Below, one piece after another: positions 1 through 64,000 of a stretch of 64,000 nucleotides of DNA. Position numbers and translations under genes: made by a program. Within the stretch, counting starts at the first letter, position 1, and the number at the start of each line of letters is the position of its first letter. The notes under the pieces were generated by a model. That model had not been told where the DNA came from, did no database searches, and worked only from the letters and a program-made list of their open reading frames with translations. The stretch is from NCBI RefSeq assembly GCF_030518155.1, contig NZ_JAULRU010000569.1:186001-250000 (forward strand), in the 5' to 3' direction. The DNA comes from Gilvimarinus gilvus. GTDB taxonomy: Bacteria; Pseudomonadota; Gammaproteobacteria; Pseudomonadales; Cellvibrionaceae.

Positions 1-962
1 ACCAGAGGGCTGTCCTTAATCGCGCGCCCCAACCACTTCTGGTGGACAGTCAATTGGAACGTCCAGTTTGGCGTAAGCGGTCGAACCCAGTCGGCTCGCA
101 GATAAGGGGTAACCGCGTCATCGGCGCTGTAATAAAGAGCGTCAGCACCTTCTACCTCCTTCAGGTCGCGCTCCCCTAACCCATAGTAATAATCCACGAC
201 TCTCGCCGACTGCCAGACAAAGCCCCCCGCTAAAGAATATTGGTTGCGACCGTGCAGCCAGTAACGATCTAAGCCAAAACGAATTTCCTGGCCCTTATGC
301 ACACCGGTAAAATCTTGCAATGCTTGCACACTAATCTGAGTGGCACCGTAGAGGAAGCTGTACTCCAAACCTGCAAGTCCCGCCATTTTCCGGTCAGCGA
401 TTTGCTCCAGGTTGATCGTAACGGCGCCACCGGAGCCCTCTTCAGCGGACGACTCTACTTTGTGAAAAAACTCATTGGGGCCATCTATATCATCGGTATT
501 AGGGGTCTTGGTCTCGTCTTTTGGCGGGGTCAACTCAATGTTTTCACCCGTATTGCCGTCCATCGAATCCGCCGCAACCAGCCCACCGACATTAAAGCCT
601 CCTCCGGTACCCTCAATAACAAAATTGCCCAAACTGATGTCACTAAAGTACATGCTGTCCAAGCCGACAGTGGCAACGGCATTCAGTAGGTGACGCTTAT
701 CCTCGTATAAGGTATATCCAAGAGAGGTGGTGTCGAAAAAAAAGCGCTCCCCGTAGTAACTGATCTCTGGCAACAGCACGATCGGAATATCATCGCCTTC
801 GAGCAACGGGTTGGTGCGCCCCCCAAGACCCACGCCAACAGAGAATTGCCACTGGCCGACGGGCACGCAATCTTCCACTTCCGGTCTACATGCGTCGTCC
901 GACCCGGCGGCTACCGGGCCCGCAACAATAAGGAGGAAGATATAAAAGAAAACTTTGCGCAC
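1..962 (-). CDS. MipA/OmpV family outer-membrane protein (C-terminus off window)
   Basis: Outer-membrane beta-barrel of the MipA/OmpV (MltA-interacting protein) family, known to scaffold murein hydrolases and synthases or act as a porin. The frame opens at a GTG (960-962) with AAGG about ten bases upstream and gives a hydrophobic signal peptide (RKVFFYIFLLIVAGPVAAG). The mature part begins with two cysteines (residues near 25 and 32) and has the family pattern of alternating strands with aromatic girdle residues, plus an acidic, Pro/Thr-rich loop near residues 150-185 that is longer than in typical members. The gene is cut by the window start, so about 320 residues are visible and the C-terminal strand is missing. 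It stands alone, transcribed away from the CE12 gene. The family call rests on overall pattern and is fairly confident; substrate is unknown. Confidence 0.7.
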   Translation of the reverse strand, partial: MRKVFFYIFLLIVAGPVAAGSDDACRPEVEDCVPVGQWQFSVGVGLGGRTNPLLEGDDIPIVLLPEISYYGERFFFDTTSLGYTLYEDKRHLLNAVATVGLDSMYFSDISLGNFVIEGTGGGFNVGGLVAADSMDGNTGENIELTPPKDETKTPNTDDIDGPNEFFHKVESSAEEGSGGAVTINLEQIADRKMAGLAGLEYSFLYGATQISVQALQDFTGVHKGQEIRFGLDRYWLHGRNQYSLAGGFVWQSARVVDYYYGLGERDLKEVEGADALYYSADDAVTPYLRADWVRPLTPNWTFQLTVHQKWLGRAIKDSPL

Positions 963-1068
963 TATGAGTGAACCTTGTAGAAACAGATAGCGTTACTATA
1001 AAAAGTACCCGCCCCCAAAATCCACTTTTTAACCGCTTTCATTTGTAAGACTTTGTTACCGCTATTAT

Positions 1069-1833
1069 TTATCGCTGCAAATGCTTTGGGTCAGGGGTGC
1101 GCAAACGCTGGGCCAAAGGATGCTGCATCGCTTTCAGCTCACGCAGAACCAATTGCGCGACTTCACGGGCGCCAAGATGATTAAAGTGGGTATCATCGGT
1201 TACGCCAATCGGATAATTGGGGTGCAAATCGGGTGCGATATGCATAAACCGCAATTTAGAGGCTTCATCGCCCATCGCCGTAAAATAGTGTCGGGTGACT
1301 TTCTCCATATCGATAAAAGGCACCTGTTCAGCCTGCGCGACTTCTCTCACAAGGTCATCATAGCCGCGGTGCGTCGGCTCAATAACGCCTTTTGTGGTGA
1401 AATAGCGGCGGGTAACGGGTGTCATGAGTATGGGGCGGGCGCCTCTTGACCGCGCCTCGGAGATAAATCGCCGGAGGTTGTACTTATATGCTTCGGGTGG
1501 CGTATAACGGTCTTTTTTATGCTCAGACTGATCATTGTGACCAAACTGGATAAACACAAAGTCATCGGACTTTACCCCATCCATTATTTGCTGCCACAGC
1601 CCCTCTTCCCTAAAGGTACGGGTACTGCGTCCATTCTTGGCAAAATTATGGACACTCACCTGCTCGTCAAAAAAAATACTAAATGGCACACCCCAGCCGG
1701 TCTCCGGATAATCTTTTTCCAGTTTAATCGACATAGTAGAGTCGCCCGCCATAAACACTTGCAGGGGTGTTTCCGAAGCGCTGGCAGCGAGTGTCCCAAA
1801 TGCCAATGCCGCTAAAAGAGCCGCTCTAACCAT
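1069..1833 (-). CDS. Secreted SGNH hydrolase, rhamnogalacturonan acetylesterase-like (CE12)
   Basis: Predicted secreted esterase of 254 residues that would remove acetyl groups from the rhamnogalacturonan backbone of pectin (carbohydrate esterase family 12, as in YesT). A signal peptide covers about residues 1-20 (MVRAALLAALAFGTLAASAS). SGNH blocks are visible: GDST near residue 31 (nucleophile Ser), NGRST near 67, FGHND near 97, and the C-terminal DDTHF catalytic Asp-His pair. It is the last gene of the run prmB-aroC-yafV-CE12; only ten bases separate it from yafV and AGGAAG lies directly before the ATG. A pectin esterase at the end of a chorismate/RNA-polymerase-unrelated housekeeping operon is odd and may reflect read-through placement rather than shared function. 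The substrate is inferred from family; other acetylated glycans are possible. Confidence 0.8.
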   Translation of the reverse strand: MVRAALLAALAFGTLAASASETPLQVFMAGDSTMSIKLEKDYPETGWGVPFSIFFDEQVSVHNFAKNGRSTRTFREEGLWQQIMDGVKSDDFVFIQFGHNDQSEHKKDRYTPPEAYKYNLRRFISEARSRGARPILMTPVTRRYFTTKGVIEPTHRGYDDLVREVAQAEQVPFIDMEKVTRHYFTAMGDEASKLRFMHIAPDLHPNYPIGVTDDTHFNHLGAREVAQLVLRELKAMQHPLAQRLRTPDPKHLQR

Positions 1834-1843
1834 CTTCCTACCT

Positions 1844-2623
1844 CTACTCCGTCATTAGGGAAAATTCGTCGGCATCGAGAAAAGCGGGAAAGCTTTCTCG
1901 GTAAGCCGACAACTTATTGGCTGATAAAGTACAAACGTATCGCCCGATCTTATCCTCGGCGTCCAGCAGACACGCCCCGTCCGGCCCAAACACAACACTG
2001 CCGCCAGCGTATGGCTGGCTATAGGCATCGACACCGACACGGTTCACCCCTATGACGTAGCAGAGATTTTCAATGGCACGCGCTTTAAGTAGGGTTCGCC
2101 AATGTTCATGACGCGCCGATGGCCAGTTGGCGACATAGACTATAGCGTGGTAATCGTTGCGACAGCGACTAAAAACGGGGAAACGCAAGTCGTAACAGAC
2201 TTGCAGAAGAACCCGCCAATCGCCAACAGACTCTACAACCCGGAGCCGACCACTTTGATAGCGCTTATGCTCCCCGGCCATGCGGAAAAGATGGCGTTTA
2301 TCATAGTGGCCTAAGCTACCGTCGGGGCGGGCCCAGAGCATACGGTTAACATGGGCTGGTTCGGCGGTTTGCATCACCACCGAACCGGTCACGACGCAAT
2401 CTAGTTCCTGCGCTTTTTGTATGCACCAATCTCGCGCGAGAGCGCCACTCACATCGGCCTTTAGACGCGCCTGGGGATGAAAACCTGTGGTGAAAACCTC
2501 GGGTAAAACAACTAGATCCACCTCACCCGCGCCCGGCAACAGCTCCGTAAAGGACGCCAAATTAGCTTCGGGTTGGTTACCGACAAGGGTGTTTTGCAAC
2601 AGGGCGACCCTAAGATCTTGCAT
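1844..2623 (-). CDS. yafV: Omega-amidase / carbon-nitrogen hydrolase, YafV-like
   Basis: Cytoplasmic nitrilase-superfamily amidase of 259 residues. The YafV/NIT2 branch hydrolyses omega-amides such as alpha-ketoglutaramate, recycling the by-products of glutamine transamination. The Glu-Lys-Cys triad can be seen: LPEVF near residue 42 (Glu), YDKRHLF near 112 (Lys), and VCYDLRFP near 143 (Cys). The motif YVANWPSARHEHW that follows the cysteine is typical of this branch. The start lies 14 bases from the stop of aroC, so it is probably co-transcribed with aroC and prmB. Family membership is secure; the exact physiological amide is inferred. Confidence 0.85.
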   Translation of the reverse strand: MQDLRVALLQNTLVGNQPEANLASFTELLPGAGEVDLVVLPEVFTTGFHPQARLKADVSGALARDWCIQKAQELDCVVTGSVVMQTAEPAHVNRMLWARPDGSLGHYDKRHLFRMAGEHKRYQSGRLRVVESVGDWRVLLQVCYDLRFPVFSRCRNDYHAIVYVANWPSARHEHWRTLLKARAIENLCYVIGVNRVGVDAYSQPYAGGSVVFGPDGACLLDAEDKIGRYVCTLSANKLSAYRESFPAFLDADEFSLMTE

Positions 2624-2637
2624 AACCGCCCAGGCGT

Positions 2638-3738
2638 TTACCCTTGCCCTTTCGGTATGACGGCAATGGAATGCTTGACGCCACCATTTTGGCCGCGCTG
2701 GCGCAGGGTATGATCTAGCAGCACTATCGCTAACATAGCCTCTGCTATTGGCGTAGCGCGGATACCAACGCAGGGATCGTGTCGGCCCTTAGTCACGACC
2801 TCAACCTGATTACCCTCCACGTCAACACTGCGCCCCGGTATACGTAAACTGGAGGTAGGCTTGAGGGCAATATGTGCCACTATATCCTGACCGGTAGAAA
2901 TGCCGCCTAATATGCCACCGGCCTGATTGGACGCAAAGCCTTCGGGCAAAATCTCATCGCGATGTTCAGTGCCTTTTTGCGCGACACAGTCGAAGCCCGC
3001 GCCGATTTCGACACCTTTAACCGCATTAATACTCATAAGCGCGTGGGCAATTTCAGCATCCAGACGGTCGAATATGGGTTCCCCCAGACCTGGGGCAACA
3101 TTTTGCGCCACTACCGTGATTTTAGCCCCTACCGAGTTGCCTTCTTTACTGAGCGCATGCATATACTCTTCCATCTCAGCCACTTTACTGGCATCGGGAC
3201 AGAAAAAGGGGTTTTCAGAAATCTGGTTCCAGTCCACTGATTCGGCTTTAATCGGCCCCAATTGAGACAAATATCCCCGAACGTTCACCCCATAAAAATC
3301 TTTGAGGTATTTTTTCGCAATTGCGCCCGCCGCGACGCGCATAGCGGTTTCACGAGCAGACGAGCGCCCCCCCCCGCGGTAGTCACGGACACCATACTTT
3401 TGCATATAGGTGTAATCGGCGTGGGCTGGACGAAACTGGTCTTTAATGTTGGAGTAATCTTTCGAGCGTTGATCGGTATTTTCAATGACCAGTCCGATGG
3501 GCGTACCTGTGGTTTTACCCTCAAATACACCGGAGAGAATTTTAACCTGATCGGCTTCGCGGCGCTGTGTCGTGTAACGCGATTGGCCCGGGCGGCGGCG
3601 GTCTAAGTCTTCCTGTAAATCAGCTTCTGACAGCTCGAGTCCCGGAGGACAACCATCGACAATACAGCCGAGGGCCAAACCGTGGCTCTCGCCAAAGGAA
3701 GTTACCGTGAAGAGCTTGCCAAAACTGTTGCCAGACAT
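2638..3738 (-). CDS. aroC: Chorismate synthase
   Basis: Catalyses the last step of the shikimate pathway, conversion of 5-enolpyruvylshikimate-3-phosphate to chorismate, using reduced FMN. The 366-residue product has the usual length and carries the family signatures GESHG near residue 16, the RRRPGQS block near 48, [11 protein letters not shown] near 125 and the C-terminal GRHDPCVG region. The GC-rich run coding for the RGGG stretch (around 3367-3376, nine C on the plus strand) is in frame. It sits 62 bases downstream of prmB, the order prmB-aroC seen in many gammaproteobacteria. Confidence 0.97.
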
Positions 3739-3800
3739 AGGTTGCGCCTTAATCCTGATTCTTTAAAGGGCTGCGATTATACGCACTATTGACCAAATCC

Positions 3801-4703
3801 TCACCCCGGCAACTGCTCCCGGGTCAAAACAAACACACCGTGACCACCGCGTTCAAACTCTATCCAGGTAAAAGGCACCTCGGGAAAGGCACTCACCAGG
3901 GCACCGGCACTGTTGCCAACCTCGACCACTAACACGCCGCCATCGTTTAAATACTGAGCGGCTTCTAGCAGTAGACGTCGGGTAAAATCGAGACCATCGG
4001 AGCCGGAACCCAAACCAATTTCCGGCTCTGCTTGATATTCGGCGGGCATTTCGGACAAGTCATCCAGATCAACGTAAGGCGGATTAGAGACAATCAGATC
4101 AAAACATTGCCCCTCAAGATTAGCAAATAGATCAGATTGACACAGAGACACCTGCTCACGGAGATCAAATTTGTCTATATTGCGCTCGGCCACGGCAAGC
4201 GCATCTTTGCTAATATCACTCAATACAACCTGCGAATTGGGGAAAGCCAAAGCCGAGGCAATTCCAATGCATCCGCTACCCGTGCACAAATCAAGAATAT
4301 ACTCGGGCTCTACCGGCAACCAGGGAGCAAAATGCTGCTCAATCAATTCAGCAATCGGGGAGCGCGGCACCAAGACTCTTGAGTCCACAAAGAACTCCAG
4401 CCCACAAAATATAGCCGTACCGGTAATGTAAGCCGCGGGTATGCGCTCGCGAATGCGTAAGTCTATAGCCTCCAACACCTGTTGTTTCTCAGCTGTTGTT
4501 AGCCGGGCATCCAAAATATTGGGATTGTTAAACCCCGCCAGATGCACCGCCCAGCAGACGATTTGCACCGCTTCATCCCAGGCATTGTCGGTACCGTGAC
4601 CGAAGTAAAGCTTGGCTGCATTAAATTGGCTAGCACCGTAACGTATAAAATCGCGAACACTAATCAAGTCAACCAAAAGGTCAGCTTTTGCGTAAGTAGC
4701 CAT
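3801..4703 (-). CDS. prmB: Ribosomal protein L3 N5-glutamine methyltransferase
   Basis: S-adenosylmethionine-dependent methyltransferase that modifies a glutamine of ribosomal protein L3. The NPPY catalytic motif (SNPPYVDLDD) and the upstream SAM-binding loop (LDLCTGSGCIG) are both visible. I place the start at the ATG at 4701-4703 (MATYAKADLL) because GGGGAT lies six bases before it; an ATG nine codons upstream (4730) lacks a comparable ribosome site. This gives 300 residues, normal for PrmB. It is the first gene of the minus-strand run with aroC and diverges from folE. Confidence 0.93.
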   Translation of the reverse strand: MATYAKADLLVDLISVRDFIRYGASQFNAAKLYFGHGTDNAWDEAVQIVCWAVHLAGFNNPNILDARLTTAEKQQVLEAIDLRIRERIPAAYITGTAIFCGLEFFVDSRVLVPRSPIAELIEQHFAPWLPVEPEYILDLCTGSGCIGIASALAFPNSQVVLSDISKDALAVAERNIDKFDLREQVSLCQSDLFANLEGQCFDLIVSNPPYVDLDDLSEMPAEYQAEPEIGLGSGSDGLDFTRRLLLEAAQYLNDGGVLVVEVGNSAGALVSAFPEVPFTWIEFERGGHGVFVLTREQLPG

Positions 4704-4908
4704 ATAAATCCCCGTAAGTAACGCGCGCATTGTAACGCTTATCTGGTGATAAAAGCAGACAAATTCGCCGAATTACTTTACCTCTTGGCGGAGTTGGCGT
4801 AATGTTGCCGCCCCGTTACAAAAAGGTTGCGGCACTTCTATACTGAATCAAACTACCGGGCGCGACAAATCGTCCGGTAAGACAAAGCCCCAAGCAGGAT
4901 CCATGTTC

Positions 4909-5448
4909 ATGCAAGAGTATTTTGCCAAAATCATCGAGGGTATCGGTGAAGATTTAAACCGCCCCGGCCTGGTCGACACGCCCAAGCGGGCAGCAAAGGC
5001 CTTTCAGTTCCTGACCAAGGGCTATGAACAGTCGCTGGACGATGTGGTTAACGGCGCGCTGTTCCCCTCTGAGTCGAGCGAAATGATCATGGTTCAGGAT
5101 ATCGAGCTTTATTCCATGTGTGAGCACCACATGCTGCCATTCATTGGCAAAGCGCACGTTGCCTACATTCCCACCGGTCAAGTGGTTGGGCTCTCCAAGG
5201 TCGCCCGAATTGTCGATATGTTCGCACGCCGCCTACAGATTCAGGAGCAATTGACTCTGCAAATTGCAGAGTCAATACAGCAAATCACCGGGGCTTCCGG
5301 AGTCGGCGTCATTATTGAAGCAAAACATATGTGCATGATGATGAGGGGCGTGGAAAAACAAAACTCATCCATGAAAACGTCCGCGATGCTGGGGAGCTTT
5401 CGAAGTAATCAGGCGACTCGCAACGAGTTTTTATCCCTGCTGCGATAA
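4909..5448 (+). CDS. folE: GTP cyclohydrolase I
   Basis: Converts GTP to 7,8-dihydroneopterin triphosphate, the first step toward tetrahydrofolate and queuosine precursors. The zinc site [18 protein letters not shown] is present, with the second cysteine ligand in [11 protein letters not shown], and the length (179 residues from the second ATG) matches the short bacterial FolE type. AGGA at 4896-4899 is nine bases before the ATG at 4909 but only three before the ATG at 4903, so I favour 4909. It is monocistronic, transcribed away from prmB and converging on the DUF4892 gene, whose stop is 13 bases away. FolE also feeds the queC/queE pathway encoded near 56-57.6 kb. Confidence 0.96.
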
Positions 5449-5461
5449 TTGCCCCATAGCC

Positions 5462-6388
5462 CTAAGGCGCGCTTTGTGCTGGCAGCAACACGACATCGAG
5501 CCGCGCCTGATCATCGCCGCGCCCTGCCGGCGCCAGCCCCCCAACACCCTCAACGATGATCCGCTCCCGAGGAATGCCCAACTCCACCAAAGCGTCCTGC
5601 AGTTGCACAGCGTAAGCCAACGATTTTACTTTTTGCTGATCAAGCGGTATCCGCTGATAATTGTGCCCAACTAACGCCACCTTCAAGTGCGGCTCGCTGC
5701 GCAGTGCGGCCGCTAGCGCCTGCACATGGTTCACCGCCAGCCCGTAAGTCTTCTCCTCGCCACTGCCGTCTTTACGCAAACCGGCGAAGACCGTATAGCC
5801 CTGCTGTCTTAACTGGCGCACCATAGTGGTCGGATTCGTCGCAGCCTGATAGCGATTGGACTGGTCACTCACCAGCATTTCGACATGCAAGTACACTCGC
5901 TTATTGCCACGCAATACACTGTAAACAGTGACGTAGATTCCCGCGTGTTGCGCCGAGGTAAGCTCAAACGCCCCGTAGTACTGATACTGGTCTAACCCAT
6001 ACAGTTGCAAAATTCCGAAGTGATTTATTGCCCAGCTATTTGAGTCACCACACTCGCGCGCACTGCACGAATACAATTCGCGCACGGGATGACTGCGCAG
6101 TTGCTCCGTGACAAACCGGTAACCATCGAGTGCACTATGGTTGTCAGGCAGTTGATACGTTTTTTTAAATAACTCGCCACTTAGACGCTGCTCGTCCACG
6201 CGCCAAAGCCCTCTTACTTTTTTATAGTTTCCCAGCGCCAACACATAATCGGTAGCGGGCTCCTGTGAGGAAAATACCAATCTCGCCTCGGGAAAATCCG
6301 CCAGCGCAATAGGCATGTTAGTCACCCCCCAGACAGGGCCACTCACAACCAACAAAAACACCACCCAAACTTTACGCAAAAAAGTCAT
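5462..6388 (-). CDS. DUF4892 family secreted protein with OmpA-like C-terminus
   Basis: Predicted periplasmic protein of 308 residues with a signal peptide (MTFLRKVWVVFLLVVSGPVWG). The middle matches what I know of DUF4892 proteins of gammaproteobacteria: an N-terminal domain of unknown function with two close cysteines (YSCSARECGD), followed by an OmpA-like C-terminal part (VALVGHNYQRIPLDQQKVKSLAYA and GVGGLAP) that could contact peptidoglycan. The motif is degenerate compared with true OmpA_C domains. Its ATG lies inside the end of the upstream alpha/beta hydrolase gene (17-base overlap), so the two are probably translationally coupled. Function unknown. Confidence 0.75.
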   Translation of the reverse strand: MTFLRKVWVVFLLVVSGPVWGVTNMPIALADFPEARLVFSSQEPATDYVLALGNYKKVRGLWRVDEQRLSGELFKKTYQLPDNHSALDGYRFVTEQLRSHPVRELYSCSARECGDSNSWAINHFGILQLYGLDQYQYYGAFELTSAQHAGIYVTVYSVLRGNKRVYLHVEMLVSDQSNRYQAATNPTTMVRQLRQQGYTVFAGLRKDGSGEEKTYGLAVNHVQALAAALRSEPHLKVALVGHNYQRIPLDQQKVKSLAYAVQLQDALVELGIPRERIIVEGVGGLAPAGRGDDQARLDVVLLPAQSAP

Positions 6389-7223
6389 TTATTAATCTCG
6401 CAACATCGTCTACTTGACCTTCCATATGAAGGTGATGGCCACCGGGCAAACATTCTAGCGACAAGTGGGGATAGGACTCCACGGCCTGTGCAAAACCTGG
6501 ATATAATTTTGGCATACCGTCGTTGGCCAGCAACACCAGCGCTGGCGCCTCAATGGCTCGGACAAATGCGTCGATTTGGCCGCGCGTGAACTTGAATGAT
6601 GAAGGCGCCAGCAAACGCTGATCAGTACTCCACTGGTACCCGTTCGCAACGGCGCGCACTCCACGCTCAGTTAAGGCTCTAGCTGCCCAGTCACTCAGAG
6701 GAAACATTCCTTTGCTGCGGGCACTTACGGCAGAATCTAAATCCGGGAAGGTGCGCAAAGGCTTGCTCGCTAATTTTCGGCTCTCGATTATAGAGTTTGC
6801 CAATTGTCGAGGTGCGTCGACAGACGCCACGGGTTCGGGAAAAATACCATCAATCAAGGCCATACGATGAATGCGCTCGGGGAACGCCCCGGCGACTAAG
6901 GCCGATATTATCGCACCTCTCGAGTGCCCCAAAAGGGAAAAGCGATTCCAACCAAGCAGTTCAACGATAGCCATAACTTCAGCAACGTCTTCCCATATAT
7001 TGTAAGGGGCGCTGCCAGGACGGTGACAACTTTGACCGTGGCCGGCCATGTCGATCGCGACAATATTGAGCCCGGTCAGCATGGGTGCCAAGAGCGCAAA
7101 GCTGGCGCTATTATCGAGCCAGCCATGCAGCGCCAAGACCGGAAGACCTTCTGGATCACCCCAGCACTGTGCGGCGAATGTAAGCCCATCCACCTCCAAT
7201 GTCAGAGACTTGACTTCTGTCAT
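6372..7223 (-). CDS. Alpha/beta hydrolase
   Basis: Cytoplasmic alpha/beta-hydrolase fold protein of 283 residues. The oxyanion-hole region LHGWLDN, the nucleophile elbow GHSRGA (Ser near residue 101) and a late His (GGHHLHMEG) are visible; the catalytic Asp is probably in LANDG. The sequence resembles the serine hydrolase group around MhpC/RHO-type esterases, but the substrate cannot be told. It is followed with a 17-base overlap by the DUF4892 gene. Confidence 0.8.
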   Translation of the reverse strand: MTEVKSLTLEVDGLTFAAQCWGDPEGLPVLALHGWLDNSASFALLAPMLTGLNIVAIDMAGHGQSCHRPGSAPYNIWEDVAEVMAIVELLGWNRFSLLGHSRGAIISALVAGAFPERIHRMALIDGIFPEPVASVDAPRQLANSIIESRKLASKPLRTFPDLDSAVSARSKGMFPLSDWAARALTERGVRAVANGYQWSTDQRLLAPSSFKFTRGQIDAFVRAIEAPALVLLANDGMPKLYPGFAQAVESYPHLSLECLPGGHHLHMEGQVDDVARLINDFFA

Positions 7224-7315
7224 ATCGACTCCCGTAATTTCAAACTGTCGTAAAGTGTAGCGCGCGACGCCACGATGCTCTACCCATCGTGCAACGACAG
7301 GTAACTATCAAGGTG

Positions 7316-7771
7316 TTACGGATGAACCAGCCAGTCAAGCTGGCCGAAGTCTGCGGCAGCAATTTCCAAGGTTAAACCGGCCATTGAGGCCGTTTTCATG
7401 GGCGAGGGCTGGGCTTGTGTGCACAAAGCTTGCAGCAAGTCGCCCACTAAAGGTTGATGACTCACAATAAGCAATGACGTCAATTCAGATTGATATATTT
7501 CTCGCAGCAACTTTTGCACGCTCGCATCAGGCGTAAGGTTGGCTGTAATACAATCGGGAGAAGTGGGCAATCCCAGGCAATGCGCGGCTATTTCCGCCGT
7601 TTGCAAAGCTCTCACATAAGGGCTAGACCATATAGCCACATCGTTAAGATACGATTTTTGCCGCTGGACAATCGAGTGTACATCTTTGCGCCCAGACGCA
7701 ACCAGTTCACGACTGGCATCGTCGCCACGATAAGGCTCAGCCCTACCGTGGCGAAGAATAAACAAATGCAT
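7316..7771 (-). CDS. sixA: Phosphohistidine phosphatase SixA
   Basis: Small histidine-phosphatase-superfamily enzyme (151 residues) that dephosphorylates phosphohistidine in phosphotransfer domains. The N-terminal RHG signature (LRHGRAEP) and the second-half motif with the conserved His (IVSHQPLVGDL) are present, with the short length typical of SixA. It lies six bases after the DUF4389 gene, forming the unit gpsA-DUF4389-sixA that is common in Pseudomonas-like bacteria. The hybrid kinase BarA in this window carries a phosphotransfer domain and is a formal candidate substrate, which is inference only. Confidence 0.9.
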   Translation of the reverse strand: MHLFILRHGRAEPYRGDDASRELVASGRKDVHSIVQRQKSYLNDVAIWSSPYVRALQTAEIAAHCLGLPTSPDCITANLTPDASVQKLLREIYQSELTSLLIVSHQPLVGDLLQALCTQAQPSPMKTASMAGLTLEIAAADFGQLDWLVHP

Positions 7772-7776
7772 CGTTA

Positions 7777-8169
7777 CTACTTGTCAGCAGCTTCTTTATC
7801 GGAATCCGCTTCTGACGAGTTTACGTCCTCAACGACAGCCGCAGGCTTTTCTTCCTCTGGTTTATCTTCCTCTGGCGTTTCTTCAATGGGCGATGGCTGT
7901 GGCCAATCGGCAAATGGAAACGGTTTTTCATCGGTGTTGTATGTCAGAAAACGCAGTGCCGCGTAAATAAACTGCGACAAGGAATCCCCCAACTGGCGGA
8001 GGTTTGGATTGTCTTTGCCGGTGATCAATGCAAATACAAACTGCACCACCACCAAAATCGACATAACGATACCGGCCACGTACAGAATGACCGAAAACAA
8101 GATCATAAATACTAGACGCATCCAGTGATTAGCTGACAGAAGGTTGGATTTCAGTTTTTCATTGTCCAT
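7777..8169 (-). CDS. DUF4389 membrane protein
   Basis: Inner-membrane protein of 130 residues with one long or two short transmembrane segments (about residues 17-52) and the DUF4389 region that continues to FPFADWP. The C-terminal 35 residues are a low-complexity acidic Pro/Glu-rich tail. Its ATG overlaps the end of gpsA by 11 bases, indicating translational coupling, and sixA follows after six bases. Function unknown; the conserved linkage to gpsA and sixA is the only context. Confidence 0.85.
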
Positions 8170-9187
8170 GACTATTCCCTATATATTCCACATCATTACT
8201 TTGCTCACCCAACATCAGTTCACGCACTACATCTGCAATGGCCCGACGCTCAAATAACACGCTGTACAACCCCGAAACCAAGGGCATATAAACGCCCATG
8301 GCATCCGCTTTCTCTTTCACTTGTTGCAGCGTGTTCACACCTTCGGCCACTTGGCCAAGCCCTGACACTACCTCATCCAGGGGCTGTCCCTTACCCAAAG
8401 AGTACCCGACCCTATAGTTCCGGCTCAAGTCCGATGTGCAAGTTAATATTAAATCTCCCACGCCGGCCAACCCTAAAAAGGTCATTGGGTTGCCACCCAT
8501 GACCCCGGCAAACCGCCCCATTTCCGCCAAAGAGCGCGTCAGCAGCATAGCCTGAGTATTTTTACCTGCGCCAATGGCGGCAGCCATACCGCAGATAATG
8601 GCGTATATATTCTTCAGTGCGCCGGCTAATTCGACTCCGCCCCGGTCTTGATTAGCGTATACACGAAAGGTTGCGGAGCTCAGTGTACTCTGAACGGTGC
8701 TCACGACATACTCATCTTCACTGGCAACCACCGTTGCAGTATGTTGGCCGGCAACAATCTCCTTGGCAAAATTGGGCCCGGAGATAACGCCGATTGCCTG
8801 CCCCGCTAACTCCTCCTCAAGTATGTCACTCATAAGATTGAACGTTCCCGGCTCAATACCTTTGGCGGTACTGACAACAATGGCATCGGCCTTCAAGTAG
8901 GGCTTGATCTGTCGACACACCTCCCGAAACGAGTGACTTGGGATGGACACCAGAACCAAATCCGTGGCATTTATTGCCTGCTCTAGGTCGGATGTAATCT
9001 GTAAACTTGGCGCCAATTTAAACCCGGGTAAATATCGGGTGTTCTCATGCTCGCGCTGGCACTTCTCGGCGTTTTCAGTATCTCGCATCCACAAATATGT
9101 GTGGTGGCCGTTTAACGCCACAATATTGGCGATTGCCGTCCCAAAACTGCCACCACCCAATACGGCCACTTTTAACTTATTCGTCAT
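8159..9187 (-). CDS. gpsA: Glycerol-3-phosphate dehydrogenase [NAD(P)+]
   Basis: Makes sn-glycerol-3-phosphate from dihydroxyacetone phosphate for phospholipid synthesis. The Rossmann motif [10 protein letters not shown] is at the N-terminus, with the catalytic Lys region [11 protein letters not shown] and the GLAGVGDL motif later. I start at the ATG at 9185-9187 (MTNKLKVAV) because AAAGG precedes it closely; 17 further in-frame residues upstream do not resemble the family. The product is 342 residues, normal for GpsA. It heads the gpsA-DUF4389-sixA unit, and its upstream region is the 580-base AT-rich gap. Confidence 0.96.
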
Positions 9188-9768
9188 TAAACCTTTACCT
9201 TCCCATTGTCGAAGCACGGTGTCGCACTTTTCTACCATTTATAAAAGAATGACATTTAAATACTAAGCTTTTATTTCCGAATTCACAGTTGATTAAACTT
9301 TCAACGCTAGTGTTACTCGGTTAATCAATTTGTAACTTTTTTGCACAACCTAATATTACGTATGTTTTTCCACACTTTCTGTGGATAACTTAGTGGATTA
9401 TTTTTGGGAAAAGTAGTCTGAGCCGCGTAAAACCTAGCTAAAGGTCAAATTGAACAATATTTAACCTTAATCTTTATTTCCTTTTAATTCAGTAACTTAC
9501 AGCTCTTTCCCAGTGTTTTAAGGCGATTTATCCAACAATATAGAGTTCAACCGCAATCACTTTACGCTGATGTGCATAAAAAGTTAGTGACCCTTAACCC
9601 TATACTCGCCGTAGACACAAAACTTTCACACTTCAAGCATAAAACTGACACAGAAACGTCATGTTTGGAATAAGGCTTGAATCACTATTTCACTTCTAAA
9701 AAAACGTTGCGTATTGGATTACTGCCCCTACCTTTACTGCAAAACAGTCGACGTTTACGCGATTGGGG
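9188..9768. other. AT-rich intergenic region with DnaA-box-like 9-mers
   Basis: No convincing gene is present between gpsA and the flavin reductase gene (581 bases). The stretch is clearly richer in A and T than its neighbours. Four matches to the DnaA-box consensus TTWTNCACA occur: TTTTGCACA at 9339-9347 (+), TTTTCCACA at 9366-9374 (+), TTATCCACA on the minus strand at 9380-9388, and TTATGCACA on the minus strand at 9571-9579. The second and third face each other across five bases and form a dyad TCCACA-ctttc-TGTGGA. The region must also contain the gpsA promoter. Confidence 0.6.
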
Positions 9769-10269
9769 TTACGCTTTTGCGATATGGGCGTAACCGCCAT
9801 TGTGATATATCAAAGGATCCGTGTGGCGCTCGCTAACCAGGACGTCGTCAATTTGTGCAATAACAATATGATGCGTGCCATAACTGACTACCTTGTCTGA
9901 TTTACAAAAGAAAACAGCCTCAGAGTCTGTCAAATAGGGAATTCCGTCAGGCCCCTCCAGCCAGCTCCCCACACTAAAGCGATCCTGCACGGGCTCAAAC
10001 CCTGCACAAACATTGGATACCTGGTGTTGATCCCGAAACAAGACATTTACCGCAAACGTACAACCTAAACTTTCGAGATGCCCCTGTAAGGAAACCTGCT
10101 TATTAATGCATACCAGCAACGATGGCGGATCATCGGAAACAGAGGTGACGGAGGATACAGTCATCGCAAAGCGCTCATCACTGTCGACGCGAGTGGATAG
10201 TACGCTCACCCCAGACGCCAGACGACGCATCCCCTGTTTCATGGCTAAGCCAAGATCTGTGTTGTGCAT
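9769..10269 (-). CDS. Flavin reductase family protein
   Basis: Flavin reductase-like FMN-binding domain protein of 166 residues, the type that supplies reduced flavin to two-component monooxygenases or reduces FMN directly. Recognisable blocks are MKQGMRRLASGVSVLST, AMTVSSVTSVSDDPPSLLVCIN (flavin-binding) and the HHIVIAQIDDV segment near the end. The start is the ATG at 10267-10269, preceded by GGAGG at a six-base spacing; an upstream in-frame extension overlaps the tRNA promoter and is not credible. No oxygenase partner is adjacent, so the physiological electron acceptor is unknown. Confidence 0.88.
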   Translation of the reverse strand: MHNTDLGLAMKQGMRRLASGVSVLSTRVDSDERFAMTVSSVTSVSDDPPSLLVCINKQVSLQGHLESLGCTFAVNVLFRDQHQVSNVCAGFEPVQDRFSVGSWLEGPDGIPYLTDSEAVFFCKSDKVVSYGTHHIVIAQIDDVLVSERHTDPLIYHNGGYAHIAKA

Positions 10270-10434
10270 AGTGCCTCCAATTGAATAAGGCGCTATTCTG
10301 ACCATCCCCCCGTGCAGACACAAGCGTGACATAGCAAAACAGCGCATCAAGTGGCCAATTTGAACACTGCCAACACAATTTGACGGCCGCGCAAGCAAAG
10401 GCTGCAAATTATTTAAATCCGTACTCATTTTTCG

Positions 10435-10463
10435 TTGACGAAGAAGATGGTCATGGGTATCAT
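10435..10463 (+). promoter_or_regulatory. Promoter of the tRNA-Pro/Arg/His cluster
   Basis: TTGACG at 10435-10440 and TATCAT at 10458-10463 are 17 bases apart and are followed by a GC-rich discriminator GCGCACC, typical of stringently controlled stable-RNA promoters. The first tRNA begins about 40 bases downstream. Predicted by eye. Confidence 0.7.
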
Positions 10464-10504
10464 GCGCACCTCTTGAAACGTGGTCACCGCGCTTCAAGAC
10501 GCGT

Positions 10505-10581
10505 CGGAGTGTAGCGCAGCCTGGTAGCGCGTCTGCTTTGGGAGCAGAATGTCGGGGGTTCGAATCCCTCCACTCCGACCA
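10505..10581 (+). tRNA. tRNA-Pro (TGG)
   Basis: Complete cloverleaf of 77 bases including encoded CCA. The acceptor stem is CGGAGTG/CACTCCG, the anticodon loop is TTTGGGA with anticodon TGG, and the T-loop GTTCGAATC is intact. Confidence 0.97.
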
Positions 10582-10599
10582 TTTTTAGTTTCCAGCCAT

Positions 10600-10676
10600 G
10601 CGCCCGTAGCTCAGCTGGATAGAGCATCCGCCTTCTAAGCGGATGGTCGCAGGTTCGAGTCCTGCCGGGCGCGCCA
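10600..10676 (+). tRNA. tRNA-Arg (TCT)
   Basis: Complete cloverleaf of 77 bases with encoded CCA. Acceptor stem GCGCCCG/CGGGCGC, anticodon loop CTTCTAA with anticodon TCT. It lies 18 bases after tRNA-Pro and is probably processed from the same transcript. Confidence 0.97.
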
Positions 10677-10773
10677 TTTTAGCCCTTCCAGGTGTAGCGG
10701 CGCGTCGCCAGGATATCAGGCGAATGCTTTAAAGTTCGCCAAAGTCCCCGAGGCGGGACAAGACCTCTCAATG

Positions 10774-10849
10774 GTGGCTGTAGCTCAGTTGGTAGAGCCC
10801 TGGATTGTGATTCCAGTGGTCGCGGGTTCGATCCCCGTCAGCCACCCCA
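10774..10849 (+). tRNA. tRNA-His (GTG)
   Basis: Complete cloverleaf with encoded CCA. Acceptor stem GTGGCTG/CAGCCAC, anticodon loop TTGTGAT with anticodon GTG, and discriminator C. The G at 10773 is the genome-encoded G-1 characteristic of tRNA-His, so the mature molecule probably starts there. It is separated from tRNA-Arg by 97 bases without other features. Confidence 0.97.
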
Positions 10850-11320
10850 CTTTTCTTCTGAATTACCCAGACACCCCACGCAAAAGCAAAGCCATAACCT
10901 CTTAGAACCCACTATGCCCTCAATCTGAGTTTCCATCCATTTTATTGCGCGGCATCTCTCATTTACTTCTCATCCCCCTACCTTCAGCGCAGGTCTATTT
11001 ATTGATAGAAGCACAGCGGCACCAGCACTATCGATGCGAATACCGCCAGCCTGATCGAAAATTAAAAATTGTCATCGCGCTGCCAAACAGAACCAGCGCT
11101 CTATACGGTTAACAGGCGTCGCTGTATGGGAGCTAAAAACAGCCACGTGCGCCCCCAAAGTGGCAAGCTACAGCCTATTGGACGCCTTTAGTATAGAATG
11201 AGAAGTCCCTCGATTAAGTTGTATAGGTTTGTTGCTTGGCTACTTGACCGAAGCTGTGGGAAAATGCCGACTTAATTAATTCTCTCCGAATTTGTACTGA
11301 CTAAAAGGTATACGCTCTAC
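10850..11320. other. Intergenic region upstream of folD
   Basis: I see no gene, repeat or tRNA in these 471 bases between tRNA-His and folD. There is no clear T-run hairpin terminator after tRNA-His. The folD promoter presumably lies here, but no strong -35/-10 pair stands out. Confidence 0.5.
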
Positions 11321-12172
11321 ATGTCTGCACTTGTACTTGATGGCAAGGCTCTTGCCGCTAAAACCGAACAGGAACTTTCCGCCCGCGTTGATGCGCTAAA
11401 GGCCGGCAGTAGCGGTCAAACGCCCATCCTCGCAACCATATTAGTGGGCGACGACCCGGCCTCTGCCACCTATGTGAAGATGAAGGGCAACGCCTGTGCA
11501 CGCATCGGCATGGAATCGGTCAAGGTAGAGATGCCAAGCGCAACCACCACAGAACAACTGCTGGCGAAAATCGACGAACTCAATAACAACCCGAATGTGC
11601 ATGGCATTTTGCTACAACACCCGGTGCCAGAACAGATTGACGAGCGCGCATGCTTCGATGCGATTGCACTGGAAAAAGACGTTGATGGTGTAACGTGCCT
11701 CGGGTTTGGCCGTATGAGCATGGGAGAGGATGCCTATGGCTGCGCCACACCAAAAGGGATTATGCGCTTACTCGAAGCCTACGAGATTGAAATGGCCGGC
11801 AAACACGCCGTGGTAGTAGGTCGCAGTCCTATTCTCGGCAAGCCAATGGCGATGATGCTATTGGGCGCTAACGCTACGGTTACTATCTGCCACTCCCGCA
11901 CCAAGGATTTAGCCGCACACATTCAGCAAGCGGACATTGTTGTTGGCGCTGTAGGCCGTCCCGAATTTATTAAAGCCGAGTGGATCAAAGACGGCGCTGT
12001 AGTGGTTGACGCAGGCTACCACCCTGGTGGCGTAGGCGACATTGAGCTGGCCCCACTGGTCGACCGTGTGGCAGCTTATACGCCCGTACCTGGCGGCGTC
12101 GGGCCCATGACCATCAACACCCTGATTTACCAAACTGTAGATTCAGGTGAAAAAGCGATCGCGGGCCACTAA
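11321..12172 (+). CDS. folD: Bifunctional methylenetetrahydrofolate dehydrogenase / cyclohydrolase
   Basis: Interconverts 5,10-methylene-, methenyl- and 10-formyl-tetrahydrofolate in the cytoplasm. The catalytic Tyr/Lys pair (ATYVKMKG), Gln (GILLQHPVP) and Asp (KDVDGVT) are present, along with the NADP-binding [12 protein letters not shown] and the family signature [11 protein letters not shown]. The 283 residues are the normal length. Some blocks ([21 protein letters not shown]) differ from the E. coli-type FolD and look like the variant found in several other phyla. It lies downstream of a tRNA cluster, a position also common in Pseudomonas-like genomes. Confidence 0.95.
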
Positions 12173-12226
12173 CCAAAATATTGCAGGGGCTGTTAAGGCC
12201 CTGCTCCCGCCGATACGAGAACTTCT

Positions 12227-12601
12227 ATGGCACACTCAGCAAAACCTTACGCCCTAAAGTTGCCTGGCGGGTACCGCCGTTGCTTGCGCACCTTTTTCCT
12301 TGCAACGTCAATGGCACTATCCTGCGTAACGAGTGCTCACGAGAACTACCTTTTTATTTGTGAGCTAGAAGGAGCAACCCGCCAAATTGAGGTGGCTTAT
12401 TTGGTTTCAGAGCAAGATGTACCGTGCGAAGTTCGCTATCAAAAAAATGACGGGGACGGCACCGTATTGTGGCGCGCCAACAATCAGGGCGGCTTTTGCG
12501 AAAACAAAGCGGCCAGCCTTGTAAGCGAGCACAAAACACTCGGATTTCAATGTGAGAGTGAGAATTTGCCCGAAGATTTGCCACAAATTGGCGAATACTA
12601 A
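12227..12601 (+). CDS. Small secreted four-cysteine protein, unknown function
   Basis: Predicted exported protein of 124 residues. A long basic n-region is followed by a hydrophobic core (about residues 22-36) and an Ala-His-containing cleavage region (VTSAHE). The mature part of about 86 residues has exactly four cysteines, each followed by Glu (CEL, CEV, CEN, CES), consistent with two disulfides in the periplasm. The stop overlaps the ATG of truC in a TAATG junction, so the two are translationally coupled. I do not recognise the family. Coupling of an exported protein to RNA-modification genes is unexplained. Confidence 0.7.
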   Translation: MAHSAKPYALKLPGGYRRCLRTFFLATSMALSCVTSAHENYLFICELEGATRQIEVAYLVSEQDVPCEVRYQKNDGDGTVLWRANNQGGFCENKAASLVSEHKTLGFQCESENLPEDLPQIGEY

Positions 12602-13392
12602 TGGCGCCCCGGGATATTATTGATGGGGACACTCAAGAGAAGCCCGCACGGCTCGATATACTTTATCGAGACGAATACCTGATTGCCATTCAAAAACCCA
12701 GCGGGTTGTTAGTGCACCGCAGCCCTATCGACAAATATGAAACCCGCTTCGCGATCCAACAATTGCGCGATCAAATAGGCCAGCGTGTCTACCCAGTGCA
12801 CCGACTTGATAAACCGACATCGGGGGTACTCTTGTTTGCACTGGATTCAGCCACCGCAAAACAGGTCAACGAACACTGGAGCACGACCGAGAAAACGTAT
12901 TTGGCGGTTGTTCGCGGCTATGCTCCCGAACACCAAATGATTGACCACGCTTTGCGATACGAAGCCGACAGTTACGGTGACGCCAATTTAACGCATACAA
13001 CGGTACAGCAAGCAAAAACGCAAGTATCACGACTTGCCAGTATTGAACTCAACGTCACCATTGACCGCTACCCTTCGAGCCGCTACTCACTGGTCAAGTG
13101 CCAACCTTATACCGGACGCAAACATCAAATACGCCGCCACTTAAAGCGCATTAGCCACCCTATTATAGGCGACGCCAAACACGGCAAAGGTAAGCACAAC
13201 CGCTATTTTGCCAACCAATTACACACCCCCCGACTTCTGCTGGCAGCCACACAGCTGAAGCTTAAGCACCCTATCACGCGACAAACGCTTTGCATCAATG
13301 CGCCACTTGAAGGTTGCTTCGCCGAATTAATCCAACGCTTTGACTGGAACGAAGCCGTGCCGACAGAATGGTTACCCAATTATGCGTCTTGA
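12601..13392 (+). CDS. truC: tRNA pseudouridine synthase, TruC-like
   Basis: RluA-family pseudouridine synthase, best matching TruC, which modifies U65 of certain tRNAs. The catalytic motif YPVHRLDKPTSGVLLFA (Asp near residue 74) and the downstream YTGRKHQIRRHLKRI block are typical; the protein starts directly with the catalytic domain and lacks an S4 domain, as in TruC. The 263 residues match the family. It shares one base with the upstream stop (TAATG) and overlaps rsuA by 11 bases. Confidence 0.88.
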   Translation: MAPRDIIDGDTQEKPARLDILYRDEYLIAIQKPSGLLVHRSPIDKYETRFAIQQLRDQIGQRVYPVHRLDKPTSGVLLFALDSATAKQVNEHWSTTEKTYLAVVRGYAPEHQMIDHALRYEADSYGDANLTHTTVQQAKTQVSRLASIELNVTIDRYPSSRYSLVKCQPYTGRKHQIRRHLKRISHPIIGDAKHGKGKHNRYFANQLHTPRLLLAATQLKLKHPITRQTLCINAPLEGCFAELIQRFDWNEAVPTEWLPNYAS

Positions 13393-14071
13393 TAAGTTTA
13401 TTGCTCATAGCGCTGGCCTATCGCGTAAACAAGTGAAAATTGCACTGCACCACGATCAGGTTTGCGTAGACGAGCAGACAGTTAGAAACGGCGGTATCAT
13501 CGTTAACAGTGTAAATACAATTACCTTGGATGGACAAGTATTAGCACTATCGGGCCCGCGTTACTTTATGCTCCACAAACCAAAAGGCGTCGTCTGCGCG
13601 AATCAAGACGCCAGCTACCCCACGGTACTGGACTTACTCAAAGAGACAAATAGCGACACGCTACAAATCGCAGGACGACTCGATGTGGATACCACCGGCT
13701 TAGTCCTCATTACCGATGACGGCCAGTGGAATCACCGCGCCACCTCCCCCAAAGTAGGCAAGAATAAAACGTACCAAGTCACTACCCGCGAAGCCATAAC
13801 TCAAGCGCTCATAGAAGCACTTGAAGCGGGTGTTCACCTCAAGGGGGAGACTAAACCTTGTCGGCCAGCACAAGTTAAAATTCTCGATCAGCGGTGCGCA
13901 CAACTAACAATAAACGAAGGTAAGTACCACCAGGTAAAACGTATGTTTGCAGCAGCGGGAAATCATGTGGTCGCATTACACCGAAACAGTATTGGAGACA
14001 TAGCCTTAGATCCCACACTTACCGAGGGGCAGTATCGCCCGCTGAACGATATAGAAATAAATTCGATTTGA
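13382..14071 (+). CDS. rsuA: 16S rRNA pseudouridine-516 synthase
   Basis: Forms pseudouridine at position 516 of 16S rRNA. An N-terminal S4 domain (MRLDKFIAHSAGLSRKQV) is followed by the catalytic GRLDVDTTGLVLIT motif with the active-site Asp, and by the GKYHQVKRMF block. I start at the ATG at 13382, inside the end of truC (11-base overlap), because MRLDKF is the canonical RsuA start; it gives 229 residues, the usual length. Part of the truC-rsuA-rsmC cluster. Confidence 0.94.
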   Translation: MRLDKFIAHSAGLSRKQVKIALHHDQVCVDEQTVRNGGIIVNSVNTITLDGQVLALSGPRYFMLHKPKGVVCANQDASYPTVLDLLKETNSDTLQIAGRLDVDTTGLVLITDDGQWNHRATSPKVGKNKTYQVTTREAITQALIEALEAGVHLKGETKPCRPAQVKILDQRCAQLTINEGKYHQVKRMFAAAGNHVVALHRNSIGDIALDPTLTEGQYRPLNDIEINSI

Positions 14072-14099
14072 AAGACGACTTAACGGCGACTTGAGCCCT

Positions 14100-15131
14100 A
14101 TGACGAACGATCCGGCTATTGAATGGTTACTCGCGAACGCACCGACCGGTGGCAACACTCTGTGGCTGTGCGATGAACACTTCTACAATCAATCAGCCCG
14201 CCTGCCCAACGACCACAACGAGTACATCACCAACCGATTTGACATCGCCAGGCAACTTAAAGGGGCCGACTTACCGTGCCATTTCAATGATTTCGACGTT
14301 CGCCACATTGCAGATTATTCTCGGGATGCGATCGTATACCGAATATCCAAAGAAAAGCCGGTGGTACATCATGTCATTGAGCAAGCGGCAAAAAAACTCA
14401 AACCTTCTGGCCTGTTATTGATTGCCGGACTTAAGAGCGAAGGCGCCAAGAGTATACTGGAACACGCCGCAAAGACGTTGGGCGCGGCTAAAGGGACACG
14501 CAAAGAGGGCTTAGCCTACTGCGCCATTCTGAGTTCACAGGCCGAGAAAATTTCCACCAGCAGCAACTACAGCGAACTTCGCACGCACCCTATTCTCCCA
14601 CAATACTTTACCAAACCCGGACAATTCGGCTGGCAAAAAGTGGATGCGGGCAGCGAATTTTTAATCTCCACCCTGGAGTCGCAGACAGCTATTCAGCAAG
14701 CTGGCAGTCTACTGGATTTAGGGTGTGGGTATGGCTTTCTGGCACTCGAGTCTCTCAATCGAGTACTAACTCACCGCCCCGCAACCATTGTTTTGACGGA
14801 TAACAATGCCGCCGCTCTCGTTTGCGCACAGAAAAATACCGAATATTTAGCGCAGTGCGACGTGATAGCCGCCGACGTCGGCGATGAAGTAAGGGGACAG
14901 TTCGACCTAATCGTATGCAATCCGCCGTTTCATCAAGGCTTTCAGCTAAGCGGCGACCTTACCGATCGGTTTCTGACAAGCACCAAACGATTGCTCAAAC
15001 AAGGTGGGCATGCTTATTTTGTGGTAAATGCCTTTATTCCCCTGGAAAGCAAAGCGCACAAACACTTTGAATACGTCAATTTAATCGCTAACAACAATCA
15101 ATTCAAAGTTGTAGAACTTAAGCACTTTTGA
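14100..15131 (+). CDS. rsmC: Ribosomal RNA guanine-N2 methyltransferase (RsmC/RlmG family)
   Basis: SAM-dependent methyltransferase of 343 residues made of an inactive N-terminal methyltransferase-like domain and an active C-terminal domain. The SAM loop LLDLGCGYGFLAL and the catalytic motif VCNPPFHQGF are visible. The length favours RsmC (16S G1207) over RlmG (23S G1835), but the two share all motifs. I use the ATG at 14100; a TTG three codons earlier is possible. The 3' end overlaps the convergent spermidine-synthase-like gene by 14 bases. Confidence 0.8.
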   Translation: MTNDPAIEWLLANAPTGGNTLWLCDEHFYNQSARLPNDHNEYITNRFDIARQLKGADLPCHFNDFDVRHIADYSRDAIVYRISKEKPVVHHVIEQAAKKLKPSGLLLIAGLKSEGAKSILEHAAKTLGAAKGTRKEGLAYCAILSSQAEKISTSSNYSELRTHPILPQYFTKPGQFGWQKVDAGSEFLISTLESQTAIQQAGSLLDLGCGYGFLALESLNRVLTHRPATIVLTDNNAAALVCAQKNTEYLAQCDVIAADVGDEVRGQFDLIVCNPPFHQGFQLSGDLTDRFLTSTKRLLKQGGHAYFVVNAFIPLESKAHKHFEYVNLIANNNQFKVVELKHF

Positions 15132-15891
15132 TGTGAATCTGTCGAGGCACACGCCCGCCGCCAAAATTTTGCAGCCGTTTCTCGATGGCAGTACGCATCG
15201 ATAGAGATTGTGCAGAAACCCTTTCGCGGCTAAAACTGCCCACCGCATTTTCATAGTGTTTATGACTAAAGTAACAGAGCGAGGTAAAATCTCCGCGAGC
15301 GGCCACAACCCGCGCTGCTTGTCGATATTCCTTACTTGAGCCAAAATTTGTAATAATCTGTCCTCGATCGCTCAAACGCCTCGCTAACGACGTCAGCCAT
15401 GCTTGATTCAGCGGCGTGACTCGCTCAGGTTCACCGTTATTCGTTGTAAACAAATCATCGACAATGAGACCAAAAGCCGGGCCTCGATATTGCTTTACAA
15501 AGGCCAATGCATCAGCTTCAAGCAACAGTACATGCTTACTTTTCACCCCGAAAATCGTCTTAGCAATATGCAGGTGCAGTGCACTTATATCCACACCAAC
15601 CAGTAAAGCGGTGGGGAATATTCGCTGCAACTTAGCCATAACGGCGCCGCCACCGACACCGAGGACCAGCACGCGTAACGGCGCTTGTGCCTGTAGCAGC
15701 GCTGGCAACCACAGCAGGTCCCACAGGTTATCTTCTATCAACTTGGTCGGATTAAATTGGCTGTGAAAGGTACCGTCGGTATAAAGTCGCAGGCTGTTTC
15801 CCGCACTGCGTACCTCGCAATTTTGACCAAGCTCATCACAAGCCCGAAAAATCAGCACTGAATCGACTTCTCGAGTATTGTCATAGCCCAA
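15118..15891 (-). CDS. Spermidine synthase-like methyltransferase-fold protein
   Basis: Protein of 257 residues with the Rossmann core of the spermine/spermidine synthase family: VLVLGVGGGAVMAKLQ (nucleotide loop), VGVDIS, and LIVDDLFTTN in place of the usual aspartate-rich active-site motif. It lacks the strongly conserved polyamine-binding residues, so it is probably a relative rather than a true SpeE. The proposed ATG overlaps the end of the upstream DnaJ-related gene by 40 bases; a GTG at about 15858 would reduce this. Its stop overlaps rsmC convergently by 14 bases. Confidence 0.7.
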   Translation of the reverse strand: MGYDNTREVDSVLIFRACDELGQNCEVRSAGNSLRLYTDGTFHSQFNPTKLIEDNLWDLLWLPALLQAQAPLRVLVLGVGGGAVMAKLQRIFPTALLVGVDISALHLHIAKTIFGVKSKHVLLLEADALAFVKQYRGPAFGLIVDDLFTTNNGEPERVTPLNQAWLTSLARRLSDRGQIITNFGSSKEYRQAARVVAARGDFTSLCYFSHKHYENAVGSFSRERVSAQSLSMRTAIEKRLQNFGGGRVPRQIHIKSA

Positions 15892-16496
15892 TTCACCTGT
15901 TTTAGTTGATCCACATCTCCGCCGCGATCCGGGTGATGCTGCATCGCCAAACGCCGGTAACGCTGCTTAACGGCGCTCCAGCTGACTGGATCCGCCAACC
16001 CCATAACATCCAAAGCGCGAGTGCGATCGGCTTCGACTACAGGCTGTCGCCCCATTCTCAACCAAAAGTCATCGAGCATTTCATTGACACTGGCAACCGT
16101 CGCCTGATCGAAATGAGACCAGTCGAAATAGTAACGGCGCAATTTCTCATCGCGGCTACTGCCGAGCTCTCTGGCGCCGGACGCTGGCTGAAATCTTCGC
16201 ACGCTCACCTGCACCAGCCCGATATCCAGATACAGCGCCTGTGCTGCTAGCTCCTGCTGAAGATGATAAAGGGCATTAAACAGGACGAAATGGGCCTGAA
16301 ACAAGCGCTTAGAACAGCTTCCGAATTCTTCAGGAATCAAACCGCGAGCCACCGCAATCTTCAACAGTGCGTGCTCACTGAACTGCTGACCGTCTTCGAA
16401 CAGGAGTTGTCGAACCATTTCAAGCAGTGGATTGGGTCTATCTGCGCCTTTCAACGTCTCAGAATTAGCCATAGCCAAAGTATACATCGGCACCAT
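15852..16496 (-). CDS. DnaJ-related protein with C-terminal J domain
   Basis: Protein of about 214 residues with a DNAJ-related N-terminal region and a J domain at the extreme C-terminus; the HPD tripeptide in MQHHPDRGGD that activates Hsp70 ATPase is intact. The J domain is abbreviated, ending soon after helix III (WAMTILEKS). The start is uncertain: ATG at 16496 or the ATG at 16472 (MANSETL). It probably acts as a specialised co-chaperone of DnaK; clients are unknown. It is upstream of, and overlaps, the spermidine-synthase-like gene. Confidence 0.75.
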   Translation of the reverse strand: MVPMYTLAMANSETLKGADRPNPLLEMVRQLLFEDGQQFSEHALLKIAVARGLIPEEFGSCSKRLFQAHFVLFNALYHLQQELAAQALYLDIGLVQVSVRRFQPASGARELGSSRDEKLRRYYFDWSHFDQATVASVNEMLDDFWLRMGRQPVVEADRTRALDVMGLADPVSWSAVKQRYRRLAMQHHPDRGGDVDQLKQVNWAMTILEKSIQC

Positions 16497-16616
16497 CGGC
16501 AGGCGCTAATTCCCTTATTTTAGACTCTCTATCCCCTTGAATTGATTAGACTTAATACAAATTGCAGGGATTTCAGACAAAGCCATTAAAATCTTACTTT
16601 TTTTCGTGGTTGGGGG

Positions 16617-16645
16617 TTGACCAAATCCCGATGGCTCTATAAGAT
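16617..16645 (+). promoter_or_regulatory. Promoter of tRNA-Asn
   Basis: TTGACC at 16617-16622 is followed after 17 bases by TAAGAT (16640-16645; an overlapping TATAAG lies at 16638-16643) and by the discriminator GCGCACC, identical to that of the tRNA-Pro promoter. The tRNA starts about 30 bases downstream. Confidence 0.65.
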
Positions 16646-16675
16646 GCGCACCACTTCCCGAGAGGAAGTTACTGA

Positions 16676-16751
16676 TCCGCCTTAGCTCAGTTGGTAGAGC
16701 AAATGACTGTTAATCATTGGGTCGCTGGTTCGAGCCCAGCAGGCGGAGCCA
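16676..16751 (+). tRNA. tRNA-Asn (GTT)
   Basis: Complete 76-base cloverleaf with encoded CCA. Acceptor stem TCCGCCT/AGGCGGA, anticodon loop CTGTTAA with anticodon GTT, T-loop GTTCGAGCC. It is the only intact tRNA in front of the degenerate tandem repeats. Confidence 0.97.
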
Positions 16752-17520
16752 AATATAAGATGAAGGGGTTATCCAGAGATGGGAAGCCCCTTTTTCGTTG
16801 TATCGCGACACAATGATAAACAACTCTTTAACTTTTAATATTGGGCTGAATCAACGTTTCCGCCTTTTTCTAACCCAGCGGCTGCGCAAAATATAAGATG
16901 AAGGGGTTATCCAGAGATGGGTAGCCCCTTTTTCGTTGCGCGACACAATGATCAACGACTCTTAATCTGTTAATCATTGGCTGAATCAACGATTCAGCCT
17001 AGTTCGAGCCAGCGGCTGCGCCAAATTGAAGATGAGGGGGTTATCCAGAGATGGGAAGCCCCTTTTTCGTTGTTGCGCGGCACAATGATCAACAACTCGT
17101 TAACTGTTAATCATTGGCTGAATCAACGATTCCGCCTAGTTCGAACCCAGCGGCTGCGCCAAATATAAGATGAAGGGGTTATCCAAAGATGGGTAGCCCC
17201 TTTTTCGTTGCGCGACACAATGATCAACGACTCTTAATCTGTTAATCACTGGCTGAATCAGCGATTCAGCCTAGTTCGAGCCCAGCGGCGGAGCCAAATA
17301 TAAGATGAAGGGGTTATCCAGAGATGGGTAGCCCCTTTTTCGTTGTTGCGCGACACAATGATCAACAACTCGTTAACTGTTAATCATTGGCTAAATCAGC
17401 GATTCAGCCTAGTTCGAGCCAGCGGCTGCGCCAAATTGAAGATGAAGGGGTTACTCAGAGATGGGTAGCCCCTTTTTCGTTGCGCGACACAATGATCAAC
17501 GACTCTTAACCTGTTAGTCA
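16752..17520 (+). repeat. Six-copy tandem array derived from tRNA-Asn 3' part plus terminator
   Basis: The terminator hairpin GGGGTTATCC...TAGCCCCTTTTT recurs at 16765, 16903, 17037, 17175, 17310 and 17447 (starts of the GGGG). Successive spacings are 138, 134, 138, 135 and 137 bases. Between terminators each unit keeps pieces of tRNA-Asn: the string ACTGTTAATCATTGG (anticodon loop) in several copies, and GTTCGAGCCCAGC plus an acceptor end and GCCA. The copy ending near 17294 differs from the true tRNA 3' end by one missing base. Two unit types alternate (CGTTGTTGCGCG...CAACAACTC versus CGTTGCGCGAC...CAACGACTC), giving a 272-273-base higher-order period. Each unit also holds small inverted repeats: CAATGAT/ATCATTG, and GGCTGAATC/GATTCAGCC with a 3-base loop at 16979-16999 and 17251-17271. 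Confidence 0.9.
16765..16795 (+). terminator. Rho-independent terminator of tRNA-Asn (repeat copy 1)
   Basis: A 7-base stem (GGGGTTA paired with the complementary GAAGCCCC side, one G-T pair and one mismatch) is followed by TTTTT. It is the first of six near-identical copies spaced about 136 bases apart. Confidence 0.8.
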
Positions 17521-17615
17521 TTGGGCAATAGCGCCTCAACCCAATAACGATAGAGCGCAATGGAGATTCGGCGCAGTTTTGAGGTGTTTATGGACTATCG
17601 GGGCCACCGATGCGT

Positions 17616-17686
17616 CTAGCAGCAACTGTGTTCTAGATTATGATGGGCTTATATGGCTCCCCCGATCTGAACACAGTTGCTGCTAG
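17616..17686. repeat. 18-bp perfect inverted repeat with 35-base loop
   Basis: CTAGCAGCAACTGTGTTC at 17616-17633 is exactly complementary to 17669-17686. The pair could form a long hairpin in the 220-base gap between the tRNA-derived array and ppnP. No T-run follows, so it is not a standard terminator, and no open frame lies inside. Confidence 0.85.
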
Positions 17687-17740
17687 CCAACCAAGTCAAT
17701 TTACGGTAGCCTTCGCGGCCTAATTTAAGAGGGTTTTTAC

Positions 17741-18022
17741 ATGTTTAATGTTAACAATTACTTCGACGGTAAAGTCGCGTCTATTGCGTTCCAAGGTGAA
17801 AAGCTGCCCGCTACAGTCGGTGTTATGGCTCCCGGCGACTATGAGTTTGGCACCAGTCAAAAAGAATATATGTCAGTGATCAGCGGTGCCTTAACGGTAA
17901 AACTGCCAGGCAGCGAACAGTGGGTTACCTATGCCGCAGGCGAGAGCTTTGAAGTCGAAGCCAATCAAAAATTTGGCGTTAAAGTAGCGGCAGATACAGC
18001 TTATATGTGCCTGTATGAGTAA
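17741..18022 (+). CDS. ppnP: Pyrimidine/purine nucleoside phosphorylase
   Basis: Small cupin-fold phosphorylase of 93 residues (formerly DUF1255) that splits purine and pyrimidine nucleosides to base and ribose-1-phosphate. The sequence follows the family from end to end: [36 protein letters not shown] and the C-terminal AYMCLYE. GAGGG lies eight to nine bases before the ATG. It stands alone downstream of the tRNA-Asn repeat and the long inverted repeat, and converges on the TAP-like hydrolase gene 20 bases away. Confidence 0.93.
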
Positions 18023-18042
18023 GCAGTTTTTTTAAAGCCTTG

Positions 18043-19500
18043 TTAATTATCACAGGGCACAATGGCGTTTTTTGATCGACTGATAAAGCCTTCCAGTTGT
18101 GCCAAAGCGCAGGGACGGTTGCTCAATACTGAGTGGCCGGTTCCTGTAAAGACAGATAAAGCCACCTCAGGCCACTGTCGCTGAACTGCCTTAGCCCAGC
18201 GCAGCGGTGTGATTGCATCAAACTGGCCACCGACAACAGCGACCCTCTTTGGCACCTGTTCGGGCCAATCTAACGGCTCTATCGAGTCGCGCCAGTGCTG
18301 ACAAATTTGACCGCGCCACCCCGTCGCCATAAAAGGTTGCAGCCACGGGTAGGACTCAAACCCGCGCTGGTAATCTTCGTCCTTACCCAAGGGGTTATCG
18401 CGACAATCGACAGCGGCGTATGCACTGCCGGAAATATGCCCCGACTGCGCCAGTGACAGCTGCGTAAAACGCTCCAGCGGTTTGCGATGCCGGTTGGGGA
18501 CTGCCGCGATCGCATCAATCAATAGAGGCCAGCGGTGCCGATTGTACGCGGCGGCAAACGCGGAGTTTAGAAACCGCTCAGGCGTTAACCACACTGTTTC
18601 GGGCCAACCATCAAGAGTCACTACAAGATCGAGGGGGCGGTGTTGCAGCTGGCGCAAACTCGCCCGCAGTAATTCGACAAAATTTTTATCATTCAACGGC
18701 AAGCCATTAAAGTGATTGCGCCAGACATCAAGGCAACCCGCCTCTGTACGACAGGCTTGCGCGAGCTGTTGAATACTGCCCCCTAAAAGCTCCGGCGCCG
18801 ACAAAACACCGCCAAATCCTGGCGGGTAAGCAGAGTCCAACACCATAGATTCAAGTCCCTGACTGCCCACCAGCTCAATTGCCAGCCTTGATCCATATGA
18901 CACACCCAACACATGCCAGTGCTCTACCCCCATGGTTTGCACAAGCGCGCGTATATCAGCCGCATTTTGTCGTGTTCCGTAAGCGTTTATGTTTAAGGTA
19001 TCGGACTGATTAATACAACGCAGTAAAGCTTGATCGGGATTATCAATACGGTGCTGACGATAAGGCGTCGCCGCTAAAAGCTTGCGCCGTGCGCGTTGGT
19101 ACCCTAAGCAAATGTCGCCACTTCCGCGACGATTCAATAAAATTAAATCGCGCTTTAGTCCAGCCTGCTCCGCAAACCCCAGCCAGTGCTGCATACCAGA
19201 AACACTAAAATCCAAACGGTAACCCGGCCCACCCTGCAAATAAACCAAAGGCTCTCGACTTTTATCATTACCAAGGTACTGAACCACTCGCACCGGCAAT
19301 CGATCTACATTATTAGGCAGCACGAGAGTAGCGCACTGCACTTGCTTCGACATAGCAGGATCGCAATCGTGTTGAAGTATTTGGTAATCCTCGGCTATGC
19401 TTCCACTAGAGCCGTCTGCCTTCTTATCTGCACAGCCCACCGTCACCAAAACCAAGGTTAATAGAACCGCAACAAAACCCGCCCGCCGCTTCGCAAGCAT
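18043..19500 (-). CDS. Exported alpha/beta hydrolase, TAP-like (peptidase S33 family)
   Basis: Predicted lipoprotein hydrolase of 485 residues. The signal sequence (MLAKRRAGFVAVLLTLVLVT) ends in VGC, a plausible but non-canonical lipobox. The fold shows LNRRGSG (oxyanion hole), GVSYGSRLAIE (nucleophile Ser), and the C-terminal TAP-like part with GGQFDAITP (Asp) and GTGHSVL (His). Relatives are tripeptidyl aminopeptidases and proline iminopeptidase-like enzymes that clip peptides in the periplasm. I use the ATG at 19498-19500, which forms a TAATG junction with the upstream pseudouridine synthase gene, rather than an ATG 20 codons earlier. Confidence 0.82.
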   Translation of the reverse strand: MLAKRRAGFVAVLLTLVLVTVGCADKKADGSSGSIAEDYQILQHDCDPAMSKQVQCATLVLPNNVDRLPVRVVQYLGNDKSREPLVYLQGGPGYRLDFSVSGMQHWLGFAEQAGLKRDLILLNRRGSGDICLGYQRARRKLLAATPYRQHRIDNPDQALLRCINQSDTLNINAYGTRQNAADIRALVQTMGVEHWHVLGVSYGSRLAIELVGSQGLESMVLDSAYPPGFGGVLSAPELLGGSIQQLAQACRTEAGCLDVWRNHFNGLPLNDKNFVELLRASLRQLQHRPLDLVVTLDGWPETVWLTPERFLNSAFAAAYNRHRWPLLIDAIAAVPNRHRKPLERFTQLSLAQSGHISGSAYAAVDCRDNPLGKDEDYQRGFESYPWLQPFMATGWRGQICQHWRDSIEPLDWPEQVPKRVAVVGGQFDAITPLRWAKAVQRQWPEVALSVFTGTGHSVLSNRPCALAQLEGFISRSKNAIVPCDN

Positions 19501-20174
19501 TAGCAAGACGGCCATAGTAAGTTCCCAGCCTCGCCGATTTCTTCGAGTACTCGCAGACATGCCTCACCCAGGAAAAGCTGACCCGATTGCGGTAAACACC
19601 GAAAAAAGTGCGACTCGCCGGCGAGTTCAAACGCCAGTTGATAAGCGTGCAAATACACCCGATCGGCAGGTTCAGCGCCATAGAGCGTATCGCCGATAAT
19701 AGGGGCGCCAATACTTTTCATTGCGACTCGTATTTGATGGGTTTTACCGGTTTTTGGCTTCACGCATTGAAGCCGAATGCCAGGAGCCAAAGAACGCGAC
19801 AGATAAGCTGTGCGAGCGGCATTATCCGTACTGCGCAGCAACTTCCATGCACCGCGACGAGCCGGCGCCATATCACCCACAATACGACCTTGTTTTTTAA
19901 GTGGCTTCTTACGACTTAAGGCTAGATACACCTTCTCTACTTCGCCTTGTGCGAACTGCCGGCACAGCTCTCGGTTAGCCATCTGGGTTTTGGCCATAAC
20001 CAGCAGGCCGGACGTAACCTTGTCCAACCGGTGTACCGGGTAAAGCTCATCAAGACCGAGGTTTGCCTTGACACTTTGGAACAGTCCCGGCACTGCGTTA
20101 TCAGTGTGAAAGTCGATCCCGGCGTGCTTATGCACGACCAGAACACTCTCATTTTGCCAAATGACGTCAAACAT
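19500..20174 (-). CDS. RluA-family pseudouridine synthase
   Basis: Compact RluA-type RNA pseudouridine synthase of 224 residues, without an S4 domain, resembling the subfamily of small RluA relatives whose RNA target is not settled. The catalytic motif LYPVHRLDKVTSGLLVMAK (Asp near 49) and the KPKTGKTHQIRVAMKSIGAPIIGD block are intact. Its TAA shares one base with the ATG of the downstream hydrolase gene. Confidence 0.85.
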   Translation of the reverse strand: MFDVIWQNESVLVVHKHAGIDFHTDNAVPGLFQSVKANLGLDELYPVHRLDKVTSGLLVMAKTQMANRELCRQFAQGEVEKVYLALSRKKPLKKQGRIVGDMAPARRGAWKLLRSTDNAARTAYLSRSLAPGIRLQCVKPKTGKTHQIRVAMKSIGAPIIGDTLYGAEPADRVYLHAYQLAFELAGESHFFRCLPQSGQLFLGEACLRVLEEIGEAGNLLWPSC

Positions 20175-20690
20175 CTTATTACTCTTGTCGGTATCAAAAT
20201 ATCGTCTAAGTGCCAGAAAAACTAAGCAGAGGCTGGCCAGTCAGAATTCAGGTGTTACACTTTACATGGGTGTCCGTACGCCAAAGCGCGCCCTCGGTGC
20301 ACTGCATAATCCCGGCCAGGGGATGCTTGTAGGCATCATCGCAGAGAACGCAATACCGGAACATAGAAACGGGAAACGCACAGGCTTTGAATCGAGCACA
20401 AGGACAGCGCCAACGAAGCTTAAAAGCAACCTGAGAGCGTCCGCTCGATGCTCCACCGAAAATCTTACACGCCCTAGTTCCGCGTGGCATGGTGATTCTG
20501 CTCAACTTTATGCGCTTGGCGGCGGGCACCTTATCATTTGTGTAAACATACCCATGCTCGCAACGCTCTACCAACCCCGACAATCACCCCTGCCATTCCA
20601 TAAAGTTGGTTATTTTTCTCTTTACCGCTTTAATGGTCGCTCGACTGGCGTAAAATACCGCTACTCGTTCTCCGCCAACAGCACAAGCCC
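20175..20690. other. Intergenic region without a convincing gene
   Basis: These 516 bases lie between divergently read genes. Open frames exist on both strands, the longest overlapping each other, but none has a good ribosome site or a sequence I recognise. A minus-strand frame (about 20248-20488 from an internal ATG) is rich in cysteine, with CPC, CVLC and two further Cys, and could be a remnant. The promoters of both flanking genes must be here. Confidence 0.4.
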
Positions 20691-21290
20691 ATGGATTATA
20701 CCGAACAGCACAAAAAACGCCTGAGCTATATGCCCTGGTTATATTTCCGCTTAAAAACCATGCATCTGGAGTGGGCCCATCCATGGCAAAACGATATTCA
20801 ACAAACTCTGATGGCAATGGAAACCATCTCTATAGGCAAAAATGTATTTATTGCTCCTGAGGCCAATATATTCGCAGAGCCTGGCCGTGCAATAGAAATT
20901 GGCGATAATAGCTATATTGCCGCGGATGTAACCCTGCATGGCCCTGTGCGTATTGGTCAAAACGTTTCCATAAACCATCACTCCACGCTCGATGGTGGCA
21001 GCGCAGGTATTGATATTGCCGACCATTGTCGTATTGCGGCCTACAGCCATCTGTACGCTTTCAACCACGGCCTTAAGGCCGGTAGGTTGATCAGTGAGCA
21101 ACCCGTAAAGTCGCGTGGGATAGCGCTGGAGCGCGATGTTTGGCTTGGCAGCCACACGGGTGTCACAGATGGCGTAACAATGGCAGAGGGCTCGGTAGCC
21201 GGCATGAACAGCGTTGTCACCTGCAATGTCCCCGCCTACACCATTGTCGCGGGTAATCCGGCGCGACCTATTGGCAAACGAGAACTCTAA
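20691..21290 (+). CDS. Hexapeptide-repeat acyltransferase
   Basis: Left-handed beta-helix acyltransferase of 199 residues, related to maltose/galactoside O-acetyltransferases. Hexapeptide coils run from about residue 45 to 190 (IGKNVFIAPEAN, IGDNSYIAADV, IGQNVSINHHS, IADHCRIAAYS, VWLGSHTGVTDGVTMAEGSVAG, VVAGNPARPIG). A His in the AFNHG loop is the likely catalytic base. The N-terminal segment (about 45 residues, aromatic and basic) differs from classic MAT enzymes. Acceptor unknown; a surface glycan is plausible. Its stop is five bases from the convergent gspB stop. Confidence 0.82.
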   Translation: MDYTEQHKKRLSYMPWLYFRLKTMHLEWAHPWQNDIQQTLMAMETISIGKNVFIAPEANIFAEPGRAIEIGDNSYIAADVTLHGPVRIGQNVSINHHSTLDGGSAGIDIADHCRIAAYSHLYAFNHGLKAGRLISEQPVKSRGIALERDVWLGSHTGVTDGVTMAEGSVAGMNSVVTCNVPAYTIVAGNPARPIGKREL

Positions 21291-21295
21291 GATGA

Positions 21296-22138
21296 TTACA
21301 TATTCACCCAACTAGACAGGGCTTTGAGTGTAAAACGATGCTGGCCTGAGCGCAGTATAATACCATCGGCTTGCACAGCCTCTAACGTAATACCCTGGCT
21401 CACAGACTCCCCTTCACGCCAAATGCGCCCGTTTATCACCACTGAACTATCGCCGGCAGGATTGTAGTTATGCGCGGCGTACATAAGTGTGGGCACTGAG
21501 TTTTGCACGGCAAGCGGCAGGCTACGCACTCCGCCGATCTGTTCAAACGGCTTTTCAGCGGCCGCAATGGTTCCTGTCATAGACGCTGGAACCTCAGGTG
21601 CTTCGGCCGGCGTAGGCGCCTCTTCTTGCGTTTGCTGGTAAAGCGCCATTACCTCATCATTAACAGACGTATCGGACAACGCCTCGTCCTTGCTCACAAC
21701 GGCCGGCTCGGGCGCAGACACTGGTGGCGATATTTCACTGTAAGCCTCTCCGACCATGGCTAAAGTGCCTACGGAGGTCACCATAACCTCAGGCGCCGGC
21801 GTCTCATTGCTTTTTGCAGGCTTTATGTCCTCTATCGGCGCTTCAGTCTTTGACGCGTCGTCAGGTTCCGGCTGCGGGTTCGGGGTATCTTTAGAGGGAC
21901 TCGCTAACCGCTCAGTTACCACTGGTGGCAACTCAGGCGCAGGCGTATCCTCGGTTGACAATAACCACGCTAGAGCACCGGCCAAAATCACAACCAATAC
22001 GGCCAACAGTACGACGAAAAATTTGCCCAGACCTGTAGACGCAACCTGAATAGTGGCGGTTGAATCGATCCCCGCCGGTTTATGCGATTGCTCTCGATCA
22101 CGATCGGCCTTACGTAATGCTTCTAATAGCAAAGACAT
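21296..22138 (-). CDS. gspB: Type II secretion assembly protein GspB
   Basis: Inner-membrane protein of 280 residues that works with GspA to place the type II secretion secretin through peptidoglycan. The N-terminus MSLLLEALRKADRDRE is the typical GspB cytoplasmic motif; one transmembrane helix spans about residues 36-59, followed by a long Pro/Glu-rich linker and a C-terminal T2SSB domain (VINGRIWREGESVSQGITLEAVQADGIILR shape). It starts at a TAATG junction with gspA. The rest of the type II operon is not in the window. Confidence 0.9.
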   Translation of the reverse strand: MSLLLEALRKADRDREQSHKPAGIDSTATIQVASTGLGKFFVVLLAVLVVILAGALAWLLSTEDTPAPELPPVVTERLASPSKDTPNPQPEPDDASKTEAPIEDIKPAKSNETPAPEVMVTSVGTLAMVGEAYSEISPPVSAPEPAVVSKDEALSDTSVNDEVMALYQQTQEEAPTPAEAPEVPASMTGTIAAAEKPFEQIGGVRSLPLAVQNSVPTLMYAAHNYNPAGDSSVVINGRIWREGESVSQGITLEAVQADGIILRSGQHRFTLKALSSWVNM

Positions 22139-23796
22139 TACCAGTCCCCCTCAACCATTAAGGTCGTATCTATACCCAACCGTTCGTTGAGTCTGAGTAT
22201 CGTTTGCTGACCGAGAATACCGTCTACAGTAAGGCCACTATTGCGCTGAAATATTTTTAACCGGGCGGCTAACGCACTGTTAAACCGATCGTCCGTGAGC
22301 GGTCGCTGCTGCTCATCAATGCGAGCAAAAGCGTTGCTCAACCAGTGCACAAGTGGTCCGCTGTCACCCAGCCCTACTGACGCCCCCTTTTGATAACCTG
22401 GCGGGCGGCGCCACAGATAAATAGTTTGCCCGCGCCACAGCGCGCCCAGCTCAGCCAGAGCTACGCTGTGCTGCGTACCGTCGCGATCTATGACGAGCGC
22501 CTGCGATGACGTCAAGCCAACCACCAGAACATAAGCATGAAACTTATCGGGCGTGATCACAGACAGTAACGCGGGCCTGTTCAGCTCTGCCAGCTGCTGC
22601 CAAGTATCGTAATGCTCTACTTCACAGATTGCCGCATCGCTGCCACTTGTGAAGCAAGTCAAAGGATTATCAAAGCCACTGTAACCGGCCAGCTGAGCTT
22701 GGGCATCAGACAAGCGGCGTATTAAATAACCAGGCGCCTTCTGTGTACCACCTACAATTGCCTGCTGGGGGGGGCTCCCCACCCCAGCGAGTTGCTGGCC
22801 GGGACTTTGACGGTCGGGGCTTTGTTTTTCGGGAATACGTTGTTCGGCACTGGGGGGAGTGGTCTCCAGGTCGTTATCGACTGTTTGTTGCCACAGTAAA
22901 AGCGCAACTGACAGAACCGCTACCAGCGCCAGAGCTAAGCTGAGCCAGCGCCAGAGCCCAGAGAAATCGTGGCGCGCACCTTCAGAGCTACCACTCACTT
23001 CACGGCGAGCTAGAGATAAAATTTTGCCATCCACACGCTCCTTGTTGTGTCCGTACAATCCAACCAGAGCACGCTCACACAAAATGTTGATACGTCTGGG
23101 TATACCGCCACTGTAGCTATGAATTTTTCTAACAATTGCGTCGGGGAAAGGGTTGTTTGCTCCACTTAAACCTGCGACCTGCAAGCGATGCCCAATATAG
23201 GCGCGGGTTTCGGCAAGCGACAATGGATTTAAATGAAATCGGGCGGTAATGCGCTGAGATAACTGTCGCAGGCGCGGTTGAGCCAGCAGACGGTTAAGTT
23301 CGGGCTGTCCGACCAGAATGATTTGTAGAAGCTTTTCGGTGTTAGTTTCGAGGTTCGTCAACAGTCGTATCTGCTCCAACGCTTCTGGCGACAGCAGTTG
23401 TGCTTCGTCAATGAGAAGTACCGTATGACGATTGCGGCTGTGGTTTTCCAGCAGGTAGCGGTGCAGCGTGTCAGTCAACTTCTTGACACTGGGCGCAGCG
23501 CGGTCGTACTCAGCACCCAGTTCATCGCAGATCATCTGCAGCATCTCAGGTACTTCTGCCATAGGATTAAACACCATGGCAAGGTCAGTATGTTCCGGTA
23601 ACTGCTCCAACAAAGAGCGAATAATGGTGGTTTTACCGGTTCCTACTTCACCGGTAAGCAGCACAAATCCGCCGCCTGTCACGCCATACAACAGATGCGC
23701 AAGCGCTTCTTTATGCTGCTCGCTCATGTACAGGTAGCGCGGGTTTACCGCAATTGAAAAAGCGGGCTCTTTTAATCCAAAATACTGGTGATACAT
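22138..23796 (-). CDS. gspA: Type II secretion ATPase GspA/ExeA
   Basis: Bitopic ATPase of 552 residues. The cytoplasmic AAA+ module begins with MYHQYFGLKEPAFSI and shows Walker A (LLTGEVGTGKTTI) and Walker B (TVLLIDEAQLL). A transmembrane helix lies near residue 280 (WLSLALALVAVLSVALLLW). The periplasmic part has a Gln/Ser/Pro-rich linker, a region reminiscent of an inactive C39-like peptidase domain (PALLSVITPDKFHAYVLVVG), and a C-terminal peptidoglycan-binding domain (FQRNSGLTVDGILGQQTILRLN). The start is the ATG at 23794-23796; seven upstream residues are unlikely. It follows rlmD by 43 bases and is coupled to gspB. Confidence 0.92.
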   Translation of the reverse strand: MYHQYFGLKEPAFSIAVNPRYLYMSEQHKEALAHLLYGVTGGGFVLLTGEVGTGKTTIIRSLLEQLPEHTDLAMVFNPMAEVPEMLQMICDELGAEYDRAAPSVKKLTDTLHRYLLENHSRNRHTVLLIDEAQLLSPEALEQIRLLTNLETNTEKLLQIILVGQPELNRLLAQPRLRQLSQRITARFHLNPLSLAETRAYIGHRLQVAGLSGANNPFPDAIVRKIHSYSGGIPRRINILCERALVGLYGHNKERVDGKILSLARREVSGSSEGARHDFSGLWRWLSLALALVAVLSVALLLWQQTVDNDLETTPPSAEQRIPEKQSPDRQSPGQQLAGVGSPPQQAIVGGTQKAPGYLIRRLSDAQAQLAGYSGFDNPLTCFTSGSDAAICEVEHYDTWQQLAELNRPALLSVITPDKFHAYVLVVGLTSSQALVIDRDGTQHSVALAELGALWRGQTIYLWRRPPGYQKGASVGLGDSGPLVHWLSNAFARIDEQQRPLTDDRFNSALAARLKIFQRNSGLTVDGILGQQTILRLNERLGIDTTLMVEGDW

Positions 23797-23839
23797 GGCA
23801 TCTGACCATCCCAACACGATGGCACGATCATACCTACTT

Positions 23840-25189
23840 TTAACCGCGAGTAAACAGGGCCATCGTTTCCACGTGGGAAGTGTGCGGAAACATCTCCATA
23901 ATTCCGAGGCTTTGCAGGCTAAAGCCTGCGTCTGTCAAGCTGCGGGCATCCCGGGCCAGCGTTGAGGGATTACAAGATACATAAAGAATTCGCTTGGCCG
24001 CCGTGTGAGGCAACTGCTTGCATGCCTCCAGAGCACCGGCTCGTGGCGGATCCAGCAACACTGCAGCGAAATTTCCTATGCGCTTTTGCAGAGATTTAAG
24101 CGAGTGCTGCTCCAGGTCACATGCCATAAATTCGACGTTATCCAATTTATTAGCGACAGCATTCTCGCGGCCACGCGCAACCATGCTCGCAATGGCTTCA
24201 ACCCCTACAACACGTCCTGCACGCTTTGCCAACGGCAGAGTAAAGTTACCAATCCCGCAAAACAAATCGACAACTGTCTCTGCCGCGCTTGGTGCCAACA
24301 GACGCATCGCCTGATCCACCATCGCCTGATTTACCTCGCAGTTGACTTGGGTAAAGTCCAGAGGGTGGAACGCAAGCTTTAACGCGCCGCATTCGAGCTC
24401 TAACGTGAGCCTCGGGTCGGTTGACGCTCCAGTGATTGTCGTTAAGCACTGATTGTCAGGGCTAAGCCAGAGCTTGCATTGAAACTCTCGCTCGAACGCT
24501 TGCAGCGCTTCTTGGGCATGCGCTTTGATCGGCCGGGTGTGACGCATTACCACACCGGTTTCACCCTCAGCTTGAATGAGCTCAATATGACTCACGGCTT
24601 TCAGGTCATATTTTTGCAGTAAGCTTCGCAGCGGCTGCAACAAACGCTGCATCGTTTTCGGCAATACCGGGCACTCACTAATATTAACCAATTGACTGTC
24701 GGCTTGGCGTCGAAACCCGAAACTCAACTTCCCGGCCTTATCAAACTTGACCGCCAGCCGGGCACGAGCGCGATAGTGCCAGGGCGCCATAACAATTGGC
24801 TTGAGCTGCTGAGACGGGGCGCGAACACCTGCTCGCGTCAACTGCTCAAGTACCGCATTGTGCTTTATCAGCAGCTGAGTCCCGGAGTCTGCGTGTTGTA
24901 ACTGGCACCCTCCACATTGACCGAAGTGTTTGCAATATGGCGCAACCCGTTGCGGTGAAGGGGTTATGACGTTTATGGTACGCGCTTCACTATAGCGAGA
25001 CTGACGATGGGTCCATTTTGCCTCTACCTGCTCGCCATCCAGAGCACCGCTAACAAATACTGCCTGCCCCTTATGCTTTGCTAAACCGCGACCATCATGA
25101 ATATAGCCTTTGACATCGAGGCTGACGATTTCGCTGGAATTGGCCACCGGGCTGCGCTGAGGGCCACGGCGTGAGCGACGGGACTTCAT
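23840..25189 (-). CDS. rlmD: 23S rRNA (uracil-1939-C5)-methyltransferase
   Basis: Methylates U1939 of 23S rRNA. An N-terminal TRAM domain (about residues 20-75) is followed by the Fe-S cysteine set (CKHFGQCGGCQLQH), the SAM-binding VVDLFCGIGNFTLPLA, and the catalytic cysteine motif LYVSCNPSTLARD near the end. The 449 residues match RlmD/RumA. Its ATG overlaps the cysM stop by four bases (ATGA), so the two are translationally coupled. Confidence 0.95.
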   Translation of the reverse strand: MKSRRSRRGPQRSPVANSSEIVSLDVKGYIHDGRGLAKHKGQAVFVSGALDGEQVEAKWTHRQSRYSEARTINVITPSPQRVAPYCKHFGQCGGCQLQHADSGTQLLIKHNAVLEQLTRAGVRAPSQQLKPIVMAPWHYRARARLAVKFDKAGKLSFGFRRQADSQLVNISECPVLPKTMQRLLQPLRSLLQKYDLKAVSHIELIQAEGETGVVMRHTRPIKAHAQEALQAFEREFQCKLWLSPDNQCLTTITGASTDPRLTLELECGALKLAFHPLDFTQVNCEVNQAMVDQAMRLLAPSAAETVVDLFCGIGNFTLPLAKRAGRVVGVEAIASMVARGRENAVANKLDNVEFMACDLEQHSLKSLQKRIGNFAAVLLDPPRAGALEACKQLPHTAAKRILYVSCNPSTLARDARSLTDAGFSLQSLGIMEMFPHTSHVETMALFTRG

Positions 25190-26085
25190 GACGACGGGCT
25201 GAACAGACCGGAGGACAAATAGCGATCGCCCCGATCACAAATGATGGCGACAATAACCGCGTTTTCGACCGATTCGGCCAACTCCAGTGCCGCTGCAACC
25301 GCGCCGCCCGAGGAAACACCACAAAAAATGCCTTCTTGGCGCGCTAACTCACGCATAGTTTGCTCGGCACGCGCCTGCGACATACTGACAATTTTATCGA
25401 CTCTCTGATCATCATAAATTGAAGGTTGATACGCTTTCGGCCAACGACGTATGCCTGGGATTGCTGAGCCCTCTTCTGGTTGCAGCCCGACAATTTGCAC
25501 CGCTGGGTTCTGCTCCTTAAAAAAGCGCGAGCAACCCATAATCGTACCGGTGGTGCCCATAGAGCTCACGAAATGTGTAATGCCACCATTGGTCTGCTGC
25601 CAAATTTCAGGCCCTGTACCGCGGTAATGAGCTTCGGGATTGTCGCTATTGGCGAATTGATCCAGCACCTTACCTTTGCCCTCAGCTTGCATCCTGAGCG
25701 CCAGATCACGAGCCCCTTCCATCCCCTCTTCTTTACTCACCAAGATGAGCTCAGCGCCATAGGCGGCCATAGAGGCTTTGCGTTCGTCCGTACTGTTATC
25801 GGGCATAATCAGCGTAATCGGATAGCCTTTGATGGCAGCGACCATAGCCAGCGCTATACCTGTGTTCCCGCTGGTGGCCTCAATCAGGCGGTCGCCAGGG
25901 CTGATATCTGCACGCGCCTCCGCCCGCTCAATCATCGACAGTGCGGGGCGATCTTTGACCGAGCCTGCGGGGTTATTACCCTCTAGCTTTAACAGCAGAG
26001 TATTGGTGCTAGAGGCCGGTAGCAGGCGCTGCGCCCGGACAAGCGGTGTATTGCCTACATAAGCATCAATGGTAGGGAAATCCAT
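25186..26085 (-). CDS. cysM: Cysteine synthase B
   Basis: Pyridoxal-phosphate enzyme that forms cysteine from O-acetylserine and sulfide or thiosulfate. The PLP lysine lies in GSVKDRPAL near residue 42, the substrate loop EATSGNTGIALA near 68, and the phosphate-binding GTTGTIMG later. The 299 residues match CysM. It heads the minus-strand run cysM-rlmD-gspA-gspB and is divergent from barA, an adjacency also seen in other gammaproteobacteria. Confidence 0.95.
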   Translation of the reverse strand: MDFPTIDAYVGNTPLVRAQRLLPASSTNTLLLKLEGNNPAGSVKDRPALSMIERAEARADISPGDRLIEATSGNTGIALAMVAAIKGYPITLIMPDNSTDERKASMAAYGAELILVSKEEGMEGARDLALRMQAEGKGKVLDQFANSDNPEAHYRGTGPEIWQQTNGGITHFVSSMGTTGTIMGCSRFFKEQNPAVQIVGLQPEEGSAIPGIRRWPKAYQPSIYDDQRVDKIVSMSQARAEQTMRELARQEGIFCGVSSGGAVAAALELAESVENAVIVAIICDRGDRYLSSGLFSPSS

Positions 26086-26188
26086 GTAAACCTCTAGTGA
26101 CTTGCAGCCCAGCGCAAAAGGCGACTATTCTAAGGAGCCACACGAGAAGTAGCAATTACTCCGTGATAATCTGACGAAAGCGCAATAA

Positions 26189-28975
26189 ATGAAGACCACT
26201 AGTGTTAAAACAGAAGTCTGGAGGTTAATTCTCCTACCCGCAATAAGTATCATTCTTTTGCTCTCGGGGACTTTGACCTTTTTGTTTGTCAGTAAGTTAG
26301 ACAGTTTTATTGACCAGCGCGGCCGTTTACTGGCAGAAAAAACGTCGCATCTCGCGCATATCGCACTGTCTGCAAACGACCCTGTACTGCTCGATGCACT
26401 GGTTAAAGCAACCCTAGAGGAGCCACTGGTACGGGCAATCCATGTCTATGACGGAGCCAACAAACAAAATTACCATGTTGGGCCACGCTTCTTAGCGGCT
26501 AAGCCCGGCAGCACAGTACCCAATGGCCCAGGCCACGAAGTACAGACAACAGATTCAACCCGCTATCACCACCCTATTGTCAACCGCAATGGCCAGCTGG
26601 AGATGGGCTGGCTGGAAATAGAACTACTGCTTTCTTCTTATTGGATTACCGTTTATCAAATGCTATTGATTGTTGTATTAGCAGCCATGGCATGCCTGCT
26701 GTTGGCGGGATATCTAGCGGTTAAACTGAACGCCAACATTACCCATCCGCTCAACCTAATACGCTCAACAGTCGAAAAATTAAGTGCGGGCCAACTGAAT
26801 GCTCGCGTCAATGGCAGCTTCGCTTATGAATTTGAATGCCTGGGTGCGGCGGTCAACCAAATGGCAAGCGCACAGGAAGAAGCTCAGGGAGATATGCAAA
26901 ATCACATTGAGCAATCAATGGAGGATTTGCGCGAAACCCTGGAAACTATTGAAGTGCAAAATATCGAGCTGGACATGGCTCGAAAAGAAGCATTGGCCGC
27001 GAGTCAAATAAAATCAGAATTCTTGGCTAACACCAGTCACGAAATTCGAACTCCGCTCAATGGTATTATAGGCTTTACCAATCTCGCTCTAAAGACGTCG
27101 CTCGATGAAAAGCAGCGCGGCTATATACAAACTATACATGATTCAGCTCACAACCTACTTACCGTCATAAATGACATTTTAGATTTCTCTAAAATTGAAT
27201 CCGGTAAATTGGTACTCGACTACGCCCCGCTACCGCTGCGCCAGGTCGTTGAAGCCGCGGTGGAAACGCTAGCACTTGATGCTTCAGAAAAGGGCCTGCA
27301 AATAGTCACCGTCATTGACAATAACATTCCACCACAGCTGATGGGAGACCCACTTCGTTTCAGCCAAATCTTGTCAAATCTTCTCGGTAATGCCGTGAAG
27401 TTTAGCGAGCGCGGAACGATCAGTCTTGAGTTTAACCTTGTACACTTTGAAGAAAATCAAGTAACGCTAAAAGGCATAGTCAGTGACGAGGGTATCGGAT
27501 TAACGCAAGAGCAAAAAACTCAACTGTTTTCTGCATTCGCTCAAGCCGACACCTCTATTTCGCGCGAATATGGTGGCACCGGCCTCGGCCTCGCTATTTG
27601 CAAAGGGCTGGTCAATAGAATGCAGGGCGAAATAGGCGTTGAGAGTGAAGCTGATCAGGGCGCTAGCTTCTGGTTCACGCTAACCTTAGGAGTAGACCCG
27701 CACTATCTGCCCTTAGATCACGCCCGTCTGCTGAACACGACAGCGCTGGTGTGTAGTGAGAACGACGCTGCTTACCGACAATTACAGTCGTTGCTGGAAA
27801 GCTGGCAGGGCCAGTGCAAGAGAGTGGCCTCTATACACGATATTTTCCCGACTTTACGCAGTGAACGAACACAGGGAAATACTTATCAACTACTCATTCT
27901 CGATATTTCCCCCGGCGAGAGAAGATTACCGCCGGCGCTATTGGCCAACTTAGCGGAACAACTCTCACTAGAATTTAACAGCAAAGTTGTGGTGTGCTGC
28001 ATTGCGTCGCAACGCAATGTATTCAATCAACATGCCGAGAATCACTCGATCCCTTTCGTTTTAAAGCCAGTTCATGCAGAACAGCTACTTGAGACTATCA
28101 GTCAAAGTTTGGGCCTTCACTTAAGCCACAAACCGACCACTGATACCACCGACCGCTCTAGCATTAATGTACTGCTGGTCGATGACAATGAAGCAAATCT
28201 GCAACTCACCACAGAATTTTTAAACGATCTTGGAGTGAGCGTCAGCCAAGCCGTTAGTGGCGCCCAGGCACTTGAGCTGCTTGATCGTAGCGATTTCGAT
28301 ATTATTTTTATGGACATACAAATGCCAGGTATGGATGGTATGGAAACCACTCGCCGTATTCGGAATAAAGAACAAGACCAAAACGGGCGCAAGCGCACGC
28401 CCATTGTTGCCTTGACGGCCCATACCGTTACCGAACAAAAAACCGCTTTACTCATCGCTGGAATGGATGATTGTATTCGCAAACCGGTTACAGAGGATCA
28501 ACTGGAGCATATGTTAAGCCGGTGGACGGGAATGCCGAGTCAGCTACTTTTCAGTACTTGCGCACCGGGTTCCAGCGATACCCTGTCGAATGACCCAAGC
28601 AGCCCCGTCAACTTGCCGCAATGCTTATCACTGGCAAATCATAAAGCTGATTTGGCGCGAGATATGCTAAGCATGCTCATTGGGTCACTGGAGGAAGAAA
28701 AACTGGCTATCAATCAAGCTTATCAACATAAAAACTGGGAACAACTTCAAGAGTTAATTCACAAACTCTACGGCAGCTGCTGCTATACAGGCGTACCGCA
28801 TCTTCGCAGCTTATCGGGACTACTCGACAAGTTACTGCAAGCGGGTCAGACCGATAACTTAGATGCCGAGCTCGTCACACTCAATAAAGCCATCGATCAC
28901 ATTCTCGAGTGGAGTCAGAATCAGGATATTGCCCAGACATTCGACAGCATCATCGAAGCTGAGACAAGTGCATAG
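26189..28975 (+). CDS. barA: Hybrid sensor histidine kinase BarA/GacS
   Basis: Tripartite sensor kinase of 928 residues, the sensor half of the Gac/Bar-UvrY system that controls small regulatory RNAs and the CsrA/RsmA regulon. Order: transmembrane helix 1 (about 12-34), a periplasmic sensor loop, helix 2 (about 152-176), a HAMP domain, a HisKA domain with His near 284 ([12 protein letters not shown]), an ATPase domain ([12 protein letters not shown]), an apparently inactive receiver-like region, an intact receiver domain with the phosphoacceptor Asp near 709 ([11 protein letters not shown]), and a C-terminal Hpt domain with His near 858 ([10 protein letters not shown]). It is transcribed alone, divergent from cysM and convergent with recO. 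Confidence 0.94.
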
Positions 28976-29160
28976 CGCAATAGTTTGAGCTGAGCCAATA
29001 TCGAATTATCCGGCGAAAGGGTATTTCAAGGCTAGCAGGCAATTGCAAAACCTCTTATGTATGTGCTCAGGCTTTCACGCTGATTCGTAATCTAGGCACT
29101 AATTTGAAGGTGTGTGCCCCCCCCATCAAAAAGTGGCAACGACGAGTACGGGCCAGCCTG

Positions 29161-29859
29161 CTAGGTAAAAAGCTGTCTCGACTGCAGTGGTTTACTACCC
29201 AGCAATGGATGCAACAGTTGCCGATGAACTGTTTTCGCGAGTCGTTTGACACTGTCACTATGCCACTCGCCTGCCGCCACTTGCAGAATCAACTTGCCTT
29301 CGAATGCTTCGCTCGCAGTGCCTGTCGCAACGCGAACAAAGCCCGACTCAACATCTAGCCGGTACATTTCATTTTCACAAATCGGTTTATCGCTGTTCGC
29401 TTGCTGCTGCCAACTAATGTTAACGCCTAAATCTGTGAGCAGCCTGGATTCAAATTGACGCAATATAACTTCAACGTCCGCGCCTTGGTCAAGTGCGTTG
29501 AGCGACCATTGATAATCGCTGAAAACGGCGGGGTGAGAATCCCACTCAGGCAGCAATCGCACAATGAGTTCGTTGACGTACATTCCAGAATAAAGCGTTC
29601 GCCCCTGAAGGACTATGGTATTTTGTTGCCACTCGAAATGACTCACCAACTTAAGTGAGGCCTTACCTTGCAGCGTAATCAATAACGGGGTAAATGGAAT
29701 TAGGGGGGTCTTGCTTTTTTTCCTGGAAGTTTGGCGCTGGCCTCTGACAACGCCTGACACTATGCCATGATTCTCTGTAAAAAAAGTCGCAATAAGGCTT
29801 GTGTCACGATAAGGTCTTGAATGAATAACGAACGCCGGCTCAAATTCAATGCGCTGCAT
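29161..29859 (-). CDS. recO: DNA repair protein RecO
   Basis: RecFOR pathway mediator that loads RecA on SSB-coated gaps. The N-terminal OB fold is seen in MQRIEFEPAFVIHSRPYRDTSL followed by GVVRGQRQTSRKKS; the helical C-terminal region contains LYSGMYVNELIVRLLP, a RecO hallmark. The 232 residues are normal for the gammaproteobacterial type. It is the last gene of the lepA-lepB-DUF4845-rnc-era-recO operon, 37 bases after era. pdxJ, which often follows recO, is absent here: barA converges instead. Confidence 0.93.
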   Translation of the reverse strand: MQRIEFEPAFVIHSRPYRDTSLIATFFTENHGIVSGVVRGQRQTSRKKSKTPLIPFTPLLITLQGKASLKLVSHFEWQQNTIVLQGRTLYSGMYVNELIVRLLPEWDSHPAVFSDYQWSLNALDQGADVEVILRQFESRLLTDLGVNISWQQQANSDKPICENEMYRLDVESGFVRVATGTASEAFEGKLILQVAAGEWHSDSVKRLAKTVHRQLLHPLLGSKPLQSRQLFT

Positions 29860-29896
29860 AGAGGCTTAAACCCGTTAGGCTTACTTACCGATCAAG

Positions 29897-30805
29897 TTAT
29901 ACATCGTCATAACCAAGGCTTCGCAATGCCCGCTCGTCGTCAGACCAGCCAGACTTTACTTTCACCCACAGTCGCAACATAACCTTATTGTCGATCAAAA
30001 CTTCAATATCTTCTCGAGCCTGCTGACCTATTTGCTTGATTCGGTCACCTTTATTACCAATTAAAATTCGTTTTTGACCGTCTCGCTCCACTAAAATCAG
30101 GGCGCCAATATGCAGTGTTTTACCATCATGGCGATACTCCTCAATCTCAACCGCCATTTGATGAGGGAGTTCATCGCCTAGCTGTCGCGTTATTTTCTCG
30201 CGAATAATCTCAGCCACCATAAAACGGGCGGAACGGTCGGTAAACTGATCTTCTTCATAAAAATGCTGACTTACAGGCAAATAATTTAAGATTAAACTAT
30301 GCAGCCTGTCTAAATTTGTACCGCGCAGAGCAGAAAGAGGGACAATTTCATCGGCATTTATCCGTTCCGAGAGTGCCTGTAAATGAGGTAATAGCGTATT
30401 CTTATCGTCGATTTGATCAACTTTATTAACTGCCAGCACCACAGGTGAAGAGCTGGACTCGAGCTGGCGAGCAACCATTTCATCCTCTTCTGTCCAGTTC
30501 AGCCGGTCTACCACAAACACGATGAGATCAACGTCTTTCATCGCAGACCCAGCGGCTCTGTTCATATACCGATTAATAGCCTTGGGCTGATTTTTATGCA
30601 GCCCTGGGGTGTCGACAAATACTATTTGGTCGCGACCCTCAGTCTTAATACCAGTAACATTATTGCGCGTAGTCTGAGGTTTGCGTGAGGTGATACTCAC
30701 TTTTTGACCCAGCATGTGATTGAGCAGTGTAGATTTTCCTACATTCGGCCTGCCCACAATTGCGACAAACCCACAGCGTGTATCAACTTGAGATGTGTCA
30801 ACCAT
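29897..30805 (-). CDS. era: GTPase Era
   Basis: Essential GTPase that binds the 3' end of 16S rRNA and assists 30S maturation. G motifs are clear: [13 protein letters not shown] (G1), DTPGLH (G3), NKVDQI (G4), and the C-terminal KH domain with the [12 protein letters not shown] loop. The 302 residues match the family. It starts one base after the stop of rnc, consistent with translational coupling. Confidence 0.97.
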
Positions 30806-30806
30806 A

Positions 30807-31490
30807 CTAGCTCTCCACCCCTAATTTCTGTAAAGCCTGTGCCGCAGATTTTTTTTCTGCCACACGTCGGCTACTGGCGGTTGCTGTTTCAGGCTCGTGT
30901 AACAAGCTCACATGGCACTCCACGGTAAAGGTTTGAGCATGAGCATCACCCTCAATATCAACTACCCTATAATCCGGCAGCGGTTCTTTGCGACTTTGTA
31001 AGAATTCTTGCAGGGAGGTTTTCGCGTCCTTGGCAGGGCTTTTTAAGCTAAGCTTGGCGAGACGTGTTTTATACCACTGAAGTACACACTGACGACACGT
31101 GTTAAAGTCACTGTCGATATAGATGGCACCGATTATCGCCTCGACCGCATCGGCGAGTATGGAGTCTCGACGCTGGCCGCCGCTCTTCATTTCCCCTTCG
31201 CCCAGCTTTAAACATGGACCAAGATCAAATTCCTTGGCCAACTCGGCCAATGTCTCACCCTTAACCATCTGCGCTCGCAAGCGGCTGAGCTGCCCCTCAC
31301 GCGCCGCCTCGAACTGATCAAACAGTGCCCGGGCGATTATAAAATTTAAAATCGAGTCGCCTAAAAATTCCAGGCGTTCATTATTAGTTGCACCGACACT
31401 GCGGTGGCTCAATGCCAAGGTAAACAGGGTTGAATCTTTAAACTCGTAATTGAGCTTGGATTGCAACCTAGATAGTGCAATATCATTCAC
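30807..31490 (-). CDS. rnc: Ribonuclease III
   Basis: Double-strand-specific RNase that processes rRNA and mRNAs. The signature [15 protein letters not shown] (catalytic Glu and Asp) is near residue 37, and a C-terminal dsRNA-binding domain follows ([19 protein letters not shown]). The 227 residues match RNase III. Its ATG overlaps the end of the DUF4845 gene by eight bases and era follows after one base. Confidence 0.97.
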
Positions 31491-31905
31491 TCTCTAATAA
31501 TTCCTCAGGAGGATCGCAACACAAATCAGGGGCGCTTGTATCGAGTACATTAAAAAAACTCATAACGACATCAATATTCGCCAATAAGGGCACGCGAACT
31601 TCATACCGGTTAATGACTAGCATCCCTCTACTTGTGGATTGAAACTCAAGCTCTTTCGCTCCCGGTGAGCGAACATTGTTAATCGAATAATAGCTATTCA
31701 AACTACGGGAGATTTCAGATTTGCGCATATTCTTCAGATTACCCGCATTCTGCTGAGCGACAGACTTCAGACCTGTGGTTATGTAATAGTTTTCTGCGTA
31801 TACGGGCGCCATTTTGGCAACGCATAAACCAAAGAATCCAACTACCGTCAACAACACCAGCCACGAAATAGCGGAAAGTCCACGTTGTGCTTTAAAAGTG
31901 CTCAT
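31483..31905 (-). CDS. DUF4845 membrane protein
   Basis: Small protein of 140 residues with a prepilin-like or single-pass N-terminal hydrophobic segment (ISWLVLLTVVGFFGLCVAKMAPVYAENYYI). The DUF4845 family is regularly found between lepB and rnc in gammaproteobacteria, as here. Function unknown. The stop overlaps the rnc start by eight bases. Confidence 0.88.
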   Translation of the reverse strand: MSTFKAQRGLSAISWLVLLTVVGFFGLCVAKMAPVYAENYYITTGLKSVAQQNAGNLKNMRKSEISRSLNSYYSINNVRSPGAKELEFQSTSRGMLVINRYEVRVPLLANIDVVMSFFNVLDTSAPDLCCDPPEELLESE

Positions 31906-31977
31906 AATCCCACCCCAATATTAAATGAGAAGCTGTGTGTGCCAGTATATAAGTAGCCTAACGTTATTAACAATAGA

Positions 31978-32838
31978 TCACTCTATGGTGCCGGCCCGGT
32001 CGAAGCTTGGCAGGCTAAACAACGAATCCCAGTGCATCCATACGGCAACAGCTTTACCGACTATATGGTCTTCCGGTACAAACGGATCATCCCAGCCACG
32101 GCTGTCAAAGCTGTTGTCGCGATTATCCCCTATCATAAAGTAATGCCCTTGCGGTACGCGCCAGGCACCTCGGCGGCTAAACTGGCCGGGACGAATGTAT
32201 TTGCGGGAGGTAAACTCGTGTTCACCCAATGTTTCTCGCACTAAACGATACTGAGGCGCCCCGGCCGGCAGGGCCGCTTGCAGCTGCTCAGGCACAGGCT
32301 CACCATTAATAAACAATTGGTGGCTTTCATAGCGAATCAAGTCACCCGGTAGGCCCACCACGCGCTTGATATAGTAGGTATCGGGGAGATGTGGAGGGAA
32401 AAACACCATTACATCACCTCGCTCCGGATCGTTTATATCTATTATTTTTTTATTGATAACCGGCAGCCGAATACCATAGGTATACTTGTTCACCAATATA
32501 AAGTCGCCAATATCGAGAGTTGGCTCCATTGAACCTGACGGGATCTGAAAAGGTTCTGCGATAAAAGAGCGCAGTACGAATACAATCAAGAGAACAGGAA
32601 AGAACGACTTGCTGTACTCGACAATGACCGGCTCACGTTCGGCCTGATCCATTGCCAGGTTATACAGGTCTCGATCTTTGCTATGCGCAGACGATACGTC
32701 ACGCTCCTTAAACTGGGACTCTACTGCGTCAATCTTGCGCTGTCGGGGCCCCGCCAACACCAACAAATCAAACAACCACACCAGTCCGGTAAAAAACACC
32801 CCTATCGTTAGAATAAGGGGTAAATTAATATTTTCCAT
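31978..32838 (-). CDS. lepB: Signal peptidase I
   Basis: Membrane serine protease that removes signal peptides of exported proteins. Two transmembrane helices are seen (about 7-29 and 78-93), followed by box B with the nucleophile serine (IPSGSMEPTLDIGDFILVNKY split across a short span, Ser near 103) and box D with the lysine base (YYIKRVVGLPGD), and box E GDNRDNSFDSRGWG-type motif (here GDNRDNSFDSRGWD). The 286 residues match E. coli-type LepB with a moderate-length periplasmic domain. It follows lepA by 28 bases. Confidence 0.96.
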   Translation of the reverse strand: MENINLPLILTIGVFFTGLVWLFDLLVLAGPRQRKIDAVESQFKERDVSSAHSKDRDLYNLAMDQAEREPVIVEYSKSFFPVLLIVFVLRSFIAEPFQIPSGSMEPTLDIGDFILVNKYTYGIRLPVINKKIIDINDPERGDVMVFFPPHLPDTYYIKRVVGLPGDLIRYESHQLFINGEPVPEQLQAALPAGAPQYRLVRETLGEHEFTSRKYIRPGQFSRRGAWRVPQGHYFMIGDNRDNSFDSRGWDDPFVPEDHIVGKAVAVWMHWDSLFSLPSFDRAGTIE

Positions 32839-32866
32839 GTACTATGCCTTGCAATCCGGTTACAGG

Positions 32867-34684
32867 TTAGCTATCCACTTGCAGAACGGCCAAAAACGCA
32901 GACTGCGGAATTTCAACATTTCCCACCTGCTTCATGCGTTTCTTACCTTCTTTTTGCTTTTGCAGCAGTTTCTTTTTACGGCTGGCATCACCACCGTAGC
33001 ATTTTGCCGTCACGTTTTTACGCAAAGCTTTAACCGTAGTGCGAGCAATAACACTGCCACCAATGGCCGCTTGAATCGCCACGTCAAACATTTGCCGCGG
33101 AATTAATTCTTTCATTTTTTCCGTTAAATTACGCCCAATACTCTGCGAGTGATCGCGGTGCACAATGAGCGCCAGGGCATCAACACGGTCACCGTTGATT
33201 AATACATCCAGACGCACCAGATTGGCGGCTTCAAAGCGGGAAAAACTATAATCTAAAGATGCAAAACCACGACTAACCGACTTTAAACGATCAAAAAAGT
33301 CCAACACCACCTCGTTCATTGGCATGTCATAGCGAACTGATACCTGGTTTCCCATGTAATGCATATCCCGCTGTACACCGCGCTTTTCCACACACAGAGT
33401 AATTACCGCGCCCAAGTGTTCTTGCGGAACCAAAATGCTCGCCTCAACAATAGGCTCGCGCATTTCTTCAATAATGCCGGTGTCGGGTAACGAGGATGGG
33501 TTATCCACATAAATGGTTTCACCTTTCGTGGTAAGCACCTCGTAAACCACCGTCGGCGCAGTGGTTATCAAATCCAGGTCATATTCTCGCTCGAGCCGCT
33601 CCTGAATAATCTCCATGTGCAGCATGCCGAGAAAGCCACAACGAAAACCAAACCCAAGTGCGTCTGAACTCTCTGGCTCAAAGAATAATGAGGCATCGTT
33701 CAAAGTCAGCTTTTGCAGCGCCTCCCTGAAGTTTTCAAAATCATCAGAACTTACCGGAAACATGCCGGCATACACTTGCGGTTTCACTTTTTGGAAACCC
33801 GGCAGTGCCTCTACGGTCATATCGCCAGCGGCAATCAAGGTATCCCCCACCGGGGCTCCTTGAATATCTTTAATACCGGCAACAATAAAGCCTACTTCAC
33901 CCGCCTTTAGTTCTTTAAGCTTGTGCAGCTTCGGGTTAAACACACCGACGCTGTCCACGACATGTGATTTGCCGATAGATTTAGTAACAATCTTATCTTT
34001 AACTTTCAATGTGCCCTGCTTCACCCGCACTAACGACACAACGCCCAAATAGTTATCAAACCAAGAATCAATAATGAGCGCTTGCAATGGAGCGTCGACA
34101 TCTCCCACGGGCGGCGGTACTAATTTAACAAGCTCTTCCAAAACATCTTCAATACCCAAGCCAGATTTGGCACTGCAACGAACGGCCTCCGTAGCGTCAA
34201 TACCGATGATGTCTTCAATTTCCTGGGCGACGCGCTCAGGGTCAGCTTGCGGCAAATCCATTTTATTGAGTACCGGAATTACTTCCAGCCCTTGCTCAAT
34301 TGCGGTATAGCAGTTGGCTACGGATTGGGCCTCGACGCCCTGTCCGGCATCCACCACCAACAACGCACCTTCACAGGCAGCCAGAGAACGCGACACTTCA
34401 TAGGAAAAATCAACATGCCCGGGCGTGTCGATAAAATTGAGCTGGTAGGTTTCACCATCGCGCGCCTTATAGCTCAAAGTAACACTCTGGGCCTTAATGG
34501 TAATTCCACGCTCACGCTCAATGTCCATGGAGTCCAAAACTTGTTGAGCCATTTCCCGGTCGGTTAAACCGCCACACAAATGGATAAACCGGTCGGCGAT
34601 CGTGGACTTACCATGATCGATATGAGCGATAATAGAGAAGTTTCGTATATGCTTGATTTCTTTGGGGTTAATACTGTCTGACAT
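32867..34684 (-). CDS. lepA: Elongation factor 4 (LepA)
   Basis: Ribosome-associated translational GTPase that back-translocates or helps initiation and assembly. The G domain has [26 protein letters not shown] and NKMDLP; EF-G-like domains follow and the LepA-specific C-terminal domain is present ([23 protein letters not shown]). The 605 residues are slightly above the E. coli length. It heads the lepA-lepB-DUF4845-rnc-era-recO operon and diverges from dapE. Confidence 0.97.
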
Positions 34685-34892
34685 TCGATCTCAACTCATA
34701 TGTGCGCTTGCCTCAAGCGCACAAAAGATAGGGGTTCCGGCGCGATTTAATGGCCGACTGGTGGGCCTAATCGCCCCAAATTTAAAAGCCGCAAGTGTAG
34801 CTTATTTACTCTTTGGGTGCTATGAACTTAATCGTAATCCCGACAGCGATCGCACCACCAGGCAAGTTTTGCTAGAATCGCCCGCCCCATAG

Positions 34893-36056
<1,164 letters not shown>

Positions 36057-36068
36057 TGACGGCTCCTG

Positions 36069-36917
36069 CTAGGGCATTTGCAGCTTGATTACACGACGCT
36101 GCCCGCGAGCTAATTCTTGCTGAGCCCAGTGAAAGCGCGGAATAGTTTCCATCAGCCGCTGCTTGCTGCCATCCTCTTGTGCCCGCTCTAAGCCCAGCCT
36201 TAACCGCTCAGCTAATTCGGAGTTATCCTCTCTAACAAAAAAGTAAACATCATTGGGGTAATGCAGCAGTATCTCTGACTCAACCACTAAATTAAACTCT
36301 GGATAGAGGTTGGGCTCGGAGTGTATTTGGTACAGCCCGCGGGGAAAATAATCGAACCTATCTGCCGCCAACATTCTAAACAATAACTCATAGCGGGAAG
36401 ACGATACATAAGGCAGGTCATTTTTCTTCAATACGGGCACCCCGGGCCACTGCGCCCCTATTCCGGCCACCATTTGCCTTAAGTCGTCAAGCGAATGAAT
36501 ATTATTGAAACGCGCTTGATCGCCATGTCGAACCAAGAACGCCCGGTACTCACTTAATTCACCCAACAAAGAGACGGGTATCATTCGCAGGCCCATATCC
36601 TCCGAACCGATTGAAGAGTGCCACATAACATCCACCGTGCCCTTTACAACCTGCGCCTTGAGACGGTCATCTGTGAGCATCACCTCAGGGATTTCAAGTG
36701 TATAAGGACCGTATTCGCTTACCGTTTTGTCAAGCGCAAGCTTTAACAATCGGGAGAAAAAGTAGGAATCATGATGCGGGTCTTCAGCCCCATACATGGG
36801 CACAACAAGTCTCTGCGAAGTACCAGCGCTAAGATTACTGGCCGTTAGAGCCAGCAACAGCCCGAGCAGCCAAACCACTAAGGCAGGCAATTTTGCCTGT
36901 GCCCGATATAATCGCAT
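36069..36917 (-). CDS. Periplasmic substrate-binding-like protein (type 2 fold)
   Basis: Secreted protein of 282 residues with a long signal peptide (hydrophobic core about residues 11-28). The body resembles type-2 periplasmic binding proteins used by amino-acid transporters or as sensor domains: DDRLKAQVVKGTVDVMWHSS, then NIHSLDDLRQM and GIGAQWPGVPVL. No ABC transporter genes are next to it, so it may be a stand-alone binding protein or a former sensor. Ligand unknown. Convergent with dapE, 12 bases apart. Confidence 0.72.
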   Translation of the reverse strand: MRLYRAQAKLPALVVWLLGLLLALTASNLSAGTSQRLVVPMYGAEDPHHDSYFFSRLLKLALDKTVSEYGPYTLEIPEVMLTDDRLKAQVVKGTVDVMWHSSIGSEDMGLRMIPVSLLGELSEYRAFLVRHGDQARFNNIHSLDDLRQMVAGIGAQWPGVPVLKKNDLPYVSSSRYELLFRMLAADRFDYFPRGLYQIHSEPNLYPEFNLVVESEILLHYPNDVYFFVREDNSELAERLRLGLERAQEDGSKQRLMETIPRFHWAQQELARGQRRVIKLQMP

Positions 36918-37069
36918 TATTTACGCACCTAACGTTTATGCAAAGGGGTAGCAGCCCCACATTGTTATCGATCGGCTTGCCCAACGTCTACTTTTATGGG
37001 CTTTTATCGTATAATACTAGCCTATAGCATATACGGCTGCCCACTCTCCTACGCTAACTTGACTCTCCC

Positions 37070-38284
37070 TTGAAACAATATATTTTATTTTTACGCAACA
37101 ACTGGCCGCTTCTGGCTTTCGGTTTCACCAGCATTTTCTGGGGAAATTTTGGCCAATCATTTTTTGTCAGTTGGTACGGAGCCAGCATACAGGAGTCGCT
37201 GGGCTTAAGCGCCGCCGCATACGGCAGCCTTTACTCGGGCGGCACACTCGGCAGCGCCCTTACCATAATCGCGATAGGCGGCTTAATCGATAAATGGCCA
37301 CTACAGCGCTTCACGGCCATTGTTGCCTGCGGCCTAATGCTCGCCTGTGTATTGATGATGGTGAGCGCCCATGCATTGACGTTACTAATCGCTTTCTATT
37401 TGCTGCGTCTTTGCGGTCAGGGGTTATTGCCTCATACCGCACAAACCACAATGGCTCGTTATTTCGACGCTGATAGAGGCAAGGCATTAAGCCTGTCATC
37501 CAGCGGAGTGCCAGTGGGCGAGGTTGTGCTACCGCTAGTGGCCGTCGCTTTGATTGCGGGAATTGGCTGGCGTGGCAGCTGGCTCGTGTTTGCCGCCAGT
37601 GTGCCGCTGCTATACCTACCGCTTAGCCTCTGGCTGTTGCGCCGTTCACCTCAAATTCAACAACCCAACACCCCTGCCAGTCGTGCCGGTACCGAAAAAG
37701 CCCAGGGCCGGCGCGAAATGCTTGGTGATTATCGGTTTTGGCTTGCCCTTCCCGCCGTGCTAACTCCGCCCTTTTTAGTCACGGGAGTATTCATTCAACA
37801 AGGCTTTATTTTGAATCAAAAAGGTTGGGACCCACTTTGGCTGGCCAGCTGTTTTATTGTCTATGGCATCGCCCATTGGCTGGCTGCGCTCCTGGCAGGG
37901 GTATTGATCGACCTGTTTAGCGCCCGCAAGTTGTTACCTTTTATGCTTACCCCACTCGTACTCGCCCTGCTGTCCTTGGTTTATCTCGACGGCAACTGGG
38001 TTGCGCCACTCTTTATGTGCTTGCTCGGCACCACCATTGGCATCGCAGGCCCGCTGACAGGCGCGCTATGGGCAGAGGTGTATGGCACAGAAAAACTTGG
38101 CTCTATCCGTTCCTTGATGACCGCATTTATGGTTCTTTCTACCGCGGTTTCACCGATATTGTTTGGCGCCTTGATTGATCGAGGGGCCAGCTTGCAGAGC
38201 CTATTCGGCACATCGGCTCTATGTGCCGTGCTTGCCAGCGTTGTCGTCATTTTTTCTTACCCGCGGCAAACGTTACCGGGCTAG
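37070..38284 (+). CDS. MFS transporter
   Basis: Twelve-helix major facilitator permease of 404 residues. The conserved loop signature after helix 2 appears as GGLIDKWPLQRF, with GVPVGEVVLP in the middle and a repeated LIDLFSARKLLPF in the second half. The only start after an upstream in-frame stop (37055-37057) is TTG at 37070, and no strong ribosome site precedes it. A TATAAT is seen at 37010-37015 but its -35 is weak. The transported compound cannot be told; oxalate/formate- or monocarboxylate-type relatives are possible. Confidence 0.82.
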   Translation: MKQYILFLRNNWPLLAFGFTSIFWGNFGQSFFVSWYGASIQESLGLSAAAYGSLYSGGTLGSALTIIAIGGLIDKWPLQRFTAIVACGLMLACVLMMVSAHALTLLIAFYLLRLCGQGLLPHTAQTTMARYFDADRGKALSLSSSGVPVGEVVLPLVAVALIAGIGWRGSWLVFAASVPLLYLPLSLWLLRRSPQIQQPNTPASRAGTEKAQGRREMLGDYRFWLALPAVLTPPFLVTGVFIQQGFILNQKGWDPLWLASCFIVYGIAHWLAALLAGVLIDLFSARKLLPFMLTPLVLALLSLVYLDGNWVAPLFMCLLGTTIGIAGPLTGALWAEVYGTEKLGSIRSLMTAFMVLSTAVSPILFGALIDRGASLQSLFGTSALCAVLASVVVIFSYPRQTLPG

Positions 38285-38341
38285 CGTCAACCATCGGAAT
38301 CAGCTTAAACTGAACCTAACGTAACCTATAGGGATTAACCT

Positions 38342-39058
38342 GTGCGTTTCACATCTCCATTGTGGATTGTTTTTCTACTGGGTCATTGGCTTGCCAGCGG
38401 GTTTGCCAGCTGGAACCTATTGGCCAGCGCTGACTTTGGCTACGCAAGTGCCTATCAAGTTCTCGACATTGACGAGCACATTGCCACCTACGGCCCACAA
38501 AACCGCTACCGGGACAATTTCGCTCTCACCGATAAAGACCAGCACCTGGAACTGTTTCACCAAATAAACATTGCGGTTCATCAACGGCCTGAGACGCTAG
38601 GTAATATTAAATATTACCCGTCGCAGGGAGCAAGTCAGACATTGTTAACCGAGCCCGAGGCTCTGCACTTAACCGATGTCGCCCTCCTGATCGATAAAGT
38701 CTATTGGCTCGGCTGGCTTGCCATCATTGCTTTCGCAATCAGTGCAACTGTGCTCTGGCAGCTCAACGCGCCATTGCCACGACCGCGCCGGGTGATTGGC
38801 AGTGTCCTCGGTGCTATTTTTGCTACGCTGGCACTCGTGTTAGTGGTTGGCCCCAAGAAAGTATTTTACTACCTACATACTTGGGTCTTTCCGCCCGAGC
38901 ACCCTTGGTTTTTTTATTATCAGGATTCTCTAATGACGACCTTGATGAAAGCGCCGGATCTATTTGGTTTTATCGCCACGTTGTTACTCGGACTTTGGTT
39001 GATTATCTGGGCGTCATCACTCTACCTAATCATCCGACTCTGGCCCAGTACCCGATAA
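38342..39058 (+). CDS. DUF1461 family membrane protein
   Basis: Integral membrane protein of 238 residues with four predicted helices (about 6-22, 118-138, 150-168, 208-230) and an extracytoplasmic loop containing HLTDVALLID. The pattern fits the DUF1461 (TIGR01906) family of unknown function. The start is GTG at 38342 with AGGGA eight bases upstream. It is followed after 10 bases by the dienelactone hydrolase gene, so the two are probably co-transcribed. Confidence 0.72.
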   Translation: MRFTSPLWIVFLLGHWLASGFASWNLLASADFGYASAYQVLDIDEHIATYGPQNRYRDNFALTDKDQHLELFHQINIAVHQRPETLGNIKYYPSQGASQTLLTEPEALHLTDVALLIDKVYWLGWLAIIAFAISATVLWQLNAPLPRPRRVIGSVLGAIFATLALVLVVGPKKVFYYLHTWVFPPEHPWFFYYQDSLMTTLMKAPDLFGFIATLLLGLWLIIWASSLYLIIRLWPSTR

Positions 39059-39068
39059 AGAGGTCACC

Positions 39069-39806
39069 ATGATCATTAAAAACGAAATCGTTGATTTACC
39101 CACCGCCACAGGTACCATGCGAACTTACGTCTACCGCCCGGTGGAAGATGGGCAATACGCCACGGTTATTTTTTACTCAGAAATATTTCAACAAACAGCC
39201 CCGATAGCCCGCTCTGCGGCTATTATCGCCGGGCATGGTTTTGTTGTGCTAGTGCCTGAAGTCTTCCACGAACTGAACCCTGTCGGCACCGTATTAGCGT
39301 ATGACGAAAAGGGGAAAGACAAAGGTAACCACGATAAATTTACCAAGCCCCTGGCCAGTCACGACAGTGATACCGAAGCGATGATTGACTTCGCCGACCA
39401 AGCCAGTTTCTGCAACGGTAAGATTGGCAGTATGGGGGTATGTATTGGCGGTCATCTGGCATTTAGAGCGGCGCTCAATCAACGCATTGGGGCGGCCGCC
39501 TGCTTATACGCCACAGACTTACACTCCAATACGCTGCCGGCCGATGATGCCGACCAAAGCCTGGCCAGAGCTGGCGATATCAACGGAGAATTATTAATGG
39601 TTTGGGGACGACAAGATCCGCATGTTCCCGACGCCAATCGGGCCGACATCAACCAGGCTCTGCGAGATTCAGGCTGTCTATTTAGTTGGCACGAAGTGAA
39701 TGGCCAGCATGCTTTTATGCGCGACGAGGGAGTGCGCTACGATCCAGAGCTCGCACTAAACTGCTATCGCTTATCGGTAGATTTGTTCCGCAGGGCATTG
39801 GCGTAA
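39069..39806 (+). CDS. Dienelactone hydrolase family protein
   Basis: Cytoplasmic alpha/beta hydrolase of 245 residues in the dienelactone hydrolase (carboxymethylenebutenolidase) family. The nucleophile is a cysteine in GVCIGGHLAF; the Asp is in WGRQDPHVPD and the His in NGQHAFMRDEG. True ClcD enzymes act in chloroaromatic degradation, but many genomic relatives have other lactone or ester substrates, and no aromatic pathway genes are nearby. AGAGG lies shortly before the ATG. Confidence 0.87.
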   Translation: MIIKNEIVDLPTATGTMRTYVYRPVEDGQYATVIFYSEIFQQTAPIARSAAIIAGHGFVVLVPEVFHELNPVGTVLAYDEKGKDKGNHDKFTKPLASHDSDTEAMIDFADQASFCNGKIGSMGVCIGGHLAFRAALNQRIGAAACLYATDLHSNTLPADDADQSLARAGDINGELLMVWGRQDPHVPDANRADINQALRDSGCLFSWHEVNGQHAFMRDEGVRYDPELALNCYRLSVDLFRRALA

Positions 39807-39867
39807 AGTTGACCAGGAGCCATTTGGAGGACGAACATGTCCGATGGCCCTTAGTAAGTGCAACGGG

Positions 39868-40341
39868 TTAACTCTCGGATTTCAACAGGCGGAGCTTGTC
39901 GCGCACATTCATCAGTATTTGGCCATAGTGGTTAGTACCACGCTTATCGCGGCCGCAGCCCCAGAAGTAATCAAATTGACTGTCCTCAACGAGCATCTGT
40001 TCTTGCGTGGCTAATAGTAAGCTGGCAATTTCCGGGTGGGTTCGCATTTTTATATAAACCGCTCGCGTCATCACGGTCAATTCGACTTGCTTCCAATCTG
40101 GTCGTTTTTTCTTAAACCAGCCCCCACCTACTTTACGAGCCTGTCGTGCAGTCTTTGCAGCTTTCACAGCGTCTTTATCGGACGCATTGTCGAACTTCAT
40201 CGCCTGATAATAATGCTCAACGGTGGGCCAGTATTCGCCATCGAGCTCAAAACCATGCTCGGACACACGGCTCCATCCGTTCGCGACATCATCCATTGAA
40301 AAATAATGGGCATCTTCTTTGGCGCTGATGAATAAACTCAT
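39868..40341 (-). CDS. NADAR family N-glycosidase (YbiA-like)
   Basis: Protein of 157 residues with the NADAR fold. Visible family traits are FELDGEYWPTVEHYYQAMKF near the N-terminus and the C-terminal DYFWGCGRDKRGTNHYGQILM block. YbiA-type members hydrolyse N-glycosidic bonds in damaged riboflavin precursors; other NADAR proteins remove ADP-ribose from guanine in DNA. Which activity applies here is not clear, as no DarT-like toxin is adjacent. Transcribed alone on minus. Confidence 0.87.
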   Translation of the reverse strand: MSLFISAKEDAHYFSMDDVANGWSRVSEHGFELDGEYWPTVEHYYQAMKFDNASDKDAVKAAKTARQARKVGGGWFKKKRPDWKQVELTVMTRAVYIKMRTHPEIASLLLATQEQMLVEDSQFDYFWGCGRDKRGTNHYGQILMNVRDKLRLLKSES

Positions 40342-40396
40342 ACTAGGCTTACACTCTCATTAAATTACAAACTACCCGCTTTGCGAGCGGAACTGC

Positions 40397-42556
40397 TTAC
40401 GGCGCTGTCAATCTAAAAGCGATATAAGCATCGAAAGAAGGGGTACCCATTTTGCCACCACCAGTGGCCAGAACGACATATTGCTCACCGCCAATGCGAT
40501 AAGTAGCAGGGGTGGCATAACCGCCCGCCGGCAGTTTAGTTTGCCATAATAGTTGCCCTGTGTGGCGATTGAAGGCGCGCAACATTTCATCCCGGGTTGC
40601 AGCAATAAAGACTAAATCGCCTGCTGTTACTAACGGACCGCCATAGTTTTCCGCACCTGAGCCCAACGGTGCATCGGGCATTTGTCCCAGCGGCACTTGC
40701 CAAAGGTACTCACCCGAGTTTAAGTCAATCGCACTCAAGGTTCCCCAGGGGGGTGTGGTCGCAGGATTGCCCCGGGCATCCACCAGCCGGTGATAGCCAT
40801 TAAATTTGTAGGGTACCTGCTTGCCGTGAGATGCCGTCGATTCCTTCTGTTCGACACTATTGGGCTGCCAATTCATGGGCTCATTTTGCCACAAATAGGT
40901 CAGCAACTGCTGCAGCTGTTGGTCATTTAGCATGGTATTCGCGGGCATAAACCCGCGCCCCGCGCGTACCAAACTAGCCACATCTTGCGCAGCATAGCGT
41001 TCGTGCAATCCACCCAGCGCAGGGGAGCGCTCATCACCTTGCCTATCCTTACCATGACAAGCCGAACAGTGAGCGCGATAGACATCCTGACCGCCTTGCA
41101 CCTCGGTATCCAGCATAGAGAGAGACGCCACCCAGGGCATTTCATTGGCGTTTACGTAGATAACTCCGTCCGGGCTTGTGGCAGCCCCACCCCACTCTGC
41201 GCCACCATCGAATCCCGGAAACATAACAACACCCTTTTCATCGAAAGGAATAAATGGTTTGCCCATAGTCAATTTTGATACCTGTTCACGAATAGAGTTG
41301 CCGTCGGAATCACGCACGTCCCGAATATCTTTCATGCTCAGTGTCTGCCGGGTAAAGGGGGCGGGTTTTAGCGGTACAGGTTGAGTGAGCCAGGCTTTTT
41401 CACCGGCCAGGTCCGACTTTGGAACAAGCCTTTCTTCGATGGGAAACAGGGACTCCCCGGTCAACCGATCAAATACAAATAACCAACCAGATTTTGTCAC
41501 CTGAGCGACGGCATCAATGGTTTTGCCGTGATGCTCCACTTGCAGTAAATTTGGCGGTGCCGGTAGATCCTTGTCCCAAATATCGTGATGTACCGTTTGA
41601 AAGTGCCACAACCGCTCACCGGTTGCAGCATTAAGCGCTAGCAGAGAATTAGCAAATAGGTTTTTACCGACTCGATCACCGCCCCAGAAATCGAACGCCG
41701 CGGAGCCTGTGGGAATAAAAACCATACCTCGCTCTTCATCTAAGCTCATACCCGCCCAACTGTTGGCGCCGCCGGCATACTGATAAGCCTGCTTAGGCCA
41801 GGTGTCATAGCCGAACTCGCCAGGCTGGGGAATGGTGTGGAAAATCCAGGCTAGTTCCCCGGTACGAACGTTGTACGCTCGTATGTGGCCTGGGGCTGCG
41901 CCCGCGCCTTCACCCACACGGGTACCTTGTATAAGAAGGTCTTTGTAGACAACTCCGGGGGTGGTCGCGCCGACAAACACTGAGCTGGCATCGCGACCGA
42001 GACCTTTGCGCAAGTCGACACTACCCTGTTCGCCGAAGCTCTTAACTAAGCCACCATCGGTGGCGTTTATCGCATGCAACTTGGAGCCAATAACCACAAA
42101 TAAACGCTGGTCATCACCATCGCGCCAATAAGCTAAACCGCGCGCATTCCCCAGCGATCTTGCGGCACTTTCATCATCCACCAAGGTGCCGTGTTGGGCC
42201 GGATCGAACTGCCAGAGTTTACGGCCCGATGTGGCATCGAGCGCGAAAACATTAATGCGCGGCGTCAGGCCGTAGAGTACACCGTCAATCACCAACGGAT
42301 TGGTTTGAATCTGCGCTTGGGTTTCGCTCCACAGACCACCTGTACGATATATCCAGGCCACCTCCAACCGATTCACATTATTCGTATTGATTTGATCGAG
42401 TGCGGAATATTGGCTGCTGGACTTATCGCCTAAATATACGGGCCAGTCCACATCAGGCAGTGATGCAGCAGCCCGGGAATGAGTAGGCGCAGCAATGATC
42501 GCGACCCATAGGCTGAGTATTGCCAAGCACTCGCCACAACTGACTCTTTTTTCCAT
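40397..42556 (-). CDS. PQQ-dependent dehydrogenase with internal cytochrome c domain
   Basis: Periplasmic quinoprotein dehydrogenase of 719 residues. A signal peptide (about residues 8-30, ending near SRAAASLP) is followed by a beta-propeller with PQQ repeats (WPVYLGDKSSSQYSALDQI, LWQFDP, GERLWHFQT). A single c-type heme motif CSACHGKD is inserted near residue 510, between propeller blades, and the C-terminal blades resume (LWQTKLPAGGYATPATY). The family oxidises alcohols or sugars and passes electrons to the heme. The ATG at 42554-42556 is preferred over one 14 codons upstream. No PQQ biosynthesis genes are in the window. Substrate unknown. Confidence 0.88.
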   Translation of the reverse strand: MEKRVSCGECLAILSLWVAIIAAPTHSRAAASLPDVDWPVYLGDKSSSQYSALDQINTNNVNRLEVAWIYRTGGLWSETQAQIQTNPLVIDGVLYGLTPRINVFALDATSGRKLWQFDPAQHGTLVDDESAARSLGNARGLAYWRDGDDQRLFVVIGSKLHAINATDGGLVKSFGEQGSVDLRKGLGRDASSVFVGATTPGVVYKDLLIQGTRVGEGAGAAPGHIRAYNVRTGELAWIFHTIPQPGEFGYDTWPKQAYQYAGGANSWAGMSLDEERGMVFIPTGSAAFDFWGGDRVGKNLFANSLLALNAATGERLWHFQTVHHDIWDKDLPAPPNLLQVEHHGKTIDAVAQVTKSGWLFVFDRLTGESLFPIEERLVPKSDLAGEKAWLTQPVPLKPAPFTRQTLSMKDIRDVRDSDGNSIREQVSKLTMGKPFIPFDEKGVVMFPGFDGGAEWGGAATSPDGVIYVNANEMPWVASLSMLDTEVQGGQDVYRAHCSACHGKDRQGDERSPALGGLHERYAAQDVASLVRAGRGFMPANTMLNDQQLQQLLTYLWQNEPMNWQPNSVEQKESTASHGKQVPYKFNGYHRLVDARGNPATTPPWGTLSAIDLNSGEYLWQVPLGQMPDAPLGSGAENYGGPLVTAGDLVFIAATRDEMLRAFNRHTGQLLWQTKLPAGGYATPATYRIGGEQYVVLATGGGKMGTPSFDAYIAFRLTAP

Positions 42557-42685
42557 AGTAAGTATCACTCCCGTTATTTTTATGGCTCTCGTTTTCAAAG
42601 TGTGACATCACCCAAGTGAACTGTGCTGTGAGTGTTGTTCTCACCTACCAGATGGTTTTTACCAAGTGCGTTAATCACACAGCTA

Positions 42686-44305
42686 TCAAGAACTACACGA
42701 CAACATGGAGCATCCGGGTTTTACTCTGGCCCATTCAGGCCTTTTTGCCGCATAACAGTCAAACTCAGGCTGATCGTCATAGGGGTTTCTCAGACAATTC
42801 AGTAAACGATTCACTTCGCTATAGTCACCCTGCTCCGCCTGCTCAATCGCCACTTGCGCCAGATAATTGCGCAGCACGTATTTTGGGTTTACCGAGTCCA
42901 TACGCGCCTTGCGATCCCTTTCGGATTCCCCGGCCAAGCTCAATGACTCCTGAGTACGCCGCAAATAGCGGGTAATCCACTCACAAGTTTGCTGGCGCAC
43001 CGCGCTGGGAACATCAACGTAATAGGCATCATGCAGCGGGGATAGGCTGGCCCAGTCGACACCGGTTGCGAGCAACGGCACGTCAATTTGAGACAATCTG
43101 CGAAAAAAGAGGGTCATGTCCGTTTCAGTTTGCTGGAGTAAGGTCAATAAGTCTTCGATTAAATGGCCATCTTCATCGCGGTATTGGGCCAAACCCAGCT
43201 TGGCGGCCATATCTGCGCTACGGGTATCGGCAAATACCTCGCTATAACGTTCGAGGGCATCCTCCAGCGGCTTTGCTTCGCCTACCAAGGGGTAGATTGC
43301 ATTTGCCAGCCTGACTAGATTCCACAGGCCTATGTTTGGCTGCGCGCCATAGCAATAGCGGCGGCCCTCGGCATCTGTGGTGTTTGGGGTCCAGTTTGGA
43401 TCGTACCCTTCGAGCCAGCCGTAAGGCCCGTAATCAATGGTATCCCCAATGATGGATAGGTTATCGGTATTCATGACACCGTGAACAAAGCCTACCCGCA
43501 TCCAGTCGGCCATCAAGCGTGCGGTACGCTCAACAATCTCAGTAAACCACCGAACATACGTATCACAACCTATTTCACCGTCCATTAGCTGTGGATAGTG
43601 CTCGGTAATGGTGTAATCCGCCAATTGCTTAAGCAGAGCCTGCTCGCCGCGATGGGCAAAGATTTCAAACGACCCAAAACGTACAAACGACTTCGCCACA
43701 CGGCACACGACGGCCCCGGGTTCCCGCTGTGGGTGCCCGTCATAGAACATATCACGAGTCACCGACTCGCCGGTGAGCACCAAACTGAGGGCCCTTGTGG
43801 TGGACACGCCCAAATGATGCATGGCTTCGCTGCATAAAAACTCGCGCACCGAGGAGCGCAGCACCGCCAATCCGTCCGCATGGCGCGAATACGGGGTTCG
43901 TCCCGCGCCTTTAAGCTGTAACGACCAGAGCGTATCCGCGGCGCTCACTTCGCCTAGATTAATTGCGCGCCCATCCCCCAGCTGTCCCGCCCAGTGACCG
44001 AACTGGTGACCGCCATAGCACATGGCGTAGGGTTGCATATCCGGCAGTAGCGTTCGGCCAGAAAATACATGACTGAACGCCTCTGATTCGCACTGTTGTG
44101 CAGGCAGGCCCAGCAGTTGGGCAACCTCGGCAGCGTAAACCACAAGCTTGGGAGCCTTAGCCGGTCGTGGTATTGCATCGCTATAACAGGCCCCCAGCAC
44201 CTCGCGGGAGCTGTGATCACCGCTGTGATCGCCCGGTAGGGTGTCGGCAAAGCGATTTTGTATGGGCAGGCTTTTCGCCAACTGGGCAAGTTCTCGATCT
44301 AGCAT
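42686..44305 (-). CDS. selO: Protein adenylyltransferase SelO (YdiU)
   Basis: Pseudokinase-fold enzyme that AMPylates proteins during oxidative stress. Family blocks are intact: GGHQFGHWAGQLGDGRA, LQLKGAGRTPYSRHADG, VREFLCSEAMHHLGVSTTRAL, and GFVHGVMNTDNLSIIGDTIDYGPYG. The protein ends in SCSS, so a cysteine occupies the position of selenocysteine in animal SelO. From the ATG at 44303-44305 it is 539 residues, longer than most bacterial SelO (near 490); ACGGGG precedes it. An in-frame TTG 25 codons upstream (44380) is unlikely. Divergent from the Anbu gene. Confidence 0.92.
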   Translation of the reverse strand: MLDRELAQLAKSLPIQNRFADTLPGDHSGDHSSREVLGACYSDAIPRPAKAPKLVVYAAEVAQLLGLPAQQCESEAFSHVFSGRTLLPDMQPYAMCYGGHQFGHWAGQLGDGRAINLGEVSAADTLWSLQLKGAGRTPYSRHADGLAVLRSSVREFLCSEAMHHLGVSTTRALSLVLTGESVTRDMFYDGHPQREPGAVVCRVAKSFVRFGSFEIFAHRGEQALLKQLADYTITEHYPQLMDGEIGCDTYVRWFTEIVERTARLMADWMRVGFVHGVMNTDNLSIIGDTIDYGPYGWLEGYDPNWTPNTTDAEGRRYCYGAQPNIGLWNLVRLANAIYPLVGEAKPLEDALERYSEVFADTRSADMAAKLGLAQYRDEDGHLIEDLLTLLQQTETDMTLFFRRLSQIDVPLLATGVDWASLSPLHDAYYVDVPSAVRQQTCEWITRYLRRTQESLSLAGESERDRKARMDSVNPKYVLRNYLAQVAIEQAEQGDYSEVNRLLNCLRNPYDDQPEFDCYAAKRPEWARVKPGCSMLSCSS

Positions 44306-44451
44306 ATGGCCCCGTGGTAGTTGCATGTGCGGGCATTGTAGCACCTTGCCGGGATTGGCTTTGGCATGAAAATCTTCCAAAACGGTGCTTGACGGCGCCC
44401 GGTTTCAAACTTAACCTAACCGGCCTTTTTACTGTTTCGGCTGACCAATTT

Positions 44452-45207
44452 ATGACATATTGCGTTGCTATTACCATGGACGCTGGCCTGATATTCTGTT
44501 CTGACTCCCGCACCAACGCTGGAGTTGATCAAGTCAGCACATACAGCAAAATGTTCCATTACAAGGTATCCGGTGAGCGTGAATTCGTCGTGTTATCAGC
44601 GGGCAACCTGGCCACCACTCAGGCTGTCGTGTCGCAAATTAAACGAGACATCCGCGATGATGCCTCTACCAGCCTCAAAAACTTGCCTGATATTAGCGAA
44701 GCCGCGAGCTATCTCGGCGAGATTAGCCGACAAGAGCAAGAAAAACATTCCGGTGGTGGCGGTCCCAATGCCGGCGCGAGCTTCGAAGCAAGTTTTATTC
44801 TGGGCGGCCAGGTCGAGGGAGACAAGCCCCGATTGGCCATGGTCTACCCCCAAGGCAACCATATCACCACATCAAAAGACACCCCATATCTGCAAATTGG
44901 CGAAAGCAAATACGGCAAACCGATTCTTGATCGCATTCTGAGCCGTACCACCTCACTGGAGGACGCGTCACGTTGCGCCCTGGTTTCGATGGACTCCACC
45001 ATGCGCAGTAACTTAACAGTCGGCCCACCGATAGAGCTGGCGGTATACGCTACCGACAGCTTTAATTTGACCCGATTCCGCTTTGACGATGACGATGAAT
45101 ATTTGCGCGAACTGAAAAAAGCGTGGGATCAGTATCTTATTGAAGCCTTTGACCGGTTGCCACCATTGCAGTGGTCTGATGCTCAATCACCCGATGAATC
45201 AGCTTGA
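44452..45207 (+). CDS. anbu: Proteasome-type protease Anbu
   Basis: Bacterial proteasome-related peptidase (Anbu) of 251 residues, an NTN hydrolase that forms helical or ring assemblies. It begins MTYCVAI, so removal of Met exposes Thr2 as the expected catalytic nucleophile; SDSRTNAG, SAGNLATTQAV and ASFEASFILGGQ match the family. I start at 44452; a longer frame upstream overlaps selO. Anbu genes occur with ATP-grasp amidoligase genes, as here. The last 71 bases overlap the convergent metallopeptidase gene. Confidence 0.88.
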   Translation: MTYCVAITMDAGLIFCSDSRTNAGVDQVSTYSKMFHYKVSGEREFVVLSAGNLATTQAVVSQIKRDIRDDASTSLKNLPDISEAASYLGEISRQEQEKHSGGGGPNAGASFEASFILGGQVEGDKPRLAMVYPQGNHITTSKDTPYLQIGESKYGKPILDRILSRTTSLEDASRCALVSMDSTMRSNLTVGPPIELAVYATDSFNLTRFRFDDDDEYLRELKKAWDQYLIEAFDRLPPLQWSDAQSPDESA

Positions 45208-46186
45208 GCTTCTCGGTAATCTTTGGCGTGATAACAAACGGGTAGGCGTCGGGTAACCCCATACTTCTATTCAGCGCATTGAGCTTTACCGACAAAGCCA
45301 GCCACTGCTCGATCGCTTCGCCAGCATCGACCCGGCCATTCTTTTGCAGCGGTTCTACCAGCTTGAAGTGAATGGCGGTGTCCAGCGTATCAAGAATGTG
45401 TAGATAGTGCGCCCAAGTTTCTGCCCAATCCTCAAGCGGGTGCGATTGTGCGTATGAACTGATATACGCCGACTGCCAATTTTCCATCTGGGGTTGCTGA
45501 TAGTGCGCCTTCAGCGCTTGCTGATAATCCAGTTGAGGGTTACCAAACAACGCTTCGAACGGAGCACGCCAAGATGTTCTGGCCACCAACATTTCATAGT
45601 AGTAATGACCTATCTCGTGACGAAAATGGCCCAAAATTGTACGGTAATGCTCCCCTAGCTCCTCTTTCACTCGCTCCCGGTAGGCGTCGTCAGCTTCCGC
45701 TAGATTGATGGTAATCAATCCGCTGCTGTGTCCGGTAGCAACGAAACTCTCTGCATAATTAGGATTAGTGCGGGCATCCTCTAAAAACGCAAACGCCAAA
45801 CGCACCGGAGCGTGCTTGTCGCTTTGAATCGGCAAACCCAAACTAAGCAATGAGTAGATTAAGTGCCTTTTGGCCGCCTCCAACTTGCTCCAGCGATTGA
45901 TATTTTCCGCCGACACCAGGTCGGGAACGGTTTTGTTGAGTCGACATGATAAACAGTAGCGATTTTTTGAGCCCTTTTTAACCAACCAGTTACACGCGTT
46001 AAAGTCGTAATAGTTTTGACAATAATTAAAGTCTTCGCCGCTGTCGCTGCGTAACCAACCATCCGTTTTCGGGAAAGCTCGCATAATCAACAGATTGGGA
46101 TCGAAGCCAAGTCGGCGCTCACAACTTAAACACCGATTGTTAAAAAAGAATATGCGATTGCCACACTCGCATTGAAAGTCTTTCAC
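45137..46186 (-). CDS. Zinc-ribbon zincin-like metallopeptidase
   Basis: Predicted zinc metallopeptidase of 349 residues. An N-terminal zinc ribbon (FQCECGNR and RCLSCERR) is followed by a second cysteine cluster (NACNWLV, YCLSCRLN) and, near residue 165, the HEXXH active site FRHEIGHYYYE. The family (DUF2248-like, putative zinc-binding peptidase) is known from neighbourhoods of ATP-grasp amidoligases. I use the GTG at 46184-46186, which overlaps the alpha-E stop by four bases (GTGA). The 3' end overlaps the Anbu gene by 71 bases on the opposite strand. Confidence 0.83.
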   Translation of the reverse strand: MKDFQCECGNRIFFFNNRCLSCERRLGFDPNLLIMRAFPKTDGWLRSDSGEDFNYCQNYYDFNACNWLVKKGSKNRYCLSCRLNKTVPDLVSAENINRWSKLEAAKRHLIYSLLSLGLPIQSDKHAPVRLAFAFLEDARTNPNYAESFVATGHSSGLITINLAEADDAYRERVKEELGEHYRTILGHFRHEIGHYYYEMLVARTSWRAPFEALFGNPQLDYQQALKAHYQQPQMENWQSAYISSYAQSHPLEDWAETWAHYLHILDTLDTAIHFKLVEPLQKNGRVDAGEAIEQWLALSVKLNALNRSMGLPDAYPFVITPKITEKLKLIHRVIEHQTTAMVATGQRLQ

Positions 46187-47136
46187 TGAGTCACCTGAAC
46201 CTGCGGCAAAAACCAAGTATCCGCAATTTCTGAATGAACTTCACCTATACTCGATTGAATCGAGTCGATGTACTCGTGTAAGCCTGATTCGATCAGCTGA
46301 AGGATATCCGCTGTCTTTAACTGTCTGCGAACACTCGCCAATACACGTTGGGCATTGTCGCTGTTGGGCAACCGATCAAATGCCTCGCTAAGCTCACTCA
46401 GGCAGTGTGCAACAGACCGGGGAAATAGAGAATCTTGCACCAAAAACATCACTACATCTTCGGCATTAACGCGGTCCAATACATGTTGGCGGTACATTTG
46501 ATAGCCACTTAACGACCGCAACACGCTCATCCACAAAATGTTTTCGAATGGCTCATTGGCTTCAGTTTCCTCTAGCGCTTTGGTCAGTATGCGGCTAGTG
46601 CCCACATCAACAATACGCGAGGTCATATCGGCCCGCTCTAAATTTCGGCCGAGCCGAAGAAAACTATAGGCATCGTTATGGCTCATACAACCGGCCAGCA
46701 TACCGGTAAATTGCTGGACCTTTTCAATAACCTCTTCCAGTAACGCCTGCCGTTCACCTCGGGCGGCCCCTTTAGGGAACCGATCTTTGAGATAAAGGTA
46801 CAAGTCATTGACTAGCGTATACACCTCCGAGGGCAGAATTTCGCGGGTAATTCGCGCATTCTCCCGAGCGTAGGTGATGGAGCTCATCAACGAGCTCGGG
46901 TTATTCATATCGGCCAATAAAAACCGCATGACGGCACGCTCATCGGCGCTGTCCAAATCTCGCCGATAAAAATCACTGCCACCACTAATATCTACTAACG
47001 TGCCCCAGCCGACACTGACACCACGGGGCAAATCCAGCAACAACTTGGTGTTAACGTCAACCAGTCGCGCAACGTTTTCACAGCGCTCCATATAACGTCC
47101 CATCCAATACACTCGCTCGGCGACTCGTGACAGCAT
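46183..47136 (-). CDS. Alpha-E domain protein
   Basis: All-helical protein of 317 residues of the alpha-E family (DUF403, COG2307), recognised from MLSRVAERVYWMGRYMERCENVARL at its start and the ARENARITREILPSE block near 100. Its biochemical role is unknown; it is almost always encoded beside a circularly permuted ATP-grasp protein, as here, where the two share a TAATG junction. It probably assists peptide-tag synthesis or handling. Confidence 0.9.
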   Translation of the reverse strand: MLSRVAERVYWMGRYMERCENVARLVDVNTKLLLDLPRGVSVGWGTLVDISGGSDFYRRDLDSADERAVMRFLLADMNNPSSLMSSITYARENARITREILPSEVYTLVNDLYLYLKDRFPKGAARGERQALLEEVIEKVQQFTGMLAGCMSHNDAYSFLRLGRNLERADMTSRIVDVGTSRILTKALEETEANEPFENILWMSVLRSLSGYQMYRQHVLDRVNAEDVVMFLVQDSLFPRSVAHCLSELSEAFDRLPNSDNAQRVLASVRRQLKTADILQLIESGLHEYIDSIQSSIGEVHSEIADTWFLPQVQVTQ

Positions 47137-48584
47137 TACTTATCCTCCTCGGCAACGATCCAGGTGTCTTGACTACCACCGCCCTGACTGGAATTTACCA
47201 CGTATGACCCTTTGCGCATGGCAACGCGGGTTAAACCCCCAGCGGTTACACTACTGGTGCGCCCCTGTAACACAAAAGGGCGAAGATCCACATGCCTGGG
47301 CTCAGCGTTTTTGCTATCAATAATCGGATTAGTGGATAACGCAATTAAGGGCTGCGCCATATAGTTTCGAGGGGACGCTTTTATTCTCGCAGCAAATTCT
47401 TCGCGCTCTTTTTTTGTGGATTGCGGCCCGATCAACATGCCGTAGCCACCGGACTCATTGGCAGGCTTTACCACTAACTTATCAAGGTTTTCGAGCACGT
47501 GATCGCGCTGTTTTTTGTCGATGCATAGGTAACTGGGCACGTTCGGAAGAATCGGTTCTTCGCCCAAATAATACTTAATCATGGCGGGCACAAAAGTGTA
47601 TATAACTTTGTCATCGGCCACCCCCGCCCCCGGCGCATTGGCAATGGCCACATTGCCTTTAAGCCAGGCACGCATCAAGCCGGGAACCCCCAGCGCTGAA
47701 TCAGGATTAAACGCTTCCGGATCAAGAAAAAGATCATCAATACGCCGGTAAATGACATCAACTCTGGACAAACCATTGATCGTGCGCATAAACACATGGT
47801 CGTCTTCGACCACCAGATCGCTGCCCTCAACCAACTCCACGCCCATTTGCTGAGCCAGATAGGAATGCTCAAAGTAGGCAGAATTGTAAATTCCGGGGGT
47901 CAGCACAACCACTTCCGGGAATTCCAGCGGTCGCGGAGATATAGCGGCCAGTGTGTCAAACAGTTGGTTGGGATACTCAGTCACCGGCAGAATGTTGTGA
48001 TTCTCAAACAACTCAGGAAAAACACGCTTGGTAACCTTACGGTTTTCCATCATGTATGACACCCCTGATGGAACCCGTAAATTGTCTTCTAACACGTAAA
48101 AACTACCGTCGTTATCGCGAATCAAATCGCTACCACAAATGTGCGCCCATACCCCAAAAGCGGGCTTCATACCAACACACTCTGGACGAAAGTTAACAGA
48201 GTCGGCCAACAGCTCAGCTGGCAGGACTTTGTCCTTGATGATTTTCTGCTCGTTGTATATGTCGTCAATAAAACAGTTTAAAGCGGCCAACCTCTGAGTC
48301 AGGCCACGCTCTGTTTTTTTCCACTCTTTCTGCGAAATGACGCGGGGGATAATATCAAACGGCCAGGCTCGATCAATGTTGCCCGCTTCAGAGTAGACCG
48401 TAAAGGAGATTCCCATGGTCTTTATGGCCAGCTCTGCCGAGTGTTTACGTGCGGCAATATCTTCACTGGAAAGACTGGCCAGATACTTAGCCAGGTTGCG
48501 GCTTACCTTACGCGGATGGCCGGGAGAACTGATTAATTCATCGTAAAACTCGCCACTTTCATACTCTCGCCAATCGATCTGCAT
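47136..48584 (-). CDS. Circularly permuted ATP-grasp protein
   Basis: Putative amidoligase of 482 residues of the circularly permuted ATP-grasp type 2 family (COG2308). Landmarks are the KTMGISFTVYSE and PFDIIPRVI segments in the first third and LVVKPANESGGYGMLIGP (ATP-binding) near the end. Such proteins are thought to form small peptides or peptide tags. I start at 48584 (MQIDWREYES), preceded by GGGAG at six bases. It heads the minus-strand operon ATP-grasp/alpha-E/metallopeptidase and is associated with Anbu. Confidence 0.9.
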   Translation of the reverse strand: MQIDWREYESGEFYDELISSPGHPRKVSRNLAKYLASLSSEDIAARKHSAELAIKTMGISFTVYSEAGNIDRAWPFDIIPRVISQKEWKKTERGLTQRLAALNCFIDDIYNEQKIIKDKVLPAELLADSVNFRPECVGMKPAFGVWAHICGSDLIRDNDGSFYVLEDNLRVPSGVSYMMENRKVTKRVFPELFENHNILPVTEYPNQLFDTLAAISPRPLEFPEVVVLTPGIYNSAYFEHSYLAQQMGVELVEGSDLVVEDDHVFMRTINGLSRVDVIYRRIDDLFLDPEAFNPDSALGVPGLMRAWLKGNVAIANAPGAGVADDKVIYTFVPAMIKYYLGEEPILPNVPSYLCIDKKQRDHVLENLDKLVVKPANESGGYGMLIGPQSTKKEREEFAARIKASPRNYMAQPLIALSTNPIIDSKNAEPRHVDLRPFVLQGRTSSVTAGGLTRVAMRKGSYVVNSSQGGGSQDTWIVAEEDK

Positions 48585-48823
48585 TGAATCTCCCTCATGC
48601 CACGAATATGGATTGCGAACTGAATGCACGGATCACTCTAACACGATCATTCACATCTGCGTTTTTTTACACTACAGGTAGCATAAGTCAGACCACAGTG
48701 CATGGCAAAACAAACCCGGTATTTCTGGCAATTTACCGCTAACACTGTGGCGCAGGTGCCTTGAATTGGTTCAATAACAGAAAATACTGCGCTATTTAGC
48801 CCCAATCGATCGCATCTTGCGTA

Positions 48824-48851
48824 TAGACGTTGATTCTGCTTGCTTTATAAT
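48824..48851 (+). promoter_or_regulatory. Candidate promoter directly in front of the small membrane-protein ATG
   Basis: TAGACG at 48824-48829 and TATAAT at 48846-48851 are 16 bases apart. The ATG follows after six bases, so transcription would start at or next to the start codon. Confidence 0.5.
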
Positions 48852-48857
48852 TGCGCC

Positions 48858-49124
48858 ATGACAGCAAAAGATCGGTTTAACAAGTTCATGCAAGCGCCAT
48901 TTGCAATCTGCTACAAGCAGTTTCGCTTAGGAGCCATGATCTTTTTCTGCGGTATGGTGACAATCTATATTGCCTCGCAAAGTATGGAGCCCTCACTTCA
49001 GCAAGAGCTCATCACTTTACTGGGCGTGGTCGTGGTAGGTATAGGCTTCGCAATTGCCATGCTGGCGCAAGCGCGCATACTGTTCAGTCGTTTGTATCAC
49101 TTTTGGCACGATCGTCGCCATTGA
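48858..49124 (+). CDS. Small two-helix membrane protein, unknown
   Basis: Predicted membrane protein of 88 residues with two transmembrane segments (about 26-42 and 51-72) joined by a short polar loop, and a basic aromatic tail. I do not recognise it. The ATG at 48858 lacks any Shine-Dalgarno-like sequence but has a near-consensus -10 box seven bases upstream, so the mRNA may be leaderless. Its last 41 bases overlap the convergent rsmJ gene. Confidence 0.6.
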
Positions 49125-49911
49125 GCACGTCCGGCATTTTCTGGAGCGCGTACACGTCAAACCGACTGGACTTGCCTTCCAACGAGTAGTTAGGTTTCAT
49201 ATCAGCCAGACACGGAGCCTTGCGAGGCCGTTTAACCACAACCCGCAAACGTGCCAGATTCAGCGCAAGCTGTATTAGTTCACCTGCATCGGGGTCGTCG
49301 CCCACCAGCGTGTGAAATGCCCGCATCTCTTTCTTTACTTGTGCCGACTTCTGTCTTTGTGGAAACATAGGGTCGAGATAGACAACGTCAAACCTCTCGG
49401 GGCCTGACATGAACGCGCGAGCATCTCCGGCTTCCAATTTCATCCGTGCAACAATGCCAGCTAGTGTCGTGTCACCTGTGAGCTGTGCTCGAGCGAGGCC
49501 ATCGTGTAAGAGTGCATGCACCATAGGATTGCGCTCCAACAAATGAACCGAACAGCCCAGCGTCGCCAACACAAAAGCATCTCTTCCCAACCCTGCGGTC
49601 GCATCGAGAATATGGGGCTTTACGCGCGCCCCAATACCGCAGGCCTTAGCAATCATTTGTCCTTTACCGCCACCGAATTGGCGCCTGTGGTTTACCGCAC
49701 CACTGGCAAAGTCACATTTGACCGGCCCCGGCGCCTTGCCACCTGTGTGAGCAAGCTCGACGCCCGTTGGGGCAAACACCAATGCAAAATCGGCGCGCTC
49801 TATTTCACTGGGGGATACATCGAGAAGCAACTCCACTTTGCAGGATTGGGCAAGCCGAGCGGCCTCTGGGCGGCGGTGGATATCATTGCAGATGACGACA
49901 ACGTGAGACAT
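49084..49911 (-). CDS. rsmJ: 16S rRNA (guanine-1516-N2)-methyltransferase
   Basis: Methylates G1516 of 16S rRNA. Family signatures are seen: [19 protein letters not shown], the SAM-binding [15 protein letters not shown], the LERNP loop, and [13 protein letters not shown]. The 275 residues are slightly longer than E. coli RsmJ. The gene stands alone on minus and overlaps the small membrane-protein gene by 41 bases. Confidence 0.93.
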
Positions 49912-49955
49912 AGAGAGCTCCTTAGCCCTCTATATTATCAAACAGGACCACCTAT

Positions 49956-50606
49956 TTACGACTGTGGTATTAAGTCGATTTCGACACGGCGATTTTGCGC
50001 TCGCCCTTGTGCTGATCCGTTACTGGCAATGGGGTAACGCGGGCCATAGCCTACCGACTGCAATCTGTTGTAGGCGACATTCCCCCGGGCAAGATACTCT
50101 TTTACGCTCTGAGCCCGCCTTTCACTCAACAGCTGGTTGTACTGTGCAGAGCCAGTAGAGTCTGTATGGCCACTGATTTTCACATTGGTTTTCTTGTACT
50201 CACGCAGCACTGCGGCCACGGATTGTAAAACTTCGTGAAACTCGCTGCGAATCGTATACTGATCGGTGTCAAAGGTGACGTTCCCCGGCATAATCAGCGA
50301 GATGGTATCTCCCTCACGACGCACCTGAACCCCACTGCCTTGCAATTTTTGGCGCAACGCAGCTTCCTGTCGGTCTTGATAATGACCGATTCCGCCACCT
50401 ATAGCACCACCGGCCAGAGCCCCCGTCAACGCGCCTTTCTCGCGGTCTTTTTTACTGGACGAGGCGACCCCAATGGCAGCACCGGCGACCGCCCCCACGA
50501 TAGCGCCAGTAGTCGCATTCGACGTTTTTTCCTCGCCGCTGTATGGATCAGTGGTGGTGCAAGCGGTTACCGCAAAAAGCGTGGCACATACAATTATTTT
50601 CTTCAT
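49956..50606 (-). CDS. OmpA-family lipoprotein with glycine-zipper segment (YiaD-like)
   Basis: Predicted lipoprotein of 216 residues. The signal peptide ends in AVTAC, a good lipobox. A glycine-zipper stretch (GAIVGAVAGAAIGVA and GALTGALAGGAIGGGIG) spans about residues 33-75, and a C-terminal OmpA domain (NVKISGHTDSTGSAQYN, NRRVEIDL) binds peptidoglycan. This matches the YiaD group. It is transcribed away from the LRR lipoprotein gene. Confidence 0.9.
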   Translation of the reverse strand: MKKIIVCATLFAVTACTTTDPYSGEEKTSNATTGAIVGAVAGAAIGVASSSKKDREKGALTGALAGGAIGGGIGHYQDRQEAALRQKLQGSGVQVRREGDTISLIMPGNVTFDTDQYTIRSEFHEVLQSVAAVLREYKKTNVKISGHTDSTGSAQYNQLLSERRAQSVKEYLARGNVAYNRLQSVGYGPRYPIASNGSAQGRAQNRRVEIDLIPQS

Positions 50607-50788
50607 ATTGACTCCTACATACTGCCAATGTTGTTAATAGCGCTGATGGTACAATAAATCCATAGCCAGTATCCGAGCACTTGTTAACACAACAGCCGAC
50701 CGTAAATGTTGTTAGTGTTGCCAAACGCTTGTGCCACAATGGCAAAGTACGGCTTAACCGAAACTGAACACTACGAGCATCATAACCT

Positions 50789-51304
50789 ATGTCTAAACTT
50801 ACCCAGGCTCTCTGGCTACTTGCCACTGTCATTCTCGCGGCCTGCTCAGGCTATGAAGTCTCCTTTAACGACAATGTTCTTTACACGCCCAAAGAGTTAC
50901 TCAAAGACGTTGAGGTCGCCGACCGCAACCTAGAGCTTTGTATTGTACAAACGATCAAGGATGAAAAGATTACTAATGTGGCGCAATTGACAAGGCTACG
51001 CTGCACGCACGCGGGGATCGTATCGCTGGCGGGACTGGAGCGTTTCTACGCTTTAACTGAGCTGGACTTGTCTGACAACGAAATCACTGACATTGAGGTG
51101 CTAGAGCGACTCGGCAAACTAACAATGCTTCTGCTCGATGGCAACAACATTCGAGAGGCAGCACCTCTGCTGCGCCTGCTTAAACTCACCGAGCTTACGC
51201 TTGGGGAAAACGAGCAGCTAGCGTGCGAAGAGCTGAATAAGGTGGAAACACAAATCAAACAAAACAACGGGACCATCGAGTATCCATTGCATTGTCAGCA
51301 CTAA
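50789..51304 (+). CDS. Leucine-rich-repeat lipoprotein
   Basis: Predicted lipoprotein of 171 residues. The signal peptide ends in ILAAC, a canonical lipobox. The mature part contains about four leucine-rich repeats of the internalin-like 21-22-residue type (LAGLERFYALTELDLSDNEITD, GKLTMLLLDGNNI), bounded by cysteines at both ends. LRRs usually mediate protein binding; the partner is unknown. The stop overlaps the convergent PilZ gene by four bases. Confidence 0.78.
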   Translation: MSKLTQALWLLATVILAACSGYEVSFNDNVLYTPKELLKDVEVADRNLELCIVQTIKDEKITNVAQLTRLRCTHAGIVSLAGLERFYALTELDLSDNEITDIEVLERLGKLTMLLLDGNNIREAAPLLRLLKLTELTLGENEQLACEELNKVETQIKQNNGTIEYPLHCQH

Positions 51305-51564
51305 ACCGCAAAGGTTAAACCCACGGAGTTGCGAAACTGGCGGACCACGCGCATAGCAACGGGCTCCGAGTTGATTGGGCCAACAACCTTGCGAAACATC
51401 ACATGGACAATCGTACCCACAGGTGGGCTGGGTTGATTCTCGACCGTTACCTGAGCACCACCATCGGAAATGTCTGTGGTGAAACCGATAATCGTACCGA
51501 TGCCCGGGTGGGTCATCTCAACCCGAATGCTACGGCTAGTCCGCTCATGCTGGCGACGCTCCAT
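51301..51564 (-). CDS. PilZ domain protein
   Basis: Single PilZ domain of 87 residues that would bind cyclic di-GMP. The first signature (RRQHERTSR) and the second (DISDGGA, equivalent to DxSxxG) are present. The ATG at 51562-51564 is chosen because GAGGAG lies upstream; an ATG 14 codons earlier has no ribosome site. Target process unknown, perhaps surface motility or envelope control. Convergent with the LRR lipoprotein gene. Confidence 0.85.
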   Translation of the reverse strand: MERRQHERTSRSIRVEMTHPGIGTIIGFTTDISDGGAQVTVENQPSPPVGTIVHVMFRKVVGPINSEPVAMRVVRQFRNSVGLTFAV

Positions 51565-51624
51565 GGCAGCATTTTCTCCTCTATTGTGGCATAGAATGTT
51601 GTTCATTTTTGAATATAGCAGATT

Positions 51625-52410
51625 TCAGGCAAGCGCCGCGCTGGTTAATGGCGCGCGCAACTGAATCCAGCCAAACCCCTCATCCTGACACGCGTATTGC
51701 ACTCTCGCCACCGACTGTGTGACGGGGTCGAGTACAGCGCGAGCAGCGGCAAGCGAGTTATTCTTCTGGCTAATATGGGCAATCACCAACGCTTGCAGCT
51801 TGTCAGTATCTACACGCGCCAGGAAACCAGCCGTCTGCTGATTGCTTAGGTGCCCCCACGCGCCCCCCACACGCTGCTTAAGCGATGGCGGGTACGGGCC
51901 ACTGGCGAGCATCACCGGATCGTGGTTGGCCTCCAACAGCAGCGCATCACAGTCGCAGTAACGCTCCTCCACGTGGGGCGATATGCTCCCCAGATCCGTC
52001 AAGACACCGAATTTTATACCGTCACTGCAAAATATAAATTGCGATGGTTCACGGGCATCATGAGGCACAGGTACAGGTTCGACCTCAAGGCTACCGATAC
52101 GAAAAGCCCGATAACCTTCAATCAAGCGCAACTGAGGAATAACACCTAAATCACGGCTGTGATAGGTGCCAGGTGTCATGTAAACCGGCAGCTGATATCG
52201 GCGAGCCATAGCCGCTATGCCCTTTATGTGGTCGCCGTGCTCGTGGGTGACAAGTAAGGCACTGAGGTCGCGGGGGCTGCGCTCTAGACGGGCCAGACGC
52301 AGCTCAGCTTCTTTCATACTGAAGCCGCAATCGAGCAACAGAGCTCCGTCACTCCACTCAATGAGTGTACCGTTGCCCTGACTGCCGCTACCGAGAGAGG
52401 CGAACCTCAT
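51625..52410 (-). CDS. MBL-fold metallo-hydrolase (YycJ/WalJ-like)
   Basis: Metallo-beta-lactamase-fold hydrolase of 261 residues with the metal motif THEHGDHIKG and the N-terminal ASLGSGSQGNGTLIE typical of the YycJ group. Relatives have been linked to DNA double-strand processing in Gram-positives. It follows bamC, 24 bases away, in the order dapA-bamC-MBL found in Pseudomonas-like genomes, where purC usually comes next; here purC is 6 kb away. Confidence 0.88.
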   Translation of the reverse strand: MRFASLGSGSQGNGTLIEWSDGALLLDCGFSMKEAELRLARLERSPRDLSALLVTHEHGDHIKGIAAMARRYQLPVYMTPGTYHSRDLGVIPQLRLIEGYRAFRIGSLEVEPVPVPHDAREPSQFIFCSDGIKFGVLTDLGSISPHVEERYCDCDALLLEANHDPVMLASGPYPPSLKQRVGGAWGHLSNQQTAGFLARVDTDKLQALVIAHISQKNNSLAAARAVLDPVTQSVARVQYACQDEGFGWIQLRAPLTSAALA

Positions 52411-52434
52411 AAAGCCCCCACGCCCAGCGGCGAC

Positions 52435-53595
52435 TTAAATAAGATTGGTACGCAGCACAGTAAGCAACTCTCTCGCCAAATGGGGATCGAGGCGTTTGCC
52501 GTAAGCATCGCGCAGATGCACGGTATAGTCGCCACTTTCACCTTTGAGGAAGACAAGGTAGCCTGGTGCTTTCGGAAATTGTGTTTCTTTATTGGGCTTA
52601 GACAAGGGCGCTGTCTTAAAGTTATCTCCGGTCGGAACAACGGTCATTAATTGCGCTAATGTGTAGGGGCTCTCATGTATAACCTTGCCATCGCTGGCAA
52701 ATAGCCCACTAAACCAACCCTCATCATCCTCTTCAACTTTTTCATAGTGCAGGTAATAGATGCCCTGCTCTACCGCGCTGTCGTAAATAGCAAAGCCATC
52801 TTGCTTCATAGCGTGGAATAACGTCGCTTTTGCACGCGCTTCGTTTAAGCGTATTTTCATCACCGGTTCGTTGGCCTCAACCACCAAACCCGACTTAGCA
52901 TCACCACCAATGGCTTGCGCCAACAGCGACGTACCGCCAATCGTGGTATCGGCGGCCAGTGCCGCGGCCATTTCATCCAACAACCAAGACTCCCGCTCCT
53001 TAGATGAAGACTGCGCTGGCCATTCGGCCGACTCAGGCGGCTCGCTGCCTACAACGGATTGGTGCAGGATATGTATTTCACTGGTTTCGGGCTGAACGCC
53101 CTGATCAATTTGAACGCGATAGCGATCTGTTGTGCTTAAATCCGACTTGAATTGCAGCCAATGACTGTCAATTAGACCCCGACTGATATCGGCGCTTGCC
53201 ACATCGACATTGTTTTCGTTGAGGAAACTACGCACCCTCGGCCATACTTCTCCGGGCGATACGTTCATCAAAATCCAACGTTCTTCGGCTAATCGCTGGA
53301 TCTTGATGTTTTCCTGCATAAGGTTTGTCGCCAGTGGCTGCGGCCGCGGCACCCCTGCCCGGTATTCGGACTCTTCGTCGAACTCGCTTTCCGTGATCGG
53401 CGGTATAGGATACAGCTTACCCAGCGCCTGGTCGTTCATTCCCTCGGGCACTTTCATGGGCTCAATCTTATCGGCCTTTTGGTAATCACCATCGCGATTA
53501 CGAAAATAAGCGTTATCTCCAAAGAAGACGCCACAACCGCCTACCAAGAAGGTCAAACCTAACACCGTAACCCGAAGGGCTATTTTTTTTATCAT
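52435..53595 (-). CDS. bamC: Outer-membrane protein assembly factor BamC
   Basis: Lipoprotein of the BAM complex (386 residues). The signal peptide ends in LVGGC (lipobox). The unstructured N-terminal region after Cys (NRDGDYQKADKIEPMKVPEGMN) that binds BamD is conserved, and two helix-grip domains follow, each carrying WILMNVSPGEVWPRV- or ATLFHAMKQDGF-like segments. It follows dapA by 20 bases, the classic dapA-bamC order. Confidence 0.92.
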   Translation of the reverse strand: MIKKIALRVTVLGLTFLVGGCGVFFGDNAYFRNRDGDYQKADKIEPMKVPEGMNDQALGKLYPIPPITESEFDEESEYRAGVPRPQPLATNLMQENIKIQRLAEERWILMNVSPGEVWPRVRSFLNENNVDVASADISRGLIDSHWLQFKSDLSTTDRYRVQIDQGVQPETSEIHILHQSVVGSEPPESAEWPAQSSSKERESWLLDEMAAALAADTTIGGTSLLAQAIGGDAKSGLVVEANEPVMKIRLNEARAKATLFHAMKQDGFAIYDSAVEQGIYYLHYEKVEEDDEGWFSGLFASDGKVIHESPYTLAQLMTVVPTGDNFKTAPLSKPNKETQFPKAPGYLVFLKGESGDYTVHLRDAYGKRLDPHLARELLTVLRTNLI

Positions 53596-53615
53596 AGTGA
53601 CTATTTCAAATCCGC

Positions 53616-54491
53616 TTAAATCAAATTGGCATGGCGTAAGGCTGCCCGCACTTGCTCGTGATATTGCTCCGACAAAGGCGTCAATGGCAGTCGAATTCCC
53701 CGCTCACAAACCCCCATTTGCGCCAGCGCCCACTTAACCGGGATCGGGTTGGCCTCTAAAAAAAGTGACTGATGCAAGGGCATTAAGTCGTCGTTAAGCG
53801 CCCGGGCTTCATCTGCTTTTCCGGCAATGGCCAACTCGCACATTTGCGCTAGCTTATCCGGTATGACATTCGCGGTGACAGAAATATCCCCATGACCGCC
53901 AAGAATCATCAATTCAACCGCCGTCTCGTCGTCGCCAGAGATCACCTTGAACCCCTCGGGGGCCGCATCAATGATCGCTTTGGCGCGATCCATATCGCCT
54001 GTGGCCTCTTTAATGCCGATGATATTGGGGATTTTCGCCAGCTCCAGCACCGTTTCTGGCAGCAAATCAACGGCGGTTCTGCCAGGCACGTTATACAAAA
54101 TTTGCGGAATATCAACGGCTTCGGCAATGGCCTTGTGATGCAGATACATGCCCTGCTGGGTGGGTTTGTTATAATACGGGGCGACCAAAAGACACGCATC
54201 GGCGCCCACAGACTTAGCGCCTTCAGTCAGCTCGATGGCCTCAGAAGTTGAGTTCGCGCCAGTACCCGCGATAACCGGAATACGCCCAGCCACCCGGTCA
54301 ACCACAAATTTGATTACAGCCAAATGCTCATCGACATCAAGAGTTGCTGACTCACCAGTTGTGCCCATAGCCACTATGGCGTGCGTCCCCTTTTCCAAAT
54401 GCCAATCCAGCAAGCGGGACAAGCTGTCCCAGTCCAGACTGTTGTCATCGTGCATGGGGGTTACCAGGGCAACCATACTGCCTTGAATCAT
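53616..54491 (-). CDS. dapA: 4-hydroxy-tetrahydrodipicolinate synthase
   Basis: First committed enzyme of lysine/DAP synthesis, condensing pyruvate with aspartate semialdehyde. The Schiff-base lysine lies in IGIKEATGD near residue 161, and the YNVPGRT motif near 133; GTTGESATL near 44 is the TIM-barrel pocket. I start at 54491 (MIQGSMVALVTPM) with GGAG five bases upstream; a longer frame is not supported. The 291 residues match DapA. Confidence 0.96.
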   Translation of the reverse strand: MIQGSMVALVTPMHDDNSLDWDSLSRLLDWHLEKGTHAIVAMGTTGESATLDVDEHLAVIKFVVDRVAGRIPVIAGTGANSTSEAIELTEGAKSVGADACLLVAPYYNKPTQQGMYLHHKAIAEAVDIPQILYNVPGRTAVDLLPETVLELAKIPNIIGIKEATGDMDRAKAIIDAAPEGFKVISGDDETAVELMILGGHGDISVTANVIPDKLAQMCELAIAGKADEARALNDDLMPLHQSLFLEANPIPVKWALAQMGVCERGIRLPLTPLSEQYHEQVRAALRHANLI

Positions 54492-54616
54492 AGTTACTCC
54501 AAACTCGGAAGGTGCGCCGACTAGGGCGCTATTGCGGCCAGATGCAAGGTACAACGACCGCAGGTTAAACAATGGGCGTCATGTTACGCACCACCGAAGG
54601 TCGAGACAAGCGCCGC

Positions 54617-55684
54617 CTAACTCTTTTTAAACTCCAGCATACGTCGCAGTGGCCGCATGGCTTGCTCCGCTAAGGCTTCGTCCACAAAAATCTCATTGTC
54701 CGTGCGCTCGAACACATCCGCCAAATTATCCAGAGCGTTCATGGCCATCCACGGGCAATTGGCACAGCTGCGACAACTCGCACCACTACCGGCGGTTGGG
54801 GCCACATGAAACACCTTATCCGGACAACGTTGCTGCATCTTGAAAAAAATGCCTTGGTCTGTCGCCACAATAAATTCCCGGTTTGGCAAAGTTTCCGCCG
54901 CCTGAATTAACTGTGAAGTTGAGCCAACCACATCTGCCAACTCCACCACCGCCTGTGGCGATTCTGGATGCACCAGCACAGCAGCACCCGGGTAAAGCGC
55001 TTTAAGGTCTTCAATGCCCCGGGCCTTGAACTCCTCGTGAACAATGCAGGCACCGTCCCACAGCAGAACATCGGCACCGGTCTGTTTCTGCACATAGGCC
55101 CCCAGATGCTTATCCGGAGCCCAGAGAATTTTTTCTCCGCATTTATCAAGATGCTCTACCACATCCAGCGCGATGCTTGAGGTAACCACCCAGTCAGCAC
55201 GGGCCTTAACCGCCGCCGACGTATTGGCGTAGACAACCACTGTTCTATCGGGGTGCTGATCACAAAACTCTGAGAACTCGTCGGCCGGACACCCGATATC
55301 CAGTGAGCATGTCGCCTCTAAGGTTGGCATTAACACACGCTTATGCGGCGTGAGAATTTTGGCCGTCTCGCCCATAAACTTCACGCCCGCTACGATCAAC
55401 GTATCGGCGGGATGCTCTTTGCCAAAGCGAGCCATCTCAAGCGAATCTGCCACACAGCCGCCGGTCTCTTCGGCCAACTCCTGAATGATTGGGTCGGTAT
55501 AATAATGCGCCACTAAGACCGCATTGTGCTGTTGCAACAACGCCTTAATGCGCGCTTTATAGTCACTCTTTTCCTGTTCGCTAAGTTGAGCATGAGGGTT
55601 AATGCCAGCCAGATGCTCAATCACAACCTGACGATCGGCAGCAAACGACTCATCAACATCGGCTTCAATAACTTTACTGGACAT
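54617..55684 (-). CDS. nadA: Quinolinate synthase A
   Basis: Fe-S enzyme of NAD synthesis that makes quinolinate from iminoaspartate and DHAP. The cluster cysteines are visible in [25 protein letters not shown] (with TC before it) and the C-terminal CRSCANCPW. From the ATG at 55682-55684 the product is 355 residues, near the E. coli length; an ATG 19 codons upstream is possible. It lies downstream of two tRNA-Lys genes and a terminator on the same strand. Confidence 0.95.
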
Positions 55685-55806
55685 AATGTAACGACCCCAA
55701 TTGCCCCACATCCTGTGCAGGACGGGTTGATCTGTAAACACGGCATTCTAACATAAGGCTCGCTGTATTCGTGCCGCTTGCCCGCTAACTGGCTGAGAAT
55801 TAAGCA

Positions 55807-55842
55807 AAAAAAACGCCGAACCCACAGGGCTCAGCGTTTTTG
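55807..55842 (-). terminator. Terminator after the tRNA-Lys pair
   Basis: AACGC pairs with GCGTT and CCC with GGG, flanked by runs of A and T on both sides, so it can act on either strand. On minus it follows tRNA-Lys and separates it from nadA. Confidence 0.75.
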
Positions 55843-55845
55843 AAT

Positions 55846-55921
55846 GGTGGGTCGTGCGCGACTCGAACGCGCGACCAATTGGTTAAAAGCCAACTGCTCT
55901 ACCAACTGAGCTAACGACCCA
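55846..55921 (-). tRNA. tRNA-Lys (TTT), copy 2
   Basis: Complete 76-base cloverleaf on minus with encoded CCA. Acceptor stem GGGTCGT/ACGACCC; anticodon TTT in a loop of CTTTTAA. Identical to the other copy. Confidence 0.97.
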
Positions 55922-55995
55922 TAAAAACTGTTTGTAACTTCGACGCATTCGTTGTCGACCGGCCCGCGGCGCTCAGTAACCGTTGACGATGAAAA

Positions 55996-56071
55996 TGGTG
56001 GGTCGTGCGCGACTCGAACGCGCGACCAATTGGTTAAAAGCCAACTGCTCTACCAACTGAGCTAACGACCC
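55996..56071 (-). tRNA. tRNA-Lys (TTT), copy 1
   Basis: Identical in sequence to the copy 74 bases downstream. It is the first in the transcript and lies just after a candidate promoter. Confidence 0.97.
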
Positions 56072-56119
56072 GTCTGACCTTGCAAAGCCTTGCTTGTGGC
56101 GTCCAAATCAGAGGCGCAC

Positions 56120-56147
56120 ATAATAATGATTTAGTCAGAAAAAACAA
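56120..56147 (-). promoter_or_regulatory. Promoter of the tRNA-Lys pair
   Basis: On minus, TTGTTT (56142-56147) and TATTAT (56120-56125) are 16 bases apart and are followed by GTGCGCC, a GC-rich discriminator like those of the other tRNA promoters here. Confidence 0.5.
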
Positions 56148-56272
56148 GCAATTTTTTGCAATTCACCCGTAATAAACCACAACTGATCAATAACTTACCG
56201 ATGCGGGCAGTTTTTCAGCGCATTTCCATCATGCCGGGCGCTACAGGCCTTCTCTGCACTAAGTTGCACAGC

Positions 56273-56947
56273 CTAGCGATAACGGGTTGGATCTATCACA
56301 CCCGCCTGCTCGAATCCCACTTTACGCAGCCGACAGCTGTCGCATAAACCACAGGCACGGCCGTCGTCATCAGCCTGATAGCAAGACACGGTAAGACCGT
56401 AGTCTACCCCCAACGACAGGCCTCGCTGCACAATCTCAGCCTTGGTCAGGTCAATCAGTGGCGTTCGTATACTTAAGGTGTGCCCCTCGGTACCCGCGCG
56501 TGTCGCCAAATTAGCCATCTTTTCGTAAGCCGCAATATAATCGGGCCGGCAATCCGGGTAGCCTGAGTAGTCGACCGCGTTCACGCCAATGAAAATATCA
56601 TCTGCGCCGAGGACCTCAGCCCAACCCAATGCAATAGATAAAAACACGGTATTTCGGGCCGGTACGTAAGTCACCGGAACCCCCTGTGTTGCATGCTCCG
56701 GAACGTCGATTTTGTCATCGGTTAACGCCGAGCCGCCAATGCTGCGTAAATCTAAATCGATAACTTTGTGCTCAACACTGCCTAGCGCTTTTGCGGCTCG
56801 CTCTGCCGCTAGCAACTCGGCGCGCATACGTTGCCCATAGTCAAAACTAATCGTGTAACAGGCAAAACCCTCGCTGCGGGCAATGGCCAGGGCCGTGGTT
56901 GAGTCCAAACCACCGGATACAAGCACAACGGCTTTTTTCTCGCTCAT
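56273..56947 (-). CDS. queC: 7-cyano-7-deazaguanine synthase
   Basis: ATP-dependent enzyme of queuosine synthesis that turns 7-carboxy-7-deazaguanine into preQ0. The ATP-binding [14 protein letters not shown] is at the N-terminus and four zinc cysteines close the protein ([18 protein letters not shown]). The 224 residues match QueC. It follows queE by 17 bases on minus, upstream of the tRNA-Lys genes; folE at 4.9 kb supplies the same pathway. Confidence 0.96.
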
Positions 56948-56964
56948 AACGACTCCATCAAATC

Positions 56965-57615
56965 TTAATGACCCGGGGTGTCATCCCACAAAAGTTTATG
57001 TAACTGTAACTGAAAGCGCACCGGCAGATTATCGTCGACAACCCAATCGGCAAGATCGCGCGGCTCAATTTCACCAAAGCTGGGCGAAACCAGCACATCG
57101 GCGACTCGCTCAGCCAGTTTGTGCTCATCCATCTTCAGGCGCGCCCAGTCGTAATCTTCCCGTGAACAGATCACAAACTTAATCTGGTCCCGACCGCTTA
57201 AATGCTCCAGGTTCTGCCAAAGGTTGCGATGGCTTTCGCCGGACCCGGGTGTTTTCAAATCCATAACTTTTACCACGCGCGTATCAACATTATCTAGCGC
57301 TATTGCACCGCTGGTCTCCAGTGACACTTGATACCCCTCATCACATAGCCTGGACAGCAATTCAGGCGTGCCGGGCTGTGCCATCGGCTCACCTCCCGTC
57401 ACACAGATGTAGCGCGCCCTGTAAGAAGCAACCTTCGCCAACACCTGCTGCAAAGACATACGCTCGCCACCGTAAAATGCGTACTCACTGTCACAATATC
57501 CACAGCGCAGCGGGCAGCCCGTCAGTCGCACAAATACGGTGGGTAACCCCACGGTATTAGACTCCCCCTGCAGCGAGTAGAAAATCTCTGTAATTTTTAC
57601 GCTTGGTTCACTCAT
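56965..57615 (-). CDS. queE: 7-carboxy-7-deazaguanine synthase
   Basis: Radical SAM enzyme that makes 7-carboxy-7-deazaguanine. The cluster motif CPLRCGYC follows IFYSLQGES, and VTGGEPMAQ is the SAM-binding GGE motif. I start at the ATG at 57613-57615 (MSEPSVKI), giving 216 residues, normal for the type; 16 further in-frame residues upstream lack family similarity. Confidence 0.94.
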
Positions 57616-57705
57616 TAAATCTTCGCTCAAATCAGGCGGCCAGCTTTCAGGCAACCGCTGCAAATGCTATTCTAATCGGCTATTTTGCCACTTCGTACTA
57701 AATTC

Positions 57706-58029
57706 ATGAAACCGGTCAAATCCAAAAAGGAACAACGCCAGGAACTTGAGGCGCAAATCCGCGACTATCAAGACCGCGGTGGTACGGTATATGAAGTACC
57801 GCGTGGCATCTCTGGCAGAGAGGATACCAACACCCCTCTGCCTCACGTGTTCGATAAAAAGGCCGATCCGGATACCAGAACACCGGTCAACGAAGTGATC
57901 GCTGCCATAGAGGAGCGCAAGAAACCCAAAGCACCACCCAAGCGGCCTCGCCATGGCGCCTCAAAGTCACGCAAAAAAATCATCTACGATGAATTTGGCG
58001 AGCCATTGCGCTGGGAATGGGTAGATTAG
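57706..58029 (+). CDS. Small basic hypothetical protein
   Basis: Protein of 107 residues with no membrane segment. It starts with a charged helix (KSKKEQRQELEAQIRDYQ), followed by DRGGTVYEVPRGISG, a Lys/Arg/Pro-rich stretch (KKPKAPPKRPRHG), and an aromatic acidic tail (EPLRWEWVD). The segment ending RGGTVYEV recalls the pattern of the RNA-polymerase-binding protein SutA, but the resemblance is short. A nucleic-acid or polymerase partner is conceivable. It is divergent from queE; the ATG is at 57706. Confidence 0.65.
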   Translation: MKPVKSKKEQRQELEAQIRDYQDRGGTVYEVPRGISGREDTNTPLPHVFDKKADPDTRTPVNEVIAAIEERKKPKAPPKRPRHGASKSRKKIIYDEFGEPLRWEWVD

Positions 58030-58054
58030 CCGACAATGCCGGCCACCCACTAAA

Positions 58055-59161
58055 CTAATCGTCTATCAAACCGTACTGCACGCGCAGAACGTCAATAATT
58101 TCCTGTTTCGGGTTATCCGACAAGACAATTGCTTCGCCAGTAATTTTTTCAGCAATGTCGCAATAAGTTTTTGACACCTGCATGAGTGCCGCCGAAGGCA
58201 ATGCATTGTCTTTGGCCAGCGCCTTGCGCTCTTCCATGCGGTCTTTATTAAGCAAAATATCCGGGTCTTCAAAGTGATTCAGCAGCAGCTGACGGAAGGC
58301 TTCTTTCGACTTTTCGACAATTTTGCCATCACGGTATTGCGGCCCATCCCAAATACGCGACGAATCCGGCGTACCCACCTCGTCCATATAAATAAGCTTA
58401 TCGTTACCAGAGGCATCGGTAACGTAGCCAAATTCAAACTTGGTATCGACAAATATTTGGTCGAGCTTGGCCAGCTCTTCCGTGATTACGTTAAAACCTT
58501 CTTGCAGCAGCTTTTCATACACATCAACATCTGCCTTACTCTGCAAGTTGAAGGCTGCATAATTTGCCTCAATGTCGCTGCGGGTAATATTGACATCATC
58601 CACCGCAGGTACCCCGGGGATACCTTCAAGAATACCCTTTGTTGACGGCGTTATGAGCAGCTCAGATAGCTTCTGGTCTTTCTGCAGACCATCCGCCAGC
58701 TCAATGCCACAAAACTCGCGTTCGCCTTTAGCGTAAGAGCGCCACATAGAGCCTGTAATGTAGTGTCGGCAAATTGCCTCAATCAGCACGGGGCGCGCCT
58801 TTTGGACGATCCAGACCAGCGGGTGCGGAATATCCAAAACATGGCTATCGGCCAAGCCTCTCTCGCGAAACAAGCGAAACCAATGATTAGAAATGGCGTT
58901 GAGCGCGGCTCCCTTGCCGGGCACGCCTTGCATCCCACCCTCACCATGCCATATACAGTCAAAAGCAGAAATACGGTCACTGATGACCATAATGGCCAAT
59001 GGCGCATCCGCCGTTACGTCGTAGCCCTTCTCGGCAATCAGCCGCCGACTATCGGCTTCGGTAAGCCAGTAAACAGAGCGTACTTTACCGCTGTGAACCG
59101 GCAATTCAGTGCGAATGGGGAGATCGTTGTTAACAGCGAGAACCCTGTCAGCAAGATTCAT
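58055..59161 (-). CDS. purC: Phosphoribosylaminoimidazole-succinocarboxamide synthase (long form)
   Basis: Purine biosynthesis enzyme (SAICAR synthase). The protein is 368 residues, the longer gammaproteobacterial form rather than the E. coli 237-residue form. Recognisable blocks are [42 protein letters not shown] and [28 protein letters not shown] in pieces. In many relatives it follows dapA-bamC; here it is separate. Confidence 0.95.
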
Positions 59162-59230
59162 AGGATATTCCTATCAGTGTAGGTCGAAAAGCGGGCGATA
59201 ATAGCATATTTGCCGCCCGGTGAAACGGCT

Positions 59231-59938
59231 CTACCAGGGCAAACGGGAGCCATCCCAGTGGAAAAATTGCCCGTTATCCTCAGCGCTTAAACCGTCAATA
59301 ACATTGCACAAGCGCTCCGCCGACTGCTGGGGCGAATAAATTTTGCCTTTGGGAATGCGATCGACAAACGGCTCTGAAAGCGCAGAGTGTGTTGTACCAG
59401 GGTGCACCGCCACCACACAAATGCCACTGTAGCGCCTCGCCAACTCTATTGCCGACGTTTTAATCAACATATTGAGTGCCGCTTTGCTGGCCCGGTAGCC
59501 GTACCAGCCTCCCAGCCTATTGTCCTCGATGCTGCCGACCTTAGCACTTAAGAACGCCATCCGGGGCTCGCTGTTGGCATCAAGCACAGACACTATATGT
59601 TTTAAGAGGAGAGCCGGCACAATCGTATTGACCGCAAAGTAATGCTCGAGAGCGTAGAATTGAATATCAGCCAAACGCTTCTCAGGAACAACCAGAGAGT
59701 CGTGCAAGACTCCAACACAACAGACAAACAGTGATGGCTTGTAACCGCGTTTTTGAATGTGCGCCACCGCCCGACTAAGGCCGGCCTCTGTATACGCGCA
59801 CTGAACTATGTCCTCAAAATTGGGCCTGAGCCGTGAATCGCGACACAGTCCAATCACCCGATCGCCCTGAGCGCATAAACGCGCAGCCAACGCCTGTGCC
59901 AGAGCACTGCTCGCTCCGGCGATTAATACATCGCGCAT
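59231..59938 (-). CDS. SDR family oxidoreductase (CsgA-like)
   Basis: Short-chain dehydrogenase of 235 residues. The cofactor loop GASSALAQALA is at the N-terminus, the catalytic YxxxK is in GYRASKAALN, and a serine-containing FLSAKVGS precedes it. The C-terminal half resembles the C-factor (CsgA) group used in cell signalling or general carbonyl reduction. It lies 22 bases upstream of corA. Substrate unknown. Confidence 0.87.
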   Translation of the reverse strand: MRDVLIAGASSALAQALAARLCAQGDRVIGLCRDSRLRPNFEDIVQCAYTEAGLSRAVAHIQKRGYKPSLFVCCVGVLHDSLVVPEKRLADIQFYALEHYFAVNTIVPALLLKHIVSVLDANSEPRMAFLSAKVGSIEDNRLGGWYGYRASKAALNMLIKTSAIELARRYSGICVVAVHPGTTHSALSEPFVDRIPKGKIYSPQQSAERLCNVIDGLSAEDNGQFFHWDGSRLPW

Positions 59939-59960
59939 ATACCCACCTGATTTTCAAACG

Positions 59961-60914
59961 TTACAACCAGTCTTTACGTTTGAAATACCAAAGTGGTGCA
60001 ATGGCTGACGCCAACATAATTAAAATTCCGGTTATGTAGCCCCACTCCCAGTGCAAGCCTGGAATAAATTCGAAGTTCATTCCGTAGAAGCTGGCAACCA
60101 CTGTCGGTGGCAGAAAAATCACCGCCGCAATCGAAAACGTTTTAATAATTTGGTTTTGCTCGATATTGATAAACCCCTGCGTGGAGTCCATCAGAAAGTT
60201 AATTTTATCAAACAAAAATGCCGTGTGAGACATCAAGGTATCCACATCACGCTTAATTTCGCGCGCGGTTTCCTGCAATTCAAAGTGCTCGCGTAAATGA
60301 CGCTGCAAAAATGAGATAGAGCGCTGTGTGTCCATCAGGCACAGACGGATTTTGCCGTTACTATCCTCGAGCTTCGCTAACCGATCAATGGCGTCCTCGA
60401 GATCCGCATCGTCATCTTCCAGCACGGTGTGACTAACATCCTCAAGTTTACGATGTATGTCTTCGAGCACATCGGCGAGATTCTCCACCTTTTGCTCGAA
60501 CATGGTAATCAACAAATCCTGCGGCGAGTGGGCCTGAACCTGGCCGCGGCGAGCACGCATTCGCAACAGGCGGAAATCCGCCAACTCACCATCGCGCAGC
60601 GTAATGAGGCGCTTCTCCTGTAAAATAAAAGCAACCGTGCTGGTAATATGGCGCCCCTCGGTTGGCGCCAAAAACAAGGAGTGAACGTGTAAACCCGCCG
60701 AATCCTGAAAGTAGCGTGCAGAGAATTCGATCTCTTCGACATCTTCGGTCTCGGGCAATTCCGCGCGCAAAAAAGTATTGAGTTGCTCGCGCTCCTCTTC
60801 CGTTGGCTCATGCGCATCAATCCAGACTGCCTCGCGCATTGCGGATCGCACATTGTCTGGCTCGACATTTTGATCTCGCAATTTGGCGCTCTGAATATCA
60901 AACATTCTCAGCAT
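59961..60914 (-). CDS. corA: Magnesium transporter CorA
   Basis: Pentameric Mg2+/Co2+ channel of 317 residues with a large cytoplasmic funnel domain and two C-terminal transmembrane helices. The signature YGMNF lies at the end of the first helix. I use the ATG at 60912-60914, which has GGGAG eight bases upstream; a GTG three codons earlier is alternative. It is followed 22 bases later by the SDR gene. Confidence 0.94.
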   Translation of the reverse strand: MLRMFDIQSAKLRDQNVEPDNVRSAMREAVWIDAHEPTEEEREQLNTFLRAELPETEDVEEIEFSARYFQDSAGLHVHSLFLAPTEGRHITSTVAFILQEKRLITLRDGELADFRLLRMRARRGQVQAHSPQDLLITMFEQKVENLADVLEDIHRKLEDVSHTVLEDDDADLEDAIDRLAKLEDSNGKIRLCLMDTQRSISFLQRHLREHFELQETAREIKRDVDTLMSHTAFLFDKINFLMDSTQGFINIEQNQIIKTFSIAAVIFLPPTVVASFYGMNFEFIPGLHWEWGYITGILIMLASAIAPLWYFKRKDWL

Positions 60915-60975
60915 GCTCTGCACTCCCGGCCTATAGTGGTGATTCTTATCTTACCGTATTAAGTCTACTCAGCTT

Positions 60976-61944
60976 CTAGTCTTTTTTCTCCGTATTGCTC
61001 TTGTCGCGCTTGCGTCGTCTGGGTGGATACGGTGAAGCCTCCCCCTCCGGTCGCGTTTTAAACCGCCGATGCACCCACAGATACTGACTGGGAAACCGTC
61101 GCACAACGGATTCTACGACAGCATTCGCGCTGGACGCATCACGCTCATCGTCGCCACTGGGAAAATTGGCAAGGGGCTCTTTAATACGCACATGGTAAAT
61201 GCCTTGCTCGTCCCGCCAGTGTTCAAAGGGACAGACAACTGCACGACCCATTTGCGCCATGCGCGCCGTCGCTGTCACTGTGGCGGCCTGAATACCAAAA
61301 AAAGGAGCGAATACCGTATTTTGCACCCCGTAATCCTGATCGGGTGCGTACCAGATACGGTGTTTTTTACGTAAATTTTTAACCAGCTGGCGGACATCAT
61401 TGCGCTCAATGGCACTGCCAGAATAGCTTTCACGAGCCCGTGCCATAGCGTCCGCCAGCAGCGGATTGCGATCCACGCGGTAAATCATGTCGCACTCTAT
61501 ATTCAGCCCCATAATCCGGCCGGCCATATCAAGTGTGGTGTAATGGCCGCCGAGCAATAGCACCCCCTTGCCCTGTGCCTGCAAACGCTCAAGGATATCC
61601 AGCCCCTCTATGGTGTATAAATTGTTAAACTTACGATCGGGCGCCCAGAGCGCAATGGCTGTTTCGATAAAGCTTAAGCCAACATCACGCATGATATCCC
61701 GCACTCGCTGCTCTTTTTGTTCAGCGGACAACTCCGGAAAACACAAGGCCACATTAACCCGGGTGATCTCGCAACGACTCGCCGCAAAGCGATAAAACAG
61801 CGCCCCCAATCCTCGCCCTAAAGGCCGGGTTATCGACAGTGGCAAGTAAGCAATAAGCACCAATACACCCAGTACCAACCAGGTTCCCCAGTATTTTGGA
61901 TGGGTATAGCCGCTGAGAGGGCGTTTGGGAGGGGTAACGGCCAT
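60976..61944 (-). CDS. lpxL: Lipid A lauroyl acyltransferase, LpxL-like
   Basis: Inner-membrane acyltransferase of 322 residues that adds a secondary acyl chain to lipid A. The HX4D motif (GGHYTTLDMAG) and the R-rich substrate region YRVDRNPLLADAM are present, after a transmembrane helix (LVLGVLVLIAYLPL). I use the ATG at 61942-61944 (MAVTPPKRP); the 37-residue upstream extension is not family-like. LpxL versus LpxM/LpxP cannot be separated by eye. Confidence 0.88.
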   Translation of the reverse strand: MAVTPPKRPLSGYTHPKYWGTWLVLGVLVLIAYLPLSITRPLGRGLGALFYRFAASRCEITRVNVALCFPELSAEQKEQRVRDIMRDVGLSFIETAIALWAPDRKFNNLYTIEGLDILERLQAQGKGVLLLGGHYTTLDMAGRIMGLNIECDMIYRVDRNPLLADAMARARESYSGSAIERNDVRQLVKNLRKKHRIWYAPDQDYGVQNTVFAPFFGIQAATVTATARMAQMGRAVVCPFEHWRDEQGIYHVRIKEPLANFPSGDDERDASSANAVVESVVRRFPSQYLWVHRRFKTRPEGEASPYPPRRRKRDKSNTEKKD

Positions 61945-62162
61945 AAAGACAGCGTTCCTGCATGAAAATCGTATATATTTGGTTGCGCGAGACTTACGGC
62001 GACAACCGAGAAGCTGGCCGGGATTATAGCAGGGCTCAGCAAGCTTGTGATCCACCTGTCACGGCCAAAAGGTATTAAACCTCAGTCAATGCAAAACCGA
62101 TTGGAGTTAGTGAGCGAAACTCTGGTAGTGTTGGCGTTGGCATATGCGACGGAGACACCCGA

Positions 62163-62501
62163 GTGCAGCACACCGAAGACCAGAAATTAACAGCGCTGAG
62201 CCAGCGCATTGACGATAGCCATGACGCTCTGAAGGCCAGGCTAGACCAGCTATACACGCAACGCGAAGCCAGTACAGGCGCAGAACGGGACAACGTCGAA
62301 GAACAAATACGCGCTTTGCGCGACCAGGAAATTCGCCTATTAAAATCAAAAAAAGCGGCTTGGATGGCGCACTGGCTGCGCACTGAAGGCGAGATCGAAG
62401 TTATCGAGCACCCTTATCGTAAATTAGGGGCAACACTGATGATCATTAGTGTTATTGCACTGATGGGGCTTGCCACTTACGCCTGGCAGATTAACAGCTA
62501 A
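62163..62501 (+). CDS. Tail-anchored coiled-coil protein, unknown
   Basis: Protein of 112 residues with a long charged coiled coil (about residues 8-75, RIDDSHDALKARLDQLYTQ and following) and one C-terminal transmembrane helix (ATLMIISVIALMGLATYAW). The start is GTG at 62163 with GGAG eight bases upstream. It resembles small membrane-anchored coiled-coil proteins of unknown function; no family recognised. Divergent from the LpxL gene. Confidence 0.65.
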   Translation: MQHTEDQKLTALSQRIDDSHDALKARLDQLYTQREASTGAERDNVEEQIRALRDQEIRLLKSKKAAWMAHWLRTEGEIEVIEHPYRKLGATLMIISVIALMGLATYAWQINS

Positions 62502-62599
62502 TTCTTTTGTAAATAGCCTTTAACGGGCCTAAATGGCAGCAAATTACCAGCCGCCAGCTAACACAGCGGGTTAGATACAGAGAAATTAATGAGGGGCTT

Positions 62600-62638
62600 A
62601 AAAAAGAAATGGGCAGCGCCCGAAACGGGAGCTGCCCC
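62600..62638 (-). terminator. Rho-independent terminator after grxD
   Basis: On minus, GGGCAGC and GCTGCCC with an inner CGGG/CCCG pair form an 11-bp stem with one mismatch and an AAA/TTT loop, followed by a run of T. It ends the grxD transcript. Confidence 0.8.
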
Positions 62639-62652
62639 AACAGGAGCATGAA

Positions 62653-62982
62653 TCAATCAGAAGAATCGGCAGGAACCGAAGACTCGATAAGAGTCTTAAG
62701 CTCACCACTTTCATACATCTCGGTCACAATATCGCAACCGCCTACCAGTTCACCGTTCACCCACAATTGCGGGTAAGTCGGCCAATTGGCGTACTGCTTT
62801 AAACCTTCGCGGATTTCAGGGTTTGACAGTACGTCCACGTACGCAAATCGCTGACCGCACGCCATCACGGCCTGTGATGTACGCTGTGAAAAACCACACT
62901 GAGGGGCATTTGGCGAGCCCTTCATATACAAAATAACCGGGTTTTCAGAAAGCTGCTGTTTAATCGTATCTACGACGCTCAT
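62653..62982 (-). CDS. grxD: Monothiol glutaredoxin GrxD
   Basis: Monothiol glutaredoxin (Grx4 type, 109 residues) that carries or traffics Fe-S clusters. The CGFS active site (PQCGFSQRT) and the glutathione-binding WPTYPQLWVNGELVGGCDIV are typical. I use the ATG at 62980-62982 (MSVVDTIKQQ); a long in-frame upstream extension (to 63243) is not family-like. A strong promoter lies about 100 bases upstream. Confidence 0.95.
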   Translation of the reverse strand: MSVVDTIKQQLSENPVILYMKGSPNAPQCGFSQRTSQAVMACGQRFAYVDVLSNPEIREGLKQYANWPTYPQLWVNGELVGGCDIVTEMYESGELKTLIESSVPADSSD

Positions 62983-63088
62983 AGACAAATACTTACCTCT
63001 AAACTTCGGATCGGGGCTTAAAAGCCCGAATGCTGGTGGGTCGACGAATAAGAAACCAGAATAACCTAGCGGCTTACTCAGGTATTCT

Positions 63089-63117
63089 ATTCTACCGCAC
63101 TGCAGCACCTGATCCAA
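63089..63117 (-). promoter_or_regulatory. Promoter of grxD
   Basis: On minus, TTGGAT (63112-63117) and TAGAAT (63089-63094) are exactly 17 bases apart. The start codon is about 100 bases downstream, so the mRNA would have a leader of that length. Confidence 0.6.
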
Positions 63118-63344
63118 ATTTGCGTCGCCAGCATTCCCTGCGGCCACCCAATTGGGCAACCTGACTTGGACAACAGGGCCCATCGAATCTCTCGCACCGG
63201 CCCCGTTACCCAGTCTGGCAATGATACCCCAATTACTTGGCAAATGGGACTCTTAATCGTGAATAAATTGCTACTTTTGGTCAATATTTGCGCTTTTTTA
63301 CCTAACGTCAAACCTCGCGCTCGTTCACCGGGGCAATGACAACG
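63118..63344. other. Region upstream of the grxD promoter
   Basis: No gene, tRNA or repeat recognised. It lies between the TonB-dependent receptor stop and the grxD promoter. I see no clear terminator for the receptor gene. Confidence 0.4.
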
Positions 63345-64000
63345 CTACCATTGCTGTGTAACCGCCACCCCCAAATTAAATTGCCTGCCAGGCGCGGGTT
63401 CAATGGTGCGCCCCCGGCTCTGATTGACGATGACCGAGCCCACAACACTTTTATCGGTCAGATTGGCGCACTTTGCCCACAGTTCAACGCCCCAGCGCCC
63501 GAGTTGCCAACCGGAAGATACCGCCACATCCCAGGTCAGCGCGCTCGGCACACGCTCCGAATTATCATCCGATGTCATCACCCCCGACCGATAATAGCCG
63601 CTGATCGACACTTTAACGTCGTCACCCCAGGGCTTCCAATCCCACTGGCTGTATAGATTTTCGCGAGCCACCCCGGGGATTTGATTGCCGGCATAGGGCC
63701 CCTTGCTGTATTCAGCCTCTAACCAGGTGGCACTGAGTCGCCAATCCAGCTGTGCTGAAATCGCGCCATCCAGCATCCACTCAATCCCCTGCCGTTCGGT
63801 CTCGGCACCGTTGCGATAGGTGGTCCGCCCCCCTTCCGATTGGTCGACAACCAACTCATCAAGAGTCCGGATAACAAACATAACAACGCTGTTTTGCCAG
63901 TTGTCTGAAGCCAATCGCCACCCCAGCTCCAGCTGACGGTTACGGGCAGGCACCAGCGCGTCGTTAAAGCCCGTCCCCTCATTGCGATACGCCAACTCCG
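63345..64000 (-). CDS. TonB-dependent receptor, C-terminal part
   Basis: C-terminal 217 residues of a TonB-dependent outer-membrane receptor; the gene enters from beyond the window end. The visible part consists of beta-strands with aromatic ends (DWRLSATWLEAEYSK, NLYSQWDWKPWGDDVKVSISGYYRS), the late WAKCANLTDKSVVG region, and a final strand RQFNLGVAVTQQW ending in an aromatic residue, as required for BAM recognition. The plug domain is not visible, so the ligand (siderophore, vitamin or glycan) cannot be told. Confidence 0.85.
   Translation of the reverse strand, partial: ELAYRNEGTGFNDALVPARNRQLELGWRLASDNWQNSVVMFVIRTLDELVVDQSEGGRTTYRNGAETERQGIEWMLDGAISAQLDWRLSATWLEAEYSKGPYAGNQIPGVARENLYSQWDWKPWGDDVKVSISGYYRSGVMTSDDNSERVPSALTWDVAVSSGWQLGRWGVELWAKCANLTDKSVVGSVIVNQSRGRTIEPAPGRQFNLGVAVTQQW

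Follow-up and report, generated by a model that had tools for sequence, protein, structure and literature searches.

Behind an intact tRNA-Asn gene of Gilvimarinus gilvus lies a tandem array of palindromic units that combine an inverted and a direct copy of part of this tRNA with its 3′ end. The same architecture is found in two families, and sequence comparison suggests a palindromic repeat that is anchored to the tRNA and constrained, an element that is being maintained and not just a tRNA copy in decay. The pattern of pairing in its hairpins indicates that the element most likely acts as DNA.

Layout and folding of the array

Within the window (the whole stretch of 64,000 nucleotides that was analysed) the tRNA-Asn(GTT) gene is called intact by both ARAGORN and Rfam, and the array extends behind it to 17524. 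TRF reports a repeat at 16728–17524, with a score of 1345 for period 272 and of 1183 for period 138. The first-pass annotation had described six copies with a period of ∼272 bases. This period stands (272–273 bp), but the array consists of five full units of 134–138 bp each and one partial unit. Unit starts at 16751, 16889, 17023, 17161, 17296 and 17433 give spacings of 138, 134, 138, 135 and 137, and a 3-nt indel sorts units 1, 3 and 5 (type A) from units 2, 4 and 6 (type B). The higher-order period of 272–273 bp thus arises because two unit types alternate, as had been proposed. Unit 1 is the most degenerate, with 80–88% identity to the remaining units, and unit 6 stops within hairpin 1. The array is present once in its own genome (a draft of 852 contigs). 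Its features are:

16676..16751, + strand: tRNA-Asn (GTT), intact; source of the repeated pieces and sole full-length match in its own genome
16764..16795, + strand: terminator-like hairpin with T-run, the array's first, behind the tRNA gene (read from sequence); the type recurs in every unit
16751..16888, + strand: unit 1, type A, most degenerate (unit alignment)
16889..17022, + strand: unit 2, type B (model R1, 80.0 bits)
17023..17160, + strand: unit 3, type A (model R1, 83.4 bits)
17161..17295, + strand: unit 4, type B, tRNA 3′ end minus one base (model R1, 85.1 bits)
17296..17432, + strand: unit 5, type A (model R1, 77.5 bits)
17433..17524, + strand: unit 6, type B, partial, hairpin 1 and terminator only (unit spacing)
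16946..16979, no strand: hairpin 1 of unit 2, CAATGAT...ATCATTG (alignment, folding)
16979..16999, no strand: hairpin 2 of unit 2, GGCTGAATC AAC GATTCAGCC (alignment, folding)
17116..17136, 17251..17271 and 17389..17409: counterparts of hairpin 2 in units 3–5
17000..17023, + strand: tRNA-Asn 3′-end piece of unit 2, 24 nt (complete pieces have 26 nt)

A full unit is built, in this order, of a terminator-like hairpin and its T-run, then hairpins 1 and 2, and last the 3′ end of tRNA-Asn, which runs from the T-loop to CCA. The 3′ strand of the anticodon stem of the tRNA supplies the direct arm of hairpin 1, and an inverted copy of that strand supplies the opposite arm; in one related genome (G131) this inverted arm is an exact 21-nt complement of the tRNA. 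Anticodon-loop strings occur in the units and the copy ending near 17294 carries the tRNA 3′ end lacking a single base, both as first described. Several units of the window carry an altered tRNA end, and the partial one has none. ARAGORN and Rfam call the first copy only, which agrees with the earlier statement that no downstream copy is an intact cloverleaf and rules out tandem intact tRNA genes. In the window and eight related loci Rfam found tRNA alone above the gathering score, so a known RNA family is ruled out as well.

The hairpin region of units 2–5 is more stably folded than its dinucleotide shuffles, both as DNA on either strand (z −2.5 to −6.4) and as sense RNA (z −3.0 to −4.7). As DNA, the bottom strand reaches −10.4 to −13.8 and the top strand −6.9 to −11.3 kcal/mol. 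A simple terminator scan scored one of the six terminators of the array (17307–17338) compared to a mean of 1.5 in shuffles, which is not above chance. A promoter-like site was found neither inside the array nor, for the bottom strand, at 16560–17760 by consensus scan. Separately, a 71-bp inverted-repeat element with perfect 18-nt arms lies at 17616–17686; four more copies with 97–100% identity occur in the same genome, and the element is MITE-like.

Relatives, paired changes and constraint

A search of relatives, as the first-pass annotation had suggested, turned up this architecture in 9 of the 144 genomes from Cellvibrionaceae, the family of the window, and in 16 of 46 from Alcanivoracaceae (the family of G414). 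At E 1e-9, model R2 hits 12 of the 144 Cellvibrionaceae genomes, which were then sorted by reading: nine carry units (G000, G006, G007, G010, G011, G050, G055, G130 and G131) and three plain tRNA 3′ fragments (G003, G059 and G107). The 16 Alcanivoracaceae genomes match model R1 at E 1e-9, and all 16 were read. A sample of 390 genomes of the order, searched with stricter filters by which weak matches can be lost, yielded nine genomes with units of at least 67 bits (41–43 bits for the tRNA itself), from these two families only; in a class sample of 369 genomes, the window's own genome was the sole R2 match at E 1e-9. Hosts include Gilvimarinus sp. 2_MG-2023, a Marinagarivorans MAG, Cellvibrionaceae bacterium AOL6, Alcanivorax hongdengensis, A. 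jadensis, Alcanivorax sp. S6407 and Alloalcanivorax mobilis.

In every case where ARAGORN placed a tRNA directly upstream of units, that tRNA was tRNA-Asn. For some copies the tRNA gene is off the locus, due to contig ends in G527, G540 and G050 and to an integrated element separating gene and copy in G131 and in L070. The number of units differs between species; only remnants, namely pieces of hairpin 1, are left in G298, G396, G221 and G062, and within the window's own genus G001 and G002 carry no units while G004 has a decayed one (by eye). Since units are absent or remnant in many relatives, the module is dispensable. Among 112 distinct tRNA contexts in the collected loci, a set biased in that 65 of them are tRNA-Asn, interrupted 3′ repeats were found behind tRNA-Asn only: tRNA-Lys cases were rejected as units because they are intact second genes, and tRNA-Thr cases are other tRNA genes.

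Several further arrangements were seen at such loci. Two intact tRNA-Asn genes stand in tandem at L140–L144, which come from five genomes of a different genus (g22) in the same family. Hairpin 2 and the next tRNA piece up to AGCAGG are identical between L124 and L074, whose hosts belong to two families, reflecting either shared ancestry or transfer. A 55-nt tRNA-Asn 3′ fragment preceded by CAATGA lies behind the tmRNA gene at L127 (G003:C1). L133 and L136 carry a second structured insert behind tRNA-Asn, the outer stem of which uses the tRNA 3′ end. By eye, stems of this insert have changed in pairs between G185 and G448 and the insert resembles rtT; similar strings occur behind tRNA-Asn in L146, L149 and L124.

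Compensatory changes in the hairpins had been set beforehand as a test of function, and they were found across species. The alignment holds 36 units, of which 34 are distinct (identical rows were counted once); it omits window units 1 and 6, a truncated third copy in G050 and the units of G011, G130 and G131. Both sides have changed in 8 of the 16 stem pairs, in 51 cells, and a one-sided change occurs in one cell. Of the 544 stem cells 94.3% pair, and the 51 cells with changes on both sides compare to a shuffled mean of 11.8: none of 500 shuffles reached the observed number of paired cells, changed cells or the score, while 3 of 500 did so for pairs and 21 of 500 for pair types. When the partner was slid by 1–3 columns as a control, 0–3 cells changed on both sides remained. 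An earlier set of 21 units had given six such pairs and 32 cells. The structure-model alignment was fitted to the structure of the model and leans towards it; a separate MAFFT alignment was not so fitted.

Both arms of hairpin 1 also track the host tRNA. Where the host tRNA-Asn has a different anticodon stem, both arms differ accordingly: among 28 units with a tRNA on the same locus, the direct arm matches the 3′ strand of the anticodon stem in 26, as does the inverted arm in 26, a result that covers TCATT, TCAGT and TCAGC hosts with mutually non-independent units. The last 11 nt are identical to the host tRNA in 19 of the 28 units, by a strict test in which the one-base gap of window unit 4 is a miss. 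Two hosts have the acceptor strand AAGCGGA, and their units carry AAGCGGA too, followed by GCTA and not GCCA. Where the tRNA has CTGG, 28 of the 36 aligned units, from both families, read CCTAG and the other eight CCTGG.

In genus g122 (Alcanivorax by matching coordinates; seven loci) hairpin 1, of which the apical part is conserved, averages 92% pairwise identity, hairpin 2 86% and the tRNA piece 92%; the 60 nt upstream of the tRNA average 85% and the first terminator 68%. Over the 60 nt that follow the array the value is 26%, against 21–24% for shuffled sequence, two of the seven flanks (L073 and L108) being misplaced. Genus g74 (three loci) shows 95% for hairpin 1, 100% for hairpin 2 and the tRNA piece, 96% before the tRNA, 91% for the first terminator and 45% for the 60 nt behind the array. 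Paired changes, host tracking and hairpins conserved beside an unalignable flank together disfavour plain decay, one of the possibilities raised by the first-pass annotation.

DNA palindrome or RNA

Among the 544 stem cells of the hairpins we counted one G-U, 15 A-C or C-A and 16 other mismatches. The excess of A-C over G-U, collapsed by hand into events because cells are not independent, comes to about 9 versus 3, which is not significant; this count took in inner stems and remnants. By folding, the hairpins have 24 wobble pairs among 695 on the top strand and 23 among 701 on the bottom strand, but the terminators 64 among 376 and 6 among 303, respectively. With RNA parameters the hairpins fold better as bottom strand in 26 of 34 cases (seven top, one tie) whereas terminators favour the top strand in 26 of 27; DNA parameters give 22 of 34 and 24 of 27, respectively, and the T-run contained in the terminator stretches may partly account for their asymmetry. 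Wobble in the hairpins is rare and without strand bias, unlike in the terminators. This pattern fits constraint on DNA better than a sense RNA; on these grounds a sense RNA reading of the hairpins appears disfavoured.

The reading we tentatively prefer is that of DNA palindrome repeats anchored to tRNA-Asn that would serve as a recombination or attachment-type module at the tRNA 3′ end. The unit, made of the two copies of the anticodon 3′ strand in hairpin 1, hairpin 2, the tRNA 3′ end and the terminator-like hairpin, would be under constraint as a folded single strand or as a palindromic duplex; recombination between the repeated tRNA 3′ ends would multiply and remove units, and template switching might partly keep the hairpin arms matched. 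The proposal of a role in recombination or attachment rests on the tRNA 3′ end, on copy numbers that differ and on integrase-type genes that occur at like sites: such genes, assigned by eye, adjoin tRNA-Asn 3′ fragments in L070, L128 and L125. What counts against this module, besides its dispensability, is that the integrated elements in L070 and L125 occupy a tRNA-type site and not a unit; a recombinase acting on units, a circle or a within-species pair of empty and filled sites was not seen. The three integrase-type genes differ from each other (L070 2405–3439, L128 349–1410 and L125 2–1321) and the fragments beside them start at the anticodon arm. A mobile carrier was rejected: the window array has no match in plasmids, the A. 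hongdengensis array has a single match in phages, 34 nt of tRNA end, and of three pattern scans of viral contigs one returned a single contig (L070) and two none.

Rather unlikely in our judgement is a small RNA in sense orientation like that of rtT: transcripts that read through from the promoter of tRNA-Asn would contain two hairpins, an unpaired stretch resembling the tRNA 3′ end and an intrinsic terminator, and would act as decoy or sponge. Two conserved hairpins followed by a terminator have the look of a small RNA, rttR behind E. coli tyrV is annotated as one, sense folding reaches z −3.0 to −7.3 in seven folded sequences, and the apical conservation of hairpin 1 in g122 agrees with it. 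Against it speak the hairpins, almost devoid of G-U and lacking the sense bias of the terminators; rtT folds better as sense RNA in all four of its units, and the units here do not. Terminator-like hairpins moreover separate the units of an array in which the consensus scan finds no promoter-like site, and the series of short structured RNAs once proposed is so far not supported. The idea of a terminator battery would explain the terminators, of which the scan scores a single one, but leaves both hairpins unexplained. For an antisense RNA to tRNA-Asn from the bottom strand, which we regard as very improbable, one could cite the better folding of that strand with RNA parameters and the tRNA complement in G131; the consensus scan, with no promoter-like site on the bottom strand at 16560–17760, argues against it.

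An array without function, in which partial tandem duplications of the tRNA are homogenised through unequal crossing over and through gene conversion with that tRNA, and in which quasipalindrome template-switch mutation keeps the arms matched, seems unlikely. Two reports describe strict Watson–Crick co-change as an outcome of template switching (PMC8604942, PMC7202029), and the changes found here fit this; losses and remnants are common, and intact tRNA-Asn gene pairs occur in tandem at five loci of another genus. Gene conversion, suggested already by the first-pass annotation, is plausible for the 3′ end. It leaves unexplained the inner part of hairpin 1, a stretch absent from the corresponding place of the tRNA yet conserved beside a saturated flank, and CCTAG common to units of both families is a further point against a functionless array. 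That the units are attR scars of integrative elements targeting tRNA-Asn at the anticodon arm is improbable. Their tRNA homology does begin near the anticodon, like that of the fragments by integrase-type genes in G107, G131 and viral contig L070 and of a similar one in G059, 4.6 kb from tRNA-Asn. Those fragments lack hairpin 2 and keep a normal variable loop, whereas in the 36 aligned units hairpin 2 splits the tRNA portion that a scar would carry unmodified, and paired changes would not be expected to persist in scars.

Comparison with known systems

A literature search, judged on titles and the openings of abstracts, returned no description of this element. REP/BIME and MITE-like palindromes are likewise short, palindromic and intergenic, but in the searches made the array units were seen at tRNA-Asn only and their arms derive from the tRNA. 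With integron attC sites the units share imperfect DNA palindromes and a bottom strand that folds slightly better; they differ in being tied to tRNA-Asn, and identity with attC was rejected as the six window units lack the GTTRRRY/RYYYAAC consensus boxes. Like the units, the att sites used by tyrosine integrases at tRNA-Asn 3′ ends are directly homologous to the tRNA from its anticodon region through to its 3′ end; the units differ in that they possess an inverted arm, hairpin 2 and their own terminator-like hairpin, with no element between them.

The closest likeness is to the rtT (rttR) repeats at E. coli tyrT–tyrV, and it goes deeper than first claimed. Judged from sequence, the building plan of the array is that of rtT, while tRNA, sequence and terminators differ. 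In both, tandem units with a hairpin-rich insert lie directly behind a tRNA gene and end in the tRNA 3′ end (for rtT an exact 19-nt piece was searched for and found), and in both an inverted tRNA 3′ piece forms one arm of a stem whose other arm is the tRNA piece itself. In the sense fold of E. coli K-12 rtT this is a 10-bp closing stem, with the tRNA-Tyr 3′ piece as 3′ arm, the inverted copy as 5′ arm and hairpins between. The E. coli repeats differ in belonging to tRNA-Tyr instead of tRNA-Asn, in their length (successive tRNA ends at tyrV of K-12 are 178 bp apart, compared to about 136 bp here), in their sequence, in a branched fold in place of two hairpins and in their bias towards sense folding; a terminator-like hairpin in each unit is a feature of the array. 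rtT RNA is released in tRNA processing and affects the stringent response. Fourteen ORFs of at least 25 aa overlap the array on both strands, and by eye none could be recognised as similar to Tpr, the protamine-like peptide that E. coli rtT encodes.

It is possible, though somewhat doubtful, that these units belong to a class of DNA elements in which part of the adjacent tRNA is copied both inverted and direct, which stay matched as the host tRNA evolves and which act as folded-DNA modules for recombination or attachment at the tRNA 3′ end, with rtT and the second tRNA-Asn insert as other branches. An inverted arm that tracks the host tRNA is unusual and calls for selection at the DNA level or a strong template-switch process. 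rtT has so far looked like a curiosity of E. coli; with a second case at a different tRNA, in two families and with strong paired changes, the purpose of tRNA-end repeats becomes testable by comparison.
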